Of a stretch of DNA of 64,000 nt, positions 1 through 64,000 are shown one piece after another. The first letter of the stretch is position 1. Every line of letters starts with the position of its first letter. The stretch spans positions 1-64,000 of the forward strand of contig CALUYH010000002.1 in the NCBI GenBank assembly GCA_944324965.1, read 5' to 3'. Made by a program: the position numbers and the translations under genes. Origin of the DNA: Candidatus Avelusimicrobium gallinaceum (GTDB lineage Bacteria > Elusimicrobiota > Elusimicrobia > Elusimicrobiales > Elusimicrobiaceae). Under the pieces are notes generated by a model. It ran no database searches. It was not told the origin of the DNA and saw only the letters and a program-made list of their open reading frames with translations.

Positions 1-42
1 CCTTGACGTTGCGGTTTTAAGCAGAATTGTACGAATGATTGG

Positions 43-75
43 GCGGGCCGGAAGAATTTTCCGGCCCGCTTTTTT
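43..75 (+). terminator. Rho-independent terminator of a gene upstream of the window
   Basis: An 11-bp GC-rich stem (GCGGGCCGGAA pairing with TTCCGGCCCGC) is followed by six T. It probably ends a gene lying mostly outside the window. One reading frame at the very edge stops with TAA at 18-20, which fits the tail of such a gene, but only five codons are visible and I do not call it. Confidence 0.85.
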
Positions 76-289
76 ATTGGATTTCCCGTCCGTGGGAAGG
101 CGTGCCGTGCCAGCGCTGGTCCAGGGTCCTATAAAAATCACTTCTAAGTGGGAAATTTTATAACTCGTTCGGTTTCCGCACTCTAACAATAAAATTCCTG
201 ATTCGCTTGGAAGGCTTTTTATAGGAGGGGCTAAAGGGCCGGATAAACAACAACAGCCACAGCAAAAGCAAAAGCAAAAGCCTCTGGGC
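76..289. other. Intergenic region without a gene, upstream of a pilin-like gene
   Basis: I see no coding sequence here. There is an imperfect inverted repeat (ATAAAA...CACTT at 131-143 against AAGTG...TTTTAT at 146-161) and a short tandem repeat of the hexamer AGCAAA (261-281, three and a half copies) directly before the promoter of the pilin-like gene. Confidence 0.6.
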
Positions 290-317
290 TTGACTCGTTT
301 TTTTTTTTTGATAAATT
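290..317 (+). promoter_or_regulatory. Pilin promoter with poly-T spacer (copy 1)
   Basis: TTGACT serves as the -35 element, followed by CG, a run of 12 T (298-309), and GATAAATT. TAAATT at 312-317 is the best -10 hexamer, with a 16-bp spacer. The start codon lies 7 nt beyond the hexamer, so the transcript is probably leaderless. The same TTGACTCG + T-run + GATA element occurs before two other pilin-like genes (4072 and 35406). Confidence 0.7.
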
Positions 318-323
318 TTGTCT

Positions 324-845
324 ATGAACAGAATTTATCAAAAAACACTCTTGGACGGAAAACTCCGCGCAAAACGCCGATTAGGCGGGTTTACGCTCAT
401 TGAATTGTTAGTCGTGGTGCTGATTATCGGCATCTTATCGGCGGTAGCACTTCCGCAGTACACAAAAGCGGTAGAAAAATCCCGCGCGGTTGAGGCAATG
501 ACTCTACTGAAAAGCATTGCCGACGCCAACAAAGTATATTATATGGCCAATGGCGTATATGCCGAGCATATAGATGAGTTGGATATAGAAATCCCGGGGG
601 AAGATACAACCCTGTATGATTGGCGGCGGAAGCAGACTAAAAACTTTCAGTATGGCACGCAGTTAGAAGGTCGGCCTGATACGATTGCCGCCGCCAACCG
701 TGTGCCTGTCAAACAATTTTATTATATGTATATCACGGCTGATGCATCCAGTATATTTTGTGGTGGATATAATGAACAAGGAAAGTCCGTTTGTAATGCA
801 TTAAGTAACGGACGCAAAAGTGGTTCGGAATATGTAATTAATTAA
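324..845 (+). CDS. Type IV pilin-like protein (pilin paralogue 1)
   Basis: A 173-residue prepilin with a class III leader. Cleavage by prepilin peptidase is expected after Gly22, just before the F-T-L-I-E motif with the conserved Glu5 of the mature protein, followed by the hydrophobic alpha-1 helix. The globular part carries a C-terminal Cys pair (around FCGG and VCNA), as in the D-loop of pilins. I chose ATG 324 over an in-frame TTG 6 nt upstream because it matches the start of paralogue 3 (MNKVYQK) and sits at the expected distance from the -10 box. The gene is monocistronic, with its own promoter and terminator. It could be a major pilin, a minor pilin or a pseudopilin; sequence alone does not decide. 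Confidence 0.9.
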   Translation: MNRIYQKTLLDGKLRAKRRLGGFTLIELLVVVLIIGILSAVALPQYTKAVEKSRAVEAMTLLKSIADANKVYYMANGVYAEHIDELDIEIPGEDTTLYDWRRKQTKNFQYGTQLEGRPDTIAAANRVPVKQFYYMYITADASSIFCGGYNEQGKSVCNALSNGRKSGSEYVIN

Positions 846-851
846 TACATC

Positions 852-883
852 AAAAGCCCCGGCGAAATCCCGCCGGGGCTTTT
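852..883. terminator. Bidirectional terminator between pilin gene and DJ-1 family gene
   Basis: A 13-nt arm AAAAGCCCCGGCG pairs with CGCCGGGGCTTTT across a 6-nt loop. T- or A-runs on both sides let it serve both convergent genes. Confidence 0.85.
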
Positions 884-905
884 AATTATCCCAGACAGGG
901 AAAAT

Positions 906-1451
906 TTAATTGCCTTTGTAGTAGATTTCTTTTTTGGTTTTGTCGGCCACTTCTTTGCCGGCGGCGTCTTCCAACACCAGGAAGGCAAAGTCTATCGCGG
1001 CCGCGGCCGATTTGCCGGAGATGATGTTGCCGTCTTTTACGGCGTAATCTTCGCAATAGGTGCCGCCAAAGTCCTCATTCATCGCCGTAAAGCAGGTGTA
1101 GCGGCGGCCTTTTAGATAGCCGGCGTGGCCTAAAATCGTCGGGCCGGCGCAAATGGCGGCTACGGTTTTGCCCGCGTCCATAAACTGTTTAATCAGCGCT
1201 TGCACGGCGGGGTTAGCTTCCATTGCCTTGTACTGCGGTCCGCCAGGCATTACCAGTAAGTCGTATTTGTTGCCGTCCAAAGCGGAAAACGGCCGCAGTT
1301 TCGTGCACGTCAAGCCGAAGCGGCCCGTAGCGTCTTTATCCAAGAGGGAATAAATATCCACCGTCACGCCGCCGCGGCGCAAAATAGCAAAAGTGCCAAT
1401 CGCTTCAATTTCTTCAAACCCGTCGGTTACTACCATACATACTTTTTTCAT
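906..1451 (-). CDS. DJ-1/PfpI family protein
   Basis: A 181-residue protein of the DJ-1/PfpI (ThiJ) superfamily, which includes protein and nucleotide deglycases and chaperones. The nucleophile-elbow cysteine is Cys101 in AICAGP, and the partner Glu lies in the GFEEIE segment near residues 13-16. The MPGGP motif at about 68-72 is typical. The start codon overlaps the stop of the preceding C_GCAxxG_C_C gene by one base (TAATG), so the two are translationally coupled. Both are thiol-based proteins, which suggests a shared redox or detoxification context. Substrate cannot be read from the sequence. Confidence 0.88.
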   Translation of the reverse strand: MKKVCMVVTDGFEEIEAIGTFAILRRGGVTVDIYSLLDKDATGRFGLTCTKLRPFSALDGNKYDLLVMPGGPQYKAMEANPAVQALIKQFMDAGKTVAAICAGPTILGHAGYLKGRRYTCFTAMNEDFGGTYCEDYAVKDGNIISGKSAAAAIDFAFLVLEDAAGKEVADKTKKEIYYKGN

Positions 1452-1907
1452 TATTCTTCCTCCGCGTGTCTTGCTTCATACGGTTCAAACTGCCCCGGGA
1501 AAAGGACGTCTTCCACAATGCGTGCGCAGTCGGCCACGCAGCCGCGGCAGGAGCGCAGGCGGTCGGTTTTGCCGTCGGTTCCGCGCAGGATGGCGCAGCA
1601 GCAGGTGGTGTTCCAATCTTCAAACTTTTGGGCCATTTTGTTGCCCAGTTCAAAGGTGGCAAATTTAGACGCCGGCTTTTGCAAATTTCCGTCGCTGTTT
1701 TTCAACCCGGCCAGCATCATCATCGCGCATACGGAACCGCAGGGTTCGTAGCGTTTGGCAATGCCCAGGCCGTAGGCTTCCACGGCGCGGAAAGCGGTTT
1801 TTTCGTCCATTCCTAGCAGGTCGCAATAGGTGCAGGCCACGGCTTGGGCGCAGTTATAACCGTTTTTGTGTCTGTCTTTTGGCTTTTTGAACTCTGGATT
1901 TCATCAT
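1451..1907 (-). pseudogene. C_GCAxxG_C_C family redox protein, apparent 5' frameshift
   Basis: The readable frame encodes a Cys-rich protein of the C_GCAxxG_C_C family (putative redox-active, metal-binding), including CGSVCAM, TTCCCA and CRGCVADC. A GTG at 1840 would start inside the conserved N-C-A-Q-A-V motif and remove its cysteine. Upstream in that frame there is no start codon before a stop at 1901-1903. In the neighbouring frame, ATG codons at 1907 and 1904 begin a peptide reading MKSRVQKAK. It joins the conserved part after a one-base shift in a run of four A (KAK then DRHKNGYNCAQAV). This could be a real frameshift mutation, a programmed shift or a sequence error. Confidence 0.65.
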
Positions 1908-1912
1908 AACTT

Positions 1913-1941
1913 AAAAAAGCTCCGCGCTTACGGGCGGAGCT
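1913..1941 (-). terminator. Terminator of metK
   Basis: On the minus strand AGCTCCGC pairs with GCGGAGCT and is followed by six T. It lies directly in front of the C_GCAxxG_C_C gene. Confidence 0.85.
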
Positions 1942-1946
1942 GAAAA

Positions 1947-3107
1947 TTATTTGGCGGCTTTTTGCAGCGCGCTTACCTTGTCGGTAGCTTCCCAGGGGAA
2001 TTCCTTGCGGCCGAAATGCCCGAAAGAAGCCGTGGCAAGATAGATGGGGTTTCTGAGTTTAAAATACTCAATAATGCCCCGCGGCGTAAGCGGGAAAATC
2101 TTGCGCGCAATCTGCGCGAGTTTTTCGTCCGGGATTACGCCCGTGCCGTCCGTATCCACGTAGAACCCCACGGGTTCTTCGCGCCCGATGGCGTAGGCAA
2201 TCTGCACGGTGCATTCGTGGGCCAGTTTGGCGGCCACGATGTTTTTGGCAATGTAGCGGGCCATATAGGCGGCGGAGCGGTCCACTTTGGTCGGGTCCTT
2301 GCCGGAGAAGGCACCCCCGCCGTGCGGGCAGCGGCCGCCGTAGGTGTCCACAATGATTTTGCGGCCGGTCAGGCCGGTGTCGGATTGCGGACCGCCGATG
2401 ACGAATTTGCCCGTCGGGTTGATGTAAATTTTGGTGTCCTTATCAATCCATTTTTTGACGGCCGGAATAATGGCCGCGGCTTCAATTTCGCGTTTGGATT
2501 TTTCGGTAATTTTGGTGCCGGTGCGGTCCAAAATGTCTTCGGTGTGTTGGGTGGAAACCACAATCGTGTCCACGCGCACGGGTTTACCGTCGCGGTATTC
2601 CACGGTCACCTGGCTTTTGGCATCGGGGCCGAGGTAGGGCAGCATTTTGGTGCGGCGGGCTTTTTCCAAATTTCTCAAAATTTCGTGCGACAACATGAGC
2701 GAAAGCGGCATGTATTCCAGCGTTTCGTCCACCGCGTAGCCGACCATTAACCCTTGGTCGCCGGCGCCGCCGACGTCCACGCCCTGGCTGATGTCGGGCG
2801 ATTGTTTGCCGATGACGTTAATCACAGCGCAGGTTTTGTAGTTAAAACCGTATTTGGCGTCGTCGTAGCCGATGTTTTTAATCACGTCGCGCGCGATTTG
2901 TTCCACATCTACCCACGTGCGGGTGGTGATTTCTCCGCCGACGATGACGAGCCCCCTCGTGATGTACGTTTCGCAGGCGACGCGGGCGGTTTTGTCCTTC
3001 TTCAAAATTTCGTCCAGGATAGCGTCGGAAATCTGATCGCAGACTTTGTCCGGGTGCCCTTTGGAAACGGATTCGGAAGTAAAGAAGCATTTTCCATGTT
3101 TAATCAT
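1947..3107 (-). CDS. metK: S-adenosylmethionine synthase
   Basis: MetK makes S-adenosylmethionine from methionine and ATP in the cytosol. At 386 residues it has the usual bacterial length. The N-terminal ATP/methionine region ([18 protein letters not shown], residues about 6-23), the GAGDQG motif and the C-terminal [16 protein letters not shown] segment are all present. ATG 3107 is preceded at good distance by AGGAG, and translation begins MIKHGK. A longer reading from 3179 would cross the promoter, so I reject it. The gene is monocistronic and divergent from the exonuclease III gene. Its short leader contains a GC-rich hairpin just before the ribosome binding site. Confidence 0.97.
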
Positions 3108-3156
3108 AATACCTACTCCTGACGCCGGCTTGAGGGGAACCGGCGCATTTAATTTA
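3108..3156 (-). promoter_or_regulatory. metK 5' leader with hairpin next to the ribosome binding site
   Basis: The predicted leader is about 49 nt. It holds a stem CGCCGGTT/AAGCCGGCG with a C-rich loop, ending a few nt before the AGGAG ribosome binding site. metK leaders are often regulated by SAM-sensing RNAs, but this element is shorter than the known SAM classes and I find no class-defining motif. Translational control is a possibility only. Confidence 0.4.
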
Positions 3157-3168
3157 TAATATATTATA
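3155..3168. promoter_or_regulatory. Overlapping divergent -10 elements for metK and exonuclease III
   Basis: The AT-rich stretch holds TATAAT on the plus strand (3155-3160, towards the exonuclease gene) and TATAAT on the minus strand (3168-3163, towards metK), so the two promoters sit back to back. Confidence 0.6.
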
Positions 3169-3190
3169 TCATTTGCCAAAAGGGGGGAAA

Positions 3191-3961
3191 ATGACTCAAA
3201 AGTTTATTTCCTGGAACGTCAACGGTATCCGCGCGGTGGAAAAGAAAGGATTTTTGGATTTTTTGGCTTCCTGCGGGGCGGACATTTTGGCCGTGCAGGA
3301 AACCAAGGCCTGCCCGCAGCAGCTTTCGGAAGCGCTGCAAAATCCGCCGGGGTACCATGCGTTTTACTGCTGTGCCGAGCGCAAAGGGTACAGCGGGGTG
3401 GCGTGCTTTTGCAAGCAACCGCCGCTGGCGGTGACGCACGGCCTGGGCGTGGAAGAATTGGACCGCGAAGGCCGCACGCTGATTTTGGAATATCCGAATT
3501 TTTATTTTTTAAACATCTATTTCCCCAACGGCGGGCAGGGGGAAGAACGCATTGCGTTTAAACTGCGTTTTTACAAACGGTTTTTGGAAAAAAGCCAAGA
3601 ACTTTTTAATACGGGCAAGACGGTGATTGCCTGCGGAGACGTGAACACCGCCCACCGGGAGATTGACCTGGCCCGCCCCAAGGAAAACGCGGACGTGTCC
3701 GGCTTCCTGCCGGAAGAACGCGCCTGGCTGGACCGGTTTTTTACGGAAGGATATGTGGACGTGTATCGCGCCTTTGAAAAATCCGGCGGGCATTACACGT
3801 GGTGGGACTACAAAACCCGCGCGCGGGAACGCAACGTGGGGTGGCGGCTGGACTATTTTATGATAGACCAAAAATCCTTGCCGCGGGTGACGGGGGCCGC
3901 CATTTTGGCGGACGTGATGGGCTCGGACCATTGCCCGGTGGAAATGGAAATTAATTTATAA
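3191..3961 (+). CDS. xth: Exodeoxyribonuclease III (AP endonuclease family)
   Basis: A 256-residue ExoIII-type enzyme of the endonuclease/exonuclease/phosphatase superfamily. It cleaves abasic sites and has 3'-5' exonuclease activity in base-excision repair. Visible signatures are SWNVNGIRA near the N-terminus, the metal ligand in AVQETKA, the GDVN(T)AH motif, RLDYF and the C-terminal catalytic GSDHCP. ATG 3191 follows a GGGGGGA ribosome binding site. An earlier in-frame start at 3173 would precede that site and overlap the promoter. The gene is monocistronic with a strong terminator. Confidence 0.95.
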
Positions 3962-3982
3962 CGCCGAAAAAAGCCGTTTTAA

Positions 3983-4019
3983 ACAGCCGCTTCGGATTTT
4001 TCCGGAGCGGCTGTTTTTT
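3983..4019 (+). terminator. Terminator of the exonuclease III gene
   Basis: A 14-bp stem (ACAGCCGCTTCGGA with TCCGGAGCGGCTGT) is followed by six T. Confidence 0.9.
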
Positions 4020-4071
4020 GCGCAAAATGGGGCTAATATGCGCTGATTTGCGACGGGAATCTTAAAAGGGC

Positions 4072-4099
4072 TTGACTCGTTTTTTTTTTTTGATACAGT
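4072..4099 (+). promoter_or_regulatory. Pilin promoter with poly-T spacer (copy 2)
   Basis: TTGACTCG is followed by 12 T (4080-4091) and GATACAGT. TACAGT (4094-4099) as the -10 gives a 16-bp spacer, the same as in copy 1. Unlike copies 1 and 3, this promoter feeds a leader of about 75 nt. Confidence 0.7.
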
Positions 4100-4107
4100 G
4101 GGGTTAC

Positions 4108-4156
4108 GGTCCGGGAAAGGTTATATAAAAACTCCTACAGTTCCCTTTTCCGGGCC
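4108..4156 (+). promoter_or_regulatory. 5'-UTR stem-loop of the second pilin gene
   Basis: Arms 4108-4120 (GGTCCGGGAAAGG) and 4144-4156 (CCTTTTCCGGGCC) form a continuous 13-bp stem with two G-U pairs and a 23-nt loop. The base of the stem lies almost at the predicted transcription start and ends about 10 nt before the AAGGAG ribosome binding site. Such 5' hairpins commonly stabilise abundant mRNAs. A regulatory role is inference. Confidence 0.55.
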
Positions 4157-4179
4157 GCACTAAAAAAGGAGAAAAGCTT

Positions 4180-4725
4180 ATGAATACTAAAAAGGGTTTC
4201 ACCCTGATTGAATTGCTGGTGGTGGTCCTCATCATTGGCATTTTGGCTGCTATGGCCATGCCGCAGTACTTTAAAGCGGTAGAACGCTCCCGCATGACGG
4301 AAGCGGATCAGCTGTTGAATACCATTGCTCAGGCCCAACAGCGCAAATACTTGCAAATTAACAAGTATACTACGGAATACAAATCCTTGGACGTTGCTCC
4401 GAAAGGCGCCTCTGGGTCCACCTACTACACCAAAGGCAACCCCACCTCCGGCGGCGGCAACGGCTTTAAGGTGGTCTTGGCCGAGACGGATTATGACACT
4501 GGCGCTGCCACGGCCACCCGCGTGCCGAATACGGGTGGTACTTTGCAGTATAGCTATAACTTGTCCCGCAAATACGTCAGCAATAAAACCACCTGCACGG
4601 GTACGGATGCTGGCGGCAAGGAATTGTGCGCCGACTTCTGCGGGGTGGATGCGGTTGATGCTTCTGGCGCTTGCTGCAACGACGGAAAACCTGGTGTGTG
4701 CGATACAACAGGCGGTGGAAATTAA
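4180..4725 (+). CDS. Type IV pilin-like protein (pilin paralogue 2)
   Basis: A 181-residue prepilin with a very short leader. Cleavage is expected after Gly6 in MNTKKG, followed by the F-T-L-I-E-L-L start of the pilin helix. The C-terminal part is rich in Cys and Gly (about ten residues between two CxxG-like Cys clusters around 144-176), more than in the other paralogues, and may be disulfide-bonded. A strong AAGGAG ribosome binding site precedes ATG 4180. The gene is monocistronic, with the shared poly-T promoter, a structured leader and its own terminator. Its role as shaft, tip or pseudopilin subunit is not decidable here. Confidence 0.9.
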   Translation: MNTKKGFTLIELLVVVLIIGILAAMAMPQYFKAVERSRMTEADQLLNTIAQAQQRKYLQINKYTTEYKSLDVAPKGASGSTYYTKGNPTSGGGNGFKVVLAETDYDTGAATATRVPNTGGTLQYSYNLSRKYVSNKTTCTGTDAGGKELCADFCGVDAVDASGACCNDGKPGVCDTTGGGN

Positions 4726-4749
4726 TTTCCAAAAAGTTTCATCGCTTTG

Positions 4750-4774
4750 CCCCGCCCTTAGGGCGGGGTTTTTT
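4750..4774 (+). terminator. Terminator of pilin gene 2
   Basis: CCCCGCCC pairs with GGGCGGGG across a 3-nt loop, followed by six T. Confidence 0.92.
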
Positions 4775-4780
4775 ATGCAT

Positions 4781-4805
4781 AAAAAACCCCCGGTTTTGCC
4801 GGGGG
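4781..4805 (-). terminator. Terminator of the ferritin-like transporter gene
   Basis: Read on the minus strand, CCGGGG pairs through a 5-nt loop with CCCCGG and is followed by six T. It is back to back with the pilin terminator. Confidence 0.85.
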
Positions 4806-4825
4806 TATGTGTAAAGCGAAGTCGG

Positions 4826-5692
4826 TTAGGCTTCAATCCCCGTGAAGGTTTTGAGCGCAAACCCGATTAAAAAGCTGACCGCCGCCACGCCAAAGCTCAG
4901 GCACGTCATTTCAATAAAGCGGTGTTTGAAATTTTCGCCCCGCGCCACGGAATAGTAAAACATAAAGCCCGCAATCAGCAGGAGCGCAAAAAACAACATC
5001 AGCCCCAGCGCGGCAAAAACATTGCTTAAGCACGCAAACGGTGCCACCAATAGCACCACGGTAATCACATACGCCACGCCCGTGTACACGGCCGCTTTGA
5101 CGGGGTGCTTGCCGGAGTCTTTTTCCGTCTTGGAGGACAAATACTCCGAGGACGCCATAGACAGCGCCGCCGCAATGCCCGTAATGGCGCCCGTCAGCGC
5201 GATGAGCTTGCTGTTGGAAAGCGCCAGCGTGAACCCGGCCAGTGCGCCCGTAAATTCCACCAGCGCGTCCGAAAGCCCCAAAATCACCGAGCTCATATAC
5301 GCCAGGCGTTCTTCGTTAATCAGTGCAATCAGTTTGGCTTCGTGGGCGTCTTCTTCTTCGGCCAGTTGGGCGATGTGCGGATAATCCGTAAACGCACGGT
5401 AGGTGCCGGAGGCGTGGTGCTCGCCCGATTCCATGAGTTTAATGGCAAACGTCAGCCCTAATGTTTTGGCCAAAAAAGAGTACCAAAAAATTTTAAAGCG
5501 GTCCGGCCGGGCGGCCACGCCGGATTCTTCTTTAATCAAATCGTAGTGGCGTTTCTCGTCGGTGGACAGTGTTTCCAGCACGGTGCGGTTTTGGGGGTTC
5601 TTTTCGCACGCGGCCAAGTTTTTGTAAATATAGTGTTCCGTAATTTCGTTGCGGGAAAATACTTCTAAACTTTGTTTTGTAGTGGCAGACAT
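4826..5692 (-). CDS. Membrane-bound ferritin-like protein with VIT1/CCC1 transporter domain (MbfA type)
   Basis: A 288-residue fusion. Residues about 1-135 form a rubrerythrin/ferritin-like helical domain with metal-binding patterns (EKRH near 47-50 and EEEDAHE near 112-118). Residues about 140-288 form a VIT1/CCC1-type membrane domain with roughly five hydrophobic segments. In the MbfA family the ferritin domain senses or oxidises iron and the membrane domain exports it, protecting against iron and peroxide stress. ATG 5692 has AGGAG upstream. No iron-box operator could be recognised. The substrate (Fe or Mn) is inferred from the family. Confidence 0.85.
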   Translation of the reverse strand: MSATTKQSLEVFSRNEITEHYIYKNLAACEKNPQNRTVLETLSTDEKRHYDLIKEESGVAARPDRFKIFWYSFLAKTLGLTFAIKLMESGEHHASGTYRAFTDYPHIAQLAEEEDAHEAKLIALINEERLAYMSSVILGLSDALVEFTGALAGFTLALSNSKLIALTGAITGIAAALSMASSEYLSSKTEKDSGKHPVKAAVYTGVAYVITVVLLVAPFACLSNVFAALGLMLFFALLLIAGFMFYYSVARGENFKHRFIEMTCLSFGVAAVSFLIGFALKTFTGIEA

Positions 5693-5740
5693 AATACTCC
5701 TCTTGTTTTGATTCCGGACGGGTCGGAAAAATAAAACGGT

Positions 5741-7231
5741 TTATTTTTGGGTTGTTTTGGCCGGCTGCGCTTTGGCAGCAGGTTCGGTTTTGGTTTCGGG
5801 CGCGGGGGCCGTTTCGGGCGAAAGCGGCAGCAGGTCCTGCCCGAAGGCAAAATCAAACACCACGCCGGACAAAAATTGCAGTTGGTTAAACAAATCCTTT
5901 TCGCTGATGAACTCGTCGGGCGAGTGGGTGGTGTTTTCGGCCAGCGGGTCCATATCCGGGCCCAGACCGTAGGTAATTACGCCCAGTTTGCGCAAAAATT
6001 CGTTATCGCCCGACGCGGGGCTCATGCCCGGCACGGTGATGGCGCCCGGAATCAGCTTTTGGGCGGTTTTGGCAATAGAGGCAAACAGTTCGTCCGTGCC
6101 GTCCATCGGCTGCGGGAACGGCGTTTGGGGGCGTTCCAAAATTTCCAGCGTGATGTTTTCGTCGTCGGCAAACAGGTTTTTTAAATTTTCAAAAAATTCA
6201 TCCGGGTCCGAACCGGGCAGCAGGCGCACGTTTAAAATGGCGCTGGCTTCGCCGCTGGCGGAGCCGGTGTCCTTGCTGGCGGAAAGAACGGTGGGGTTAA
6301 TCGTGTCTTTCAGCTGGCTTCTGAAGAACGGGTCCAGGGCCATAATTTCGGCGGCGGATTGGCTGTTTTGCGGGGTGCCCGTCAGCAAAAAGTCAATGGT
6401 GGTTTGGCCGTCTTCGTCCTGCAGCGGGGCGATGGCTTTAAAGAAGGTCCGGGCCGTGGGCGTCAGTTTGGCGGGCGGGTTGTAGCTGGCAATTTTGGCC
6501 AGCGCCTGCGAGAGCAAATACACCGCGTTGTCGTTTACCGGCATGGACGAATGGACCCCTGTGCCGTAGGCGGTGATTTTGATGTCCATATACATTTTGG
6601 TGGAGGCTTCGGCAAACACAATGTCCGCGCCGTCCTTATTTTTAATGACGCCGCCGCCTTCGTTTAAGGCGTAGCCGGGGTTGATTTTATCCCAATGCGC
6701 GCCGCCCAGCCACAGCAGGCCGGTTTCGCTGCCCGACTCCTCGCCGGAAGTGGCCAGGAAAATCAGGTCCCGCTTGGGGGTAATTTTTTGGTCTTTTAAC
6801 CACGTAAACAGCGCCACATACACGGCCGTGTAGTTTTTGGCGTCCGTGGCGCCCAGGCCGTAGATGTTGCCGTTTTCCACCGTGGCTTTAAAGGGCGGAT
6901 AGCTCCAGCCTTCGGCGGCGGGGGCCGTGTCCAAATGGGAAATTAAAAGAAGCGGCTTTTGGGTCGGGTCGCTGCCTTTGATGCGCGCCAGCAGGTTGGC
7001 TCTTCCTTGCTCGGGGATGAAAATGTCCCAATCTATACCGTGTTTGTTAAATTCCTTATAAATATAGCGTGCGGCGGCCAATTCGTCCGGTTCCGGCAGG
7101 GACGTGTCAATGTTTAGTAAATTGATTAAATGGCGTTTGGCTTCCGCATTCAGCGCGTCCCAGCCGGCCTCCTTGGCGGGGGCGGGCAAGGTAAACAAGG
7201 CAACAAACAATAAAATAAACAGCCGCTTCAT
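5741..7231 (-). CDS. Secreted M20 family metallopeptidase
   Basis: A 496-residue M20 (ArgE/DapE/CPG2-type) zinc peptidase with an N-terminal signal peptide of about 19 residues. Active-site residues are visible: His99 and Asp101 in SHLDT, bridging Asp130 in GATDAKN, and catalytic Glu164/metal Glu165 in SGEES. The C-terminus is a Pro/Ala/Lys-rich tail of about 30 residues without similarity I recognise. It overlaps the upstream DUF192 gene by ATGA, so the two are coupled. A periplasmic or surface dipeptidase or carboxypeptidase role fits the nearby peptide importer. Confidence 0.88.
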   Translation of the reverse strand: MKRLFILLFVALFTLPAPAKEAGWDALNAEAKRHLINLLNIDTSLPEPDELAAARYIYKEFNKHGIDWDIFIPEQGRANLLARIKGSDPTQKPLLLISHLDTAPAAEGWSYPPFKATVENGNIYGLGATDAKNYTAVYVALFTWLKDQKITPKRDLIFLATSGEESGSETGLLWLGGAHWDKINPGYALNEGGGVIKNKDGADIVFAEASTKMYMDIKITAYGTGVHSSMPVNDNAVYLLSQALAKIASYNPPAKLTPTARTFFKAIAPLQDEDGQTTIDFLLTGTPQNSQSAAEIMALDPFFRSQLKDTINPTVLSASKDTGSASGEASAILNVRLLPGSDPDEFFENLKNLFADDENITLEILERPQTPFPQPMDGTDELFASIAKTAQKLIPGAITVPGMSPASGDNEFLRKLGVITYGLGPDMDPLAENTTHSPDEFISEKDLFNQLQFLSGVVFDFAFGQDLLPLSPETAPAPETKTEPAAKAQPAKTTQK

Positions 7232-7674
7232 TTGGTTCCCGGTAGCGTAAATTGAATCTCGGCCCCTTGCACCACGCCGTGTTTGGCGGCGGTTTTGGAG
7301 GCCAGCTCCAGCACGTATTGGCCGTAACCCAGCGCATAGGCCACCTGGTCATCGGGCGTGTAGGTGTAGGAGTGGGGCATTTCTTCGGCTACAAACGTTA
7401 CTTTGCGGTCCGACCCGATAAAGACAATGTCCAAATCAATCAGGGTGTTTTTCATCCAAAAGGCTTGGTCTTCATCCTGGTCAAACACAAACAGCATTCC
7501 TTCGTTTTCCGGCAGCTCGGTCACAAACATCAGCCCCTTTTCCTGCTTTTGGGGCGTATCGGCCACCCGCGCTTGCACGGGGAATCCGTCCGGCAGCGTG
7601 ACGGTTACGGTTTCGTACCCGCCGCAGGCGCACAGCAAAAACAGCGGAAGTAACAGCAGCGCAAATTTCTTCAT
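7228..7674 (-). CDS. DUF192 family lipoprotein
   Basis: A 148-residue protein. The N-terminal signal peptide ends in a lipobox (L-C-A-C, Cys17), predicting a lipid-anchored periplasmic protein. The DUF192 signatures follow: RVADTPQKQEKGLMF, the MLFVFDQDEDQAFWMKNT region and GYGQYVLEL. The family's function is unknown. ATG 7674 has no Shine-Dalgarno sequence, and a TGCTACACT -10 element ends 6 nt upstream, so a leaderless mRNA is likely. The gene is co-transcribed with the secreted peptidase. Confidence 0.88.
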   Translation of the reverse strand: MKKFALLLLPLFLLCACGGYETVTVTLPDGFPVQARVADTPQKQEKGLMFVTELPENEGMLFVFDQDEDQAFWMKNTLIDLDIVFIGSDRKVTFVAEEMPHSYTYTPDDQVAYALGYGQYVLELASKTAAKHGVVQGAEIQFTLPGTK

Positions 7675-7680
7675 ATATAA

Positions 7681-7689
7681 AGTGTAGCA
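7681..7689 (-). promoter_or_regulatory. Extended -10 promoter of the DUF192 gene (leaderless)
   Basis: Read on the minus strand as TG-C-TACACT, with six nt (TTATAT) before the ATG. No ribosome binding site is present. Confidence 0.6.
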
Positions 7690-7728
7690 AATTCCCGCCC
7701 GCTCGGGGCGCAGAAGGGGTTGGTAAAT

Positions 7729-7737
7729 TGCTATAAT
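7729..7737 (+). promoter_or_regulatory. Extended -10 promoter of the peptide transporter operon (leaderless)
   Basis: TG-C-TATAAT with 7 nt to the ATG at 7745. There is no TTGACA-like -35 at 17 bp, and no Shine-Dalgarno sequence fits between hexamer and start. Confidence 0.7.
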
Positions 7738-7744
7738 AAATTTA

Positions 7745-8722
7745 ATGAATCGCTCCGACGAACCCATTTTGGAAGTGCGCGACCTGCACATAGAATTTGC
7801 CGGTGAAGACGGCCCCCTGCCGGTGCTTCACGGCCTTTCTTACACCCTGCCCAAAGGGCGCGTGCTGGCCGTGGTGGGGGAATCGGGCAGCGGCAAAACG
7901 GTGCACGCTCTTTCCATTTTGCGCCTGTTGCCGCCCAACGCCCGCATCAGCCAAGGCGAGGTGCGCTATAAAGGCAAAAACCTGGCCACACTCGGGCGCG
8001 AGGAATTGCGCAAAATCCGCGGCAATAAAATTTCCATGATTTTCCAGGACCCGGCCGCCAGTTTGAACCCGGTGCTGACCATCGGCCAACAGTTAACGGA
8101 AACGCTTTTGGCCCACCGCAAAATGTCCAAATCCGCCGCGCGCGCCAAGGCCGTAAAACTGCTTGAAAAAGTGGGTATTGCCGGGGCGGAAAAACGGCTG
8201 AACGAATATCCTTTCCAATTTTCGGGCGGGATGTGCCAGCGGGTGATGATTGCCATGGCGCTTGCCCTGGAGCCCGATGTGCTGGTGGCGGATGAACCCA
8301 CCACCGCGCTGGACGTAACCGTACAAGCCCAGATTTTAAATTTAATCAAACAATTGCAGAAAGCAAGCGGTATGTCGGCCGTGTTTATTACGCACAACCT
8401 GGCCGTGGTGGCCGGGATAGCCGACGATGTTTTGGTGCTCTATGCCGGGATGTGTATGGAATATGCGCCCGCGGCGGAGCTGTTTGAGCACCCGCTTCAT
8501 CCGTATACCCAGGGGTTGTTAAATTCCCTGGCACCCGTGCACGAAAAGGTGGACATTCTGCCCGTGATTACCGGCCACCCGCCGCTGCCGGGCAAACTGC
8601 CGCCCGGCTGCCCGTTTGCGCCGCGCTGCCCGTTTGCCAAAGACAAATGCCGCCAAGTCTGCCCGCCGCTGTTTGAAGAAAACGGCCGCCGCACCCGCTG
8701 CTGGCTGAGGGAGGGAAAATGA
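7745..8722 (+). CDS. Oligopeptide/dipeptide ABC transporter ATPase (OppD/DppD type)
   Basis: A 325-residue ATP-binding subunit. Walker A is GESGSGKT near residues 38-45, the signature motif is FSGGMCQR, Walker B is VLVADEPTTALD, and the switch His follows in FITHNL. The C-terminal oligopeptide-transporter extension with a Cys cluster (CPFAPRCPFAKDKC) is typical of OppD/DppD and may bind an Fe-S cluster. It is the first gene of an operon of five, and its stop overlaps the next start by ATGA. Peptide specificity is inferred from the subfamily and the embedded peptidase gene. Confidence 0.93.
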   Translation: MNRSDEPILEVRDLHIEFAGEDGPLPVLHGLSYTLPKGRVLAVVGESGSGKTVHALSILRLLPPNARISQGEVRYKGKNLATLGREELRKIRGNKISMIFQDPAASLNPVLTIGQQLTETLLAHRKMSKSAARAKAVKLLEKVGIAGAEKRLNEYPFQFSGGMCQRVMIAMALALEPDVLVADEPTTALDVTVQAQILNLIKQLQKASGMSAVFITHNLAVVAGIADDVLVLYAGMCMEYAPAAELFEHPLHPYTQGLLNSLAPVHEKVDILPVITGHPPLPGKLPPGCPFAPRCPFAKDKCRQVCPPLFEENGRRTRCWLREGK

Positions 8723-9711
8723 CCGTCCCCGTGCGTATTGAACATTTATTTAAAACCTACACCCGCCGGCGGCTGCTGGGCAAAAACCTGGAAAAACCCG
8801 TCCTAAAGGACGTGTCTTTGACGCTGGAAGACAACCACGTGCTGGGCCTGGTGGGCGAGTCCGGCTGCGGCAAAAGCACGCTGTGCAAAGTGTTATTAGG
8901 GATAGAAAAACCCACCTCCGGCCTGGTGGAAGTGAACGGCCAAAACGTGCCGACCCTTTCCAAAAGCGAATTTAAAAAATTGCGCCGCGTGTTGCAGGTA
9001 GTGTACCAGGACCCGTATTCCAGCCTGGACCCGCGCATGAACGTGCGCCAGCTTTTAAGCGAACCGCTGGACATCCACAGGCTGAAAAAGGACAAGCAGG
9101 AACGCAAAGCCTTCTTGAAGGAACTGCTGACGGCCGTGGGCCTTTCGGAAAGCCAGCTGGAACGGTACCCGCACGAATTTTCCGGCGGGCAGCGCCAGCG
9201 CATTTGCATTGCGCGCGCGCTGGCCTTAAATCCCCAAATTTTAGTGGCGGACGAGCCCGTTTCCGCGCTGGACGTATCGGTGCAGGCGCAGATTTTAAAT
9301 TTGTTAAAAGAAATTAAAAAATCGCGCCGGCTGTCTATGCTGTTTGTCACGCACGATTTTGCCGTCGCGCGCTTTTTGTGCGACGATATTGCCGTTATGT
9401 ACCGCGGGCGCATTGTGGAACGCGCCCCCGCGGAAGAATTATTCACCAACCCCCAGCACCCGTACACGGAGGCGCTCCTTTCGGCCGTGCCTTCCGTACA
9501 CGCCCCGCGCCGGGCCGTTTTTGCCGGGCAGGAAACGCCCGAAGAACACCCCGAACGCGAAAGCTGGGCCTGCCCTTTTGCCGCGCGGTGCCGCTACGCG
9601 CAGCCCGCGTGCCAAACGCAGCCGTTTGCCTTGCAGGAAGTCGCCCCGCGCCACGCATGCGCGTGCGGCGTGCTGCCGTTTAAAAACCACAAAAGTAAAT
9701 CCGCCGTATAG
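8719..9711 (+). CDS. Oligopeptide/dipeptide ABC transporter ATPase (OppF/DppF type)
   Basis: A 330-residue second ATPase that pairs with the OppD-like subunit. Walker A is GESGCGKST, the signature is FSGGQRQRICIARAL, and Walker B is ILVADEPVSALD, followed by FVTHD. The C-terminal extension again has the Cys-rich CPFAARC motif. The start overlaps the previous stop by four bases. It ends 10 nt before the peptidase gene, whose AGGAG lies across the stop codon. Confidence 0.93.
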   Translation: MTVPVRIEHLFKTYTRRRLLGKNLEKPVLKDVSLTLEDNHVLGLVGESGCGKSTLCKVLLGIEKPTSGLVEVNGQNVPTLSKSEFKKLRRVLQVVYQDPYSSLDPRMNVRQLLSEPLDIHRLKKDKQERKAFLKELLTAVGLSESQLERYPHEFSGGQRQRICIARALALNPQILVADEPVSALDVSVQAQILNLLKEIKKSRRLSMLFVTHDFAVARFLCDDIAVMYRGRIVERAPAEELFTNPQHPYTEALLSAVPSVHAPRRAVFAGQETPEEHPERESWACPFAARCRYAQPACQTQPFALQEVAPRHACACGVLPFKNHKSKSAV

Positions 9712-9721
9712 GAGTGATGGT

Positions 9722-10870
9722 ATGAAACCCGAGGAACAGCGTTTAGTTGATACGTTTTTATCGTTGGTCAAAATAGACAGCGAATCGTTTAACGAAAAAA
9801 ACATCCAGGAATTTTTAGCCGCCCGTTTAAAAGAATTGGGCTGCAAAGTGTATGTGGATAATGCCGGCAAAAAATACAACACCAACGCCAAGGGCAACCT
9901 GATCGGTTATTTCCCCGGGACGGCCAAAAGCCAGCCCGTGGTGCTCAGCTCGCATATGGATACGGTGTCCCCGGGCAAAGGGATTAAACCGGTTGTCAAA
10001 AAAACGCGCATCACGTCGGACGGGACCACCATTTTGGGCGCGGACGACAAAGCCGGCCTGGCCATTATTTTGGAAGTGCTCCGCACGCTTAAAGAACAAA
10101 AAAACCACCTCTATCCGCCGGTGGAAGTCGTGTTCACGCTGACGGAAGAAAACGGAATGATGGGTGCCAAAAATTTGGATTACAAAAAATTAAAAGGCCG
10201 CGAAGGGCTGATTTTGGATAACGAAGAAGTGGAAGAACTGTTGGTGCAGGGCCCGGCCGTAAACACCATTGAAGTGTGGGTGAAAGGCCTGGCGGCGCAC
10301 GCGGGCGTCTGCCCGGAAAAGGGCATTTCCGCCCTGGAAGTGGCGGCCTATGCGCTGGCCCAAATGAAGCTGGGCCGCGTGGACAAAGAAACCGTGGCCA
10401 ACTTTGGTGTGGTGCAGGGCGGACAGGTGACCAACGTGGTGATGGGTGAGCTGTATTTAAAAGGCGAAGCCCGCAGCTTAAACAATGCTAAACTGGCCAA
10501 GCAGACCGCTCACATGAAAGCCTGTTTTGAAAAAGCCGTCAAACACTTTACCAAAAAAATTGACGGCAAAGTCTGCAAACCGCAGGTAAAATTTGTGGCG
10601 GTGCAGCGCTATCCGGCCGTGCACGTGCCCAAAAGCCACCCGATGGTGAAAGCCGTGCTGGCCGCCGGCAAAAAACAAGGGTTAACCATCCGTGCGGTAG
10701 CGTCCGGCGGCGGGTGCGACGCCAACATTTTAAGCGGCTTCGGCTTTACGCTGCCCAACTTGGGCGTAGGCTGCCGCCACTGCCACACGCCGGCGGAAAC
10801 GCTGGAATTAAACGAATTTTTCAAAGCGTTCCAAATCACGCTTGCCGCCGTGCTGGCGTACCGGAAATAG
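9722..10870 (+). CDS. Peptidase T-like M20 family aminopeptidase
   Basis: A 382-residue M20 peptidase close to the PepT/tripeptidase subgroup. Metal and catalytic residues are visible: His78 and Asp80 in SSHMDT, Asp108 in GADDKAG, Glu142/Glu143 in TEENG, and a C-terminal His in the CRHCHTP segment. There is no signal peptide, so it should act in the cytosol. ATG 9722 follows TAGGAGTG. Its place between the ATPase and permease genes suggests that imported peptides are hydrolysed by the operon's own enzyme. Confidence 0.88.
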   Translation: MKPEEQRLVDTFLSLVKIDSESFNEKNIQEFLAARLKELGCKVYVDNAGKKYNTNAKGNLIGYFPGTAKSQPVVLSSHMDTVSPGKGIKPVVKKTRITSDGTTILGADDKAGLAIILEVLRTLKEQKNHLYPPVEVVFTLTEENGMMGAKNLDYKKLKGREGLILDNEEVEELLVQGPAVNTIEVWVKGLAAHAGVCPEKGISALEVAAYALAQMKLGRVDKETVANFGVVQGGQVTNVVMGELYLKGEARSLNNAKLAKQTAHMKACFEKAVKHFTKKIDGKVCKPQVKFVAVQRYPAVHVPKSHPMVKAVLAAGKKQGLTIRAVASGGGCDANILSGFGFTLPNLGVGCRHCHTPAETLELNEFFKAFQITLAAVLAYRK

Positions 10871-10894
10871 CGCTTTAAACGAGGGAAGGACCGT

Positions 10895-11920
10895 ATGGTA
10901 AATTACATTGTAAGAAGGCTTTTGATGCTGCCCCTGGTGGTGCTGGGGGTGACGTTTCTGTTGTTCTTTTTAACCCAGCGTTTAAGCCCCGAAATGCGTG
11001 CCTCCCTGTACGTAAAAGACCCGCGCCAAATGGGCGCGCTGGAAGAAGTCATCCGCGAATACGGCCTGCGCGACAACGTGTTTAAACAATATGGCCGCTG
11101 GCTTAAAAACGTGGCACACGGCGACTTGGGGTACAGCCCCAGCGCCAATATGCCCGTTTCGCAGGCGATTAAGGAATACCTGCCCGCCACCATTCAGCTG
11201 GCGTTTGTAACCATTGTGTTTGTGGTGTTTTTCGGCGTGTGGTTCGGCTGCGGCTCGGCCATACACAAGGACGAGTGGAAAGACATTGTGGCTCGGCTGA
11301 TTTCGGTGGGGGGGTTTTCGTTGCCGATATTTGTGCTGGGGCTTATTTTGCTGATGATTTTTTACGGCCAGCTGGGCTGGTTTGCACCCGGCGGCTATTC
11401 GGTGCAGACGGATGTGCTCATCCACAGCGGGATGTTTAAAACCTACACCGGTTTCCTGCTGATTGACTCGTTGTTAAACGGCAATTTGCGCGTGTTTTGG
11501 GACGTATTATCCCACCTGGTGCTGCCGGCGGTTACGCTGTGTATCGGGTCGTTTGCACTGATGGTGCGCGTGATGCGCTCCAGTATGCTGGAAGAATTGA
11601 ATAAAGATTACGTCCGCACCGCCCGCGCCAAAGGGCTCAACAAATTTCAGGTAGTGTATAAACACGCCGGCAAAAACGCCATCATCCCCGTCATCACGCT
11701 GGCCAGCATTCAGTTCATCCGCCTGCTGGGCGGCACGGTGATTGTGGAAACCATTTTTGACTATCCCGGCATCGGCCGCTTCGGCGTGATTGCCGCCCAA
11801 CAGCTGGACATCGCGGGGATTTTGGGTTTCTCGCTGATGGTGGCGGTGCTGTTTGTGCTGGGCAATTTACTTTCGGACATTTTGTATACCGCGGTGGACC
11901 CGCGTATCCGCTTGGAATAA
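10895..11920 (+). CDS. Oligopeptide/dipeptide ABC transporter permease (OppB/DppB type)
   Basis: A 341-residue inner-membrane permease with an N-terminal membrane helix (about 9-28), a periplasmic loop, five further helices and the binding-protein-dependent transport motif with the EAA loop around EELNKDYVRTARAKG. A GAGGGAAGGA ribosome binding site precedes it. Only one base separates it from the next permease gene. No solute-binding protein gene is found in the operon. Confidence 0.92.
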   Translation: MVNYIVRRLLMLPLVVLGVTFLLFFLTQRLSPEMRASLYVKDPRQMGALEEVIREYGLRDNVFKQYGRWLKNVAHGDLGYSPSANMPVSQAIKEYLPATIQLAFVTIVFVVFFGVWFGCGSAIHKDEWKDIVARLISVGGFSLPIFVLGLILLMIFYGQLGWFAPGGYSVQTDVLIHSGMFKTYTGFLLIDSLLNGNLRVFWDVLSHLVLPAVTLCIGSFALMVRVMRSSMLEELNKDYVRTARAKGLNKFQVVYKHAGKNAIIPVITLASIQFIRLLGGTVIVETIFDYPGIGRFGVIAAQQLDIAGILGFSLMVAVLFVLGNLLSDILYTAVDPRIRLE

Positions 11921-11921
11921 T

Positions 11922-12797
11922 ATGATCAACGACCGCATTTTAAAACGTATCTATACCAATAAAACCTCCCTGTTCGGGCTGGTGATTGTGGTGTTTTTCC
12001 TGTTAGTGGCGCTGTTTGCCCCGGTGCTGGCGCCGGTGGAAAACCCCAACAACGCTTACCAACTGCCGCAGAAAAGCTACCAAATTGCGCCGCAGCCGCC
12101 GTCGGCCGAAAACTGGTTCGGCACTACCGAGCAGCAGTACGATTTGTACTACGGCGTGGTGTGGGGCACGCGGCTGGCGTTTAAAATCGGGCTGACGGTG
12201 ACGTTTTTTGCCTTTTTAATCGGTCTGTTGGTGGGCGGCGCGGCGGCGTATTTCGGCGGGAAAACGGACGAAATTTTAATGCGCCTGACGGACGTGGTGT
12301 TTGCGGTGCCGTCTTTGGTGCTGGCCATGGTGATTGCCGCCATGCTGGGGCCGGACATCAAAAATATGATGATTGCCCTGACGGCGGTGGCCTGGCCGTC
12401 GTACGCGCGGTTGGTGCGCGGGGATATTTTGTCGGTCAAACAGCGCGACTATGTAACCGCCGCCCGCACCTTGGGCGCGCGCGGTCCGCGCGTGTTGCTG
12501 CGCCACATTTTGCCTAACGCCATTTATCCGTCCGTCGTCGTGGCCAGTTTGGATATCGGCTACGTGGTGCTTACGGCGGCTTCGCTGTCGTTTTTGGGGT
12601 TGGGCGCACAACCCGGCACGGCCGATTGGGGCCAGCTGATTGCCATGGCGCGCAACTGGGTGCTGGGCACGCCGGGCCACCCGTTTGCGTATTGGTACAC
12701 GGTGGTGGCGCCGGGCGGAGCGATTTTTATGTTTGTGCTGGGCTGGAACTTGCTGGGGGATGCGTTTAGGGATATTTTGGACCCCAGGCAAGCCTAA
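11922..12797 (+). CDS. Oligopeptide/dipeptide ABC transporter permease (OppC/DppC type)
   Basis: A 291-residue inner-membrane permease partner of the OppB-like subunit. It has an N-terminal helix (about 18-38), the OppC-type extracytoplasmic segment, and the EAA-type loop in KQRDYVTAARTLGARGPRVLLRH. ATG 11922 directly follows the upstream stop (TAATATG), so translation is coupled. A longer reading from upstream overlaps the OppB-like gene and is not needed. The operon seems to end here without an obvious hairpin. Confidence 0.92.
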   Translation: MINDRILKRIYTNKTSLFGLVIVVFFLLVALFAPVLAPVENPNNAYQLPQKSYQIAPQPPSAENWFGTTEQQYDLYYGVVWGTRLAFKIGLTVTFFAFLIGLLVGGAAAYFGGKTDEILMRLTDVVFAVPSLVLAMVIAAMLGPDIKNMMIALTAVAWPSYARLVRGDILSVKQRDYVTAARTLGARGPRVLLRHILPNAIYPSVVVASLDIGYVVLTAASLSFLGLGAQPGTADWGQLIAMARNWVLGTPGHPFAYWYTVVAPGGAIFMFVLGWNLLGDAFRDILDPRQA

Positions 12798-12804
12798 ATT
12801 TTAC

Positions 12805-12810
12805 TACAAT
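12805..12810 (+). promoter_or_regulatory. -10 element of the acyl-CoA ligase gene
   Basis: TACAAT preceded by TTTTAC, about 30 nt before the ATG. A leader with an AAGGGG ribosome binding site follows. Confidence 0.45.
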
Positions 12811-12841
12811 AAAAAAAACGACCATATATTAAGGGGTGCTT

Positions 12842-14461
12842 ATGATTCGCCGCAAAGATTTGTATACCGCTTTATCCGACAGTGCTTTCCGCTTTCCCGA
12901 CAAAATTGCGTTGGTGGAGGCGAGCACCGGCAAAAAGGTATCCTACCACGAACTGTTAATGCAGGTGGACCGCGCCGCCGATATGTTTTTTGAGCACGGC
13001 ATCCGCAAAGGGGACCGCGTGGCCGTGGCCCACCGCAACGCCATTGATACGGTGGTGGCCAACTTCGGGCTGTACAAATTGGGCGCGGTGTGTATTCCGA
13101 TGAACTTTATGGTCACCAAGCCCGAAGAAATTGAATATATTTTAAACAACGCGGGCGTAAAGGCGGTGGTCACGCAGGCCGAGTTTATCCGCCATTACGT
13201 AAAATGCCTGCCGCATATGCCCACGGTGCAGTACGTGTTTTCCACCGACGAAATCCCCGCTTCCGTGGCCGGGGACCCCAAAATCCAGCTTTTCTGGCAG
13301 GAAATTGAAAAATCCACCGTGCACGAGGAAACTTCTTCCGCGTGTGCCACGTTGGACGATTTGGCCTTTATTCTCTACACCTCCGGCACCACCGGCCTGC
13401 CCAAAGGAGCCATGCTCACGCACGGCAATTTGGCTTCCAACGTGATTTCCTGCGCGCAGATTTTTAAAATTACCGACGACGATTGCTTTCTGTGCCTGCT
13501 GCCGATGTTCCACTCCTTTGCGTGGACAACGTGCGTGGTCATTCCGATGTATTTAAATTTAAAAGTCGTCATCGTGGCCAACATTATGCCGGCCAGCAAG
13601 TGGCTGGGCGCGATGGGGGCCGAAAAAGTGACTGTTATTCTGGCCGTCCCGCAAATTTACGCCGTGCTTTCCAAAGAAGCCAAAGGCTTAAAACAGCTGT
13701 ACCTGCGCTTTTGGCCGTTTAAAAGCGTGCGGTTTGCCGTGTCCGGCGCCGCGCCGCTGACGCAGGAAATCAAGGACCGGTTTGAACAAAAAATCGGCGT
13801 GCCGATTTTGGAAGGCTACGGCCTGACCGAAACCAGCCCGGTGGTGAGCGTGAATACCGAAGAACTGCAAAAAATCAAATCGGTGGGGCCGGCTATTCCG
13901 GCCGTCAACACCATTGTGCTGGACGACGACGGCAACGAAGTGCCCCGCAACCACGAAGGCGAACTGTGCGTGAAAGGGCCCAACGTGTTCCGCGGGTACT
14001 GGGGTAACGAAAAAGCCACGCGCGACGCATTCACCGAGGACGGCTGGTTTAAAACCGGCGACATCGTGGAAGTGGACGACGACGGATTTATCTTCATCAA
14101 AGACCGCAAGAAAGATATGATTATCATCAAGGGGTTAAAAGTCTTTTCCGCCCAGGTGGAAGCTATTATTTGCGAACACCCGGGCATTGAAGAATGCGCC
14201 ATCATCGGCGTGCCGGACGGCCGCGGCGGCGAATTTGTAAAGCTCTACGCCGTCAAAAAAGAAGGCGCGGAAATTGACCCCAACGAATTTCGGAAATTCT
14301 TAAAAACCCACCTGGACAACTACAAACGTCCGCGCGATTTTGAGTTTGTGGAATCGCTGCCCAAAAACACCTTGCGCAAAGTGTTAAAACGCGAACTGCG
14401 CAAAGACGCCGTGGCCAAACTGGCGGCTCGCGGGGCGGCGGCGGAGGAACACGTTGCTTGA
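12842..14461 (+). CDS. AMP-dependent synthetase/ligase, long-chain acyl-CoA ligase type
   Basis: A 539-residue adenylate-forming enzyme that activates a carboxylic acid, most likely a fatty acid, with ATP and joins it to CoA. The P-loop-like motif LYTSGTTGLPKG, the YGLTETSP motif, the TGD motif (FKTGDIVEVDDDG), the hinge DRKKDMI and the C-terminal catalytic Lys in PKNTLRKVLKREL are all visible. ATG 12842 has AAGGGG upstream; a GTG two codons earlier is less likely. The stop codon overlaps the start of the CCA-adding enzyme gene by 8 nt. Exact substrate is unknown. Confidence 0.9.
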   Translation: MIRRKDLYTALSDSAFRFPDKIALVEASTGKKVSYHELLMQVDRAADMFFEHGIRKGDRVAVAHRNAIDTVVANFGLYKLGAVCIPMNFMVTKPEEIEYILNNAGVKAVVTQAEFIRHYVKCLPHMPTVQYVFSTDEIPASVAGDPKIQLFWQEIEKSTVHEETSSACATLDDLAFILYTSGTTGLPKGAMLTHGNLASNVISCAQIFKITDDDCFLCLLPMFHSFAWTTCVVIPMYLNLKVVIVANIMPASKWLGAMGAEKVTVILAVPQIYAVLSKEAKGLKQLYLRFWPFKSVRFAVSGAAPLTQEIKDRFEQKIGVPILEGYGLTETSPVVSVNTEELQKIKSVGPAIPAVNTIVLDDDGNEVPRNHEGELCVKGPNVFRGYWGNEKATRDAFTEDGWFKTGDIVEVDDDGFIFIKDRKKDMIIIKGLKVFSAQVEAIICEHPGIEECAIIGVPDGRGGEFVKLYAVKKEGAEIDPNEFRKFLKTHLDNYKRPRDFEFVESLPKNTLRKVLKRELRKDAVAKLAARGAAAEEHVA

Positions 14462-15956
14462 TTTGGCGCGCGTGCTGCGGGAAGTTGTCCCGCAGGCACA
14501 TTATGTGGGGGGCATCGTACGCAACAGCCTGTTGCGCAGGCCGTCGTCGGATTTAGACATCACCCTGCCACTTGCGGACGTACGCCGTGCCGCGCAGGAG
14601 CTGGGCCGGCGCCTAAAGGCCGCCGTGTTTGAAATGGATCCCGAGCTGGGCGTGTGGCGCCTGGTTACCCACAAAGACAAAATCCAAATTGATTTGACCG
14701 CCTACCAAGGCAAAAATTTAAAGGCCGACCTGCTGCGGCGCGATTTTACCGTCAACGCGCTGGCCTACCCCGTGTCGGCCCTGCCGCAAATTGTGGTCAC
14801 GCCGCGCAAAAACGATACGGCGCACCTGATACTGAAAAGACTCCAAAAAAAGTGGATGGTAGACGAAACTTCCGGCCTGGCGGATTTGTCCGCCAAGGTG
14901 ATTGACCGCACCGGCCCGCGTGTATTTAAGGACGACCCGTTGCGGATGCTGCGGGCGTTCCGCTCGGCGGCGGAATTGGGCTTTTCCATTTCCGCGCGCA
15001 CGCTGGCGCAAATTAAAAAGGACCACGCGCTCATCGTCCGCTCGGCGGGCGAACGCGTGCACGAAGAGCTGGACCGTTTGTTTGCCACCTCCCACGCGTA
15101 CGAAAACCTGGTTTTGATGGATAAATGCAGCCTCCTGACGGCGCTGTTCCCGGAGTTGGAACCCCAGCGCACCTGCGCCGAAGTGTATTACGGAAAAGGC
15201 GGCGTGTTCACACACACGCTGGCCGTGTTTAAGCGGATGGAGTATTTGCTGGACCACCTGCCCCAAGCATTTGCCAAATACGCCAAAAAGTTGGCGCCGT
15301 ACGCACAGAATAAACCGCTGTATAAAATGGCCGCCCTGCTGCACGACGTAGCCAAACCCGCCACCGCCAAAGTGATGGGGGACCGGCTGCGGTTTTTCTA
15401 TCACGAAGAAAAAGGCGCCAAAATGGCCAAAACCATTCTGGAACGGCTGCATTACAGCCGGGCCGACATCCGCCTGATTTGCGCGATGATTGGCGAGCAT
15501 TTGCGCCCGTCCAACCTGGCCAGCAACGACGTGATTACCGACCGCGGGGCCTATCATTTCTTTCGCGATTTGGGCGACGCCGCCGTGCCGATGCTTTTAT
15601 TGTGCTGGGCCGATTACGCCAGCTACGTTACCGACGCACAGCTAAAGCGCATTATGCCCAAAAGCGGACTTCAAATGATGACGCTGGCCCAGGCGCAAAA
15701 AACGGCCAACATCGGCAAAACATTACGTCATATGCAGGTGCTGAACCTGCTGTTTAAGAAATTTTTTGATACGCCCAAAAAAGTCCAGCCCGTGCGCTTA
15801 ATTACCGGGCGGGACGTGATGGACGCTTTATCCCTGCCGCCCAGCCCCAAAATCGGCGAGATTTTGGAAGCCGTCGCCGTGGCCCAGGTGGAAGGAAAAA
15901 TCTCCTCCAAGGAAGAAGCCCTGGCCTTCCTGCACACGTTGCCGAAGCATAACTGA
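14454..15956 (+). CDS. cca: CCA-adding enzyme / tRNA nucleotidyltransferase with HD domain
   Basis: A 500-residue class II nucleotidyltransferase. The N-terminal polymerase domain has GGIVRN (residues 19-24, where GGxVRD is usual) and the metal aspartates Asp33 and Asp35 in SSDLDI, then RRDFTVNAL and the nucleotide-binding DPLRMLRAFR. An HD phosphohydrolase-like domain (LLHDVAKP) follows. The start is TTG 14454, with GGAGGA upstream and overlap with the previous gene. It repairs or adds the 3' CCA of tRNAs. The tRNA-Gly gene just downstream has no encoded CCA. A poly(A) polymerase role cannot be excluded. Confidence 0.85.
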   Translation: MLDLARVLREVVPQAHYVGGIVRNSLLRRPSSDLDITLPLADVRRAAQELGRRLKAAVFEMDPELGVWRLVTHKDKIQIDLTAYQGKNLKADLLRRDFTVNALAYPVSALPQIVVTPRKNDTAHLILKRLQKKWMVDETSGLADLSAKVIDRTGPRVFKDDPLRMLRAFRSAAELGFSISARTLAQIKKDHALIVRSAGERVHEELDRLFATSHAYENLVLMDKCSLLTALFPELEPQRTCAEVYYGKGGVFTHTLAVFKRMEYLLDHLPQAFAKYAKKLAPYAQNKPLYKMAALLHDVAKPATAKVMGDRLRFFYHEEKGAKMAKTILERLHYSRADIRLICAMIGEHLRPSNLASNDVITDRGAYHFFRDLGDAAVPMLLLCWADYASYVTDAQLKRIMPKSGLQMMTLAQAQKTANIGKTLRHMQVLNLLFKKFFDTPKKVQPVRLITGRDVMDALSLPPSPKIGEILEAVAVAQVEGKISSKEEALAFLHTLPKHN

Positions 15957-15990
15957 TTTTGCAAAACCTATGTACAGACGGGCAAAACTT

Positions 15991-15999
15991 TGCTAGAAT
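15991..15999 (+). promoter_or_regulatory. Extended -10 promoter of tRNA-Gly
   Basis: TG-C-TAGAAT ends about 21 nt before the mature tRNA. This is the TTTGCTANAAT form seen repeatedly in the window. Confidence 0.5.
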
Positions 16000-16020
16000 A
16001 ATAACAACAAACCGTTTTAT

Positions 16021-16091
16021 GCGGGCGTGGTTCAATGGTAGAATGGAAGCTTCCCAAGCTTTAGACGAGGGTTCGATTCCCTTCGCCCGCT
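16021..16091 (+). tRNA. tRNA-Gly (anticodon CCC)
   Basis: A full cloverleaf. The acceptor stem GCGGGCG/CGCCCGC, D-arm GTTC/GAAT, anticodon stem GAAGC/GCTTT with loop TTCCCAA, and T-arm GAGGG-TTCGATT-CCCTT are all present, with discriminator U. It reads GGG codons. No CCA is encoded; the acceptor stem runs straight into a run of seven T. The next start codon is only 20 nt downstream. Confidence 0.97.
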
Positions 16092-16111
16092 TTTTTTAAT
16101 CAGGGACAATT

Positions 16112-16732
16112 ATGGAAAACGAAAACCTGGATTTGGATGTAAAACCGGCCGGCAATAAGGATTTGTGGCTGTTTTTAATTATTGTAGATATCATTTTCTT
16201 GTGTGTGTTTGGGTTTTTTATCTACAAGCATTTTTCCGCGCGGTTGTTTGAAACGCCCGCGCCGGCGGCGTCCGAACAGACCGAAACCGTAGACGTTCCC
16301 GAAATTACGGAAACCGACCTGGTGGTAAGCCAGGAACCGATTGTGGTGGATTCCGTGGCGGCGGCCCCCGTGGCCGACAAAACGGCCCCCGCGCCGGAAC
16401 CGGCCAAAACGGAAGAAGTAAAACCGGCCGAAACCACACCTGCCGTTGCGGCGCAGCCCGAAAAGAAGGAAAGCGTTATCATCAAGGTAAACCCCAAGAG
16501 CAAATACCGCCGGGTGACGTTCCGCTGGTTTGGTGAAGGCAAAAAAGTGTCCATCGTCAGCGGTTTTACGATGGCCAAACCCCAAGCGCTTAAAAAACGC
16601 GGTGACTATTGGGAAACCACCCTTTCCATCGCGCCGGGCACGTACAAATTCCTGTATATCGTAGACGGGAAAAACACGCTGGACCCGTACAGCGAGGAAA
16701 AGGACGGGCGCTCGCTCATCGTGATTGAATAG
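16112..16732 (+). CDS. Membrane-anchored protein with AMPK-type glycogen-binding domain
   Basis: A 206-residue protein with three parts. There is a short acidic N-terminus, one transmembrane helix at about 18-39, a long Pro/Ala/Glu-rich linker (about 45-127), and a C-terminal early-set domain resembling the AMPK beta/CBM48 glycogen-binding module (FRWFGEGKKVSIVSGF, then GTYKFLYIVDG and the final LIVIE strand). The N-terminus lacks a cleavage site, so the linker and domain probably project into the periplasm or stay cytosolic depending on topology. A CAGGGA ribosome binding site lies between tRNA-Gly and the ATG. Ligand binding is inferred from fold only. Confidence 0.75.
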   Translation: MENENLDLDVKPAGNKDLWLFLIIVDIIFLCVFGFFIYKHFSARLFETPAPAASEQTETVDVPEITETDLVVSQEPIVVDSVAAAPVADKTAPAPEPAKTEEVKPAETTPAVAAQPEKKESVIIKVNPKSKYRRVTFRWFGEGKKVSIVSGFTMAKPQALKKRGDYWETTLSIAPGTYKFLYIVDGKNTLDPYSEEKDGRSLIVIE

Positions 16733-16747
16733 TTTTTGGAAATCTTT

Positions 16748-16779
16748 AAAATCCCCCGGTTTACACCGGGGGATTTTTT
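16748..16779 (+). terminator. Terminator of the glycogen-binding-domain gene
   Basis: ATCCCCCGGT pairs with ACCGGGGGAT, followed by six T. Confidence 0.93.
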
Positions 16780-16994
16780 ATACCTCATCCAACTGCCTTG
16801 CCAACGGGCCAAGGCCCACTGCATGTGCTCGGCCCGAAACAGCCCTTTTCTCCTGCCGTTTGGCGCGGCAAAACGCCGCGTATGGCCGTTTTTGGGGGTG
16901 GGGGAAGAATTGGGGGGTGTAGCAGGCTTGATTGTGTGCGCTGCGGGCGTTTTAGACCCGGGAAAGAGCTTTAGCCTATTACAGAAACGGGCGC
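16780..16994. other. Intergenic stretch between two converging terminators; no gene seen
   Basis: About 215 bp of GC-rich sequence between a plus-strand and a minus-strand terminator. It has local hairpins (for example GCCTTG/CAAGGC near 16795-16816) but no ribosome binding site, no convincing reading frame and no signature of tmRNA, RNase P, SRP or 6S RNA that I can recognise. Confidence 0.5.
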
Positions 16995-17026
16995 AAAAAA
17001 CCGGGGCCGCGTGAATCGGCCCCGGT
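16995..17026 (-). terminator. Terminator of lexA
   Basis: On the minus strand, a perfect 10-bp stem ACCGGGGCCG/CGGCCCCGGT is followed by six T. Confidence 0.9.
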
Positions 17027-17075
17027 GAGGTTACGACTAATCGCCCCAGGTTTCGGCGCCCGGGACGGCAGGAAA

Positions 17076-17684
17076 TCAGCAGCCCAGGCTGCGCTTAATG
17101 ATGCTGCGCACGATGCCTTCCACGTGGAAGGAGTCTTTATCGGCGATAATCGGGTTGTATTGCGGATTTTCGGATTGCAAAATCACGTTTTGCCCGTCCT
17201 GCGTAAACCGTTTGACCATCACTTCCCCGTTGTTTACGCACACCACGACATCTTTGTTTTTGGGGTGGTTGTTTTGTTCCACAATCAGCCAATCGTGCGG
17301 GGCAATCAGGTTTTGCATAGAGTCGCCCTTGGCTTCCACCATAAACCCTTTGCACGCCGGAAAATAAATCATACTCGGGTCCACCGGCACGATACGTGTG
17401 GGGGTGCCGTCCAAAAGGGTCCCTTCCGGGCCGCATTTGGCCATACCGTACATTTTTAAATAAATTACGTTGCGTTCCGGGTCCTTTAAAATAATGTAAT
17501 CGCGCGGGTTGGCGGGATTGCGTTTTAAAAATCCTTTCTTTTCCAGCTGCTTGATGTGGTGGAACACCACGCTCTTGGCGCTTACGTTCAAGCGTTCGGC
17601 CAATTCTTCCATCGTCAGCGGGTCGGAAATGTTGGCCTTTAAAATGTTGAGTAATTCGGCTTGTTTCGGGTGAAGGGCTCTCAT
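17076..17684 (-). CDS. lexA: LexA-type SOS repressor (S24 peptidase)
   Basis: A 202-residue repressor, the same length as the E. coli protein. Residues about 1-60 form the winged helix DNA-binding domain (SAKSVVFHHIKQLEKKGF). The self-cleavage site is Cys84-Gly85, at the position of Ala84-Gly85 in E. coli LexA; Cys-Gly is known from the UmuD relatives. The catalytic pair is Ser122 (GDSM) and Lys158 (VMVKRF). RecA-stimulated autocleavage would derepress DNA-damage genes. A tandem 12-bp repeat lies over its promoter and probably mediates autoregulation. A ribosome binding site TAGGAG precedes the start. Confidence 0.9.
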   Translation of the reverse strand: MRALHPKQAELLNILKANISDPLTMEELAERLNVSAKSVVFHHIKQLEKKGFLKRNPANPRDYIILKDPERNVIYLKMYGMAKCGPEGTLLDGTPTRIVPVDPSMIYFPACKGFMVEAKGDSMQNLIAPHDWLIVEQNNHPKNKDVVVCVNNGEVMVKRFTQDGQNVILQSENPQYNPIIADKDSFHVEGIVRSIIKRSLGC

Positions 17685-17704
17685 AAGTACTCCTATAACT
17701 TTTA

Positions 17705-17728
17705 TTTTGTTCTATATTTTGTTCTATA
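17705..17728. promoter_or_regulatory. Putative LexA operator: tandem 12-bp direct repeat
   Basis: Two perfect adjacent copies of TTTTGTTCTATA (plus-strand reading) start 21 bp before the lexA start codon. They give GTTC-N8-GTTC (GAAC-N8-GAAC on the coding strand). Direct-repeat SOS boxes of the form GTTC-N7-GTTC are known in alphaproteobacteria. Here the gap is one base longer. The repeat overlaps the likely core promoter, as expected for a repressor site. Confidence 0.6.
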
Positions 17729-17801
17729 AATTTTGGGCGCGGATGTCAACCCGTTGTTGCCGCACCGTGGAAATACGCGGGCAGCGGGGCCGCCGGCAAA
17801 C

Positions 17802-17833
17802 AAAAACCCCGCCTGTTTGGGGCGGGGTTTTTT
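17802..17833 (-). terminator. Terminator of the gal operon
   Basis: Inverted repeat AACCCCGCC/GGCGGGGTT with T-runs in both directions. It lies downstream of galT. Confidence 0.85.
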
Positions 17834-17847
17834 AGGCAGGGCAAATG

Positions 17848-19356
17848 CTATTGCAGTTTTTTAATAAACCGGTCAAACGCGGCCTGCCCTTCGGGCGTGC
17901 GTTTGTACACACCGGCGTATTCCAATACGCGCGCAAACACCTTGCCCACTTCCGCGCGCAGGATTTCCGCCGCGTTTTGGGCGGTAAACGTGTATTTTTT
18001 AAGCAGTTCTTCTGCCCACGGTGCGTGCTTGGCCAGGGCTTCGTCCTTTTTAATGGCGGCGAGGTCCTTTTTAATAAGCGGCGCTTCCAGCCCTTTTAAT
18101 TCCTTGGCCAATCGCGCCGGCAGCACCGCCAGGCCCATTACTTCAATGAGTCCGATGTTTTCCTTTTTGATGTGGTGCACTTCTTCGTGCGGGTGGAAAA
18201 TGCCCATCGGAAATTCTTCCGTCGTGCGGTTGTTGCGCAGTACGATGTCTAATTCAAAGGCTTTGCCGCGGCGGCGGGCAATGGGCGTGACGGTATTGTG
18301 CGGCGTGTCGCCCGTTTTGGCCAAAATGTCGGCCTTGGGGTCGCTGTACGTGCGCCATTTCTTCAGGATAAAATCGGCCGCTTCTATCAAGTCTTTTTTG
18401 GAACCGTTTAAGCGGATGACGCTCATCGGCCATTTGACCACGCCGGCCTTTACGCGCGGGAATTTGCTCATTTTGAACGTGCGTTCCACGGGGGCTTTGG
18501 CCATGGCAAAGGTGTAGCGCCCACCCTGGAAATGGTCGTGCGTTAAAATGGACCCGCCGACGATGGGCAAATCCGCATTGGAGCCGATGAAATAGTGCGG
18601 CAGAAAGTCCACAAAGTTTAGTAGCCGCGCAAAGCTCTTTTTGGTCAGCTTCATCGGTTCGTGCTTGTCGGACAGGAAAATGCAGTGCTCGTTGTAATAC
18701 ACATACGGCGAGTATTGCAAATACCACGGTTCGCCGTCTTTTAATAAATCCAGGGGCACCAGGCGCAGGTTTTGGCGGGCCGGGTGGTTGACGCGCCCGG
18801 CGTAGCCTTCGTTTTCCTTGCACAGCAGGCAGGGCGGATACGAAGACGCTTTCACCTTTAGCGCGGCGGCGATGTCCTTGGGGTCTTTTTCCGGTTTGGA
18901 CATATTAATCGTAATATCCAAATTGCCGTACGCGGTGCGCGCTTTCCAGGCCAGGTTTTTGGCTACGCGTTCGGTGCGGATGTAGTCCAGCGCGCGGGCG
19001 TCGTGGTAGAACTTGTCCGTGGCGGCTTTGGGGCTTTTTTTGTGCAGGGCGTAAAATTCGTCCGTCACCGCCGAGGGCTGGCGGGCAAATACGCCCATTA
19101 ACTTGGTGTCAAACAAGTCGCGCATGGTCACCGTGTCGGGCGAGATGAGGCCCTGCTGGGCGGCCCAATCACAAATGTTTTTAAGGACTTCGCACGGATA
19201 GGCGGGCGTTTTGCCTTTAAAACCGCTGGGCGTATAGTCGGACAGGTGTAACAGGTCCAGCAGTTGGTTCACCGCCCAGGCGCGGTCCCGCACGGGCAGG
19301 AGTTTTTCGTTTATGGCAAAAGCCACCAGTTGGTCAATCAGCAAATTGATGTCCAT
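17848..19356 (-). CDS. galT: Galactose-1-phosphate uridylyltransferase, class II
   Basis: A 502-residue enzyme of the longer GalT class found in Firmicutes and relatives. It moves UMP from UDP-glucose to galactose-1-phosphate. The active-site segment LTHDHFQGGR contains the conserved His-x-His with the following Gln. The start MDINLLIDQL at ATG 19356 has AGGAG upstream; a longer reading runs into galE. It is the last gene of the cdd-galM-galK-galE-galT unit, 8 nt after galE. Confidence 0.93.
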   Translation of the reverse strand: MDINLLIDQLVAFAINEKLLPVRDRAWAVNQLLDLLHLSDYTPSGFKGKTPAYPCEVLKNICDWAAQQGLISPDTVTMRDLFDTKLMGVFARQPSAVTDEFYALHKKSPKAATDKFYHDARALDYIRTERVAKNLAWKARTAYGNLDITINMSKPEKDPKDIAAALKVKASSYPPCLLCKENEGYAGRVNHPARQNLRLVPLDLLKDGEPWYLQYSPYVYYNEHCIFLSDKHEPMKLTKKSFARLLNFVDFLPHYFIGSNADLPIVGGSILTHDHFQGGRYTFAMAKAPVERTFKMSKFPRVKAGVVKWPMSVIRLNGSKKDLIEAADFILKKWRTYSDPKADILAKTGDTPHNTVTPIARRRGKAFELDIVLRNNRTTEEFPMGIFHPHEEVHHIKKENIGLIEVMGLAVLPARLAKELKGLEAPLIKKDLAAIKKDEALAKHAPWAEELLKKYTFTAQNAAEILRAEVGKVFARVLEYAGVYKRTPEGQAAFDRFIKKLQ

Positions 19357-19364
19357 AGTTTCTC

Positions 19365-20339
19365 CTAAAATTTGCGGTGCTGTTCCCAGTTCCACGCGGT
19401 TTCAATAATGCGCGAAAGGCCGTATTCGGGTTTCCAGCCCAAGACGCGTTGGGCTTTGGCGCTGTCGGCCACCAACACGGCCGGGTCGCCTGCGCGGCGG
19501 GGGGCTACTTCCACCTTAAAGTCCACGCCGGTAATGCGTTTGGCTTCTTTGACGAGCTCCGCCACCGAAAACCCGTTGCCGCTGCCCAGGTTAAAGCGTT
19601 CGCTGACGTTGTCTTTAAACATTTTTTCCAACGCCAAAATGTGCGCGCGGGCCAGGTCGTTTACGTGCACGTAATCGCGGATGCAGGTGCCGTCCGGGGT
19701 GGGGTAGTCGTTGCCGAACATTTTGATGGACGGGCGTTTGCCGGCGGCCGCTTGCAGCACGATGGGAATTAAATGCGTTTCCGGGTTGTGCGATTCGCCG
19801 ATTTCGCCCGAGTCGTCGGCGCCGCTCGCGTTAAAATAGCGCAGGGCCGTGGCTTTGAGGCCATAGGCCGTGTCAAAATCCGCCAGCATTTTTTCCACCA
19901 TCAGCTTGGTGTTGCCGTAGGGGTTAATCGGGTTTTGGGGGTGGGTTTCGTCTATTTTGGGTTTGACGGGCTCGCCAAAGGTGGCGGCGGTGGACGAAAA
20001 TACAAAGTATTTGATGTTGTTTTCCACCATCGCGTCCAACAGGTTGAGCACTTTGGCCACGTTGTTGTGGTAGTATTTGGACGGTTCTTTTACGCTTTCG
20101 CCCACTTCAATAAACGCGGCAAAGTGCATTACGGCGTCTATGTGGTGTTTTTTAAACACTTCGGCCAGGCGGGCTTTGTCGCCCAGGTCGCCCAGTTCAA
20201 AGGGGTATTTTTCCACAGCTTCGCGGTGGCCCTTGGATAAATTGTCAAACACGACGGGATTGTAACCCTTTTCCGCCAGCATTTTAACGGTATGCGAGCC
20301 GATGTACCCGGCTCCGCCGATAACTAGAATGTTTTTCAT
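19365..20339 (-). CDS. galE: UDP-glucose 4-epimerase
   Basis: A 324-residue extended short-chain dehydrogenase. The NAD-binding GGAGYIGS motif lies at the N-terminus, the catalytic Ser is in FSSTAA, and Tyr-x-x-x-Lys is in NPYGNTKLM. It interconverts UDP-galactose and UDP-glucose, closing the Leloir cycle and supplying UDP-galactose for glycans. ATG 20339 is preceded by AGGAG. The gene is between galK and galT in the same direction. Confidence 0.96.
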   Translation of the reverse strand: MKNILVIGGAGYIGSHTVKMLAEKGYNPVVFDNLSKGHREAVEKYPFELGDLGDKARLAEVFKKHHIDAVMHFAAFIEVGESVKEPSKYYHNNVAKVLNLLDAMVENNIKYFVFSSTAATFGEPVKPKIDETHPQNPINPYGNTKLMVEKMLADFDTAYGLKATALRYFNASGADDSGEIGESHNPETHLIPIVLQAAAGKRPSIKMFGNDYPTPDGTCIRDYVHVNDLARAHILALEKMFKDNVSERFNLGSGNGFSVAELVKEAKRITGVDFKVEVAPRRAGDPAVLVADSAKAQRVLGWKPEYGLSRIIETAWNWEQHRKF

Positions 20340-20394
20340 ATTTTTCTCCTGCGTGATACACAAACGGCCCCCGCGCCGGAGCGCGAGGGAAAAA

Positions 20395-21567
20395 TTAATA
20401 CATTTTGGGTTCTTGCCGCGCCGGCCCGCCGACGGAGGCAATGTAAAAATCTGCCGTTAGGCCGGTTTTATCGCGGTAGATTTTGCCCACATTGTCTATA
20501 AAACTTTTGACGTCTTCGTCTTTCACCAGCGCAATCGCACAGCCGCCAAAGCCCGCGCCCGTCATCCGCGCGCCCAGCACGCCTTTTTGCTGCCAGGCGG
20601 CCTCGGCCAGCGCGTCCAACTCTTTGCCGGTTACTTCGTAATCGTCCCGCAGCGAAATGTGGGACTCGTTCATCAGCTTGCCGAAGGTAACCAAATCGCC
20701 TTCTTTTAATTTTTTGACGGCTTCCAGCGTGCGTTGGTTTTCGTACACGGCGTGTTTGGCGCGTTTGCGTTCCACCGGGTTGACGATGAGGTCTTTGTTC
20801 TTTTCAAATTCTTCAATGCTCAGCTCCCCCAAAGACTTAATCGGCAAGCGCGTTTGCAGCGCTTTTAACGCGCGTTCGCATTCGCCGCGGCGTTCGTTGT
20901 ATTTGGAGTCGGCCAGTTCGCGGCGTTTGTTGGTGTTCATAATCACGATGGAAATGCCTTTTAAATCCAGCGGGGCGTATTCGTAGTCCAGCGTATCGCA
21001 ATCCAGCAAAATGGCGCAGCCTTCTTTGCCCATGCCAATGGCAAACTGGTCCATAATGCCGCAGTTCATCCCCACAAATTTATTTTCGGCTTCCTGGCAG
21101 ATTTTCACCAGTTCCACCGGCGGAATGTAGAGCTTAAAAACGGTGTTCATCGCTACGCCGGTGGCCAGTTCTATGGACGCCGAGGACGACAGCCCCGCCC
21201 CGTTGGGGATGTCTCCCCAGTACATCAGTTCAAACCCTTGGTCAATGCGGTAGCCGTGGTTTTGCAGCGTTTTGATAACGCCTAGCGGATAGTTGGCCCA
21301 ATCCTGTTTTTTGTTGTAGGTGATGTTGTCCAAATCGGCGTCAATAATGCCCAGCTGCGGGAAATTGAGCGAATAGAGCCGAATTTTGCGGTCGTCGCGC
21401 TTGCAGAACACGCAATGCGTGCCGAAGGACAACGCACACGGGAACACGTGGCCGCCGTTATAGTCGGTATGTTCGCCGATCAGGTTCACGCGTCCGGGCG
21501 CAAAAAAGTAGAGTTTTTCTTTTTTGAAAACTTCGTTGAATTTGCTTCGTAGTGCCAGTTGGTTCAT
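20395..21567 (-). CDS. galK: Galactokinase
   Basis: A 390-residue GHMP kinase that phosphorylates galactose at C1. The galactokinase signature GRVNLIGEHTDYNGG lies near residue 26, the ATP-binding GAGLSSSAS near 122, and the C-terminal GHMP motif GARMTGAGFGGC near 340. ATG 21567 has AGGGGA upstream. The gene lies 34 nt after the epimerase-like gene in the same operon. Confidence 0.97.
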   Translation of the reverse strand: MNQLALRSKFNEVFKKEKLYFFAPGRVNLIGEHTDYNGGHVFPCALSFGTHCVFCKRDDRKIRLYSLNFPQLGIIDADLDNITYNKKQDWANYPLGVIKTLQNHGYRIDQGFELMYWGDIPNGAGLSSSASIELATGVAMNTVFKLYIPPVELVKICQEAENKFVGMNCGIMDQFAIGMGKEGCAILLDCDTLDYEYAPLDLKGISIVIMNTNKRRELADSKYNERRGECERALKALQTRLPIKSLGELSIEEFEKNKDLIVNPVERKRAKHAVYENQRTLEAVKKLKEGDLVTFGKLMNESHISLRDDYEVTGKELDALAEAAWQQKGVLGARMTGAGFGGCAIALVKDEDVKSFIDNVGKIYRDKTGLTADFYIASVGGPARQEPKMY

Positions 21568-21601
21568 AGCAGTATCCCCTTTGGGGCGGGCGCCCCAGCT
21601 G

Positions 21602-22540
21602 TTATTGCAATGTGATTTTGAGCCACCATTCAAAGCGGCCCTTGGGCCCGACTACCGCCACGCGGCGGATTTTGTTGGCCACGTACAAATCGTCGTATTC
21701 CCCGGTGCAGGGCTCCAGGGCGATGTTGTAATCGCCGCGGTAGCCGCCCTGGGTTTTCCAGACGGCCAGGTAAGGCACTTTGTCCGGGTCGTAGGAATAG
21801 ATGAGTTTTTCGCCGGAGTCGGTATGTTCTATGCCGCACCAGCCAGCGAGGTTTTTGCCGGTAAAGTAGAATTTTTCGCACGTGCCGGCCTCGGCGGGTT
21901 CCGTGGCGGCCAGGTCCAGCTCTTTGCCGTTTACGTCTTGCGTGACGGGGTAGGCATGCAGCGTGCCCCAGGGGCCCAGGTGTTGGGTGGCGTGTTCCAC
22001 CGTCATCACTTGGGTTAAATTTTCGGGGATAAGCAGACGCGTAGCGGGGGAACAGGCCAGCAGGCAGTGGGGCGTCCAGATAAATTTAAAGTCTTCTGCG
22101 GCGGTATTTTCCACGCAGTATTCCAGCAAAATTTCGTTGTCTTTTAGCGAAATACTTTTGGAAAAAATATACGGCAGCGTTTGGCTTTTTACAAACGCTT
22201 TGGCGGATTGGTCGTTGGGGCCGCAGACGCCTTCCCAGGGCAGGGCCCATACTTCGCCGTGGTCGGGGATGGGCATGCCGGCCCAGGAGCCGTCGGGGTA
22301 AGGGCAGGCGTCTATGGAGGGAAACACTTCGTCAAACCCGCTGGCATCGTATTCCGAGAACGACGCGCCGTATTCGGGCACGCGCAGTTCTTCGACCGCG
22401 GATTGAAACAAAAACTCCCGGCCGGTTTTTTTACTGACGAGGCTGGCTATTTTCCAGGCGTATCCCGGCAGTAACGTCAGGCGCAGCAAGTCATTTTCCA
22501 GCGCCAAGGCCGCAAGGCCTTTGTAGGTGGTTTGTGTCAT
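21602..22540 (-). CDS. Galactose mutarotase-like (aldose 1-epimerase superfamily) protein
   Basis: A 312-residue protein with the galactose-mutarotase-like beta-sandwich pattern, including FDEVFPSIDACPYPDG, DHGEVWALPW and a WTPHCLLA strand with a His that could be catalytic. Canonical GalM motifs are weak, so it may act on another sugar or be an epimerase-like enzyme such as those acting on glucose-6-phosphate. Its place directly ahead of galK supports conversion of beta- to alpha-galactose. ATG 22540 with GGGGGA upstream is preferred to an earlier start. Confidence 0.75.
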   Translation of the reverse strand: MTQTTYKGLAALALENDLLRLTLLPGYAWKIASLVSKKTGREFLFQSAVEELRVPEYGASFSEYDASGFDEVFPSIDACPYPDGSWAGMPIPDHGEVWALPWEGVCGPNDQSAKAFVKSQTLPYIFSKSISLKDNEILLEYCVENTAAEDFKFIWTPHCLLACSPATRLLIPENLTQVMTVEHATQHLGPWGTLHAYPVTQDVNGKELDLAATEPAEAGTCEKFYFTGKNLAGWCGIEHTDSGEKLIYSYDPDKVPYLAVWKTQGGYRGDYNIALEPCTGEYDDLYVANKIRRVAVVGPKGRFEWWLKITLQ

Positions 22541-22574
22541 ACGTCCCCCAAAAAAACGCGGCAAGCGCCGCGTG

Positions 22575-23009
22575 TTATTTTTCTGTAAATTTATCAAACG
22601 GAAACGGCATTAAATCGCGCAGGGTTTTGCGGTAGACAATGCGTTTTTGTTTGTCCAGCACGGCAATTAAAATGGGCGTATTGGGCGACATAAATTCGCT
22701 CATCACCTGGCGGCAGGCGCCGCAGGGCGAACCGAAGGCCATACCCGGCACTTTTTGCGTAACCAAAGCAAGCGCGCGGAAGCGGCGTTCCCCGGCGCCT
22801 ACGGCGGCAAAAATGGCATTGCGTTCCGCACAGACGGTCAGCCCGTAGGAAGCGTTTTCTATATTGGTTCCCCGGAAGATCCTTCCGTCCTGCGTCAGTA
22901 CGGCGGCGCCTACTTTAAATTTAGAGTAGGGCGAATAGGAATTTTCGCGCACTTGCTGCGCGGCATCCAATAAGGCTAATTCTTCGTCTTTGGTTAATGT
23001 TTTGCTCAT
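22575..23009 (-). CDS. cdd: Cytidine deaminase
   Basis: A 144-residue tetrameric-type cytidine deaminase for pyrimidine salvage. Zinc ligands and the catalytic Glu are in TVCAERNAI and SPCGACRQ. It is the first gene of the galactose operon (34 nt before the epimerase-like gene), an unexpected partner that may simply share the promoter. A TATAAG -10 and AAGGG ribosome binding site are visible upstream. Confidence 0.95.
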   Translation of the reverse strand: MSKTLTKDEELALLDAAQQVRENSYSPYSKFKVGAAVLTQDGRIFRGTNIENASYGLTVCAERNAIFAAVGAGERRFRALALVTQKVPGMAFGSPCGACRQVMSEFMSPNTPILIAVLDKQKRIVYRKTLRDLMPFPFDKFTEK

Positions 23010-23088
23010 ACCCTTATTCTTATAATAAAGGAGCGAAAAGTCAACCCTCTTTTCTTACGCGCGTACGGGCAGACGGGAAAATTGTTTT

Positions 23089-23097
23089 TGTTATAAT
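23089..23097 (+). promoter_or_regulatory. Extended -10 promoter of the GDSL esterase gene
   Basis: TG-T-TATAAT ends 11 nt before the ATG, predicting a leader of about 5 nt without a ribosome binding site. Confidence 0.6.
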
Positions 23098-23108
23098 AAA
23101 ACAGATAT

Positions 23109-23708
23109 ATGAAAAAATGGATTCTGCTTGTACTGGTGGCGTGCTGCGCCTATTATTTTATGCGGGATACGACGGAAATAAAAAACGTGGATAATCCCGG
23201 CACGGCCATTGTGGCGTTTGGGGACAGTTTAACTGCCGGCCACGGTGCGCCGAAAGGGTCGGCCTATCCGGATTTTTTGGCTAAAAAGCTGGGGCGGCCC
23301 GTGGTGAATTTGGGCCTGTCCGGCGAGACGGCCGAACATGCTCCTTCCCGCCTGCCCGAAGTGTTAGCCCAAAACCCGTATATGGTGCTGATTGAATTTG
23401 GCGGAAACGACTATATGCGCAATATGCGCATGGAGGACGCTGCCGCCGCGGTGGAACAAATCGTGGACGCCGTGCAGGCGGCGGGTGCGGTGGCCGTGGT
23501 GGTGGACATCGGCGGCCCCGGCATGGGGCATTATACGCGGGCCTACAAAAAGTTGGCGCAGGAAAAGGGCGCCGTGTTTGTGCCGGGCATTTTGCAGGGG
23601 ATTTTTAACCAAAAACAATACAAGTCCGATATGGTGCACCCCAATGCCGCCGGGTACGAAATCGTGGCCGAGCGCGTGTACGAGAAAATAAAACCTTACG
23701 TGAAATAA
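23109..23708 (+). CDS. GDSL/SGNH-type esterase or lysophospholipase (TesA-like)
   Basis: A 199-residue SGNH hydrolase. Block I Ser40 lies in AFGDSLT, block III Asn100 in GGND, and block V Asp174/His177 in SDMVHPN. The N-terminal hydrophobic segment (about 4-18) is a membrane anchor or signal peptide, placing the enzyme outside the cytoplasm. It resembles TesA/arylesterase-type enzymes that cleave acyl esters or thioesters. The gene is apparently monocistronic with a near-leaderless start. The following sequence contains a GC stem (23725-23746) lacking a clear T-run. Confidence 0.88.
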   Translation: MKKWILLVLVACCAYYFMRDTTEIKNVDNPGTAIVAFGDSLTAGHGAPKGSAYPDFLAKKLGRPVVNLGLSGETAEHAPSRLPEVLAQNPYMVLIEFGGNDYMRNMRMEDAAAAVEQIVDAVQAAGAVAVVVDIGGPGMGHYTRAYKKLAQEKGAVFVPGILQGIFNQKQYKSDMVHPNAAGYEIVAERVYEKIKPYVK

Positions 23709-23773
23709 GGCGCTTTTTGTTGCCGGCCGCGCGGTGCTGCGCGGCCTTGTCCGCCCGAGCGGCGGCCCGGATT

Positions 23774-23782
23774 TGCTACAAT
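23774..23782 (+). promoter_or_regulatory. Extended -10 promoter of the phospholipase D-like gene (leaderless)
   Basis: TG-C-TACAAT with six nt (ACCCCT) before the ATG. No Shine-Dalgarno sequence is present. Confidence 0.65.
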
Positions 23783-23788
23783 ACCCCT

Positions 23789-25807
23789 ATGACGAAAATT
23801 CGCCTGTTGGTTTGTTTGTGTTGTGCCGTGTTCCTGTGCGCGTGCGCGCATTCTTCCCAAAAGCAAGACGCCCTGCGGCGGGTGGCTACACACCAAGTGG
23901 AGCCGTCCGGCGCGTTTTTGGTTGGCGATACACTCTACATTCAATACGATTATCAAGGGGAGGCCTTCTTCTTTACGGCGGACCTTTCCAAACCGCAGCC
24001 GGAAGGCAACGTGCACATCGCGCCGCTGCTGCCCCAACGCGTGAAAAACCCGGACCGCCTGGACCACAGCCGCCGCGTGGTGGTGGTAGGGCGGGAATGG
24101 AGCGAGGTGTTAAAGCGCACCATTGCCCCGCTGGTACCGCCGCATACCGGGCAGGGGATTTTGCTGTTTATCCAAAATTACGAAACGGTGCTGTTGCGCC
24201 GCGCGGACGGCACGCCCGATTTGGTACAGCTAAAAGACGCCCCGGGCGACATCCAAATTGTGGGCCATATTGAGGCCGTTCAGTTTGATTTGCTGGTCAA
24301 CGAACAACTTAAAAAAATGGTGGCCGCCGCCGGGGAGCCGTATACCCGTTTCTTGTTGCAGTTGGAAGGGGTTCCCGCTTCGCCCTATATTTACGTAGAC
24401 ACCGAAAACCGCCGCAACATCCAGCTCCAGCTGCCGGATTATTACGAAGTAAAAAAAGAAATGACTTCGCTGGGGTTTTCGGCCTCGTTTATTTATTCCT
24501 TTTTCGTCAAAAGCCACCTCTTTGGCGTACTGAAAGCGCCGTTTACCACCACGCACCGCCTGTTTGCGTTCGGCACAGCCACGACGTATGCCATGTTCCC
24601 GCCGCCCGCGGGGGACTTAAAAGAAATCCCGCCGCTAAACACCACGGGCGAAGAAATGGATTTAACCGATTTCAACCGTTGGCTGGATAAAAAAATCAGC
24701 AAACAAAATTACAAAGCGTTTGTGACGCTGCTGATAGACGGGGAAGAATTTTTCCCGCATTTTATGTTGGCCATGCAGCGCGCGCAGGAAAGCATTTTTG
24801 CCACCGTCTATATTTTTATGGCGGACCCGTACGGCCTCTCTATTGCCGACGTAATGAAAGCCCGCGCCAACGAAGGCATAGACGTGCGTGTGGTGGTGGA
24901 TGAATTAAACACCGTGTTAAATTCGGGCAAGAACCCGGAGCTGAAAACGTCCGAAACGTTCATTATGCCCAAGTACATTACGTCGTATCTGCGCAAACAT
25001 TCCAAAGCCAAAGCCCGCACCCATTTAAACCCGTGGGGTACGTTTGACCACACGAAAGTGTACATTGTGGACCGGAAAATCGCCTATACGGGCGGGATGA
25101 ACATCGGGCAGGAGTACCGCTACACCTGGCACGATATGATGGTGGCGCTGGAAGGGCCGGTGGTGGGAAGGTTGGTAAAAAACTTTTATGAAAACTGGTC
25201 CTTTACCGGCTGGGGCGGCGATTATGCGGCCGCGTACCGCCGGCTGTTCAGCAAGCGCCGGCGCGACGTGAACCGGGAAGCCCCCGGAATGATAGACGTG
25301 CGGCTGATGTATACCAAGCCCAATGATTCCGAAATTTTTGACGCCCAGCGCGAAGCCATCCGCCGCGCCAAAAAACGCGTGTACATTCAAAACGCATATT
25401 TTTCCGACGACCGCATTATCAAGGAACTGATTGATGCCCGCGGCCGCGGGGTGGACGTGCGCGTGATTTTGCCCGGCAAAAACGACGTGGGCATTATGGA
25501 CATGAACAACCGCGTGATGGCCAATAAACTCTTAAAAAACGGCGTGCGCGTGTATTTTTACAACGGGATGAGCCACGTGAAGGCCGCCTTGTATGACGGT
25601 TGGGCCGTGGTGGGAACGGCTAATTTTGACAAAATGAGCCTCTACATCAACAAAGAAATGAGCCTGGGTCTCTCCGACCCGGCCTTTGTGGCGGAGCTGG
25701 AAACGCGGCTGTTTGAAAAAGATTTTAACAATTCCCAAGAACTGACCGAACCGCTGGACCTGGCGTGGACGGCGTCCATCGTTACGGCGCTGACGAACCA
25801 GATGTAG
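23789..25807 (+). CDS. Phospholipase D/cardiolipin synthase-family lipoprotein
   Basis: A 672-residue lipoprotein. The signal peptide ends in lipobox L-C-A-C (Cys19). The C-terminal half carries two HKD motifs: His421 in HTKVYIVD followed by GGMNIGQEYR, and His596 in HVKAALYD followed by VGTANFD. These define the two-lobed phospholipase D fold. The first 320 residues are of unknown type. The protein could make or remodel phospholipid head groups at the outer or inner membrane. Outer-membrane location is plausible but not proven. It starts without a ribosome binding site. Confidence 0.87.
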   Translation: MTKIRLLVCLCCAVFLCACAHSSQKQDALRRVATHQVEPSGAFLVGDTLYIQYDYQGEAFFFTADLSKPQPEGNVHIAPLLPQRVKNPDRLDHSRRVVVVGREWSEVLKRTIAPLVPPHTGQGILLFIQNYETVLLRRADGTPDLVQLKDAPGDIQIVGHIEAVQFDLLVNEQLKKMVAAAGEPYTRFLLQLEGVPASPYIYVDTENRRNIQLQLPDYYEVKKEMTSLGFSASFIYSFFVKSHLFGVLKAPFTTTHRLFAFGTATTYAMFPPPAGDLKEIPPLNTTGEEMDLTDFNRWLDKKISKQNYKAFVTLLIDGEEFFPHFMLAMQRAQESIFATVYIFMADPYGLSIADVMKARANEGIDVRVVVDELNTVLNSGKNPELKTSETFIMPKYITSYLRKHSKAKARTHLNPWGTFDHTKVYIVDRKIAYTGGMNIGQEYRYTWHDMMVALEGPVVGRLVKNFYENWSFTGWGGDYAAAYRRLFSKRRRDVNREAPGMIDVRLMYTKPNDSEIFDAQREAIRRAKKRVYIQNAYFSDDRIIKELIDARGRGVDVRVILPGKNDVGIMDMNNRVMANKLLKNGVRVYFYNGMSHVKAALYDGWAVVGTANFDKMSLYINKEMSLGLSDPAFVAELETRLFEKDFNNSQELTEPLDLAWTASIVTALTNQM

Positions 25808-25824
25808 CCGCGTTTTTTACCCAT

Positions 25825-25852
25825 CAAAAACCCCGCTTTCGGCGGGGTTTTT
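25825..25852. terminator. Bidirectional terminator between the phospholipase D-like gene and rimO
   Basis: CCCCGC/GCGGGG stem flanked by A5 and T5. Confidence 0.88.
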
Positions 25853-25855
25853 GTT

Positions 25856-27142
25856 TTATTTTTCCAAGGGTTCCAGCTCGCGTTCGTAGCCTTCGGCCGC
25901 CACCACGCGCGCTTTAAAAATGCTTCCCGTTTCCACCGGGTGCGTGAAGGTGACTTTGCCGTCAATATCCGGCGCGTCCTTGTAGGTGCGGCCGAAGTCC
26001 GGCCCGTCTGCAATGGCTTCCAGCACGGTGCCCACCAGGCGTTTATTGATTTTGTCTATCACGCGGCTTTGCACTTCTTCCAGCTCGCGCGCGCGTTCGT
26101 GCTTGACGGCCGCGGGGATTTGTTCCATGCTGTAAGCGGCGGTGCCTTTTTCGCGGAAAAATTCAAACACGCCCATATTGTCAAATTCATATTCCCGCAC
26201 GAATTTTTTCAGTTCGTTAAAGTCTTTTTTGGTTTCGCCCGGGAATCCTACAATAAAGTTCGTCCGCAGCGAAATATCCGGCACTTCGGTTTTGAGCATA
26301 TCCAACGTGCGGCGGATTTGGGCCGCGTCGCAATGGCGGTTCATCCGTTTGAGGACCGGGTCCGCAATGTGCTGGAGGGGGATGTCAATATAATGGAAAA
26401 TCTTGTCGGTAGACGCCATCAGCTGTGCGATTTCTTTGGTCACCCGGTGCGGGTAGCCGTACATAATGCGCAGGCGGCCCAAGCCTTTTAATTTAAGCAG
26501 TTTTTCCAACAGCTCGAGCAAGTGCGGCTTGCCGTAGAGGTCTATGCCGTAGGACGTGGTGTCCTGCGCAATAAGGGAAATTTCCTTCACGCCGGCTTCA
26601 ATCATCAGCTTGGCCTCGCGGATAATGTCCTTCATCGGTTTGGAGCGGTAATTGCCGCGGATGAACGGAATGGTGCAGTAGGCGCAGCGGTTGTTGCAGC
26701 CGTCGGCCACTTTCAAATAGGCTGTATGCGGGGCGGTCAGGCTCATTTTATATTCCGGCAGATAAAGCGCTTTGGGCAGCGGTTCCAGCAGCGTACCGCG
26801 GCGTTTTAACACGTCTTCAATATGGTCCTGCGCGGAAATGGAAAAAATGGTGTCCAGTTCCGGAAATTCTTTTTCCACCTGCTCTTTAAAGCGTTCCACC
26901 AGGCAGCCCGTCACAGCCACCTTTTTTACGGCGCCTTTCTTTTTTAACTCCAGCGCGTGGCGGATTTCGTCCTTGGCTTCTTTAACGGCTGAAGAAATAA
27001 ATCCGCAGGTGTTGATGATGATTTCGTCGGCTTTTTCGGGCTCAAACACCATTTTGTGCCCTTTGGCCAGCAACCGGGCGGAAAATTCCTCGCTGTTGGT
27101 TAAATTTTTGGGGCAGCCTAAGCTGATTAAGTAAAATTTCAT
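25856..27142 (-). CDS. rimO: Ribosomal protein S12 methylthiotransferase
   Basis: A 428-residue radical SAM enzyme that adds a methylthio group to the conserved Asp of ribosomal protein S12. It shows the N-terminal MTTase domain with Cys in SLGCPKN, NTCGF and TGCLVE (second 4Fe-4S cluster), the radical SAM motif CNNRCAYC, and a C-terminal TRAM domain. ATG 27142 with GGAG upstream fits the family start MKFYLISLGCPKN. It lies 16 nt after the potassium transporter gene, probably in one operon. MiaB is the alternative, but the SLGCPKN form favours RimO. Confidence 0.93.
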   Translation of the reverse strand: MKFYLISLGCPKNLTNSEEFSARLLAKGHKMVFEPEKADEIIINTCGFISSAVKEAKDEIRHALELKKKGAVKKVAVTGCLVERFKEQVEKEFPELDTIFSISAQDHIEDVLKRRGTLLEPLPKALYLPEYKMSLTAPHTAYLKVADGCNNRCAYCTIPFIRGNYRSKPMKDIIREAKLMIEAGVKEISLIAQDTTSYGIDLYGKPHLLELLEKLLKLKGLGRLRIMYGYPHRVTKEIAQLMASTDKIFHYIDIPLQHIADPVLKRMNRHCDAAQIRRTLDMLKTEVPDISLRTNFIVGFPGETKKDFNELKKFVREYEFDNMGVFEFFREKGTAAYSMEQIPAAVKHERARELEEVQSRVIDKINKRLVGTVLEAIADGPDFGRTYKDAPDIDGKVTFTHPVETGSIFKARVVAAEGYERELEPLEK

Positions 27143-27158
27143 ACGGGTTTCTCCTTGG

Positions 27159-28547
27159 CTAAATGGCCACGTCCTCGCGCTCGGCGGGTTTTTCGTCCTG
27201 TTCGTCGTTGTCGTCCTCATCCGTGCCCAAAAGGGCCATGCCAAACGTCACTACGCCAATGCGGCCGATGAGCATGGTGGCAATGATAATCAGCTTGCCC
27301 AGTACGGAAAGTTCCATCGTAATCCCGGTGGAAAGCCCGGCCGTTCCCAAGGCAGAGGCCGCTTCAAACAACAAGCTTAAAAAGGGCAGGTTTTCCGTCC
27401 ACGTTAAAAGGAAAATGCTGGTAAACAACGACAAAATGTAAATCATCAGCGTCGATGTGGCCGCATACAGCCGTACCAGCGGAATGCGCCGCCCCAAAAA
27501 TTCCACCCGGGTGTTTAAACGCAGCCGGTTGTACATAATGGCCAACACGCTGGCAAAAGCCGTGGTTTTTATACCGCCTGCCGTGCCGGAGGGGGAACCG
27601 CCAATACTCATTAGCAGAATCAAAATAAGCAGCGAACAGGACGACAGCTGCCCAATGCTTACGGTGTTAAACCCGGCCGTGCTCATAGCGGTGGTGGATT
27701 GAAAGAAGGCTTCCAACAGCGTAATGCCCGGTGACGTGACAAACAGCGTAAACGTGCCGAACGCCAGCAGGCAAAGCATGATGACCACAATGATTTTGGT
27801 CGTAAACGAAATTTGTGCGGTTTTGCGGCGAATGAAGTTAAAAATGTCCGCCGCTACGATGAACCCCATCGCCCCCGCCAGAGAAAGGAAGGAAATAACG
27901 AGGTTGATGGTTTTGCTGTCGGCAAAGTTTTCAAACCCGTTGCTCCACAGCGCAAATCCGGCCGTGCAGAAGGCCGATACACTGTGGAAAATGCTGTACC
28001 AGGCTGCGTCAAACATTCCAAAATCGTGGTGGCGGAAATAGTTGAACAAAAAGACCGCGCCGATACTTTCGGCAATGATGGTGAACACGAGGGCCGACCA
28101 TAAAAAGTCGGACAGTTTTAACGTGTTAGGCAGCGAAACTTCGGCCGATAAGGCTTCCTGCTGGCTTTTGCGCAGGCGGTGGCGTTGGGAAAACGACAAA
28201 AAGACAAAGGACGTAAACGTCATGTATCCCACCCCGCCAATTTGAATAAGCAACAGCACCACCAATTTGCCCAAAAAAGTGTAGGAGTCTGCAAAGTTCA
28301 CGCTGCTTAGCCCCGTGGTGGACACGGCCGAGGCGGAGGTGAACAAATTGTCAATAAACGAAACGTCCGTCGTGTTCATAAACGGGAGCGAAAGCAAAAT
28401 CCAGCCCAAAATCGTATAGGCCAACACGGCCTGCGCAATGTTTTGGTGCGGGGTAAGACGCAAGAGGAAAAGCGAATAGTTTTTAAGCGAGGTTTTAATA
28501 AACTCTTTGGTGCGCGTATACGCCTGATGCCAATTGATTGGTTCCAT
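27159..28547 (-). CDS. TrkH/KtrB-type potassium uptake protein
   Basis: A 462-residue integral membrane protein of the TrkH/KtrB family with four pore-loop repeats. The filter glycines are visible in STTGLSS, CTAGFAL, STAGFNT and GTAGLST. Its length and lack of long extensions fit KtrB. The C-terminus is a highly acidic tail of about 20 residues. The regulatory RCK partner (KtrA/TrkA) is not in the window. A TATAAT box ends 6 nt before the ATG and no ribosome binding site is present. Confidence 0.92.
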   Translation of the reverse strand: MEPINWHQAYTRTKEFIKTSLKNYSLFLLRLTPHQNIAQAVLAYTILGWILLSLPFMNTTDVSFIDNLFTSASAVSTTGLSSVNFADSYTFLGKLVVLLLIQIGGVGYMTFTSFVFLSFSQRHRLRKSQQEALSAEVSLPNTLKLSDFLWSALVFTIIAESIGAVFLFNYFRHHDFGMFDAAWYSIFHSVSAFCTAGFALWSNGFENFADSKTINLVISFLSLAGAMGFIVAADIFNFIRRKTAQISFTTKIIVVIMLCLLAFGTFTLFVTSPGITLLEAFFQSTTAMSTAGFNTVSIGQLSSCSLLILILLMSIGGSPSGTAGGIKTTAFASVLAIMYNRLRLNTRVEFLGRRIPLVRLYAATSTLMIYILSLFTSIFLLTWTENLPFLSLLFEAASALGTAGLSTGITMELSVLGKLIIIATMLIGRIGVVTFGMALLGTDEDDNDEQDEKPAEREDVAI

Positions 28548-28553
28548 AATTTT

Positions 28554-28559
28554 ATTATA
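28554..28559 (-). promoter_or_regulatory. -10 promoter of the ktrB-like gene (leaderless)
   Basis: Minus-strand TATAAT followed by six nt (AAAATT) and the ATG. Confidence 0.65.
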
Positions 28560-28669
28560 GTAAATAAGCGGTTTAAACAAAAATACCCGTCCGTGCGCAG
28601 GCTGCCCTTTGGGAGCAGAGCCCCCGCGGGGCAGGCGCCTAAACAGGCGAAAATAAATCCCTACGTGGG

Positions 28670-29161
28670 CTAAAGCAAGGTGGTCAGCCAGGATGCACAG
28701 AAATAATGGATGCGGGCCGAGGTATTGGCAGAACAAACCGTTTCCAAGGTTCCTTTTGGGGTAGAAGAGGTAATCCAATTGCCGCAGTAATAATTATCGT
28801 GGGCCGCCGTGTTTAAAGAACACGAAGACACAAAGGAACCGTCCTTTTGTTGAACGGTAATCCAATGATTACAAATAGCAGTGACGTGATCCGTGGTATT
28901 TAGAGAGCATGTGGTAATATAGGAGCCGTCCTTTTGGCGGGTGGTAAACCACTTGTCACATTGTCCCTTTTGTTGAGGCTTGGCAAAATCCGTACATTGG
29001 GTTTGTAAAGAACCGTCGCTTAATTTTGTCGTCCGCCACGTGAGGCAGCTTGCCTGGCTCCTCGCCGCTGTATCAGCCGAACAAAAGGTGGTGTAGCGCT
29101 CTGCTGCAACAGAGGGGAGTGTAAATAAAAGCAAAAAACTTAAAAAAATAGTTTTTTTCAT
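28670..29161 (-). CDS. Secreted protein with four 29-residue Cys/Trp repeats
   Basis: A 163-residue protein with a signal peptide of about 20 residues. The mature part is a tandem array with an exact 29-residue period. Cysteines in CxxW lie at 39, 68, 97, 126 and 155, and second cysteines lie at 27, 56, 85, 114 and 143. The consensus is C-x2-W-x-T, a DG[ST] turn and a C 17 residues after the first. The even number of cysteines (10) suggests one disulfide per repeat. I do not recognise the family. The upstream neighbour has the same C-x2-W-x13-C module, so the two are related. The start ATG 29161 precedes the signal peptide. Confidence 0.8.
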   Translation of the reverse strand: MKKTIFLSFLLLFTLPSVAAERYTTFCSADTAARSQASCLTWRTTKLSDGSLQTQCTDFAKPQQKGQCDKWFTTRQKDGSYITTCSLNTTDHVTAICNHWITVQQKDGSFVSSCSLNTAAHDNYYCGNWITSSTPKGTLETVCSANTSARIHYFCASWLTTLL

Positions 29162-29204
29162 ATGCGGCTCCGGTTTAGCGGCGGAATGGAACGGGCGAAC
29201 GCAT

Positions 29205-29972
29205 TTATTTGGCGCTTTCTTTCGGCGCGGGCAATGGGGCTTCGGTGGCATACCGGGTACAAGTTACCTTGTAGGAGCCCCGTTTTTTGTCCATTTTTTC
29301 TCCCGTATATTCCTGGCAGGGATACTGCTTATCCAAGGCCACCCGATCCGCAACAGACGCTACCGGCTTTAAATCACTGTCCGGCCCGATGTAGTCCGTC
29401 CATTGAGAGATGGGCAACCCTGCGTCCGGTTCCAGCTGATAATGGCTGCAACGGCTGATAATGGTGCCATCCGGGCGGTATTCGTGTTTCCACAACAGGC
29501 AGAATTTTCCGTTTTTTTCTTCCTCCCAGTTGGAACATTCGCTCGTCCAGGCGCGTTTTTGTTTTTTTACCAAGGTTTCAGAAAGCGGTTCGGATATAAA
29601 TTCGCGGCAGACAATCCGATGGTCGTCTGGCTCATTGGGATACATCCATTCGGCGCAAGCGGATTGGCGGCTGCCGTTTTTTAGCACAGCCGTTTTCCAA
29701 ATTTTGCAGGTGTACGGGCTGCCCTGTTCGTTGGCGGAGGAAAGAGGTTGGCTTGTTTCTGCCGCGGAGGATTGCTTTTTAGAAGCGCTTGGAGCCGGGT
29801 TTGCGGCTGGCGGCAAAGCGGTGGGGTCCTTAAACTCGCGCCAACTCCGGCAGGTGATGGATTTTTCTTCGTTGAAGCGTGTTTGAGTCACCCATTCTTC
29901 ACAGACATGTTCCGCCTGGGCGCACAGCGAACAGCTCAATAAAAATAAAAAAATCAGAATATGTTTTTGCAT
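29205..29972 (-). CDS. Secreted Cys-rich protein with divergent CxxW modules
   Basis: A 255-residue protein with a signal peptide of about 20 residues. It contains ten cysteines of the type C-x2-[WYF] at 24, 41, 89, 106, 122, 146, 158, 175, 219 and 238. Spacings of 17 recur (24-41, 89-106, 158-175), as in the downstream repeat protein. A Pro/Ser/Ala linker separates the first module (about 50-85). GGGGG before ATG 29972 serves as ribosome binding site; an earlier ATG would place this inside the gene. It is 43 nt upstream of its paralogue, probably one operon. Function unknown. Confidence 0.8.
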   Translation of the reverse strand: MQKHILIFLFLLSCSLCAQAEHVCEEWVTQTRFNEEKSITCRSWREFKDPTALPPAANPAPSASKKQSSAAETSQPLSSANEQGSPYTCKIWKTAVLKNGSRQSACAEWMYPNEPDDHRIVCREFISEPLSETLVKKQKRAWTSECSNWEEEKNGKFCLLWKHEYRPDGTIISRCSHYQLEPDAGLPISQWTDYIGPDSDLKPVASVADRVALDKQYPCQEYTGEKMDKKRGSYKVTCTRYATEAPLPAPKESAK

Positions 29973-29988
29973 AAGACCCCCTATGTTC

Positions 29989-29994
29989 ATTATA
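29989..29994 (-). promoter_or_regulatory. -10 element of the Cys/Trp-module operon
   Basis: Minus-strand TATAAT, about 17 nt before the chosen start, with the GGGGG ribosome binding site in between. Confidence 0.5.
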
Positions 29995-30108
29995 ACCCTG
30001 ATTGCGGGCATTTTATTGCAAAATTTCAAGGGCCGGGGGCTTTTCCGCGTGCGTTTAAGGCACGTTTTGTTACCGTATTCGTCGTCTGAAATTGTCTTTT
30101 TGGAAAAC

Positions 30109-30134
30109 AAAAAGGACGCCTTTCGGCGTCCTTT
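30109..30134 (-). terminator. Terminator of tRNA-Asn
   Basis: AAAGGACGCC/GGCGTCCTTT hairpin followed by a T-run on the minus strand, starting directly after the tRNA. Confidence 0.85.
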
Positions 30135-30138
30135 CAAA

Positions 30139-30213
30139 TGGCTCCCCGAGTAGGGCTCGAACCTACAACCTACCGGTTAACAGCCGGTCGCTCCACCATT
30201 GAGCTATCGGGGA
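30139..30213 (-). tRNA. tRNA-Asn (anticodon GTT)
   Basis: The full cloverleaf on the minus strand has acceptor TCCCCGA/TCGGGGA, D-stem GCTC/GAGC, anticodon stem ACCGG/CCGGT with loop CTGTTAA, T-stem GTAGG/CCTAC with TTCGAGC, and discriminator G. The 3' CCA is encoded, unlike in tRNA-Gly(CCC). Confidence 0.97.
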
Positions 30214-30271
30214 AAAATCTGTTTTTTAAAACATCTTTTTCTTACTACACAATTATTGTAGTAAATCTGTT

Positions 30272-31510
30272 TTATTTTGTAAATACTTTTTTGTTTCCCG
30301 ACGATAAAACGGTCCAAAAATCTTCTTTTCTGCGCGCCCAAATACTCAAAATAATCAGCCCGCCAAACACCGCGCTCACCGTCAGCAGGGTGGGTTGCAG
30401 CCCGGCAAACTGGATAAGCGCCGCCAGGCCCAGCACGCAAATGCTCTCCACCGTGTACGTGGCCGTGGCATACAGCCCCAGCGTTTTGCTGCGGAAGGGC
30501 AGCGGCGTGCGCAGTAAAATAATGCTGATAATCATCGCTCCGAACGCGCCAAACGGCAGCCCGCACAGCGTGTTGGCCGCCAGCACCAGCACCCGCGGCA
30601 AGTTGAAATACAGCACCAGTACGGAAAGCAAATAACCCAGATAATTAAGCGTTAAGAGGGTAAAGAACGTAAATTTTTTGGACTTGCCAGCAAAAATCAG
30701 CGCGCCCACGAACGCCCCCAATCCAAAAGCGGCACCCAAGAACCCCAGGTACACGGAAGTAAATCCGTGCTCGTAAATATAGGTGGGCAATAAAACCAGC
30801 TCCCACGATTGGCCCAAAATAAACGTCGGTATCGTAAACAAAATGGGTTCCCACAGCGTGCGGTCCGTCTTGAGGTTTTGCCATACTTCGCGGTAGCTGG
30901 CCAAGGGGCGCAGCTGGCGCGGGCGGCGGTTGGTAAACACGATGATGCACAGCGTCACAATCACCACGCAAAACAGCACGCACACAATCCACGCCGCCAA
31001 CAGCCCGTACATCGCAATAATCGCGCCGCCCAGCAGCGGGCCGGCCACGGACATAATACCGTCAAACGCTTCAATAATACCGGACGTTTTGGAAAGCGGC
31101 ACGTCCGCATAGCGCGAAAACGTGGGTGACAGCGCCGTGCGCGCCATTTGGCCGGGTGCGTCAAAAAACGAACTTAAAAAGATGATTAACCCAATCAGCC
31201 ATGGCCAATCGCGCCCGCAGGCAATCAGCACGGGAATCATCCCCAGCAGCACCAGCTGGATGACTTCGCACGACAGCATGGTTTTGGAGCGGCCCAGCTT
31301 GTCAATCACCGGCGCGCCAAACAGCGAGGAAAAGATATTGGGCAGCAGGGCGCAAAAACCCACAAAACCCGTCCACAGCACGCTGCCGGTGGTGGAAAGA
31401 ATGTACCACGGCAGCAAAATTTGCATAAATTGGTTGGTAAGCGACGAGAAAGCCTCCGTCGTCAAAATCAGTTTCAGCGGGGTTTTGTTGGTTTGTTTGG
31501 TTAATAGCAT
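30272..31510 (-). CDS. Major facilitator superfamily transporter
   Basis: A 412-residue carrier with about 12 transmembrane helices. It resembles the MFS_3/EntS-like group of exporters, with the loop 2-3 motif DKLGRSKT (about 68-75) and the central cytoplasmic loop near 190-210. Substrate cannot be inferred; relatives export siderophores, macrolides or other small molecules. AAGG lies 9 nt before ATG 31510. The gene is monocistronic and divergent from the DnaJ-like gene. Confidence 0.88.
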   Translation of the reverse strand: MLLTKQTNKTPLKLILTTEAFSSLTNQFMQILLPWYILSTTGSVLWTGFVGFCALLPNIFSSLFGAPVIDKLGRSKTMLSCEVIQLVLLGMIPVLIACGRDWPWLIGLIIFLSSFFDAPGQMARTALSPTFSRYADVPLSKTSGIIEAFDGIMSVAGPLLGGAIIAMYGLLAAWIVCVLFCVVIVTLCIIVFTNRRPRQLRPLASYREVWQNLKTDRTLWEPILFTIPTFILGQSWELVLLPTYIYEHGFTSVYLGFLGAAFGLGAFVGALIFAGKSKKFTFFTLLTLNYLGYLLSVLVLYFNLPRVLVLAANTLCGLPFGAFGAMIISIILLRTPLPFRSKTLGLYATATYTVESICVLGLAALIQFAGLQPTLLTVSAVFGGLIILSIWARRKEDFWTVLSSGNKKVFTK

Positions 31511-31560
31511 AGTGCAGACCTTAAAAAATTATATAAAATGATAAATAGAAAGGGGGAGTT

Positions 31561-32541
31561 ATGGCTGAGTATAAAGATTATTACAAAATTCTTGGCGTAA
31601 GCAAGAACGCCACGGACGCCGAAATTAAAAAAGCGTTCAAGACCATGGCCCGCAAATACCACCCGGATTTGCACCCGGAGTCGGAAAAGGCCAAAATGAC
31701 TGAAAAGTTCAAAGACATCAACGAAGCCTACACCGTTCTGTCCGATAAACAAAAACGCACCATCTACGACCAGGTGGGCGAACAAGGCTACCAGGATTAT
31801 GCCCGCGGCGGCGGGGCTTCTTCCCGCGCGCGGTCGTCTGCCTACGGCGGAGCAAACCCCTACCAGCAGTACCAGCAATACACCTATAACGGTAACGGCG
31901 GGGGCGGGTTTTCGGGCTTTGCCGGCAACAGCGGCGCGGAAGCCTTCTCCGGCGGGGATTTCAGTGATTTCTTCCAAAGCATTTTTGGCGGAATGGGCGG
32001 CGGCGGTTTTGGCGGATTTGGCCAGAACTTTGGCCGCAGTGCCGCTTCCGGCCAGGCAGCGGGTGATGTAGAAGCCGAACTGACCTTGAACATGGAAGAC
32101 GCCCACCGCGGCGGCAATATGCAAATGACGCTGCCCAACGGGCGCACGGTCACCGTCAAATTGCCGGCGGGCGTGAGCGAAGGCAAAAAAATCAAATTAA
32201 AAGGCATGGGCAATCCCACGCGGCGCGGCAACGGCGATTTGTATTTAATCGTCAAAATCCGCCCGCACGCGATGTTCCGCCTGGAAGGGGAAGACTTGCA
32301 CGTGCCCGTGATTATCATGCCGTGGACGGCCGCTTTGGGCGGCACGATTTTTGTGCCCACGCTGGACGGCCCGGTGAAAGTGAAAGTGCCGGCCGGTACG
32401 CACAACGGCAAGAAATTAAAATTAAGCGGCAAGGGCTTAAGCACGCGGGGCAGCCTGTACGTGACCCTGACGATAGACGTGCCGCGCACGCTGACCAAGG
32501 AACAGAAAGACCTGTTTGCCAAGTTGGCGCAAATCAGTTAG
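31561..32541 (+). CDS. DnaJ-class co-chaperone (CbpA-like, no zinc finger)
   Basis: A 326-residue J-domain protein. The J-domain (residues 4-70) has the HPD motif at 34-36. A Gly/Phe-rich region follows (about 85-165, with many Gly/Tyr/Gln), then two C-terminal beta domains and the dimerisation end. The four CxxCxGxG zinc motifs of DnaJ are missing, so it is a class B/CbpA-type partner that stimulates a DnaK ATPase. GGGGGAG precedes ATG 31561. Confidence 0.92.
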   Translation: MAEYKDYYKILGVSKNATDAEIKKAFKTMARKYHPDLHPESEKAKMTEKFKDINEAYTVLSDKQKRTIYDQVGEQGYQDYARGGGASSRARSSAYGGANPYQQYQQYTYNGNGGGGFSGFAGNSGAEAFSGGDFSDFFQSIFGGMGGGGFGGFGQNFGRSAASGQAAGDVEAELTLNMEDAHRGGNMQMTLPNGRTVTVKLPAGVSEGKKIKLKGMGNPTRRGNGDLYLIVKIRPHAMFRLEGEDLHVPVIIMPWTAALGGTIFVPTLDGPVKVKVPAGTHNGKKLKLSGKGLSTRGSLYVTLTIDVPRTLTKEQKDLFAKLAQIS

Positions 32542-32549
32542 TTTTTTAC

Positions 32550-32580
32550 GTCCGCGGGGATGACCCGCGGACATTTTTTA
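32550..32580 (+). terminator. Terminator after the DnaJ-like gene
   Basis: GTCCGCGGG pairs with CCCGCGGAC, followed by six T. The AAGGAG of the next gene follows immediately, so read-through could supply the OsmC genes. Confidence 0.8.
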
Positions 32581-32590
32581 AGGAGTTTGT

Positions 32591-32989
32591 ATGACCGCGA
32601 TTACTTGTACGTATACGGGCGACGGGGAAACGGAACTCGTCCACGGCCCGACGGGAAGCACCATTCAAACGGATTTACCGCCGGATAACGGCGGGAAAGG
32701 GCGGCGGTTTTCGCCCACGGATTTGCTGGCCTCGGCCTTTGCGGCCTGCGTGCTGACGATTATGGGCAAAATGGCCGCAGCCCGGAAGGAAGATTTTAAA
32801 GGCGCCCGCGTGGAGATTGAAAAAATTATGGCGCAAAATCCGCGCCGGGTGAGGGAATTTGTATTAAACATCACGTTCCCGGCGCATTTTACGCCGGAAC
32901 AAAAGAAGTTTTACCAAACGGCCGTCAACGCCTGCCCCGTGCATCAAACGCTGCGCGAGGACGTGAAGGTGACGGTCCACGTAAATTAA
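32591..32989 (+). CDS. OsmC/Ohr family protein (first of a tandem pair)
   Basis: A 132-residue OsmC-fold protein with the two reactive cysteines typical of peroxide-reducing members, Cys53 (AFAACVLT) and Cys115 (NACPVHQ). Such proteins reduce organic hydroperoxides with lipoyl or other thiols. AAGGAG precedes ATG 32591. It is followed after 29 nt by a paralogue of similar length, consistent with duplication. Confidence 0.88.
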   Translation: MTAITCTYTGDGETELVHGPTGSTIQTDLPPDNGGKGRRFSPTDLLASAFAACVLTIMGKMAAARKEDFKGARVEIEKIMAQNPRRVREFVLNITFPAHFTPEQKKFYQTAVNACPVHQTLREDVKVTVHVN

Positions 32990-33018
32990 TCCGGGGGTAA
33001 CCGGAAAAGGAGAAACCT

Positions 33019-33402
33019 ATGGCAATTAAAACGGTATTAGCTGCAAATTTGCAAACCAAAAGCGTGTTGGAAGGGAAAAAAGGCGAAGTGCACACCGCCT
33101 ATTTGGACCCGCGCGAAGATATGAATCCCGGTGAATTGTTGGCCGCGGCGCTGGGTGCCTGCATGCTGACGATGGTGGGCTTTATGGCCTCCAAACGCGG
33201 GGAAAACGTGACCGGCACGGAAGTGTTGGTGGAACCCGGCTTTGACGACAAACACAGCCGCGTGGTGTCCATGGGGCTGACGTTTGTGTTCCCGGCGACG
33301 CTGACGGAAGACCAAAAGAAGTTCTACACCCGCGCGGCGCAAACCTGCCCGGTGCACAACAGCCTGCGCGAAGACATTACCTACACGGTAACCGTTAAAT
33401 AA
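33019..33402 (+). CDS. OsmC/Ohr family protein (second of a tandem pair)
   Basis: A 127-residue paralogue of the upstream protein, retaining both cysteines (Cys48 in LGACMLT and Cys110 in TCPVHNS). The N-terminal region differs, which suggests another substrate or partner. It has its own AAAAGGAG ribosome binding site and a terminator directly after. The pair is probably co-transcribed, a thiol peroxidase module suited to an anaerobe meeting oxygen. Confidence 0.88.
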   Translation: MAIKTVLAANLQTKSVLEGKKGEVHTAYLDPREDMNPGELLAAALGACMLTMVGFMASKRGENVTGTEVLVEPGFDDKHSRVVSMGLTFVFPATLTEDQKKFYTRAAQTCPVHNSLREDITYTVTVK

Positions 33403-33415
33403 TTTAGCGCAATAT

Positions 33416-33451
33416 AAAAATCCCGGCGGGTTTGCCTGCCGGGATTTTTTT
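33416..33451. terminator. Bidirectional terminator between osmC pair and ankyrin gene
   Basis: TCCCGGCGGG/CCTGCCGGGA stem with A5 before and T7 after. Confidence 0.9.
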
Positions 33452-33464
33452 GTTTATAGGGAGA

Positions 33465-34205
33465 TTATTCCTTCGTGTCCGCCTCTTGCGCCAGGGGTGC
33501 TTTTTTGGGTTTTTTGTTTAAAAGACGGCGAATTTTGGTGACGTCTGTTCCTTTTTCTGCTTTCAATAACTCTCGGATTTCCTTTTTTTCTTCGTCGGTA
33601 GGGGCGGCGCCGTACTCGTAGAGCAGTTCGGCGCTGTCGGCATTTTGCAGGGCGGCCGCGTAGTAGAAGGCCGAATGGCCGAACGCGTCCTTTTGGTTTG
33701 GGTCAGCCCCGCGTTTAAGCAGGTAAAGCAGTAAATCCCGGCGGACTTTTTCCGACGGAAATTTTTGCGTGACGGCCATCATCAGCGCCGTAGCGCCGCG
33801 GTCGGTCTGGGCGTTTAGATTGGCTCCGCGGTAGATGAGCAGTTTGGCCGCTTCGGCCTGCCCGTCCCGCACGGCAATAAACAGCGGCGTCCAGCCCTGC
33901 GGCGTGGGGGCATTGATATTCATCCCCTGTTCCAGCAGGAAATTGATTACGTCTTCGTTTCCGCCGGAGGCGGCCGCTTGCAAGGCGTTAAAATATACGT
34001 CGTTGTAATCCCGTTCTTCATCGTAGAAAAAGAACACGTAATCCAGCGGGGCGCCGTTTTCCAAGTCGTTTTTAACGGCCAGCAAATCCCCATGGTAGGC
34101 ATCTGCCACCAGGTTTTCGCCTAATTCTTCTATATGTTTGAAGTGATAGTCCAGCCCCAGCCATATTACCACCAGGGCAACTAAAAAAACAGCCGCTTTT
34201 TTCAT
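33465..34205 (-). CDS. Ankyrin-repeat protein with N-terminal membrane anchor
   Basis: A 246-residue protein with a hydrophobic N-terminal segment (about 4-20) that acts as a signal anchor, then about four ankyrin-type repeats (around 70-190, for example NALQAAASGGNEDVINFLLEQG and WTPLFIAVRDGQAEAAKLLIYRG in part) and a Lys/Glu-rich tail. Ankyrin repeats mediate protein contacts. The partner is unknown. The start codon overlaps the stop of the oxidoreductase gene by ATGA, so the two are coupled. Confidence 0.85.
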   Translation of the reverse strand: MKKAAVFLVALVVIWLGLDYHFKHIEELGENLVADAYHGDLLAVKNDLENGAPLDYVFFFYDEERDYNDVYFNALQAAASGGNEDVINFLLEQGMNINAPTPQGWTPLFIAVRDGQAEAAKLLIYRGANLNAQTDRGATALMMAVTQKFPSEKVRRDLLLYLLKRGADPNQKDAFGHSAFYYAAALQNADSAELLYEYGAAPTDEEKKEIRELLKAEKGTDVTKIRRLLNKKPKKAPLAQEADTKE

Positions 34206-35308
34206 AAGCAAATTTCCTTATTTTCTTGGGCGGATTGATACATGGCGTCCAGCACCGTTTGCACGTAGAGCCCGTCTGCCAAAGAAGGGCTGGCGGGGCG
34301 GTTTTCGTGCACGGCACGCAAAAATTCGTACAGCGCGTCCGCATGGCCGCGTATCCAGCCCAAGGGGTGGCGTGCCGGCGGAAAGTTCTTTTCGCCGCCG
34401 TACTGTTGCACGGTTTCTATGCGGGTGTAGCCTTTGTAGGGGGCGGAAGCGTCGTAATAATACAGCCAGTTGGCGTCCATAAAGTCAATTTTTAGAGCGC
34501 CTTTGTCGCCGTGAATTTCAATATACAAATCGGTATTGGTGCCGGTGGCCAGCTTGCTGGCTTCGGCGGTGCCTACGGCCCCGTTAGCCAGCGTGACGAT
34601 GGAGTAGGAAGCGTCGTCCGTGTCCACGGGAGCAAAGCCGCCTTTTCCGTCGGGGCGTTGGGCGTAAGCCGTTTGGTTTTTGGTATAGACGGATTTTACC
34701 GGCCCGGCCAACCAGGTGAGCATATCCATTACGTGGGCGCCTAAATCGTACAGCACGCCGCCGCCCGCGGCCGCACGCGTGTTGCGCCAGCGGATAGGAG
34801 AAGAAGGGTTAATGTTGGAAGGCATAATCATGTGGGCGCGGAAAGACAGAATTTTGCCCAACTTGCCTTCTTCCATCAGTTGTTTAGCCAGCTTGGCCGA
34901 AGGCATAAAGCGGTTGTTAAATACGGTTTGGGTGACTACTTTATCCAAATTGGGGTGCGCCAAAATGCGGCGGGTTTCTTCCGGGCCGCAGGCGACGGGT
35001 TTTTCGCAATAAATGTGTTTTTTGGCGTCTAACGCTTTTAGGATAGCCTGTGCATGGAGGGCGTTAGGCGTGCAGATGTCTATTACGTCTATATTAGGCA
35101 GGGAAAGGATTTCGTCCAAATCGTGCGCCGCATGCGCAAAACCGTAGCGTTCTTTGGCCGCCAGGGCGTGCTCATAGGTGCTGGCGCAGACTGCCGCCAA
35201 CTGAATGTTGAAATCCGGTTCGTAAAAAAGTGGAATGGTTTTGTAGCCATAGGTATGGGTCTTACCCATAAAGCCAAAACCGATAACGGCCGCATGAATG
35301 GTTTTCAT
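34202..35308 (-). CDS. Gfo/Idh/MocA family oxidoreductase
   Basis: A 368-residue NAD(P)-dependent oxidoreductase. The N-terminal Rossmann motif is GFGFMGKTH (about 11-19), the cofactor and catalytic EKP motif is in HIYCEKPVA (about 95-103), and the C-terminal alpha/beta domain contains GGGVLYDLGAHVMDML with the catalytic Asp/His pair. It probably oxidises or reduces a sugar or inositol derivative; the substrate is unknown. A GGGGA ribosome binding site precedes ATG 35308. Confidence 0.9.
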   Translation of the reverse strand: MKTIHAAVIGFGFMGKTHTYGYKTIPLFYEPDFNIQLAAVCASTYEHALAAKERYGFAHAAHDLDEILSLPNIDVIDICTPNALHAQAILKALDAKKHIYCEKPVACGPEETRRILAHPNLDKVVTQTVFNNRFMPSAKLAKQLMEEGKLGKILSFRAHMIMPSNINPSSPIRWRNTRAAAGGGVLYDLGAHVMDMLTWLAGPVKSVYTKNQTAYAQRPDGKGGFAPVDTDDASYSIVTLANGAVGTAEASKLATGTNTDLYIEIHGDKGALKIDFMDANWLYYYDASAPYKGYTRIETVQQYGGEKNFPPARHPLGWIRGHADALYEFLRAVHENRPASPSLADGLYVQTVLDAMYQSAQENKEICL

Positions 35309-35405
35309 AAAAATCCCCTTATCAGTAAACTATTTTAATTCTAGCAAAAACAACAAGACCACATCTTATGAACTAACAAATAACGGAGGAAAATGACGGA
35401 GACGG

Positions 35406-35431
35406 TTGACTCGTTTTTTTTTTGATAAAAT
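35406..35431 (+). promoter_or_regulatory. Pilin promoter with poly-T spacer (copy 3)
   Basis: TTGACTCG is followed by 10 T (35414-35423) and GATAAAAT. TAAAAT (35426-35431) leaves 7 nt to the ATG, as in copy 1, but the spacer is only 14 bp because the T-run is two bases shorter. Confidence 0.65.
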
Positions 35432-35437
35432 TTCCCT

Positions 35438-36016
35438 ATGAATAAAGTTTATCAAAAATCATTATTTATTAAAAAAAACGTTGGATTTACGCTAATAGAA
35501 CTGTTGGTGGTTGTTTTAATTATTGGCATTTTGGCGGCAGTAGCCCTGCCCCAGTATACCAAAGCGGTAGAAAAATCCCGCGCCGCACAGGCATTGGCAG
35601 TTTTGAAGTCGTTTGGACAAGCTAATCTGGCGTATTATATGGCAAATGGCCAATATCCCGTTTCGTTTGAGCAGTTGGATATAGATATGCATAATTGGAC
35701 GGGGCGCGAAGCTTGGTATAGGGGAGCCACAGACACTCGTTCTAATGGGGATTGGTCTTTGCAGATTATTAATGAGGGCGAAAGTAAAAATCAGGGGGTA
35801 TATGTCGGGCGTTTGACGGGGGCATATAAGGGGGGCGGTTTTGCTATCTATACGGTGCGGTTAAATAATGGAAAAACAGATAATATCGTCTGCTTAGAAC
35901 GGACGAGTGAAGGGGTTGTATTTGAAAAAGCGGCCGGGGATTATTGTCAAAAACTCTTCCAAGCGACGTTGGCCCCTTCTCAGGAGGGGTTCGTACGTAC
36001 TTACAATATGCCTTAA
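35438..36016 (+). CDS. Type IV pilin-like protein (pilin paralogue 3)
   Basis: A 192-residue prepilin. Cleavage is expected after Gly16, before F-T-L-I-E with Glu5. The first 90 residues are very close to paralogue 1 (shared NxxYQK start, PQYTKAVEKSRA, YYMANG), so the two are recent duplicates with different C-terminal halves. Two C-terminal cysteines (VCLE and YCQK) could close the D-loop. The gene is monocistronic and has no ribosome binding site. Confidence 0.9.
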   Translation: MNKVYQKSLFIKKNVGFTLIELLVVVLIIGILAAVALPQYTKAVEKSRAAQALAVLKSFGQANLAYYMANGQYPVSFEQLDIDMHNWTGREAWYRGATDTRSNGDWSLQIINEGESKNQGVYVGRLTGAYKGGGFAIYTVRLNNGKTDNIVCLERTSEGVVFEKAAGDYCQKLFQATLAPSQEGFVRTYNMP

Positions 36017-36043
36017 TGTAAAGGGAATTGAACAAAGATGGTA

Positions 36044-36077
36044 AAAATAGCCTTCCGTAATACGGAGGGCTATTTTA
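36044..36077. terminator. Terminator of pilin gene 3
   Basis: Long imperfect stem (AATAGCCTTCCGTA against TACGGAGGGCTATT, one G-U) with a T-rich tail. Confidence 0.8.
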
Positions 36078-36334
36078 TTTTGGCTCAAGTTCACGCGGGT
36101 GGTTCGGGGCGGAACTTTTGTAAGGAAATAGCAAAAAATTTTTAACACTTTGAATGCGGATAGGGCGAGTAATGCTCCACGAAGATTTAACGCGTGGGGC
36201 TCTAAAAATTTTTGAAAATTATTGTTTAACCGGGGCTATGTTACATATATTTATTTTCTCTTGTTCTACGAAAGTGGCGTAAAAACTTAAAATAGTTATC
36301 CTAACTTGAGGAGCAATAAGTATATGGATATAAT
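36078..36334. other. AT-rich intergenic region between convergent genes; no gene assigned
   Basis: It is visibly richer in A/T than its surroundings. It contains an 8-bp stem-loop (GCTCCACG at 36174-36181 with CGTGGGGC at 36193-36200) followed by TCTAAAAATTTTT, which could be a weak terminator of a small RNA. A GAGGAG and ATG near 36310-36324 open a reading frame that runs straight through the nifJ terminator, so I do not call a protein. Confidence 0.5.
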
Positions 36335-36363
36335 AAAAAACCCCGGCTTTTTGGCCGGGGTTT
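36335..36363 (-). terminator. Terminator of nifJ
   Basis: CCCCGGC/GCCGGGG stem with six T on the minus strand. Confidence 0.9.
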
Positions 36364-36378
36364 GTGGTTGCTTCAAAC

Positions 36379-39300
36379 TTATTTTACAACCTTTTCGGCA
36401 GGCTGCATCGCGGCCAGTTGTTTGTACAGGTCGCGTCTCCAGGCATACTCGGATTCCGCGCGTTTCACCAGTTCTTTCGCGAGTTCCGGGTTGTCCCGCA
36501 TCAAGCCTTTAAAGCGGTTTTCGCCGCTCATATAATCGGCCAACGGGAGCGTGGGTTCGCCCAACGGGCTGTCCACATGCAAGGGGTTCTTGCCTTCGTA
36601 GCGGGCTTCGGGGTTGAAGCGGTACAGGATCCAGCGGCCGGCTTGTACGGCGCGTTTGGCTTCGCCCATACCTTTGGACATATCAATCCCGTGCGCAATG
36701 CAGTGCGAGTAGGCAATTACTAACGCCGGGCCGTCGTAAGCATCGGCTTCCGCCAAGGCTTGGATGGTCTGGTTCATGTTGGCGCCCATGGCTACCTGCG
36801 CTACGTAGATGTTGCCGTAGGTCATGGCCATCATACCCAGGTCTTTCTTCGGCATGGTTTTGCCGCCCGCGGCGAACAAGGCTTTGGCACCCAACGGGGT
36901 GGCTTTGGACATCTGACCGCCGGTGTTGGAATACACTTCCGTATCCAGCACCAGGATTTTGATGTTTTTGCCGCTGGCCAGTACGTGGTCCAAACCGCCG
37001 TAGCCGATATCGTAGGCCCAGCCGTCACCGCCCAAAATCCACACGGATTTGCGGACGAGGTAATCGGCCAAGCTCAAGAGGCGTTTGCATTCTTCGCAGC
37101 CTTTTTCGGCGCCTTTTTCCAGGACGGCTTTGAGGTCGGCCACGTTCTTGCGCTGGGCTTCTACGCCCGCGTCGGTGGATTGGTCGGCGTTCAAAATGGC
37201 GTCAATCAAAGCGGCATGTTCTTTGAGGCCGCCTTCTTTGGCGCTGGTCAGCAGGGCTTTGGCGTCGTGGTTGAGCTGGTCAAAAGCCAGGCGCATACCC
37301 AAGCCGAATTCGGCGTTGTCTTCAAACAAGGAGTTGGACCAAGCCGGGCCCTTGCCGTCATCGCGTTTGCAATAAGGCGTGGTGGGCAGGTTGCCGCCGT
37401 AAATGGACGAGCAGCCGGTGGCGTTGGCAATGGCCAAGCGGTCGCCGAACAGCTGCGTCAAGAGTTTGACGTAAGGCGTTTCGCCGCAGCCCGCGCAGGC
37501 GCCGGAGAATTCAAACAACGGTTTTCTCATCTGAGAACCTTTGACGGATTCTTTTTTGGTCTTTACTTCGGCTTGTTTCAAGCCCAGGAAGAAAGCGTAG
37601 TTGTCAATTTCGTTTTCACGCACGGACAGCTGGTGCACCATATTGATGGCTTTCTTTTCCGGGTTTTCTTTGTTCTTGGCCGGGCAGTTGTACACGCAGG
37701 CGCCGCAGCCGGTGCAGTCTTCCACCGCAACCTGGACGGTGAACTTCAAACCGGCCAAGTCGGCTTTTCCGTCGGCAGATTTGAAGGTCTTGGGAGCGTT
37801 TTTCAGTTCCGCGCCGTCATAGGCTTTGATGCGGATGGCCGCATGCGGGCAGACCATGGAGCAGAAACCGCACTGGATACAAGTGTTGGGGTCCCATTGC
37901 GGCACCATAATGGCGATATTGCGTTTTTCGTACTGGGTGGTGCCGGTGGGGTACACGCCGCCTTCGGGCATGGCAGAGGTCGGCAGGTCGTCGCCGCGGC
38001 CGGCAATCATTTCGCCCAAGACGTCTTTTACAAACGCCGGAGCTTCCGCCGGGACCGGGGCTTTGGTGTGCAGTTTGGAGGTTACTTCGGCCGGGTATTT
38101 TACTTCCTGCAAGCCCGCCAAAGCGGCGTCTACGGCTTTGTAGTTTTTCTGCACGACTTCTTCGCCTTTTTTGGAATAGGTTTTCTTGATGGCTTCTTTA
38201 ATGTCGGCGATGGCTTTTTCGGTCGGGATGACGCCCGCAATACCGAAGAAGGCCGTCTGCATAATGGTGTTGGTGCGGCTGCCCATACCGGTTTTGAGCG
38301 CAATTTCGGAAGCGTCAATCACGTACACTTTGAGTTTGCGGTCAATGATGATTTTCTGTACTTCGGCGGTCAGGTGGTTCCACACTTCTTCGGCGTTGTA
38401 GGGCGAGTTGATGAGCACGGTGGCGCCTTCTTTGGCTTTGCCCAAGACGTCGTATTTATCCAAGAAGTCAAACATATGCACGCCGATAAAGTCCGCAGAT
38501 TGGATGAGGTACGGGGCGCGGATATAGTTTTTGCCGAAGCGGATGTGGGACGTCGTCATAGAGCCGGATTTTTTGGAGTCGTAGACGAAGTACCCCTGGG
38601 CAAAGAAGCCGTTGGCGCTGATGATTTTCATCGTGTTTTTGTTGGCGCCCACGGTGCCGTCGGAACCCAAGCCGTAGAACAAAGCGGCGAAAATGTCGTT
38701 GGCGGCTTTGTTTTCCAGTTTGGTTTCGGGCAAGGAGAGGTTCGTCAAATCGTCCTTGATGCCGACGGTGAACTCTTTTTTGGGTTCGTTGGCGGCCAAG
38801 TTGTCAAACACGGCTTTGACGTGGGAAGGCGTAAAGTCTTTCGAACCAATACCGTAGCGGCCGCCGATGATGAGCGGGGTCGTGGGGAATTTGGCCTTGG
38901 CTTCGTCCGTCAGGAAGGCGGAGCAGACATCCTGGAACAACGGTTCGCCCAAGGCGCCGGGTTCTTTGGTGCGGTCCATTACCGCTACTTTCTTGACGGT
39001 GGCCGGGATGGCTTTTACAAAATCTTCAATGGAGAAGGGGCGGAACAGTTTTACTTTGAGTACGCCCACTTTTTGGCCTTGCATCGCTTCCACGGCGTTT
39101 TGCGCCACGTCCGCGCCGGAACCCATAATCACGATTAAGCGTTCGGCATCGGCGTCGCCTACGTATTGGAACAGTTCATAGTGGCGGCCGGCGATTTTTT
39201 CAAATTTGGCCATTTCTTCTTTCACAATGCCGGGCACGGCGTTGTAGAATTTGTTGACGGCTTCGCGTTCCTGGAAGTACACGTCCGGGTTGGCGGCGGT

Positions 39301-39948
39301 GCCGCGCACGGTGGGGTGTTCCGGGTTCAACCCGCGGGCTTTATGGGCTGCCACGAGGTTGTCGTCAATCATTTCGTGCATTTGTTCTTTGGTCAAGGGT
39401 TCCACCATGTTCAGTTCGTGGCTGGTGCGGAAACCGTCAAAGAAGTGCACAAACGGCACGCGGGCGCGCAAGGTAGAGGCTTGGGCGATAAGCGCCATAT
39501 CCATGGCTTCCTGCGGGTTATCGGAGCAGAGCATGGCCCAGCCGGTTTGGCGCACGGCCATTACGTCGGAGTGGTCGCCGAAAATGGACAAAGCCGTCGT
39601 GGCTACTGCACGCGCAGACACGTGGAACACAGTGGGCGTCAGTTCGCCGGCGATTTTGTACATATTCGGGATCATCAAGAGTAACCCCTGCGAAGCGGTA
39701 AAGGTGGTGGTCAAGGCGCCGGCAGTCAGGGAGCCGTGCACCGCGCCGGAAGCGCCGCCTTCGGACTGCAGCTCGCTTACGGACGGGACGTTGCCCCAAA
39801 TGTTGGTTTCGCCTTTGGCGCTTTTGGCGTCACAGATTTCGCCCATCGTGGAAGACGGGGTAATCGGATAAATAGCGATTACTTCGTTGGTAGCATGGGC
39901 GACGTGGGATACTGCGCCGTTGCCGTCCATAGCAACTAGTTTAGCCAT
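36379..39948 (-). CDS. nifJ: Pyruvate:ferredoxin (flavodoxin) oxidoreductase, single-chain
   Basis: A 1189-residue homodimeric enzyme that oxidises pyruvate with CoA to acetyl-CoA and CO2, reducing ferredoxin. Domain order is usual: an N-terminal TPP/pyrimidine domain (YPITPSSTMGE at about 26-36), the gamma domain, and two 4Fe-4S ferredoxin motifs (CIQCGFCSMVCP and CTGCGACVYNCP). The C-terminal TPP-binding domain follows, with a Cys cluster (CAGCGETP) for the proximal cluster, ATGCSSIYGG and GGDGWAYDIGYGG. It is the central fermentative step in an anaerobe. The promoter is well formed, with a perfect 22-bp palindrome just upstream. Confidence 0.97.
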   Translation of the reverse strand: MAKLVAMDGNGAVSHVAHATNEVIAIYPITPSSTMGEICDAKSAKGETNIWGNVPSVSELQSEGGASGAVHGSLTAGALTTTFTASQGLLLMIPNMYKIAGELTPTVFHVSARAVATTALSIFGDHSDVMAVRQTGWAMLCSDNPQEAMDMALIAQASTLRARVPFVHFFDGFRTSHELNMVEPLTKEQMHEMIDDNLVAAHKARGLNPEHPTVRGTAANPDVYFQEREAVNKFYNAVPGIVKEEMAKFEKIAGRHYELFQYVGDADAERLIVIMGSGADVAQNAVEAMQGQKVGVLKVKLFRPFSIEDFVKAIPATVKKVAVMDRTKEPGALGEPLFQDVCSAFLTDEAKAKFPTTPLIIGGRYGIGSKDFTPSHVKAVFDNLAANEPKKEFTVGIKDDLTNLSLPETKLENKAANDIFAALFYGLGSDGTVGANKNTMKIISANGFFAQGYFVYDSKKSGSMTTSHIRFGKNYIRAPYLIQSADFIGVHMFDFLDKYDVLGKAKEGATVLINSPYNAEEVWNHLTAEVQKIIIDRKLKVYVIDASEIALKTGMGSRTNTIMQTAFFGIAGVIPTEKAIADIKEAIKKTYSKKGEEVVQKNYKAVDAALAGLQEVKYPAEVTSKLHTKAPVPAEAPAFVKDVLGEMIAGRGDDLPTSAMPEGGVYPTGTTQYEKRNIAIMVPQWDPNTCIQCGFCSMVCPHAAIRIKAYDGAELKNAPKTFKSADGKADLAGLKFTVQVAVEDCTGCGACVYNCPAKNKENPEKKAINMVHQLSVRENEIDNYAFFLGLKQAEVKTKKESVKGSQMRKPLFEFSGACAGCGETPYVKLLTQLFGDRLAIANATGCSSIYGGNLPTTPYCKRDDGKGPAWSNSLFEDNAEFGLGMRLAFDQLNHDAKALLTSAKEGGLKEHAALIDAILNADQSTDAGVEAQRKNVADLKAVLEKGAEKGCEECKRLLSLADYLVRKSVWILGGDGWAYDIGYGGLDHVLASGKNIKILVLDTEVYSNTGGQMSKATPLGAKALFAAGGKTMPKKDLGMMAMTYGNIYVAQVAMGANMNQTIQALAEADAYDGPALVIAYSHCIAHGIDMSKGMGEAKRAVQAGRWILYRFNPEARYEGKNPLHVDSPLGEPTLPLADYMSGENRFKGLMRDNPELAKELVKRAESEYAWRRDLYKQLAAMQPAEKVVK

Positions 39949-40038
39949 AATAGAGAAGTCTCCTTTTGCGTAAATTAAAACGGTCTTTCTGCGTGCGTAA
40001 AAACACGCCAGCCCGGAGGGATACTCCGGCCTGTATAT

Positions 40039-40067
40039 ATTGTATAACTTTGGGGGGTGTTTGGCAA
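40039..40067 (-). promoter_or_regulatory. nifJ promoter
   Basis: Minus-strand TTGCCA (40067-40062) and TACAAT (40044-40039) are separated by exactly 17 bp. The leader of about 85 nt contains a CCGGAG/CTCCGG hairpin and an AGGAG site. Confidence 0.75.
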
Positions 40068-40071
40068 ACCG

Positions 40072-40093
40072 TTATTTACCGAGCGGTAAATAA
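40072..40093. promoter_or_regulatory. Perfect 22-bp palindrome, putative operator
   Basis: Arms TTATTTACCG and CGGTAAATAA flank a central AG. It lies 4 bp upstream of the nifJ -35 and about 70 bp upstream of the DUF362 gene's -35. The form resembles operators bound by TetR-type dimers. The regulator is not identified. Confidence 0.6.
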
Positions 40094-40160
40094 AATTTTC
40101 CCTACAAATTATTCTTTTTTGCCTTACTGGCGGCCCGCGGGCGGGCGGCGGAAATTTTGC

Positions 40161-40191
40161 TTGACTTGGAGTTTGCTCCAGTTGGTACAAT
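40161..40191 (+). promoter_or_regulatory. MerR-type promoter of the DUF362 lipoprotein gene
   Basis: TTGACT and TACAAT are separated by 19 bp, and the long spacer carries an inverted repeat TGGAG-TTTG-CTCCA (40167-40180). A dyad inside a 19-20 bp spacer is the hallmark of promoters activated by MerR-family regulators by DNA distortion. Confidence 0.6.
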
Positions 40192-40230
40192 ACATATTAG
40201 GTGTTTTTAACTTTACACAAGGAGCAACCA

Positions 40231-41193
40231 ATGAAACAAGCAAAACTGGCGTTATTGGCTTGCGTGGGCCTTTGTTTGGCGGCGTGTTCCGCCCACAAAG
40301 AAGAAGCCGCCCAAGCGCAACAACCGGCTAAATCCGTGGTCTATTTTACTACGGACATCAGCCCCGAAGGGTTAGTGAAGATTTACGATAAAATCGCCCA
40401 AGATGTGCAGGGCAAAGTAGCCATCAAGGTGCACACCGGCGAACCGCACGGTCCCAACATCATCCCGCGGGATATGGTCAAAGCGCTCCAGCAGCATATC
40501 CCCAACAGCAATATCGTGGAAACCAACACGCTTTACGAAGGCGGCCGCCACACCACCGAATTGCACCGCCAAACCCTTAAAACCAACGGGTGGGATTTCT
40601 GCAAAGTGGACATTATGGACGAAGACGGCGCCGTAATGCTGCCCATTAAAGGCGGCAAGCACTTTAAAGAAATGTCCGTGGGCAAAAACCTGCTGAATTA
40701 CGACTCTATGGTCGTGCTGACCCACTTTAAAGGGCACACGATGGGCGGCTTTGGCGGCTCGCTTAAAAACATTGCCATCGGCTGTGCGGACGCCAAAGTA
40801 GGCAAAGCCATGCAGCACGGCAGCAACGGGGCGGACTTGTGGCGCGCCAATAAAGAGCTGTTTATGGAACATATGGTGGAAGGCGGCAAAGCCGTAACCG
40901 ACCACTTCGGCAAGCATATCGTGTACATTAACGTCTTGCGCAATATGTCCGTAGATTGCGACTGCACCGGCACTGCCGCCGCGGCACCCAAAGCGCGCGA
41001 CATCGGCATTTTGGCTTCTACCGACATTTTGGCGGTGGACCAGGCGTCCATTGATATGGTGTACGCGTTGCCGGAAGAAGAATCGCACGATTTAAAAGAA
41101 CGCATTGAATCGCGCAAAGGGCTCCGCCAGCTTTCCTATATGAAAGAACTGGGCATGGGTAACGACGAGTACGAATTGGTCAATATAGACTAA
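40231..41193 (+). CDS. DUF362 family lipoprotein
   Basis: A 320-residue lipoprotein. The signal peptide has lipobox L-A-A-C (Cys19), followed by a DUF362 domain over most of the length (VAIKVHTGEPHGPNII, GRHTTELHRQT, HFKGHTMGGFGGSLKN and a CDC motif near 248-250). Many DUF362 proteins carry ferredoxin motifs and are linked to metal or cofactor metabolism. No 4Fe-4S repeat is present here. ATG 40231 follows AAGGAG. It is divergent from nifJ across a densely regulated interval. Function unknown. Confidence 0.88.
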   Translation: MKQAKLALLACVGLCLAACSAHKEEAAQAQQPAKSVVYFTTDISPEGLVKIYDKIAQDVQGKVAIKVHTGEPHGPNIIPRDMVKALQQHIPNSNIVETNTLYEGGRHTTELHRQTLKTNGWDFCKVDIMDEDGAVMLPIKGGKHFKEMSVGKNLLNYDSMVVLTHFKGHTMGGFGGSLKNIAIGCADAKVGKAMQHGSNGADLWRANKELFMEHMVEGGKAVTDHFGKHIVYINVLRNMSVDCDCTGTAAAAPKARDIGILASTDILAVDQASIDMVYALPEEESHDLKERIESRKGLRQLSYMKELGMGNDEYELVNID

Positions 41194-41208
41194 TCCCCTT
41201 GTACCAAA

Positions 41209-41241
41209 GGCCCCGCTTGCTTTAAGCAGGCGGGGTTTTTG
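41209..41241 (+). terminator. Terminator of the DUF362 gene
   Basis: CCCCGC...GCGGGG hairpin followed by T5 to T6. Confidence 0.88.
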
Positions 41242-41281
41242 TTTGCCCCAAAAGCCCATGCGGTTCCCGCGCGCTAATTTA

Positions 41282-41287
41282 TATAAT
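41282..41287 (+). promoter_or_regulatory. -10 promoter of the glycosyltransferase-like gene (leaderless)
   Basis: TATAAT followed by six nt (TTATCT) and the ATG; no ribosome binding site. Confidence 0.6.
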
Positions 41288-41293
41288 TTATCT

Positions 41294-42499
41294 ATGCATT
41301 TAAAACACCTGATTTATTCTTCCCGCCCGCTGTGCGTAACGTACGAAACATTGCGCTGGCTGTGGCACAAGATTTTCTTTTTTATCCACACCCGCACCCC
41401 CGTTTGGTACCGCTTTGACAAAAAGCACCAACCGGGCGAGCCCGTGCACGAAACGCTGCCGCTTAATAAAACCTGGTACCGCATTTGCCGCCCGCTCTAC
41501 CGGCACGAACACGTGTATTACGATTTGTCCAAAGCCTTGCAGGCCAACCCGCAGGTAAAGGGCGTGGCGCTCATCTTTTTTATGGGCATTGGCGATTATT
41601 TGTACACCACGCCGATGTTGGCCGCCCTCAAGCAGAAATACAAAAATTTGCCCTTTTATGCGTACGTCGGGGCTCAGTTTGACCGCAACAATTCTCCCCT
41701 GGTGGGCAAACTGCTTGCCGAAAACCCGCACTTTGAAAAAGTGTTTTATTTTAACGGTACCCGCCACCCGCTGATTTGGAAGAATTACGACTATTCGGAC
41801 GCTTTTAAAAACATTCCCGAAGGTTTTTTGGCGGTGCCCGTGTATTACGATTACGGCGTGTATGTAAAGCACCGCGTGACGAGCTTGTTTGAAACCTTCT
41901 CCCTGCCGGTGCCGGACGAAATCCCCGCGCCGGTGATGTATTTCCCCAACGAAATCGCGCCCGCAGTGGCCGATTATCTGTCCCGCGCGCGCCAAGGCGC
42001 CCGGGGCAAAAAAGGCATTGTGTTTTTGCAGTTGGATTCGCGCGGTTCCAATTATGTGTATCCGCATATGAAGGCGCTTAGCGAAGGGCTGATAAAAGAA
42101 GGCTACTTTGTAATGAGCGTTACCAAAGGCGGCCCCGTGGAAAACCCGGATTATTTGGAAATTGACATCAAAAAACTATCCATTAACCAAACGTGGCAGT
42201 TTTTGTCTGTTTTAAAGGGGGAGTTCCCGCTGTATGTGATTGCCGTTAACTCTGTTTTTTGGGCGGCTTCGGCGGGGCTTGGCTTGCCCAATTTGGGCTT
42301 GCAGCACTGGATAGACAAAAAAGTGCACAACCTGTGGTACCCCAATATAGAGGTGGTGACGGATTATATTTATCCGCTCCTGCCGCGGGAAAAACAAATC
42401 CGCGCGCCGGCCGAAAGCTACACGCGCCACAACAAAAAAATCATTGACTATAAACCCGATTGGGTGATTAAATGGTTTAAGGAAAAGTTCGGCAAATAA
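41294..42499 (+). CDS. Glycosyltransferase family 9 (heptosyltransferase)-like protein
   Basis: A 401-residue protein. The segment IFFMGIGDYLYTTPMLAALKQKY (in part, about residues 95-117) matches the N-terminal acceptor motif of GT9 enzymes, and the C-terminal half has a second Rossmann-like region (VIAVNSVFWAASAGLGLPNLGL) where a GT9 donor site would lie. GT9 enzymes add heptose or similar sugars to lipopolysaccharide core, so a cell-envelope glycan role is likely. Motif matches are partial, so a different glycosyltransferase activity is possible. No signal peptide is present. Confidence 0.65.
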   Translation: MHLKHLIYSSRPLCVTYETLRWLWHKIFFFIHTRTPVWYRFDKKHQPGEPVHETLPLNKTWYRICRPLYRHEHVYYDLSKALQANPQVKGVALIFFMGIGDYLYTTPMLAALKQKYKNLPFYAYVGAQFDRNNSPLVGKLLAENPHFEKVFYFNGTRHPLIWKNYDYSDAFKNIPEGFLAVPVYYDYGVYVKHRVTSLFETFSLPVPDEIPAPVMYFPNEIAPAVADYLSRARQGARGKKGIVFLQLDSRGSNYVYPHMKALSEGLIKEGYFVMSVTKGGPVENPDYLEIDIKKLSINQTWQFLSVLKGEFPLYVIAVNSVFWAASAGLGLPNLGLQHWIDKKVHNLWYPNIEVVTDYIYPLLPREKQIRAPAESYTRHNKKIIDYKPDWVIKWFKEKFGK

Positions 42500-42500
42500 A

Positions 42501-42528
42501 AAAAGGCTCCGTAAACACGGAGCCTTTT
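42501..42528. terminator. Bidirectional terminator
   Basis: AAAAGGCTCCGT pairs with ACGGAGCCTTTT between the convergent glycosyltransferase-like and nitroreductase genes. Confidence 0.88.
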
Positions 42529-42534
42529 GGCAAA

Positions 42535-43077
42535 TTACTTATATTCGTTGTAGCTGGCAATTTCCTCCAGCGTTTGCCGCGGGCGCGGGGCCGGTTCTTC
42601 GGCCGGGTAGCCCAGGGCAATTAGGTGTTCAATTTTTTTGCCTTTGGGCAGGTGAAAAAATTTTTCGGCCTTGTCCGAATTCAGCCACCCAATCCAGCAG
42701 GTGCCCAGGCCCAAATCGTGCGCGCGCAGCACCAGGTGCTCGCCGGAAATCCCCTGGTCCACCAGGTAAAATTCCGTCCGGCGGAAGAAGTTTCCCACGC
42801 GGCTGGTAAAGTTGCCCCGGTCGGACACGGCGGCAATCAGCACGGGGGCTTTTTCGGCAAATTTGGTCATGCTGTACACGCCGGAAAACGCCTCCTTGCA
42901 GAAGGCCTCTTTTACTTTCGGGTCGTCAATCACAATGTAGTGCCACGGCTGGGAGTTGCAGGCCGAAGGCGCCAGGCGCGCCGCTTCCAGGCACGCGTTT
43001 ATTTTTTCCCGTTCTACCGGTTTATCCTGGTATTTGCGGATGCTGCGGCGGGATTTGATAACGTCCATTAATTCCAT
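42535..43077 (-). CDS. Nitroreductase family protein
   Basis: A 180-residue FMN-dependent nitroreductase-fold protein. The N-terminal flavin-binding signature SRRSIRKYQDKPV (about 9-21), PSACNSQPWHYIVI and the C-terminal GYPAEEP are visible. Such enzymes reduce nitro compounds, quinones or flavins with NAD(P)H. The physiological substrate is not known. The start MELMDVIKSR at ATG 43077 follows AGGGG. The gene is divergent from dapF. Confidence 0.92.
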   Translation of the reverse strand: MELMDVIKSRRSIRKYQDKPVEREKINACLEAARLAPSACNSQPWHYIVIDDPKVKEAFCKEAFSGVYSMTKFAEKAPVLIAAVSDRGNFTSRVGNFFRRTEFYLVDQGISGEHLVLRAHDLGLGTCWIGWLNSDKAEKFFHLPKGKKIEHLIALGYPAEEPAPRPRQTLEEIASYNEYK

Positions 43078-43152
43078 AAATTGTACCCCTGATATAAGAA
43101 GATAAAAATATCTTACCAAATTGGCCGTCGGTTTTTATAAAATAACAGTGTT

Positions 43153-43989
43153 ATGCAATTTACCAAATACACAGGACTCGGAAACGATTTCGTCATATTG
43201 GACGGAAAAACCGCGCGCAACGTGCAGGACCCGTGCGCGCTGGCACCCAAAATTTGCGACCGCCACTTCGGTGTGGGCGCGGATGGCCTGGTGCTGCTGC
43301 TCCCCTCGGAAAAAGCCGATATGCGTATGCAAATCATCAATTCCGACGGCAGCGAAGCCGAAATGTGCGGCAACGCCACCCGCTGCGTAGCCCTGCATTT
43401 GTACCGGCGGGGCATAGTGCCCAAAAAACAAATTTCGCTGGAAACGCTGGCCGGCATTATTCATACCGATATCGTCAACGACGTCACCGGCACGGTGCGC
43501 GTGGATATGGGCGTGCCGCGGCTGTTGCGGGGGGAAATCCCGATGACGGGCATCGCCAGTGCGCGCGCCGTAAACGTGCCGCTGCGTGCGTGCGGAACGG
43601 AATTTTGCGGGACGGCGGTGTCTATGGGAAACCCGCACTTTGTGGTGTTTGTGCCCAACGCCGAAAAGGCCCCCGTGGAAACCTGGGGCCCCGCGCTGGA
43701 AACCAACGAAGCCTTCCCCAAAAAAACCAATGTAGAATTTGTAGAAGTGCTTAACGAACGCACCGTGCGTATGCGCGTGTGGGAACGCGGCGCCGGCATT
43801 ACCAAAGCCTGCGGCACGGGGGCGTGCGCCACGGTGGTGGCGTGTGTGCTAAACCGCAAAACCATTGAACAGGTAACCGTTAAACTGGACGGGGGCGACC
43901 TGCTGATTGAGTGGCCGGTGGGCAAAGCCAATATCTTTATGACGGGCCCCGCCACCGAAGTGTTTACCGGCGAATACAAGGGGGCCTGA
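43153..43989 (+). CDS. dapF: Diaminopimelate epimerase
   Basis: A 278-residue PLP-independent epimerase converting LL- to meso-diaminopimelate. The two catalytic cysteines are Cys72 (MCGNATRC) and Cys220 (ACGTGAC). GLGNDF lies at the N-terminus. Its stop overlaps the dapL start by one base (TGATG), which couples the two steps of the pathway. A TATAAA box lies about 12 nt upstream and no clear ribosome binding site is seen. Confidence 0.97.
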
Positions 43990-45218
43990 TGAGCGTTTTG
44001 AACGAAAATTATTTAAAACTGCCGGGCAGTTACTTGTTCTCCACCATTGCCAAGCGCGTGGCCGCCTATAAAGAGGCCCACCCCGGCGCACAGGTAATCA
44101 GCCTGGGCATTGGGGACGTGTCCCGCCCGCTGGTGCCGGCCGTGATTGCGGCGCTGCATAAAGCGTCCGACGAGATGGGCCGCGCGGAAACGTTCCGCGG
44201 CTACGGGCCGGAGCAGGGCTATGCGTTCTTGCGCGAGGCGATTTTAAAGCACGACTATTTAGACCGCGGCATTACGCGGACGGCCGACGAAATTTTCGTA
44301 AGTGACGGCGCCAAGAGCGATGTGGCCAACTTCCAGGAACTGTTTGACGTGTCCAGCACCGTAGCGCTGCAGGACCCGGTGTACCCCGTGTATTTGGATA
44401 CCAATGTGATGGCGGGGCGCACGGGCGCGTTTGCCAACGGACGCTTTGAAGGAATCGTCTACCTGCCGTGCACGGAAGAAAATCATTTTACGCCCGGCTT
44501 GCCCGCCCAACACGCGGACCTGGTGTACTTGTGCTCGCCCAATAACCCGACCGGCACGGCGATGACGCGCGCGGAACTGAAAAAATGGGTGGATTGGGCC
44601 GCCGAACACCACAGTGTGATTTTGTATGATTCCGCCTACGAGGCGTTCATCACCCAGCCCGATGTGCCGCATTCCATTTACGAAATCCCGGGTGCGGAAA
44701 AAGTGGCCGTGGAGTTCCGCTCGTTTTCCAAAACGGCCGGCTTTACCGGCACGCGCTGTGCCTACACCGTGGTGCCCAAAGCCGTACAGGTAACGGACCA
44801 CGCCGGCCAGCCCCACTCGCTTAACGCCCTGTGGCTGCGCCGCCAAACCACCAAGTTTAACGGCGTGCCCTACATCGTGCAGCGCGCGGCCGAGGCGGTG
44901 TTTTCGCCCGAGGGGCAAACGCAAATCCGCGAGGTGATTCACGGCTACCAGCAAAATGCGCAAACCATTTTGCAGGCGCTCCGCGCGGCCGGGCTGACGG
45001 CCTTCGGCGGCGTAAACGCGCCCTACATCTGGCTTAAAACCCCCAAGGGGGTGGATTCGTGGGCGTTTTTTGACCAACTGCTCACCCGCGCGCAGGTAGT
45101 CGGTACGCCGGGCGTCGGGTTTGGGGCGTGCGGGGAAGGATACTTCCGCCTGACGGCGTTTAACACGCCGCAGCTGACGCAAGAAGCCGCCCGCCGCATT
45201 GCCGGAATGACGTTTTAA
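43989..45218 (+). CDS. dapL: LL-diaminopimelate aminotransferase
   Basis: A 409-residue fold-type I PLP enzyme that makes LL-diaminopimelate directly from tetrahydrodipicolinate, bypassing the succinyl or acetyl branches. The PLP Lys lies in [12 protein letters not shown], the PLP-contacting SDGAKSD and NNPTGT segments are present, and the N-terminal [14 protein letters not shown] is characteristic. It is followed, with its own promoter, by a pilin gene. The product goes to DapF for peptidoglycan and then lysine. Confidence 0.95.
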
Positions 45219-45226
45219 ACGGATTT

Positions 45227-45235
45227 TGCTACAAT
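45227..45235 (+). promoter_or_regulatory. Extended -10 promoter of pilin gene 4
   Basis: TG-C-TACAAT, about 18 nt before the ATG, followed by a GGAGG ribosome binding site. This pilin gene lacks the TTGACTCG poly-T element. Confidence 0.65.
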
Positions 45236-45253
45236 ACATCCAACGGAGGATAT

Positions 45254-45772
45254 ATGAAAAAACATCTTTGTTCTTCCAAGGGTTTTACCTTGATTGAATT
45301 ATTAACGGTCGTGCTGATCATCGGGGTGTTGATGGCGGTGGCGCTGCCCAACTACACCCGCTCCATTGAACGTTCCCGCGCGGTGGAAGCAATGGCGGGG
45401 CTGAAATCGTTAAACGATGCCGTATACGCCTACGCCGCCGGCCGCAGCGGGGCCAACACGTGCCCGACGTCTTTTACAAAATTGGTCATTTCGTATCCCG
45501 GCACGTTAAGCGCCGACAAAATGACCCTGACTACGGATAATTTTGAGTTTAAGTTAAATTCCGCCACCAATGCTTACATCCCGGGCACCGATTGCCCCGG
45601 TGTGACGGCCAAACGCCTGGGCGGAACCAAGTACGACTACGTGCTGTGGAACCCGTATGTAAGGGGCTACTCCGGCAAGGGCGCTTCGTTGGCGTGCACC
45701 GGGTCTAACGAGGCAAGCATTGCCATCTGCGAGTCGTTGGATTTGTATACGGCCGGGTCCACCCCGTATTAA
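45254..45772 (+). CDS. Type IV pilin-like protein (pilin paralogue 4)
   Basis: A 172-residue prepilin. Cleavage is expected after Gly10 (MKKHLCSSKG), before F-T-L-I-E. The helix is more divergent than in the other copies (LLTVVLIIGVLMAVALPNYTRS). The globular part has four cysteines in two likely pairs (TCPT/DCPG and ACTG/ICES). GGAGG precedes the ATG and a terminator follows directly. The gene is separated from dapL by 35 nt including its own promoter. Confidence 0.9.
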   Translation: MKKHLCSSKGFTLIELLTVVLIIGVLMAVALPNYTRSIERSRAVEAMAGLKSLNDAVYAYAAGRSGANTCPTSFTKLVISYPGTLSADKMTLTTDNFEFKLNSATNAYIPGTDCPGVTAKRLGGTKYDYVLWNPYVRGYSGKGASLACTGSNEASIAICESLDLYTAGSTPY

Positions 45773-45793
45773 TTTAAACCGTTTGCCGCTTTT

Positions 45794-45825
45794 TTCCGGC
45801 CGAAACTTTCGGCCGGAATTTTTTT
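45794..45825 (+). terminator. Terminator of pilin gene 4
   Basis: TTCCGGCCGA/TCGGCCGGAA stem followed by seven T. Confidence 0.92.
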
Positions 45826-45907
45826 GCCGTTTGGCGGATAAAATCAAGCGTTTAGACGGTTGCGAAAGCCCGGTGGGCGTGCCGCCGGCGGAAGGATTTT
45901 GAAGCAT

Positions 45908-45937
45908 AAAAAACCCCGGCTAAACGGCCGGGGTTTT
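45908..45937 (-). terminator. Terminator of the SPFH-NfeD operon
   Basis: CCCCGGC/GCCGGGG stem followed by six T on the minus strand. Confidence 0.88.
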
Positions 45938-45950
45938 GAAAGGCAAACGG

Positions 45951-46961
45951 TTATTTGCCGGCTGCGGGTGCGCCGCCGGTTAAGTCCTTAATGGCGGCCA
46001 CGGCGCCCAGCACGTTGCTGGCTTCGTAGGGCATATAGATAATTTTGTTATCTTTGCCTTCGGTCATTTTGGTCAGCGCTTCGATGTATTTAAGCGAAAT
46101 CATATAGCTGGCCGGGTTGGACGATTGCGATACCGTAGCCGCCACAATTTTGACGGCTTCCGCTTCGGCCGTAGCTACTTTGATTTTCGCCTGCGAGATA
46201 CCTTCCGCCTGCAAAATGGCGGCCTGTTTCAACCCTTCGGCTTTTTTGATTTCCGATTCGCGCACGGCTTCGGCCTTTAAAATCTGGGCCGTTTTGGTAC
46301 CTTCGGCTTCCGTTACCATGGCGCGGCGGTCGCGTTCGGCCTTCATCTGTTTTTCCATCGCTTCGCGGATGGCGGCGGGGGGAATGATGTCCTGCAATTC
46401 CACGCGGTTTACTTTCACGCCCCACTTGTTGGTGGCTTCGTCCAAAATCACCTGCAGTTTGCTTTTGATGATTTCGCGCGAGGTGAGCGTTTGGTCCAGG
46501 TCCATTTCGCCGATAATGTTTCTTAACGTGGTTTGCGTCAGTTTTTCAATAGCGGTTGGCAAAGATTCCACTTTGTAAGCGGCGTTGACCGGGTCCGTAA
46601 TCTGGAAGTACAACAGCGCGTTGATTTCAATACCGACGTTGTCCTTGGTAATCACGCTTTGGCGCGGCAGGTCGTACACGGTTTCGCGCATATCAACTAC
46701 GTCGCGCATTTCCGTATACGGCACGGAGCGCACGCGGCCGCTGCCGTCCATATATTCGCGGTTATCGCGCCATTCCATCAGGTGCGGTTTATCCATAATC
46801 GGGATAATCCAGTTGATGCCCGGCGTAAGCGTTCCCACATACTTGCCGAAGCGCTCAATAATCATCACCTGGGCTTGCTTGACGATTACAATCCCTTTGG
46901 CAATGATAACAATTACAAAAAAGACAAAAGCTACCAAAAATGTAATGCTCAGTTCAGTCAT
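45951..46961 (-). CDS. SPFH/band 7 (stomatin-like) membrane protein
   Basis: A 336-residue protein with one N-terminal transmembrane helix (about 4-24), the band 7/SPFH domain (about 25-190, with RFGKYVGTLTPGINWIIP), a long Glu/Ala/Lys coiled coil (about 200-270) and a short C-terminal tail. Stomatin-like proteins form oligomers in membrane microdomains and often pair with NfeD-type partners, as here: the nfeD-like gene ends 22 nt upstream in the same operon. AGGAG precedes the start. Confidence 0.92.
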   Translation of the reverse strand: MTELSITFLVAFVFFVIVIIAKGIVIVKQAQVMIIERFGKYVGTLTPGINWIIPIMDKPHLMEWRDNREYMDGSGRVRSVPYTEMRDVVDMRETVYDLPRQSVITKDNVGIEINALLYFQITDPVNAAYKVESLPTAIEKLTQTTLRNIIGEMDLDQTLTSREIIKSKLQVILDEATNKWGVKVNRVELQDIIPPAAIREAMEKQMKAERDRRAMVTEAEGTKTAQILKAEAVRESEIKKAEGLKQAAILQAEGISQAKIKVATAEAEAVKIVAATVSQSSNPASYMISLKYIEALTKMTEGKDNKIIYMPYEASNVLGAVAAIKDLTGGAPAAGK

Positions 46962-46983
46962 TTTTTCTCCTTTAGTTTGTTTC

Positions 46984-47409
46984 TTATTTGGCGCGAACCG
47001 TTAAGGTTACGCCTTCCAATTTTTCCACCACACATTCCGTCCCGGCCGCCAGCGGCACGGCGGAGGTGGCTTTCCAGCTTTCCCCTTCCACTTTCACGCG
47101 GCCGTTGTTTTCCAGCGGGCCGAGGGCGGTTTCGGCCACGGCCGTTTTGCCAATCACTTCTTCCGCCGGGGTTTTGACGTGCTTTGCCTTGGCGTACAAC
47201 AGGCGCTTGGCAAACGGGCGGATGCCTATCCACGCCGCGCCCGCCACCAGGGCAAACGCCAGCACCTGCAGCCACAGGTTCAGCCCCAGCCACGACGCCA
47301 GCGACGCACCCAGCATCCCCAGGCCTAAACACGTGAGCGAAAATTCCATACTAAACACTTCGCCCACAAAACAACATACGGCGATAATCAGCCAGATGTA
47401 ATAATTCAT
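46984..47409 (-). CDS. NfeD family protein, short form
   Basis: A 141-residue NfeD-like protein with two or three transmembrane helices (about 4-65) and a C-terminal OB-fold domain (about 85-141, ending TLTVRAK). It lacks the ClpP-like protease domain of long NfeD. Short NfeD proteins are thought to assist SPFH partners in membrane organisation. It lies between the SirB1-like gene and the SPFH gene. Confidence 0.9.
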   Translation of the reverse strand: MNYYIWLIIAVCCFVGEVFSMEFSLTCLGLGMLGASLASWLGLNLWLQVLAFALVAGAAWIGIRPFAKRLLYAKAKHVKTPAEEVIGKTAVAETALGPLENNGRVKVEGESWKATSAVPLAAGTECVVEKLEGVTLTVRAK

Positions 47410-47427
47410 TTGTCCCTCCGTAGGGGG

Positions 47428-48273
47428 TTATCCTTTAATAATATCCAAATAGTGGCGCAGGTAGTTCAGGCGGCGTTCATCGCGCACTTTGTTCAGGACG
47501 TAAATCATATTGGCGATGAAGCGCCGCACAATCGCGCGGGAGGAAAGCGGCGCCAAAAATTCGTCGTTCCATTCTATGTAGCGGGCACGGATGTAGCGGC
47601 GGCAATCGTCTTCGGTTAAAATTTTGCCGTTGTCCAGCGGGTCAATAAACAGCGATTCCCGGTGGGTGTATCCCTGCATGTGCACCAAAATCCGTCCGGC
47701 CAAATCCACCAGGGCTACGTCCAGCCCGAAGCGCTGCCCCAGGCATACGTACAGGCAGGCTACGCACAGGCTGGAGCCGCGTTTTTTGCGCAAAAAGCGG
47801 GCAAAAGAAATGTCTTTGATATCCAAATTGGTTTGCAGGGCCGTCATCTGCTGCAGGCGGAAGAAGTAGTGCCCCAGCACGGCGGCGATTTCGGTGCAGT
47901 TTTTGGCGTTTAACAGCACCGGGCGCAACTCGGCGGCCATATGGTCCAGCGGGGCGTTCACGTCGCCGCGGGCCGTAACGGGGCTGGTAAATTTGGAAAG
48001 CAGCATTAACCCTTCTTCCAAGTCCGGGTTGATTTTGGCCGCAAAACGCGCCAAGGCGGCGGCCAGGTCTTCCCAGCAGATTTCTTCCAGGGTGTTTAAC
48101 ACGGTGCGCGGTACGGAGGTTTGGAATTCTTCCTCCATTACGCGCTGCACTTCATCGGGATTGGTTTTGATGGCGTCCGCCAGCGCCCGTTTGAGCACCG
48201 GGCCATAGGTGTCCGATTCCGTTTCCAAAAGTCTGATGAGTGCTTTTAATCCGTCTTTACCGAGGAGTTGCAT
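47428..48273 (-). CDS. SirB1/transglutaminase-like family protein
   Basis: A 281-residue cytosolic protein. The central region GSSLCVACLYVCLGQRFGLDVALVDLAGRILVH (in part, about residues 180-212) corresponds to the SirB1/transglutaminase-like core, with Cys and His but no confirmed peptidase activity in the family. N- and C-terminal parts are helical. The family function is unknown. ATG 48273 lies 7 nt after a TG-C-TATTGT box and has no ribosome binding site. The gene opens an operon with the NfeD and SPFH genes, 18 nt before the NfeD gene. Confidence 0.7.
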   Translation of the reverse strand: MQLLGKDGLKALIRLLETESDTYGPVLKRALADAIKTNPDEVQRVMEEEFQTSVPRTVLNTLEEICWEDLAAALARFAAKINPDLEEGLMLLSKFTSPVTARGDVNAPLDHMAAELRPVLLNAKNCTEIAAVLGHYFFRLQQMTALQTNLDIKDISFARFLRKKRGSSLCVACLYVCLGQRFGLDVALVDLAGRILVHMQGYTHRESLFIDPLDNGKILTEDDCRRYIRARYIEWNDEFLAPLSSRAIVRRFIANMIYVLNKVRDERRLNYLRHYLDIIKG

Positions 48274-48280
48274 ATAATAC

Positions 48281-48289
48281 ACAATAGCA
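48281..48289 (-). promoter_or_regulatory. Extended -10 promoter of the SirB1-NfeD-SPFH operon (leaderless)
   Basis: Minus-strand TG-C-TATTGT followed by seven nt (GTATTAT) and the ATG. Confidence 0.5.
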
Positions 48290-48370
48290 AATTGCCGAAA
48301 TTTTTGCCACTGTTTTCTGCGCCGTTTTTTTGACGGGGAAAAGCCCCCAAAAAACAACGGTTTTTGCGCA

Positions 48371-48401
48371 AAAAAAAGGGGCCCGTTTGCGGGGCCCCTT
48401 T
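48371..48401 (-). terminator. Terminator of the OmpA-like lipoprotein gene
   Basis: AAAGGGGCCC/GGGCCCCTTT stem with a T-run on the minus strand. Confidence 0.9.
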
Positions 48402-48418
48402 GTGCGTGGGAAAAAGGT

Positions 48419-49054
48419 TTATTGCAAGTCTTTTTCGTTCGCGGTGATTTGCAGCACCACGCGGCGGTTTTGCGCGCGGCCTTCCGCGGTGGAGTTGGTG
48501 GCAATCGGGTTGGAAGAACCGTAGCCGATGTAGGTGATGCTCATCGTTTTCAGACCGCTGCCCAACAGGAAGTCGTACACGGCTTTGGCGCGTTGGGTAG
48601 AGAGTTTGTTGTTGATGGCGTCGGAACCGGTAGAGTCGGTATACCCCTGCACGACGATGCGGTTTTTGGGATATTTTTTGAGCACTTTATTCAGGTCGGA
48701 GAGCGTCTGCATGGAAGCGGGCGTCAATTCCGAGCTGCCGGTGGCAAACAGAATATCGTTTTTCAGGAAGACCTGGATGCCGCTGTCGGATTTTACCACT
48801 TCGGCGATGGCAGCCAATTCTTTGGCCTGTTTGTCGTAGTAGTTGCCCAAAAGGCCGCCCGCGGTCAAGCCCGCCAAAGCACCGTAAATGGCACCGGTTT
48901 CGCTCTTGCCGCCCGTGTTGTTGGCGATGATAGCCCCGGCGGCAGCGCCTAACGCAGCGCCTCCGGCAGCGCCCCAAGCGGTTCTTTTACCGGGGGTGGT
49001 GCAAGCCGTACCCAACAACGATACAGCCATACAAAGCAGAATTACTTTTTTCAT
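48419..49054 (-). CDS. OmpA family lipoprotein with glycine zipper
   Basis: A 211-residue protein with a signal peptide and lipobox-like end (G-T-A-C, Cys18; the -3 position is unusual). A glycine-zipper segment follows (about 29-70, many G/A repeats) that may insert in a membrane. A C-terminal OmpA/Pal domain (about 95-205, with GYTDSTGSDAINNKLSTQRA and AQNRRVVL) binds peptidoglycan. The architecture is that of YiaD-type proteins, and it probably links the outer membrane with the cell wall. It is monocistronic with a strong ribosome binding site (AAGGAGA). Confidence 0.92.
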   Translation of the reverse strand: MKKVILLCMAVSLLGTACTTPGKRTAWGAAGGAALGAAAGAIIANNTGGKSETGAIYGALAGLTAGGLLGNYYDKQAKELAAIAEVVKSDSGIQVFLKNDILFATGSSELTPASMQTLSDLNKVLKKYPKNRIVVQGYTDSTGSDAINNKLSTQRAKAVYDFLLGSGLKTMSITYIGYGSSNPIATNSTAEGRAQNRRVVLQITANEKDLQ

Positions 49055-49131
49055 CTGGTTCGCATCTCCTTGTTAGAAAATAGATATTTACATTCTACTT
49101 TTTTCCCGCCTAAAAGGAAACAGAAATTTAT

Positions 49132-49160
49132 AAAAATCCCCGCGTTGTGCGGGGATTTTT
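49132..49160 (-). terminator. Terminator of the queD-folK operon
   Basis: AAAAATCCCCGC pairs with GCGGGGATTTTT; it lies directly after folK. Confidence 0.9.
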
Positions 49161-49173
49161 GACGCGGGTGAAA

Positions 49174-49671
49174 TTACAAAATAAAGCAATCGGGCTTGCC
49201 TTTCTTTTTCATCAGTTCGCGGTACAGGCGGTAGACGGGTTTGCCCAGCTTGGGGTGTACGTATTCGGGCAGGATGTACGAAAGCGGCTTGAGCACAAAT
49301 TCCCGCTCGTGCAGGCGCGGGTGCGGCACGAAAAGGGGGTATTGGTCGTCGTCTTCAAAAATCACTTTGTCGTCGTAAAACAGGATGTCCAAATCAATTA
49401 CGCGCGGCCCGTTGCGAAACGTCGGCTTGCGGCCCAGGCGGGTTTCCAGCGCTTTTAATTTTTTTAAAAGCGGCAGCGGCTCATACGGCGTGCTTAAAAT
49501 CAGCACGGTGTTTACAAAGTCCGGCTGTTCGGCAAACCCTTCCGGCTTGGACACGATGTACGGCGCCACTTCTTTTACGGTGCCCAGGTCCGACAGGGCT
49601 TTAATGGCGCGGTCTATATTTTCTTTTTCGGGGGCGATGTTGCTGCCCAGGGCAAGCACGGCTTGAGGCAT
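49174..49671 (-). CDS. folK: 2-amino-4-hydroxy-6-hydroxymethyldihydropteridine diphosphokinase
   Basis: A 165-residue HPPK that transfers pyrophosphate from ATP to 6-hydroxymethyl-dihydropterin. LGSNIAPEKENI at the N-terminus and the signature RxxGPRxIDLDIL (RNGPRVIDLDILFYDD, about 88-103), then PHPRLHEREFVL, are all present. ATG 49671 overlaps the previous stop by one base (TAATG). It is the last gene of the folate/7-deazaguanine operon. Confidence 0.96.
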   Translation of the reverse strand: MPQAVLALGSNIAPEKENIDRAIKALSDLGTVKEVAPYIVSKPEGFAEQPDFVNTVLILSTPYEPLPLLKKLKALETRLGRKPTFRNGPRVIDLDILFYDDKVIFEDDDQYPLFVPHPRLHEREFVLKPLSYILPEYVHPKLGKPVYRLYRELMKKKGKPDCFIL

Positions 49672-50021
49672 TATTCTTCTCCGCGGTATTCTACCCAGCG
49701 GTCGGGTTCTTCGGCCACTTTTACGGCGTACAAATGCGGCACCCGGTCTTTGATGCGCCGGTACATCCACACGCACAGGGCTTCCGTGGTAGGGCGCGGC
49801 AGGAAGGTGCCCAAATCGCTGCCTTCCAGCTGGGATTCCAACTCTTTTTGAAAGGTGTCGGCCAGTTGGCGGAAATCCAGCAAATAGCCTTCCGCATTAA
49901 TCGGCCCGTAAAAAGTGACCTCGTAGTGGAAGTGGTGCTCGTGCACGGGTTCGTTTAACGTCCCGTCGTGCCCGTGGCGGGCCGTAAAGCTGCCACATTG
50001 GGTTAAGTACACGTTTGTCAT
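49671..50021 (-). CDS. PTPS-III-type 6-pyruvoyltetrahydropterin synthase homologue (probable FolB replacement)
   Basis: A 116-residue PTPS/QueD-fold protein. Where QueD has Cys-x3-His-Gly-His, this protein reads Glu24-Pro-Val-His27-Glu-His29, the E-x2-H-x-H form that defines PTPS-III paralogues. Those cleave dihydroneopterin triphosphate to 6-hydroxymethyl-dihydropterin and replace dihydroneopterin aldolase (FolB). An upstream His (16 or 18) would be the third zinc ligand. The PTTE segment is conserved. It sits between folP and folK with ATGA and TAATG overlaps, and the same operon also has a true QueD. A folB gene is not seen in the window. Confidence 0.8.
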   Translation of the reverse strand: MTNVYLTQCGSFTARHGHDGTLNEPVHEHHFHYEVTFYGPINAEGYLLDFRQLADTFQKELESQLEGSDLGTFLPRPTTEALCVWMYRRIKDRVPHLYAVKVAEEPDRWVEYRGEE

Positions 50022-50815
50022 TTGGCGGCCTCCAATTCTTGATAAAAATCCATTACTTTGCGGGTGTCTTTTACGTCGTGTACGCGCAAAATGTCCGCGC
50101 CGTTTTGCAAAGCCACCAGGTGGGCGGCCAGCGTTTGGGCTTTGCGTTTGGGGGGGAGTTCGCGCTTTTGGCTTAAAAACGTTTTGCGGGATAACCCCAC
50201 CAACAGCCGTACGCCCAAATCTTTAAAAAACGAAAGGTGCTTGAGCAGTTCGTAATTCTGCTCGCGCGTTTTGGCAAAGCCAAAGCCGACGTCAATGATG
50301 ATGTGTTCTTGGGGAATGCCGCAGGACAGGGCCTGTTCTACTTTTCGGGCCAAAAAATCTTTTACTTCCTGCAACAGATTGTCGTAGTGCGTCAGCGTTT
50401 GCATGGTTTGCGGGGTGCCGCGCGAATGGGTGAGGACGATTTGCGCGTTAAACTCCCGCACCAGGGAAAACATTTCCGGGTCCGGCGTGCCGCTTACGTC
50501 GTTGATGATGGATACGCCGGCTTGGAGCCCTTCCCGCGCAACCGGGATTTTAACGGTATCGAGCGACACGGGAATCTGCGGCCATTTTTGGCGCACCGCT
50601 TGAATAAGGGTCAGCACGCGGCGGATTTCTTCTTCCGCGGGCACGGGCGTAGCATTGGGGCGGGTAGACTCGCCGCCAATGTCAAAAATATCCGCGCCGC
50701 CGGCTGCGTACTCCCGGCATTTGGCCAGCAGGGCGGGCAGATTATTTTGCGGGTTGCCGTCGTAGAAAGAATCCGGCGTGGCATTTACAATGCCCATTAA
50801 AAGCGGTTTTGCCAT
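50018..50815 (-). CDS. folP: Dihydropteroate synthase
   Basis: A 265-residue TIM-barrel enzyme joining hydroxymethyl-dihydropterin diphosphate and p-aminobenzoate. Signatures are GIVNATPDSFYDG near the N-terminus, DIGGESTRPNA (about 45-55), NDVSG, DVGFGFAK and GLSRKTF. It overlaps the PTPS-III-like gene by ATGA and lies 7 nt after folE. Confidence 0.97.
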   Translation of the reverse strand: MAKPLLMGIVNATPDSFYDGNPQNNLPALLAKCREYAAGGADIFDIGGESTRPNATPVPAEEEIRRVLTLIQAVRQKWPQIPVSLDTVKIPVAREGLQAGVSIINDVSGTPDPEMFSLVREFNAQIVLTHSRGTPQTMQTLTHYDNLLQEVKDFLARKVEQALSCGIPQEHIIIDVGFGFAKTREQNYELLKHLSFFKDLGVRLLVGLSRKTFLSQKRELPPKRKAQTLAAHLVALQNGADILRVHDVKDTRKVMDFYQELEAAK

Positions 50816-50822
50816 ACGCTTG

Positions 50823-51443
50823 TTATTTAATCATTTCCAAAAATTCGTTGCGCACTTCCATCTTTTTAAACGCGCCGCGGATAGCGCTGGTGACCATAAC
50901 GGCGTTGTGTTTTTCAATCCCGCGCGAGCTGATGCACATGTGTTTGGCTTTGCACACCACCATCACGCCGTGGGGCTGCAAGGTGTCCATTAAACTGTCG
51001 GCAATTTGGGCCACGAGTTTTTCCTGAATTTGCAGGCGGCGGGCGAACACTTCCACCAAGCGCGCCAGTTTGGAAATACCCAGCACGCGCCCTTTGGGCA
51101 GGTAGCCGATGCTGATGGTGCCGAAGAACGGCTGCAGGTGGTGTTCGCAGGTGGAGTAAAATTCAATGTCTTTTAAGACTACCATTTCTTCGCAGGAGCC
51201 TTCGGTGAAGGTTTTCAACACGTCCTGCGGCTTCATCTGGTAGCCGCCAAAAAGTTTCTTCCAACTGCGCACAATGCGGGAGGGCGTTTCCAACAGCCCC
51301 TCGCGGGTGGGATCGTCGCCGATGTAGGCCAAAATTTCGCGCAGGTTATTTAAAATTTTTTCTTCGCTTACCGTATGTTTGCCAGCTTGTGCATTTGCAG
51401 GCTTAGCCGGGCAGAGGGATGATTTTTCAGCAGTTTTACGCAT
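50823..51443 (-). CDS. folE: GTP cyclohydrolase I
   Basis: A 206-residue GTP cyclohydrolase I forming dihydroneopterin triphosphate, the branch-point precursor for folate and queuosine here. Zinc and active-site motifs are YSTCEHHLQPFFG and the later VCKAKHMCISSRG. It starts at ATG 51443, 76 nt inside the end of queE. No alternative start exists before the conserved domain. The extra N-terminal segment of about 25 residues looks non-conserved. Confidence 0.95.
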   Translation of the reverse strand: MRKTAEKSSLCPAKPANAQAGKHTVSEEKILNNLREILAYIGDDPTREGLLETPSRIVRSWKKLFGGYQMKPQDVLKTFTEGSCEEMVVLKDIEFYSTCEHHLQPFFGTISIGYLPKGRVLGISKLARLVEVFARRLQIQEKLVAQIADSLMDTLQPHGVMVVCKAKHMCISSRGIEKHNAVMVTSAIRGAFKKMEVRNEFLEMIK

Positions 51444-51961
51444 AGGTCAATGTTCTCCTGTTTGTTGCTTTCGGGTTGCAGATAAATTTGCGTTTTGGCG
51501 TTTTCGTACGCGTAGTATTTTTGCAAATCTTCCAAATCGGTATCTTGCCCGACGACGATTTTAATCACGTCGGCCTTTTTTAGCATGTCCGCGCTGACGT
51601 ATTTTTTGGGCGAAACGCACACAAAATCCGCACGGCTTACGTCCGTGTCGTGCGCGCCGTTGGTTTCCAGGTGCACCTGGTAGCCCGTGTCTTTGAGTAC
51701 GGCAATCAGGGCGGGCAAATCTTGTTCGGCGGGTTCTCCTCCCGTGATAATAACCGCTTTAGCAGGCCAGGCCGAAAGGGTTTTTAAAATTTCCGGGCCC
51801 GTCATTTCTTTCCCGTCGCGCGCGGCGTATTTCGTGTCGCAGAACGGGCAGTTCATCGTGCATCCCGCCAGGCGCACAAACACGGCGGGCATGCCGGTGT
51901 GGCGGCCTTCGCCCTGGATGGAATAGAAAATTTCGTTAACGTTCCACGATGGCTGCGGCAT
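51368..51961 (-). CDS. queE: 7-carboxy-7-deazaguanine synthase
   Basis: A 197-residue small radical SAM enzyme that rearranges 6-carboxytetrahydropterin to 7-carboxy-7-deazaguanine. The motif GCTMNCPFCDTKY holds the cluster cysteines in the CxxxCxxC form (C34-T-M-N-C-P-F-C), preceded by SIQGEG, and ITGGEP binds SAM. It overlaps queD by 26 nt at its start and folE by 76 nt at its end. Confidence 0.93.
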   Translation of the reverse strand: MPQPSWNVNEIFYSIQGEGRHTGMPAVFVRLAGCTMNCPFCDTKYAARDGKEMTGPEILKTLSAWPAKAVIITGGEPAEQDLPALIAVLKDTGYQVHLETNGAHDTDVSRADFVCVSPKKYVSADMLKKADVIKIVVGQDTDLEDLQKYYAYENAKTQIYLQPESNKQENIDLCVKLLKNHPSARLSLQMHKLANIR

Positions 51962-52280
51962 TTTCGCTCTCCCAAATTTCCAGGGTTTTCAGGGTCAGCC
52001 CCTCATTTTTCAGCGCGGCGCCCGTTTTGTCAAACAAATACTGGGCCAGGTTTTCGGCGGTGGGGTTTTCCAGCAGGTCGTTTAAAAATTGGTGGTCGGG
52101 CAGGTAATTGTCCAACAGTTTTTTAATCACTTTAAAATCGCATACCATACCGTCGGGGCGGACGGGGCCTTCTATCACAAAAACGGCCTTCCAGGTGTGG
52201 CCGTGCAGGTTGCGGCAGGGGCCGTCGTAATGCGGCAGACGGTGGGCGGAGCTGAACGAGCGGATGAGTTTAATAAGCAT
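51936..52280 (-). CDS. queD: 6-carboxytetrahydropterin synthase
   Basis: A 114-residue PTPS-fold enzyme making 6-carboxy-tetrahydropterin from the FolE product. It keeps the QueD catalytic Cys22 in CRNLHGH (Cys-x3-His-Gly-His) and zinc ligands His13, His26 and His28. It starts immediately after the stop of the DUF1189 gene (TAAATG) and overlaps queE. With QueE it forms the first committed steps to preQ0. QueC is not in the window. Confidence 0.94.
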   Translation of the reverse strand: MLIKLIRSFSSAHRLPHYDGPCRNLHGHTWKAVFVIEGPVRPDGMVCDFKVIKKLLDNYLPDHQFLNDLLENPTAENLAQYLFDKTGAALKNEGLTLKTLEIWESENAAAIVER

Positions 52281-53021
52281 TTATTTTACCTCGGGAAGTG
52301 TATTAAAAATTTGCTGCATATAGATAATGCACACAATCAGCTGTGCAAACGTAAAAAGCGGAATGGGGTACCACAGCCGGATGTACCACAGCGCGCTCAA
52401 CGGGCCCAGCAGGAAAAACGCCCACTTAAACACCATCCCGCGCGGCACGGCCGAACGGCGCGCCAGTTTGAAAAACAGCCCCGTCGCTCCGGCCAGGCAG
52501 AAGCCGAAAATCAGCAGAAACGGTATCGCCATCAGCCCCGTCAAAAAGGCCACGGCACTGAAGGCGGCGGACAGGTTGTCTTTTTCTTTTTCCAGGTTTT
52601 CCTGCGAGGTGACAAACGAAAAACTTTCCGGCAGCGTTTGGGCCTGCACGCGGCCGTTGCCGGCCATATAGAGCTGGTTGCCGCTTACGAGCAAAAGGGT
52701 GTTGCCGCGCAGCATTTCTTCGGCCGTGGGGGGCGTTTTTAACGAGGCGTCAAACGTAATTTTAAAATCGCTTTGCGGCACGGAAACGGACACGGGCGTT
52801 TGCGGTTGGGTAAGGAAGCCTTTTTCAAAGGTGACCTGCGGAAAATTTTTGAGCAGGACGGGCAGGTTTTGGCGGATGTAACCGGTGCTGAAAAAATAAA
52901 ACACAATGGAGGACAGCAAAAACAAATAAATGCCGAAGCCCACCATAAACCGGCGCGAAGCAAACGCCAGAATGTGGTAAAAACGGAACGAAAAAATGGT
53001 TTTTAAATGGGTCCAAATCAT
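52281..53021 (-). CDS. DUF1189 family membrane protein
   Basis: A 246-residue integral membrane protein. There is one N-terminal helix (about 27-49), an extracytoplasmic domain (about 50-150), then four further helices. This arrangement and the aromatic N-terminus match DUF1189, whose function is unknown. TG-G-TATAAT ends 6 nt before the ATG, with no ribosome binding site. It is the first gene of the queD-queE-folE-folP-folK operon, to which it has no obvious metabolic link. Confidence 0.75.
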   Translation of the reverse strand: MIWTHLKTIFSFRFYHILAFASRRFMVGFGIYLFLLSSIVFYFFSTGYIRQNLPVLLKNFPQVTFEKGFLTQPQTPVSVSVPQSDFKITFDASLKTPPTAEEMLRGNTLLLVSGNQLYMAGNGRVQAQTLPESFSFVTSQENLEKEKDNLSAAFSAVAFLTGLMAIPFLLIFGFCLAGATGLFFKLARRSAVPRGMVFKWAFFLLGPLSALWYIRLWYPIPLFTFAQLIVCIIYMQQIFNTLPEVK

Positions 53022-53027
53022 ATTTTC

Positions 53028-53036
53028 ATTATACCA
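53028..53036 (-). promoter_or_regulatory. Extended -10 promoter of the DUF1189-que-fol operon (leaderless)
   Basis: Minus-strand TG-G-TATAAT followed by six nt (GAAAAT) and the ATG. Confidence 0.7.
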
Positions 53037-53062
53037 ATTTGGGCCGTTTTACGCGGGGTGCG

Positions 53063-53653
53063 TTAGCGGGCGGCGGGGGCGTTTTTATCCTGGCAGGTCA
53101 GCTCGGCGCCCAAAAAGAAAATCTGATTTTTCTTGTACACGCAGGAAAGTTTTTCCGAACGGGGGGTTCCGTCCGCGGCCGGCGCCAGCGGGCGCAGGCA
53201 CGCAATGCGCGTGCAGGAATACGTTTCCCCGCATTGCGGAAAAGAGGAGGAGGGAAAGTTGGAAATAAACCACGAAAAATCCAAATTGTAATTCAGCGCG
53301 TTTAAAAAGTTGTCGCACGTCATTTCGTCCGTAAATGTGCAGCGCGGCTCGGCGGAGGAATTTTCAATCGTTACGGTTTGGTCCAACAGCGTATAGCGTT
53401 CGGCCGCGATGGGGTCGCCCTGCACCATATACACGTCGTAGCAGGAATAGCCGGGTTTTTGGGCTTTGGTGCAGGTAAAACGCTTTAAAATATCGTGCCC
53501 GGGGCAGGTGTCTTCCACCAGGGCGGGGTCCGTCGTCAGGTATTGGGGCGTTTGGCGCACCGTTTGCGGTTTATAGGCGGCATCGGCCGCGTGCAGGGCG
53601 GCAAAGGCCCCGCTTAAAAGTACGGCTCCGGCTAGCAGATAAAAGCGTTTCAT
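53063..53653 (-). CDS. Secreted Cys-rich protein of unknown function
   Basis: A 196-residue protein with a signal peptide of about 22 residues (ending HAADA). The mature part has about eleven cysteines spread over the chain, including TCPGHD, FTCTKA, YSCYDVY and YSCTRIACL. I recognise no family. Cysteine spacing does not follow the 17/29 rule of the CxxW-module pair. It has GGAGGA before ATG 53653 and stands alone upstream of and divergent from the multi-PAS gene. Disulfide-bonded periplasmic or surface protein is the best guess. Confidence 0.7.
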   Translation of the reverse strand: MKRFYLLAGAVLLSGAFAALHAADAAYKPQTVRQTPQYLTTDPALVEDTCPGHDILKRFTCTKAQKPGYSCYDVYMVQGDPIAAERYTLLDQTVTIENSSAEPRCTFTDEMTCDNFLNALNYNLDFSWFISNFPSSSFPQCGETYSCTRIACLRPLAPAADGTPRSEKLSCVYKKNQIFFLGAELTCQDKNAPAAR

Positions 53654-53845
53654 GGCGTTCCTCCGATGTTTGTTATCGTACAAAATTTTTAGCGGGGATT
53701 CGCCGTTTTTGTGCGGCAAAAAAAGGTTAGACGGCCCGCCCGTACGCACGCGGCCGTGCGCGGGTACCCCATATGGTTGCAACGGCGGGTGGAATTTATT
53801 AAGATATATCCGTGCCGTTCTATTTTACGTCAACAGAGGGCTTAT

Positions 53846-56800
53846 ATGTCCAATAACATTTTTTCGTTTTTCTCTAAAAAAGATACTCCCGCGCCGCAGG
53901 TCATCAAAACGCTCACGCCGGAAATGCTGGCTTTTTTGCAGCAATTTCCCACGGCTTTGCTGTTGCTGGACGCTACGGGCAAAATCGTATTTGCCAACGC
54001 CAGCGCCGCGGCGGTGCTGCATACGGAAATTTCTTCGTTAAACGGCACCCATGTGGACCGTCTGGGGCTTACCATGCCGCAGGTGCGCGCCATGGCCGAC
54101 GACAAAACCGCCCGCAAAACCGTCATCCAGCTGGTCAACCGCAACGCCGACGAAGTATACGTCAGCGCCGGGGCGGGGGTGCTGGCAGCCACGCCGTTTA
54201 TTATGCTGACGCTGGAGCCGGTGCCGCTGTTTAAGCAGATGAATTTGGAGAAAAACTTTTTGCGCTCGGTGTTTGACGGGTACCCCGTGCCGGTGACGGT
54301 GCAGAATTTGGCCGGCGTGTGCACGTTGTGGAACACCCAGGCCGAAAAAATGTTCGGCTTTAAAGCCGCCGACACGCAGGGCAAAAGCGTGTACGAATTT
54401 TTGCCCAAAGAGATTATCCCTTCCGTGCAACGTTTGGACGGCGACGTGCGCGAAAAACAACACCCGCGGGAAAACGTGCTGCTGTCGTATAAAAACGCCA
54501 AAGGCGAAGAACGCACCTTGAACGTAACCAAAGTGCTTACCCCCGGCGAAAAGGGCAACGGCCAGGCTATCTTGACGGTGTATGTGGACGTAACCGCCCG
54601 CCAGCAATACGAGCAGGATTTGTTGCAAAACCGTACCTTGCTGCGTGCCGTGTTGGACAACGTGCCGCTGGGGTTGTATACCCGCGATTGCGATTACAAA
54701 ATGACGTTTTTTAACCGCCAGAGTATGTCGGTGCTGGGGGAAACGGACGTAAAATGCGTCAATACGCCGCACCCGTATCAAGACCCCGACGTGGTGAAAA
54801 ACAACCGCCTGCGCGAAGCACAAGTGCTTAAAGAAGGAAAAATTAAAGATTATCCCGACGAATCATATGTGGACCACGACGGGAATGAAAAAATTTTGCA
54901 TTTGATTAAAGTCCCGCTGACGGACGCCGGCCCCAAACCGCTGGTGCTTTCCATCGTAGATGATATCACCAGCCGCCGCAAACAGGAAAAGGAAATCGCC
55001 CGCGCCAACAGCTTTTTAAGCGCCATCGTGCAAAACGCGCCGATTGGCCTGTATGCCCGCGCGGCCGACGGACGGATGCTGCTGCGCAACAAACAGTGTG
55101 AGGCGATTTTCGGCGAGGTGTCCGACGCCGCGTTTGACGCGACCGGCTCCCTGCCGCACGAAACGCCCGAGCAGGTGCACGATTATATCATGCGCGAACG
55201 CGCCCTGTTGGAAAGCGGCCAAACACTGGACATCCCGGAGGAAGAATACATCACCGGTTCCGGCCAAAAGAAATTGCTGCATATGATTAAAGTGCCGGTG
55301 AAGGGCGAAAACATTGAAACGCAGTTTGTGGTTACGCTGGTGGAAGACATTACCGAAAAGAAAGCCCAGGAGCGCGCGCTTGTTGAAACCAAAAACTTCC
55401 TGCAAACGCTGCTGGACCAGGTGCCGGTGGCCATTTATGCCCGCGGTCAGGACGACAAACTGTCGTTCATCAACCGCCGTGCGCACGAGCTGTTCCCGGA
55501 CGAACGGGAATACCAGGCCAAGGACGATTTTTACGGCCAGCGCGAAAAAGCCATCTTCCGCGACGGGAAAATGGTGGAGTTCCCCGAAGAGTGGTACACC
55601 ACCTTGCGGGGGGATAAAATCCTGCTGCACCTCATCAAAGCCCCCGTGTTTGACAAAGAAGGCAAGCCGTTTATGGTGCTGACGGTGGCCGAAGACATCA
55701 CCGAAAAGAAAACGCAGGAAAAAGCCATTGTGGACGCAAAGAACTTTCTGCAGACGGTCATTAACAACCTGCCGGTTTCGCTCTCGGTCAAAGATTACGA
55801 CGGCAAATACATCCTGTGGAACAAAAAGAGCGAGGAATTGTTCGGCGTGATGGCCGATTCCGTCATCGGGCATACGTCCTACCGGGCGGACATCAACAAA
55901 GACCAGGCGCAATTCTTGCGCGAGGCGGACCTGCGCGTGTTTGAAAGCAAAAAAGAGCAGGACATCCCGCAGGAGCTCATTTCCACCGCCAGCGAAGGCG
56001 TAAAAATTATGCACACGGTCAAAACCCCGGTGTTTAATGTGGACGGCACGCCCAACTGCTTGCTGGTCGTGTCGGAAGACATCACCGCCAAGACCAAAAT
56101 GGAAAAACAAATCCGCGAAGCCAGCGACAAAAACACCCTGCTCGTGGAAAACGCCCGCGAAGGCATTGTGATTTTGGAAGACGCCAAAGTGATTTACGCC
56201 AACCACGCCTTCTGCCAACTGTTGGGCTACAAGGACGTAAGCGAAGCCAAAGGCAAACACCTTTCCGAATTGGTGGCCGAAGACCACCGGATGTTCTTAA
56301 AGGATAAATATGACGCCGTGGTGGCCGGTGCGGACGACGCTTCCAGCGCCATTGACGTGCGGTTTTTAAAACAGAACGGCCAGGAAGTGGAAACCGAATT
56401 TGCGGCCGTAGCGTCCCGCTATTTGGGGCGGCGCATTGTGCTGTGCTTCGTGCGCGACGTAACGGCCGCCAACCGGATGCTGCGCGAGGTGAAAACCGAA
56501 CGGGAATGCTTCCGCTCCGCCTTTGAAAAGTGCGTCACGCCGGCGTTTATTATGTCGTACAAAGGCTACATCAGCGTGATGAACGAAGCCTGCCGCACGA
56601 TGTTCCACTTTACGGAAGCGGACAAAAACTTCTACCGCAACGTGTATATGAAGCCGGCCGTTTCGCTGGCGGCGCGGCGGCAGTTGAAAGCCGGCAACCC
56701 CGCGCATATGGACTATGTGTTTGATTTTGACCGCGCGGCCAAAATGTTCCCCGGACGTATTGAAGGGACGGGCAAAATCCCGCTTTCCGTCAGCTTCGTG

Positions 56801-58918
56801 CCGATCAACAAACGCGACGCCAAGGACGGCACCGTGGAAGCCGATTACGTGGTGTTTTTGGAACGGAAGGACGCGCCCTGCCCGCCGCCTCCGCCGGCTG
56901 CCCCGCAGCAAAAGCCCGCGGCCCCGCGCGCGCCGCAGCCGCCGGCCGCACCCAGCTGGGTCATCAGCAAATCGTCCGACGAAATGCTGGTGCTGCCCAA
57001 CAGCGAGCCGTACGCCCTGTGCGACAAAAACTGGAAAATTGACGTTTGCAACGATTTGTTCTGCTCGCTCTGCCAATTATCCGAAGAAGAACTGCGCGGA
57101 CAGGATTTGCGTAATTTGTTTGAATCCGACTCCCGCCAGCGCCTGGACGAAGATTTGCAGACGTTGTCCAAGGACGGCTCCCTGGCCAACCGCGAATACC
57201 GCATCAGCCTGGCCAGCGGGCTGGAAAATACCGCCGTGCGCGTGACGGCCATTAAGGAAGCGGACGGCCGCTACCTGTTTGTTCTGCGCAATATGGCGTT
57301 CCACCGCCAGATTATGAAGATTCTGGAGGAACGTTCCGCCCAATTAAATGCCTTGCTGGAGGCGACGGACGGCATTGTGTTCGGCGTCATGTTTGAAAAC
57401 GGCCGCTTTGGACACATTGAACAATCCAATAAATTCCTGGTGCGCAAGCTCGGCTTTACGCACGACGAACTGGTGCATATGCCGTTTAAGGACCTGTTCT
57501 TTGACAAAGGGCACAACTCCGCCCGCTGCCACGAAGTGCTGGAACACGCCCAGGAAGAAGTGGCCACCCAAGGCAAAACGTCTTTTAAACTGGCCGTGCG
57601 CAAGAAAGACGGTTCTTCGTTTGACGCACAGGTGATTGTGACGGCCATGGACCTGCCCACCCGCGATGAAGTGCTGGTGGTGCTGCGGGATTTGACGGAA
57701 GAAATTAAGGAAGTTTCCCAAGATTCTCAGGAAGCGCAGGAACTCAAAAGCGTCCGTCAGGCACTGCCCGGTTTGTATTTAAAGACCGACAGTGACGGCC
57801 GCGTGCTGGAGGTGTATTCCAACCTGCCGTACCTGGACAATACCCAAGCCGCCAAAACGTTTTTGGACAAAAAACCCGGGGTCTATTGGCCGGAGGAGTC
57901 GGCTTCCCGCGCGTTGTTTGCCATCAAAGAAGCGCTGTCCATCAACGTAAGCTCCCGCTTTGATTTTGAATGGAAAGTGGCCGGCGCTTTGCGCTATTTT
58001 GAAGCGATGGTCACGCCGATTACGGGCCGCGCCGAAGCGGTGCTGTGGGTGAAAGACGTGTCCGAAAAACACGCCTACGACGAAAAAATCCACCAGCTTT
58101 ACCGCGTCGCCAGCGAACCGGGGCTTTCTATCACCGAACAGGTGGACAAAATCCTGGCGTTTGGCTTAAAGCATTTTGCGGCCGATATCGGGCTGGTTAT
58201 CCGCTTTGACAAAGGCCGCCTGGGCCTGGAAAGCCACGTAGTGTACACCACCCCCAACGATTTGCAGGTGGAACGGTATATGACGTTCCCGGTGGAGGAA
58301 TGCCTGGTGGACGTGCCGGACGGCAACGTGGTGCTGTGGCCGGATTTGGGCAACACCAATTGTGCCCACTGCTTGCATAAAGAAAAGGGGTTCGGTTCCA
58401 TGTTGGCGGCGCCGCTTTACGTAAACGGCAAGGCGCAGGGAGCGTTGTGCTTTGCTTCGCGTCAGCCGCGGCGCAGCTTCGGGCAGGGGGCCGAAGAAAT
58501 GATGGGCATTATGGCCCGCCTGTTAAGCCTGCGTATTGAACTGCGCGAAACGGGCAAAATGCTCAGCGAGGCTTCCCGCTCGCTGGCCCGCACGCTGGAA
58601 TTTGTGGAAATGCCTGCCGTGATGATGGACCTGGATTACCAGGTCACCTTTGCCAACCGCCCGTTCCTGGAAGTTACGGGCCTGCGCACCAACAGCATTT
58701 TGGGGCGGGACTTTTTTAACGAGGTCATCCGCAACGAGGACCTTTCCAAACGGATGTTCAAAGCGGCCGAAAATTCCGCCGCCGGAAACGCCTTTCAGGT
58801 GCGGATGGACTTGCTGCACGAAAACGGCCTGTATGAAGATACCGGCTGGGACGTGTTTGCCTGCAAAAATGCGGATGGAAAGATAGACGGATACGCGTTG
58901 ATTGCGTCGGAAAATTGA
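53846..58918 (+). CDS. Giant multi-PAS/GAF protein without a recognisable output domain
   Basis: A 1690-residue soluble protein. I count about twelve PAS-like units at roughly 25-130, 138-250, 258-370, 380-495, 505-620, 625-745, 750-870, 878-1000, 1040-1150, 1160-1280, 1290-1400 and 1580-1690. Most end in the PAS-coupling form (D[IVL]T with E/K-rich helix). A Pro/Ala linker lies at about 1012-1035, and a GAF domain with a CxxC-like NCAHC is at about 1405-1570. No histidine kinase, GGDEF, EAL, methyl-accepting or DNA-binding domain and no membrane helix is visible. It may be a sensor scaffold for partners encoded elsewhere. AGAGGG precedes ATG 53846. A pilin gene follows. Confidence 0.85.
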   Translation: MSNNIFSFFSKKDTPAPQVIKTLTPEMLAFLQQFPTALLLLDATGKIVFANASAAAVLHTEISSLNGTHVDRLGLTMPQVRAMADDKTARKTVIQLVNRNADEVYVSAGAGVLAATPFIMLTLEPVPLFKQMNLEKNFLRSVFDGYPVPVTVQNLAGVCTLWNTQAEKMFGFKAADTQGKSVYEFLPKEIIPSVQRLDGDVREKQHPRENVLLSYKNAKGEERTLNVTKVLTPGEKGNGQAILTVYVDVTARQQYEQDLLQNRTLLRAVLDNVPLGLYTRDCDYKMTFFNRQSMSVLGETDVKCVNTPHPYQDPDVVKNNRLREAQVLKEGKIKDYPDESYVDHDGNEKILHLIKVPLTDAGPKPLVLSIVDDITSRRKQEKEIARANSFLSAIVQNAPIGLYARAADGRMLLRNKQCEAIFGEVSDAAFDATGSLPHETPEQVHDYIMRERALLESGQTLDIPEEEYITGSGQKKLLHMIKVPVKGENIETQFVVTLVEDITEKKAQERALVETKNFLQTLLDQVPVAIYARGQDDKLSFINRRAHELFPDEREYQAKDDFYGQREKAIFRDGKMVEFPEEWYTTLRGDKILLHLIKAPVFDKEGKPFMVLTVAEDITEKKTQEKAIVDAKNFLQTVINNLPVSLSVKDYDGKYILWNKKSEELFGVMADSVIGHTSYRADINKDQAQFLREADLRVFESKKEQDIPQELISTASEGVKIMHTVKTPVFNVDGTPNCLLVVSEDITAKTKMEKQIREASDKNTLLVENAREGIVILEDAKVIYANHAFCQLLGYKDVSEAKGKHLSELVAEDHRMFLKDKYDAVVAGADDASSAIDVRFLKQNGQEVETEFAAVASRYLGRRIVLCFVRDVTAANRMLREVKTERECFRSAFEKCVTPAFIMSYKGYISVMNEACRTMFHFTEADKNFYRNVYMKPAVSLAARRQLKAGNPAHMDYVFDFDRAAKMFPGRIEGTGKIPLSVSFVPINKRDAKDGTVEADYVVFLERKDAPCPPPPPAAPQQKPAAPRAPQPPAAPSWVISKSSDEMLVLPNSEPYALCDKNWKIDVCNDLFCSLCQLSEEELRGQDLRNLFESDSRQRLDEDLQTLSKDGSLANREYRISLASGLENTAVRVTAIKEADGRYLFVLRNMAFHRQIMKILEERSAQLNALLEATDGIVFGVMFENGRFGHIEQSNKFLVRKLGFTHDELVHMPFKDLFFDKGHNSARCHEVLEHAQEEVATQGKTSFKLAVRKKDGSSFDAQVIVTAMDLPTRDEVLVVLRDLTEEIKEVSQDSQEAQELKSVRQALPGLYLKTDSDGRVLEVYSNLPYLDNTQAAKTFLDKKPGVYWPEESASRALFAIKEALSINVSSRFDFEWKVAGALRYFEAMVTPITGRAEAVLWVKDVSEKHAYDEKIHQLYRVASEPGLSITEQVDKILAFGLKHFAADIGLVIRFDKGRLGLESHVVYTTPNDLQVERYMTFPVEECLVDVPDGNVVLWPDLGNTNCAHCLHKEKGFGSMLAAPLYVNGKAQGALCFASRQPRRSFGQGAEEMMGIMARLLSLRIELRETGKMLSEASRSLARTLEFVEMPAVMMDLDYQVTFANRPFLEVTGLRTNSILGRDFFNEVIRNEDLSKRMFKAAENSAAGNAFQVRMDLLHENGLYEDTGWDVFACKNADGKIDGYALIASEN

Positions 58919-58927
58919 CGGATTTGC

Positions 58928-58951
58928 CGCCCCGGCTTGCGGGCCGGGGCG
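58928..58951. other. GC-rich stem-loop after the multi-PAS gene
   Basis: A perfect 9-bp stem CGCCCCGGC/GCCGGGGCG without a following T-run. It may be a weak or Rho-dependent terminator. Confidence 0.5.
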
Positions 58952-58957
58952 CAGCAG

Positions 58958-58987
58958 TTGTGTCGGGCGGCGTGTATTTGGTACGAT
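58958..58987 (+). promoter_or_regulatory. Possible promoter of pilin gene 5
   Basis: TTGTGT and TACGAT with an 18-bp spacer, about 33 nt before the start codon. There is no poly-T element. Confidence 0.4.
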
Positions 58988-59020
58988 AACAAAAGGGTTT
59001 TCCCTTTCAGGAGGATTGGA

Positions 59021-59476
59021 ATGAAGCAAGGTTTTACGTTAATTGAATTGTTGGTAGTCGTATTGATTATCGGGATTTTGGCTTCCGTGGCGTTGCCGCA
59101 GTATGAAACCGCGGTGGAAAAATCCCGCGCGGCCGAAGCCTTTATGAACGGCAAGACCATTTTGGACGCCATGAACCGCGCCTTGGCGGAACGGCCCAAC
59201 GAATCGCCCAATTCCCGCGCGTCGTTGGATGTACGCCCGACGGGCGGCACGTGGAATAGCAGCGGTACGCAGTTTACAACCAATGATTTTGTGTACGATT
59301 TATCCAAAGGGGACCGCTTGGAAATCACCCGCAATTTGGGTGACGGCGATAAATACGTGCTTACCTATTACAATAATTTAAGCAATACCCCGGACGAAAG
59401 AACCTGCACCGGTACGGGCACCAAAGGCCCGAAATACTGCCGTATTTTTATGTCTTCTGGCTTTACGGCCAAATAA
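59021..59476 (+). CDS. Type IV pilin-like protein (pilin paralogue 5)
   Basis: A 151-residue prepilin with the shortest leader of the five (MKQG), cleaved before F-T-L-I-E. The helix reads almost exactly like paralogues 1 and 3 (PQYETAVEKSRAAEA). Two C-terminal cysteines (TCTG and YCRI) may form the D-loop bridge. ATG 59021 follows AGGAGGA. An earlier in-frame start would place this site inside the gene. A bidirectional terminator follows. Confidence 0.9.
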   Translation: MKQGFTLIELLVVVLIIGILASVALPQYETAVEKSRAAEAFMNGKTILDAMNRALAERPNESPNSRASLDVRPTGGTWNSSGTQFTTNDFVYDLSKGDRLEITRNLGDGDKYVLTYYNNLSNTPDERTCTGTGTKGPKYCRIFMSSGFTAK

Positions 59477-59491
59477 ACACCGCCTATTTAT

Positions 59492-59524
59492 AAAAAACCG
59501 GGCTTTTTAAAAGCCCGGTTTTTT
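59492..59524. terminator. Bidirectional terminator between pilin gene 5 and dut
   Basis: AAAAAACCGGGCTTTT pairs with AAAAGCCCGGTTTTTT. Confidence 0.93.
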
Positions 59525-59535
59525 GTTTGCTTAAA

Positions 59536-59967
59536 TCAGCGGCTGCCCGTACTGCCGAACCCGCCGCTTCCGCGCGACGTGTCGGAAAGGTCCTGTACTT
59601 CGGTAAAGGAAGGATATAAGGTAGGCAGCACCACCAACTGGGCCACTTTTTGCCCGGCTTCAAACACAAATTCCGCGTCGTTCAGGTTGTACATACACAC
59701 CAGCAGTTCCCCGCGGTACGGAGCATCCACCAGCCCGGCCATGGCCTTAATGCCCTTGCTTTCCACCGAGCTTTTGCCCCAAATAATGCCGGACGTGTTT
59801 TCCGGCAGTTCCACCGCAATGCCGGTGCGTACTTTCACCACCGTATGCGGGGGCAGCACCGTGCGTTCCAGGGCGAACAAATCGGCGCCCGAATCGGTCG
59901 GGTGGGCGCGCAAAGGCAGTTGGGCGCGCGGGTCCAGCTTTTTGGCTTTTATTACGGGTGGTATCAT
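59536..59967 (-). CDS. dut: dUTP diphosphatase
   Basis: A 143-residue trimeric dUTPase that hydrolyses dUTP to dUMP. All five motifs are present in order: DSGADLFA, GKSSVESKGI, GLVDAPYRGE, FEAGQKVAQLVVLP and the C-terminal GSGGFGSTG. It starts one base after the stop of the HEAT-type gene and is probably co-transcribed with it. Confidence 0.96.
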   Translation of the reverse strand: MIPPVIKAKKLDPRAQLPLRAHPTDSGADLFALERTVLPPHTVVKVRTGIAVELPENTSGIIWGKSSVESKGIKAMAGLVDAPYRGELLVCMYNLNDAEFVFEAGQKVAQLVVLPTLYPSFTEVQDLSDTSRGSGGFGSTGSR

Positions 59968-59968
59968 A

Positions 59969-61006
59969 TTAAATCATCAGTTTTTCAATTTGGCGCAACG
60001 CGTTGTCCGCATACAGGCGCAGGGTGTCGTTGCCGGTTTTGGACAGTACTTTTAACTGCGGAATCAGACTTTTTAAAAGGCCGATGTCAAACGCACGGTC
60101 CGACGTAAAGTGGAACGCGTCCGGGTTGGAAAGCACCCCCGCCATATAGGCGGCCGCGCGGGCGGCGTTGATGCGTTCGTTTTGGTTGGAACCGGCCAAG
60201 GCTTGGCGGATGGGTTCCACGGCGTTGCCGGTCATAAATCCCAGGGCCAGGGCATAGGTATTGGCCGCGGGGGATTTGTAATCCTGGCGCAGGCCTTTTA
60301 CCACGGTTTCCAGCGTGTAGGCGCGGTCTTCGGCCAAACCGGTGGCCAGTTGGGCTTGCACGTCGGGGTCATCTTCGGTTTTGGCCCGTTTTAAAAGTTG
60401 TTTGGCGGCGTCCTCGCTGTGCAGGGTGCCCAGCCACGCGGCCGCTGCGGCGCGGGTTTGCGGGTCCTGGCTGGAGGAGGCTTGCTTGAGGTATTTAAAT
60501 AAGTCTTTGGCTTCTTTGGCCAGCAGGTTCATGGCGCGTATGGCAAAATCCGGGTCGTAAATATAGAGCAGTATGACATCCTGCACGTAGGTTTTGTCTT
60601 CGGGGTTGATGATACCGTAGGCCCCGGCGGCATACGCGCGCAGCAGGGCGTTTTTGCCGTTTAAGGCTTCCTGCAACACCGGGATGAGTTCTTCGTACGA
60701 GGACCCCATCGCCGTGACGATAACGGCGGAAAAAGTCTGTTTGAGGGGGTCGTCGCTTTTTAAAATCAGGTTAAACAGTGCGGGCTCCATGGTTTTGGAC
60801 GGCGGAATTTTAACCAGGCTCGCCCCCGCGGCAAAGACGGTGTCCGGGTCTTTGGCGGAGCGGAACAACTGGAGCACCTGCTGGGTTTCGGCCGCGGTGC
60901 GGGTATTTTTTTGCAATAGGGGCAGCGCATTCTGCAGCGAGGTTTGCGCCGGGGCAGTTACCGCCGCCAACAAGGCGGCACAAAATAAAATGGCGGTTTT
61001 TTTCAT
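59969..61006 (-). CDS. Exported HEAT-repeat-like protein
   Basis: A 345-residue protein with a signal peptide of about 20 residues (ending APAQ), followed by an all-helical chain with repeated Ala/Leu-rich pairs (for example LLRAYAAGAYGIINPEDKTY in part and TRAAAAAWLGTLHSEDAAK), typical of HEAT or armadillo-like solenoids. No catalytic motif is visible, so it probably binds other periplasmic proteins. AAGGA precedes ATG 61006. It forms a two-gene unit with dut. Confidence 0.75.
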   Translation of the reverse strand: MKKTAILFCAALLAAVTAPAQTSLQNALPLLQKNTRTAAETQQVLQLFRSAKDPDTVFAAGASLVKIPPSKTMEPALFNLILKSDDPLKQTFSAVIVTAMGSSYEELIPVLQEALNGKNALLRAYAAGAYGIINPEDKTYVQDVILLYIYDPDFAIRAMNLLAKEAKDLFKYLKQASSSQDPQTRAAAAAWLGTLHSEDAAKQLLKRAKTEDDPDVQAQLATGLAEDRAYTLETVVKGLRQDYKSPAANTYALALGFMTGNAVEPIRQALAGSNQNERINAARAAAYMAGVLSNPDAFHFTSDRAFDIGLLKSLIPQLKVLSKTGNDTLRLYADNALRQIEKLMI

Positions 61007-61024
61007 AATCAAATCCTTTTTTAC

Positions 61025-61033
61025 ATTATACCA
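61025..61033 (-). promoter_or_regulatory. Extended -10 promoter of the HEAT-dut unit
   Basis: Minus-strand TG-G-TATAAT about 18 nt before the start, followed by an AAGGA ribosome binding site. Confidence 0.6.
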
Positions 61034-61063
61034 TTAATACGGTTTTGGCTATCCGGAGGACAT

Positions 61064-61094
61064 AAAAAACCCCGCCCACATCCGGCGGAGTTTT
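61064..61094 (-). terminator. Terminator of the small protein gene
   Basis: CTCCGCC/GGGCGGGG hairpin followed by six T on the minus strand. Confidence 0.75.
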
Positions 61095-61116
61095 AAAATA
61101 AGGGGGAAAAGAAGGG

Positions 61117-61281
61117 TTAACGCATTGCCAGCGCTTCGGTCAGGCGTTCGGGGGCGACGGTGGTTCTAAAGCGTTTATCCGGGGTATTGGCGTAGACCTG
61201 CAAATCGTTATCGTCTTTTAGTACCACCACTTTGGTGTTGCCTAGGGCTAGCAAAAAGCGTAGGTTGTTTTTATTTTTCAT
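61117..61281 (-). CDS. Small protein of unknown function (54 residues)
   Basis: A 54-residue protein starting MKNKNNLRFLLALGN, with a strong CAGGAG ribosome binding site before ATG 61281 and its own terminator. A longer start at 61314 would lack a ribosome binding site and put this site inside the gene. The sequence is a hydrophobic beta-like core (FLLALGNTKVVVLKDDNDLQVYAN, in part) and a basic C-terminal half. I recognise no family. Confidence 0.65.
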   Translation of the reverse strand: MKNKNNLRFLLALGNTKVVVLKDDNDLQVYANTPDKRFRTTVAPERLTEALAMR

Positions 61282-61403
61282 ATCAAGCTCCTGGTCACTG
61301 TTTTCATTACTCATACTTTAACTGATTAAAAGCAACGGAACAAGGGTCTTTGGACCCAGAAATCCGATAGGTCCTTTTTAGACGGCAAAAACCCGGAATA
61401 TGA

Positions 61404-61409
61404 TACAAT
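61404..61409 (+). promoter_or_regulatory. -10 promoter of the hydrolase-like lipoprotein gene (leaderless)
   Basis: TACAAT (preceded by TGA) with seven nt to the ATG; no ribosome binding site. Confidence 0.6.
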
Positions 61410-61416
61410 AAATCAT

Positions 61417-62388
61417 ATGAAAAAACTCTACCTTATTTTGCCCTTTTTATTGCTGGCCTGCGGCGCCTTTGCCCAGGAAGAAAGCATTATGATTATTCAC
61501 CCCGGCCGGGAAACGTTCATCCATTTTCCTTCGGCCGTGTTAGGCAACAAATACACGCTGACGGCCTTTTTGCCCGAAGACGCCGTGCCGCTTTCGCGCC
61601 GCTACCCGGTGGTGTATTTATTGGGGGCCGGCCCCCAACAGGCCCGGGAAGCCCAAGCGTTTTTGGCGCAGCACAAAGCCCTGGTGGTGGGAATCAATTT
61701 CCAAGAAGCGGACTATCAAAACCGGGCCAAAATCGTGGAGTTTATTTCCCGCGAATTAATGCCTTATATAGACACGAATTACCTTACGTTTACGGACCCT
61801 TCCCAACGCGTGATTGCGGCCCGCGGCAAAAGCGCGGCGCTGACGGCGATGGAACTGTTTGCCAAACCGTTGCTGTTTGAAAAACTGGCGCTTGCTTCCC
61901 CGGCGGACGCGATAGAACAGCTGCAGTTGCCGGCTGCCGGTTCCCCGCGGGTGTTTGTATCCGGCACGCAGGCCGAACTGGCGCTGGCGCAGGAAAAATT
62001 GGAAGCGCTGGGCCTTGCCTACGGGGAAGGTTTTGCCCTGCAATATGCGGACGCTTCCCAAGGGCTGTTTGACGGCGTGGATTACGCGTATTTGACGGCC
62101 GCCCCCCAAAAAGCCGCTTTAAAACGCTTGAAAGGCAAATTGAGCCTTTCTGCCCTGCCGTTGGAAAGCGATACGCCGGTGAAACTGTCCGTTACGGCCC
62201 GTTTAAAGAACGGACGGGACTATGCGTACGTGCCGGTTTCGTTGCGCGTAAGCCCGCCTTATTTCCATTGGAATGCGGCGCGGGGGGAACTGGCCTTGCT
62301 GGCCGGAGCGGAGGCCGGGAAGGTCAAAATCAGCGGGGGTGTGGATAAAACGGCGTTCAGCGTAAAAATAAGGCTTAAAAAACAATAA
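61417..62388 (+). CDS. Putative alpha/beta-hydrolase (esterase D-like) lipoprotein with altered nucleophile site
   Basis: A 323-residue protein. The signal peptide has a lipobox L-L-A-C (Cys15), though cleavage at AFA-Q is also possible. The part around 45-215 resembles the esterase D/enterochelin-esterase-like fold: a YPVVYLLGAG strand, ISRELMPYID, then the expected nucleophile elbow. Instead of GxSxG it reads G137-K-S139-A-A141, and the usual His is not evident, so it may be catalytically inactive or changed. The C-terminal 110 residues are beta-rich. It lies beside the candidate replication origin. Confidence 0.6.
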   Translation: MKKLYLILPFLLLACGAFAQEESIMIIHPGRETFIHFPSAVLGNKYTLTAFLPEDAVPLSRRYPVVYLLGAGPQQAREAQAFLAQHKALVVGINFQEADYQNRAKIVEFISRELMPYIDTNYLTFTDPSQRVIAARGKSAALTAMELFAKPLLFEKLALASPADAIEQLQLPAAGSPRVFVSGTQAELALAQEKLEALGLAYGEGFALQYADASQGLFDGVDYAYLTAAPQKAALKRLKGKLSLSALPLESDTPVKLSVTARLKNGRDYAYVPVSLRVSPPYFHWNAARGELALLAGAEAGKVKISGGVDKTAFSVKIRLKKQ

Positions 62389-62441
62389 AAATACCGCAAA
62401 AAAGCCGTTTTATGCAAAAAAAATGCAACTTGTCAACAGTT

Positions 62442-62690
62442 TTTTAAAAAACCGTTTAAAACGCGCCCCAAACGCGGTTGTTTAAAATCTCCGACGGAAA
62501 AAAGAGAGAAAAAAGACTTATCCCCCTATACGGAAGGGGGAGTTATCCACAAAAAAACGGGGTTATCCACAGGTTGGGGAAAAAGCGGCTTTTAAAGCCC
62601 CTTTAAAAAAGCCTTTTGTGTGGGTAAGTGTAGAGTAGAAAGGGAATTATCCACAGGTTATCCACAGTGTGTGGATAACCGGGAAAAGCG
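62442..62690. other. Candidate chromosomal replication origin (DnaA-box cluster)
   Basis: Within this gene-free interval are five perfect TTATCCACA boxes: 62543-62551, 62563-62571, 62647-62655 and 62658-62666 on the plus strand, and 62670-62678 on the minus strand. Near-matches lie at 62518 (TTATCCCCC) and 62619-62627 (minus, TTACCCACA). The flanking sequence is rich in A/T (62442-62470 and 62590-62615), suitable for duplex unwinding. No dnaA or dnaN gene is adjacent, which is known in many bacteria. Whether it is oriC or a DnaA-titration site needs replication data. Confidence 0.75.
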
Positions 62691-62718
62691 GAAAAGTTAA
62701 CTGTATTTACCGCGCTTT

Positions 62719-62727
62719 TGCTATAAT
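62719..62727 (+). promoter_or_regulatory. Extended -10 promoter of the Pal-like gene
   Basis: TG-C-TATAAT, about 18 nt before the start, followed by AGGAGGG. It is close to the DnaA boxes, so replication initiation and expression could influence each other. Confidence 0.65.
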
Positions 62728-62745
62728 GGGAACAGGAGGGATTGT

Positions 62746-63279
62746 ATGAACTTAAAAACCGTTTTGCTGTTTATTTGTTGTGCAGGTTTGTTTGCTTGTT
62801 CGTCCGCGCAGGAAAAAGATTACGAAGAAATCCCGCGCCCCGCTAAACGCGACCCGATTATTGAAGAACAGGCCCGCAAAAATGCCAAGCTCTACAACCA
62901 AAGCGAAGCCCGCATGGCCAAAACCTTGCGCCTGCCCGCTATTACTTACGAGTTTGATTCCATCCGCCCGCCGGAATATGCCTATCCGTTTTTGGACAAA
63001 GTGGCCAATGTGATGAAATCCCACCCGTCCCTGCACCTGATTATTGAAGGCCATACGGACGTGTTGGGTTCCAAGGAATACAACTATTGGCTGGGCGCCT
63101 CCCGCGCGGCGGCGATGAAATCGTACCTGGTCAGCCGCGGCATCAACGCCGAGCGCATCCGCATTCACTCCTACGGCAAGGACCGCCCGCTGACGCTGGA
63201 TAACTCCAGCGACGGCCGCCGCACCAACCGCCGGGTGCAATTCTCGTTCACCACGCGTGAATGGCCGGCCATTTATTAA
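62746..63279 (+). CDS. Pal/OmpA family peptidoglycan-associated lipoprotein
   Basis: A 177-residue lipoprotein with lipobox L-F-A-C (Cys18), a short charged linker, and an OmpA-like domain (about 60-170) showing the peptidoglycan-binding pattern: EGHTDVLGSKEYNYWLGASRA (in part), SYGKDRPL and DGRRTNRRVQF. It probably anchors the outer membrane to peptidoglycan. It lies immediately next to the DnaA-box cluster and ends at a bidirectional terminator. Confidence 0.92.
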   Translation: MNLKTVLLFICCAGLFACSSAQEKDYEEIPRPAKRDPIIEEQARKNAKLYNQSEARMAKTLRLPAITYEFDSIRPPEYAYPFLDKVANVMKSHPSLHLIIEGHTDVLGSKEYNYWLGASRAAAMKSYLVSRGINAERIRIHSYGKDRPLTLDNSSDGRRTNRRVQFSFTTREWPAIY

Positions 63280-63294
63280 TTGCCTTTTGAACCG

Positions 63295-63328
63295 AAAAAA
63301 CCCCGGAGCAGATGTTCCGGGGTTTTTT
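63295..63328. terminator. Bidirectional terminator
   Basis: CCCCGGA...TCCGGGG stem with A6 before and T6 after. Confidence 0.92.
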
Positions 63329-63349
63329 GTTGCAGAAGTTTTGCTTGAA

Positions 63350-64000
63350 TTACTCGCCCATAATTTGGCGGGCTTTTTTATCGTAGGCTTGGACGGTGCC
63401 GTCCTCCAAACTCACGCGCCAGGTGCCGCACGAGAACGTGGACGCTTTTAAATTTTTGAGGTCCACCCCGGTGCGCGCTTGGGCGTGGCAGGTGACGGAA
63501 TAGTCCCCTTGCGTGTTGAGCGGGTCCGCCAGCAGGATGCGCTCGCTTAACAGGAAAATGGCCCCCTGCTTTTTGTAGGTTTTGTTCATCTGGTAGAAGT
63601 AGGCGTCAATTTGCGTGCCGGCCCGGCGCAACAGCAGCGTGCGTGCGGCGGCGTTTTGGGCGGCCTTTTGGCGGGCGGCTTCTTTAGCCTGTTCCTGCGC
63701 GGCCTGGCGCTGCTGCTGTTCAATCAGGTACGCGTTGCGGCGGGTTTGCAGGCGGCGGGAGGCAGCCTCTATCTGGGCCAGGCGGGCGGGGTTTTCGTAT
63801 TCTTTATAGGAAAGTTTTAAAAGACCCTTGTTGTTTACGGTCCCGGTGGGGGACACGGTGACTTTGGTGGTGTTTACCAGGTTGGAGTGCGCCACGCGAA
63901 AAGTGACTTTGCCGGGGGAATACTTGCGCGCACGGCCGTAAAAAGCCAGGTCGGACTCAAAATTTTTGTTAAAATCCAGCGTTACTTCCTCTTTGTCGCT
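63350..64000 (-). CDS. Hypothetical protein, 5' end outside the window
   Basis: The frame is open to the window edge, so the start is missing; an internal GTG at 63895 is not the start. The visible 216 codons have a beta-rich N-terminal part, a long Ala/Gln/Arg-rich helical segment (likely coiled coil), and a C-terminal part with two cysteines (VTCHAQ and FSCGTW). No family is recognised. The GTW near the second Cys is loosely like the CxxW modules elsewhere in the window, but the spacing does not fit. Confidence 0.7.
   Translation of the reverse strand, partial: SDKEEVTLDFNKNFESDLAFYGRARKYSPGKVTFRVAHSNLVNTTKVTVSPTGTVNNKGLLKLSYKEYENPARLAQIEAASRRLQTRRNAYLIEQQQRQAAQEQAKEAARQKAAQNAAARTLLLRRAGTQIDAYFYQMNKTYKKQGAIFLLSERILLADPLNTQGDYSVTCHAQARTGVDLKNLKASTFSCGTWRVSLEDGTVQAYDKKARQIMGE

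Follow-up and report, generated by a model that had tools for sequence, protein, structure and literature searches.

The window, that is, the entire 64,000-nucleotide stretch of DNA analyzed here, contains two adjacent genes on the reverse strand, P2 and, 43 bp downstream of it, P1. The two genes probably form one operon, and both encode proteins with a Sec-type signal peptide at the N-terminus, as identified by inspection of the translations. The first-pass annotation described them as two secreted proteins built from a Cys-x2-Trp-x13-Cys module, and both reading frames, complete with signal peptides, are indeed found where it placed them. The genes and the associated features are as follows.

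28670-28672: stop codon of P1
28673..29161, reverse strand: P1, a 163-aa predicted exported protein consisting of a signal peptide and five 29-residue units (translation, autocorrelation, and unit alignment)
28673..28750, reverse strand: P1 unit 5, TLETVCSANTSARIHYFCASWLTTLL, which stops ahead of the DG turn (unit alignment)
28751..28837, reverse strand: P1 unit 4, SFVSSCSLNTAAHDNYYCGNWITSSTPKG (unit alignment)
28838..28924, reverse strand: P1 unit 3, SYITTCSLNTTDHVTAICNHWITVQQKDG (unit alignment)
28925..29011, reverse strand: P1 unit 2, SLQTQCTDFAKPQQKGQCDKWFTTRQKDG (unit alignment)
29012..29098, reverse strand: P1 unit 1, RYTTFCSADTAARSQASCLTWRTTKLSDG (unit alignment)
29102..29161, reverse strand: P1 signal peptide, MKKTIFLSFLLLFTLPSVAA (from the translation, cleavage site by inspection)
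29205..29972, reverse strand: P2, a 255-aa predicted exported protein with degenerate copies of the P1 module and a variable linker
29250..29318, reverse strand: P2 module 4, C219-x18-C238-x2-Y
29439..29501, reverse strand: P2 module 3, C158-x16-C175-x2-Y
29646..29708, reverse strand: P2 module 2, C89-x16-C106-x2-W
29841..29903, reverse strand: P2 module 1, C24-x16-C41-x2-W
29980..30019, reverse strand: family promoter ahead of P2, GCAATAAA-N13-GGGTTATAAT, followed by the ribosome-binding region
30110..30135, reverse strand: terminator-like hairpin past tRNA-Asn, within a 46-bp sequence that is repeated at the prophage junction of a related genome (G060)
30139..30213, reverse strand: tRNA-Asn(gtt), the 3' end of which is the probable prophage attachment site in two related genomes (G060 and G063)

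The cysteines of mature P1 are located at positions 27/56/85/114/143 and 39/68/97/126/155, exactly as claimed previously, with tryptophans at 42/71/100/129/158, and the unit consensus is S-Y-x-T-x-C-S-x9/10-C-x2-[WY]-x-T-x4-D-G. The BLOSUM self-similarity of P1 peaks at lags 29 (1.88) and 58 (1.40); in 2000 residue shuffles, 0.32 was never exceeded at any lag, so that the 29-residue recurrence lies beyond all of them. P2 consists of four clear modules of the C-x2-[WY]-x13-15-C type, with long linkers between them. The three 17-residue cysteine spacings noted earlier in the larger protein are seen as C-x16-C pairs with an aromatic residue at +3 (24-41, 89-106, and 158-175), to which the longer C219-C238 version adds a fourth copy. 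No periodicity was detected in P2 by its own autocorrelation (the best lag was reached by 337 of the 2000 shuffles), and the repeat assignment in this protein therefore comes from homology to P1 rather than from self-similarity. Indeed, the P1 profile finds P2 both in the genome of the window (E 3e-4) and in a related genome, G059 (E 4e-5), and alignment of the two families with hhalign (95.6% probability, E 1e-8) makes P1 and P2 homologous at the level of sequence. In the P2 homologs from two genomes (G061 and G062), the linker contains an extra Cys-pair module. Across 97% of the genome of the window (1.44 Mb), P1 and P2 are the only reading frames with at least two copies of the module.

The earlier claim that no described family carries this signature is borne out: searches of Pfam, NCBIfam, and PHROGs produced no hit that exceeded the curated cut-off and no significant match that was consistent, and no profile match of P1 or P2 to a solved structure was found in PDB. 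The scattered Pfam matches of individual members (best E 5e-5) mostly involve unrelated families of eukaryotes or viruses, differ from one member to the next, and were read as reflecting composition. Relatives were detected in 14 of the 66 genomes of the genus (13 with the P1 profile, with G062 added by P2), and there were no credible ones in the 275 other genomes of the phylum (341 phylum genomes in total). The sole match outside the genus (G294, E 4e-4) is limited to the N-terminal 54 positions of the profile, of which half belong to the signal peptide, and was read as spurious. When about 85,000 species genomes were scanned, starting from short exact motifs so that distant relatives could escape, the same group only was recovered, labeled uncultured Elusimicrobiales or uncultured bacterium, and no encoded P1 or P2 relative was found in IMG/VR contigs, phage records, and plasmids. 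To judge from their sequences, P1 and P2 are one new family of Sec-exported tandem-repeat proteins that, as far as searched, is confined to one genus. The first-pass annotation had proposed to look for the repeats in homologs and to trace the distribution in Elusimicrobiota; the repeats are retained in the homologs, and relatives do exist in the phylum, but their spread is far narrower, a single genus.

Comparison of 13 P1-like sequences reveals the anatomy of the unit. The C-x16-C spacing is invariant in every unit, whereas the alternate spacing is C-x10-C or C-x11-C, depending on the protein; because only this loop varies, the units are 28 or 29 residues long, and the 29-residue repeat proposed earlier holds for P1 itself but not as a general length. 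Complete P1-like proteins contain five units in 11 cases, four in one (G061), and two in one (G045); the five units of the G063 protein, a twelfth such case, are distributed over two contigs with overlapping ends, so that here the count is a reading rather than a measurement. At any copy number, every array begins at the Y-x-T-x-C strand and ends just ahead of the D-G turn. A ring or a fixed five-unit closure, which we considered, is weakened by the four-unit protein and by the two-unit one, although the latter is encoded in a decayed prophage. The units within the G045, G061, G059, and G063 proteins are 78-96% identical to one another, compared to 33-49% identity to the units in the same positions of other proteins, indicating that units are homogenized within genes. 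Within a unit, the Cys-Cys loop is the most variable part, with an entropy of 2.73 bits vs 1.57 elsewhere. The suggestion that the module forms an extended surface fiber finds no support in these proteins: nearly all intact homologs have five short units, no anchor or convincing lipobox was found in P1 or P2, and hydropathy revealed no transmembrane segment beyond the signal peptide in either protein (maximum 19-residue hydropathy 0.45 in P1 and 0.32 in P2). A role as a binding protein, the other part of that suggestion, is possible.

The AlphaFold2 models of both proteins are all-beta meanders with two strands per unit, at low confidence (mean pLDDT 55 for P1 and 50 for P2), so that they are useful only as a hint at a hairpin meander; the best Foldseek E for these low-confidence models is 0.3, that is, nothing significant. 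Cysteine-rich beta-repeat proteins, such as insect antifreeze proteins, consist of short tandem beta units with two cysteines per unit, as predicted for P1. They can serve as a lead only, given a unit length of 12 as opposed to 28-29 residues in the P1 family and no sequence or structure match to them in our searches.

The cysteine composition suggests that P1 and P2 are likely disulfide-bonded, as the annotation of a disulfide-locked module had it. Each added unit brings two cysteines, and among the exported non-pilin proteins with 2-12 cysteines in the genome of the window, even counts outnumber odd ones 62 to 28 (p 4e-4), compared to 181:165 for the other soluble proteins; for the type IV pilin-like proteins, the ratio of even to odd counts is 52:4. 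All these counts are based on crude gene and signal calls, and the pilins are paralogs, but the trend is unambiguous. The oxidation machinery is elusive. No DsbB or VKOR above the cut-off was found in the 66 genomes of the genus, whereas control genomes matched, and the genome of the window contains one VKOR match, under the cut-off. Its sole DsbA match, a weak one (L103:880-1827), is an exported, thioredoxin-like protein of 315 aa, in which the CPYG motif has a single cysteine and the C-terminus contains GSC. These weak or absent oxidases could argue against disulfides. However, DsbA-like oxidation without a partner is known in other anaerobes (PMC12453122) and, together with the bias toward even cysteine counts, makes disulfides likely. 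Thus, the genus seems to form disulfides without either known oxidase, DsbB or VKOR. As for the connectivity, C-x10/11-C pairing within each unit would use all cysteines of P1 at any copy number and leave over the first and the last cysteines of P2. With C-x16-C pairing within hairpins, the pattern of leftovers would be reversed, and the strand registers of the low-confidence models would place the C-x16-C pair on opposite faces.

In the close clade, the genes occupy a single chromosomal interval, with the order MFS transporter, tRNA-Asn, P2 (where present), P1, trkH, rimO. This MFS-(tRNA-Asn)-P1-trkH-rimO arrangement is the commonest location, and even in G039 and G042, which are more distantly related within the genus, P1 lies in the same neighborhood. 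The presence of P1 and P2 is patchy across the genomes of the genus. In G009, which lacks both, the flanks align, and a 1.5-kb segment (from approximately 28584 to 30105) is absent, with unrelated sequence in its place. The window copies themselves lie outside any prophage: among the neighbors examined, there are no phage genes, and tRNA-Asn alone adjoins. At the same MFS-trkH site, G047 (L084:2504-3322) encodes an exported protein of another kind, which contains two internal repeats, so that the site may generally accept insertions of exported cargo.

P1 is only 30-34% identical to its counterparts in G007, G059, G060, and G061, compared to 91-95% identity for RimO; TrkH is 88-97% identical within the close clade. 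In G059, P2 is 86% identical to that of the window, with a synonymous divergence lower than that of the neighboring genes, and the adjoining P1 is 31% identical. This pattern of identities is best read as a probable case of allele exchange. In the alignable P1 and P2 pairs, dN/dS is 0.23-0.29 vs 0.04-0.11 in the flanking genes; the family evolves faster than its flanks, with purifying selection still acting.

A shared promoter accompanies these genes. By consensus match, nearly every P1 or P2 copy with its own upstream region, at dispersed loci, is preceded by GCAATAAA and GGGTTATAAT, 12-15 bp apart, and then by AGGAG; the first and the last of these elements also occur as near variants. The composite promoter matched 32 of 154 loci, all of them P1 or P2 loci and none of them pilin or empty-site loci, and it occurs once in 1.44 Mb (97%) of the genome of the window. 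The P1 genes of the window, G049, and G059 lack the promoter directly upstream and presumably are read from P2.

The link to phages comes from the relatives. In G064, a P1 homolog on the plus strand lies in a prophage, where it separates the tape-measure gene (PHROG E 2e-46) from the tail gene that follows. This prophage encodes terminase, portal, protease, major head, major tail, and tape-measure proteins, all with PHROG matches and on one strand, and, further along, repressor-like and integrase-like genes; the P1 homolog is opposite in strand to the tail module. In G045, a decayed prophage still encodes the C-terminal part of the tape-measure protein (86% identity to G064), followed by a P1 homolog and by the counterpart of the subsequent tail gene (77%). 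A second decayed prophage, in G062, has a P2 homolog at this position, flanked by a tape-measure C-terminus (82%) and by that same tail gene (70%). The family gene is reversed in all three slots. That one slot can hold either a P1 or a P2 homolog, each in reverse orientation, is the strongest individual argument for the phage link. IMG/VR, phage, and plasmid searches with the next tail gene gave no matches.

Several other copies lie near tRNA genes or prophages. P2 of G061 begins about 130 bp past a tRNA-Thr. The prophages found beside P1 at the tRNA-Asn site of G060 and G063 have integrases with 76% identity to the G064 one. Between integrase and P1 in G060 lie 46 bp that perfectly repeat the 3' region of tRNA-Asn (L072:13378-13423), a probable attachment site for a phage of this genus that integrates at tRNA-Asn. 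With an att-like sequence between the integrase and P1 in both genomes, P1 falls outside these prophages. Another copy, in G051 and G063, is located between cation-efflux-like and yebC-like genes (named by inspection), with no phage genes.

Taken together, the predicted signal peptides and repeats, the P1-P2 homology, the shared promoter, and the relatives inside or beside prophages argue that the family is, with high probability, phage-linked cargo. The term moron denotes a gene that brings its own promoter along, and these genes would be morons of the temperate phages of the genus: in the G064 prophage and in the G045 and G062 relics, the family gene is an extra gene within a phage module, placed in reverse orientation after the tape-measure gene and ahead of the next tail gene, and the family carries its own promoter, by consensus match. 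The cargo also persists on chromosomes beside tRNA genes. We propose that P1 and P2 are expressed in the lysogen, exported, and fold into a rigid array of stapled hairpins displaying fast-changing loops, and that they alter the cell envelope to the benefit of the phage. Given the tape-measure neighborhood, the fast evolution, and the precedents discussed below, superinfection exclusion might tentatively be considered the single most likely role, whereby the proteins would bind the incoming tail or tape-measure protein or else hide the receptor; the adjacency to the tape-measure gene is suggestive only as a pointer to the target. Taken in a broad sense, as envelope-modifying phage cargo directed against other phages, the whole chain has somewhat short of an even chance of being correct. 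In its strict form, it would be an undescribed class of exported exclusion proteins, disulfide-stapled beta-hairpins encoded beside the tape-measure gene and aimed at its product, with the variable Cys-Cys loops setting phage specificity, in bacteria forming disulfides in the absence of DsbB and VKOR, and in this form it is unlikely to hold in every part. In either form, a new repeat without known relatives is tied to prophages of a poorly studied gut phylum.

There are precedents that partly resemble P1 and P2. HK97 gp15 is a superinfection exclusion moron that blocks DNA entry, with the specificity determined by the tail tube or tape measure (PMC10883804, PMC4737114). Like the P1 and P2 relatives that adjoin the tape-measure gene, it is an extra gene of a temperate siphophage, but gp15 is a predicted inner-membrane protein, whereas P1 and P2 are Sec-exported, cysteine-rich repeat proteins with a putative role in exclusion. 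Ltp of the Streptococcus phage TP-J34 is a prophage lipoprotein that, like gp15, acts on DNA entry, and its block is overcome by changes in the tape-measure protein (PMC10883804). It shares with the prophage-borne relatives of P1 and P2 the status of a prophage-encoded exported protein, but is a lipoprotein of a Gram-positive host, whereas P1 and P2 lack a convincing lipobox and contain a cysteine-rich beta module; both gp15 and Ltp are membrane-associated, unlike P1 and P2, which have no membrane segment past the signal peptide. CwpV of Clostridioides difficile is, like P1 and P2, exported and built of tandem repeats, which come in several sequence types; its anti-phage effect drops when repeats are removed, and action on the tail has been proposed (PMC4737114). 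Unlike the family described here, however, it is host-encoded, phase-variable, and anchored in the cell wall, with repeats of 79-120 residues compared to the unanchored 28-29-residue units of P1, and the CwpV-type anchoring domain (PF04122) was not found in P1 or P2 by Pfam search.

The main rival to exclusion also starts from phage-borne or transported cargo, which would, in this case, help the lysogen in the gut as an exported glycan-, mucin-, or metal-binding protein involved in colonization. Fast-changing loops and allele exchange fit a host-facing ligand as well, copies persist at chromosomal sites without phage genes, and the W or Y in every unit along with the Thr/Ser-rich strands may be reminiscent, in composition, of carbohydrate-binding repeats. 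There are, however, zero matches to carbohydrate-binding families, polysaccharide-use genes are absent beside P1 and P2, and the tape-measure adjacency is better explained by phage conflict, so we consider ligand binding somewhat unlikely.

Alternatively, the family could be an ordinary chromosomal accessory of the envelope, the prophage copies of which are secondary captures near an integration hotspot. The chromosomal location of the commonest site, its conservation in the distant G039 and G042, and the position of P1 outside the prophage in G060 and G063 are all in line with such an origin. Nevertheless, chance capture hardly accounts for three prophage-slot cases that involve two family members in one slot and orientation, nor for P2 behind a second tRNA (tRNA-Thr) and the portable promoter, and we regard this scenario as quite unlikely. 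A secreted toxin, bacteriocin, or other anti-competitor agent with disulfide-stabilized repeats would likewise be small, exported, cysteine-rich, and fast-evolving, but with no evident immunity gene or dedicated export cassette adjoining P1 and P2 and no toxin family matches, this possibility appears highly improbable. Phage-linked cargo with a tentative role in superinfection exclusion is the reading that we prefer.

The genome of the window encodes other exported and cysteine-rich proteins. An exported protein with 10 mature cysteines and without the P1/P2 module is encoded at 53063-53653 of the window. The 1.5-Mb genome contains 59 type IV pilin-like N-terminal methylation motifs, several of them in the window (e.g., at 35438-36016), and two pilin-like proteins, L144 (G000:C1:31950-33500) and L146 (C3:135500-137120), contain 35-36 cysteines and internal repeats, such as CGTQTRTVDCDTSTGEWVTGAW, that are reminiscent of thrombospondin type 1; a Pfam scan of one of these two matched weak pilin models only. 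Elsewhere in this genome (L233:3974-5029, G000:C10), a tandem array of three genes, apparently paralogs, encodes exported cysteine-rich proteins that resemble lipoproteins and have a mature length of about 91-99 residues.
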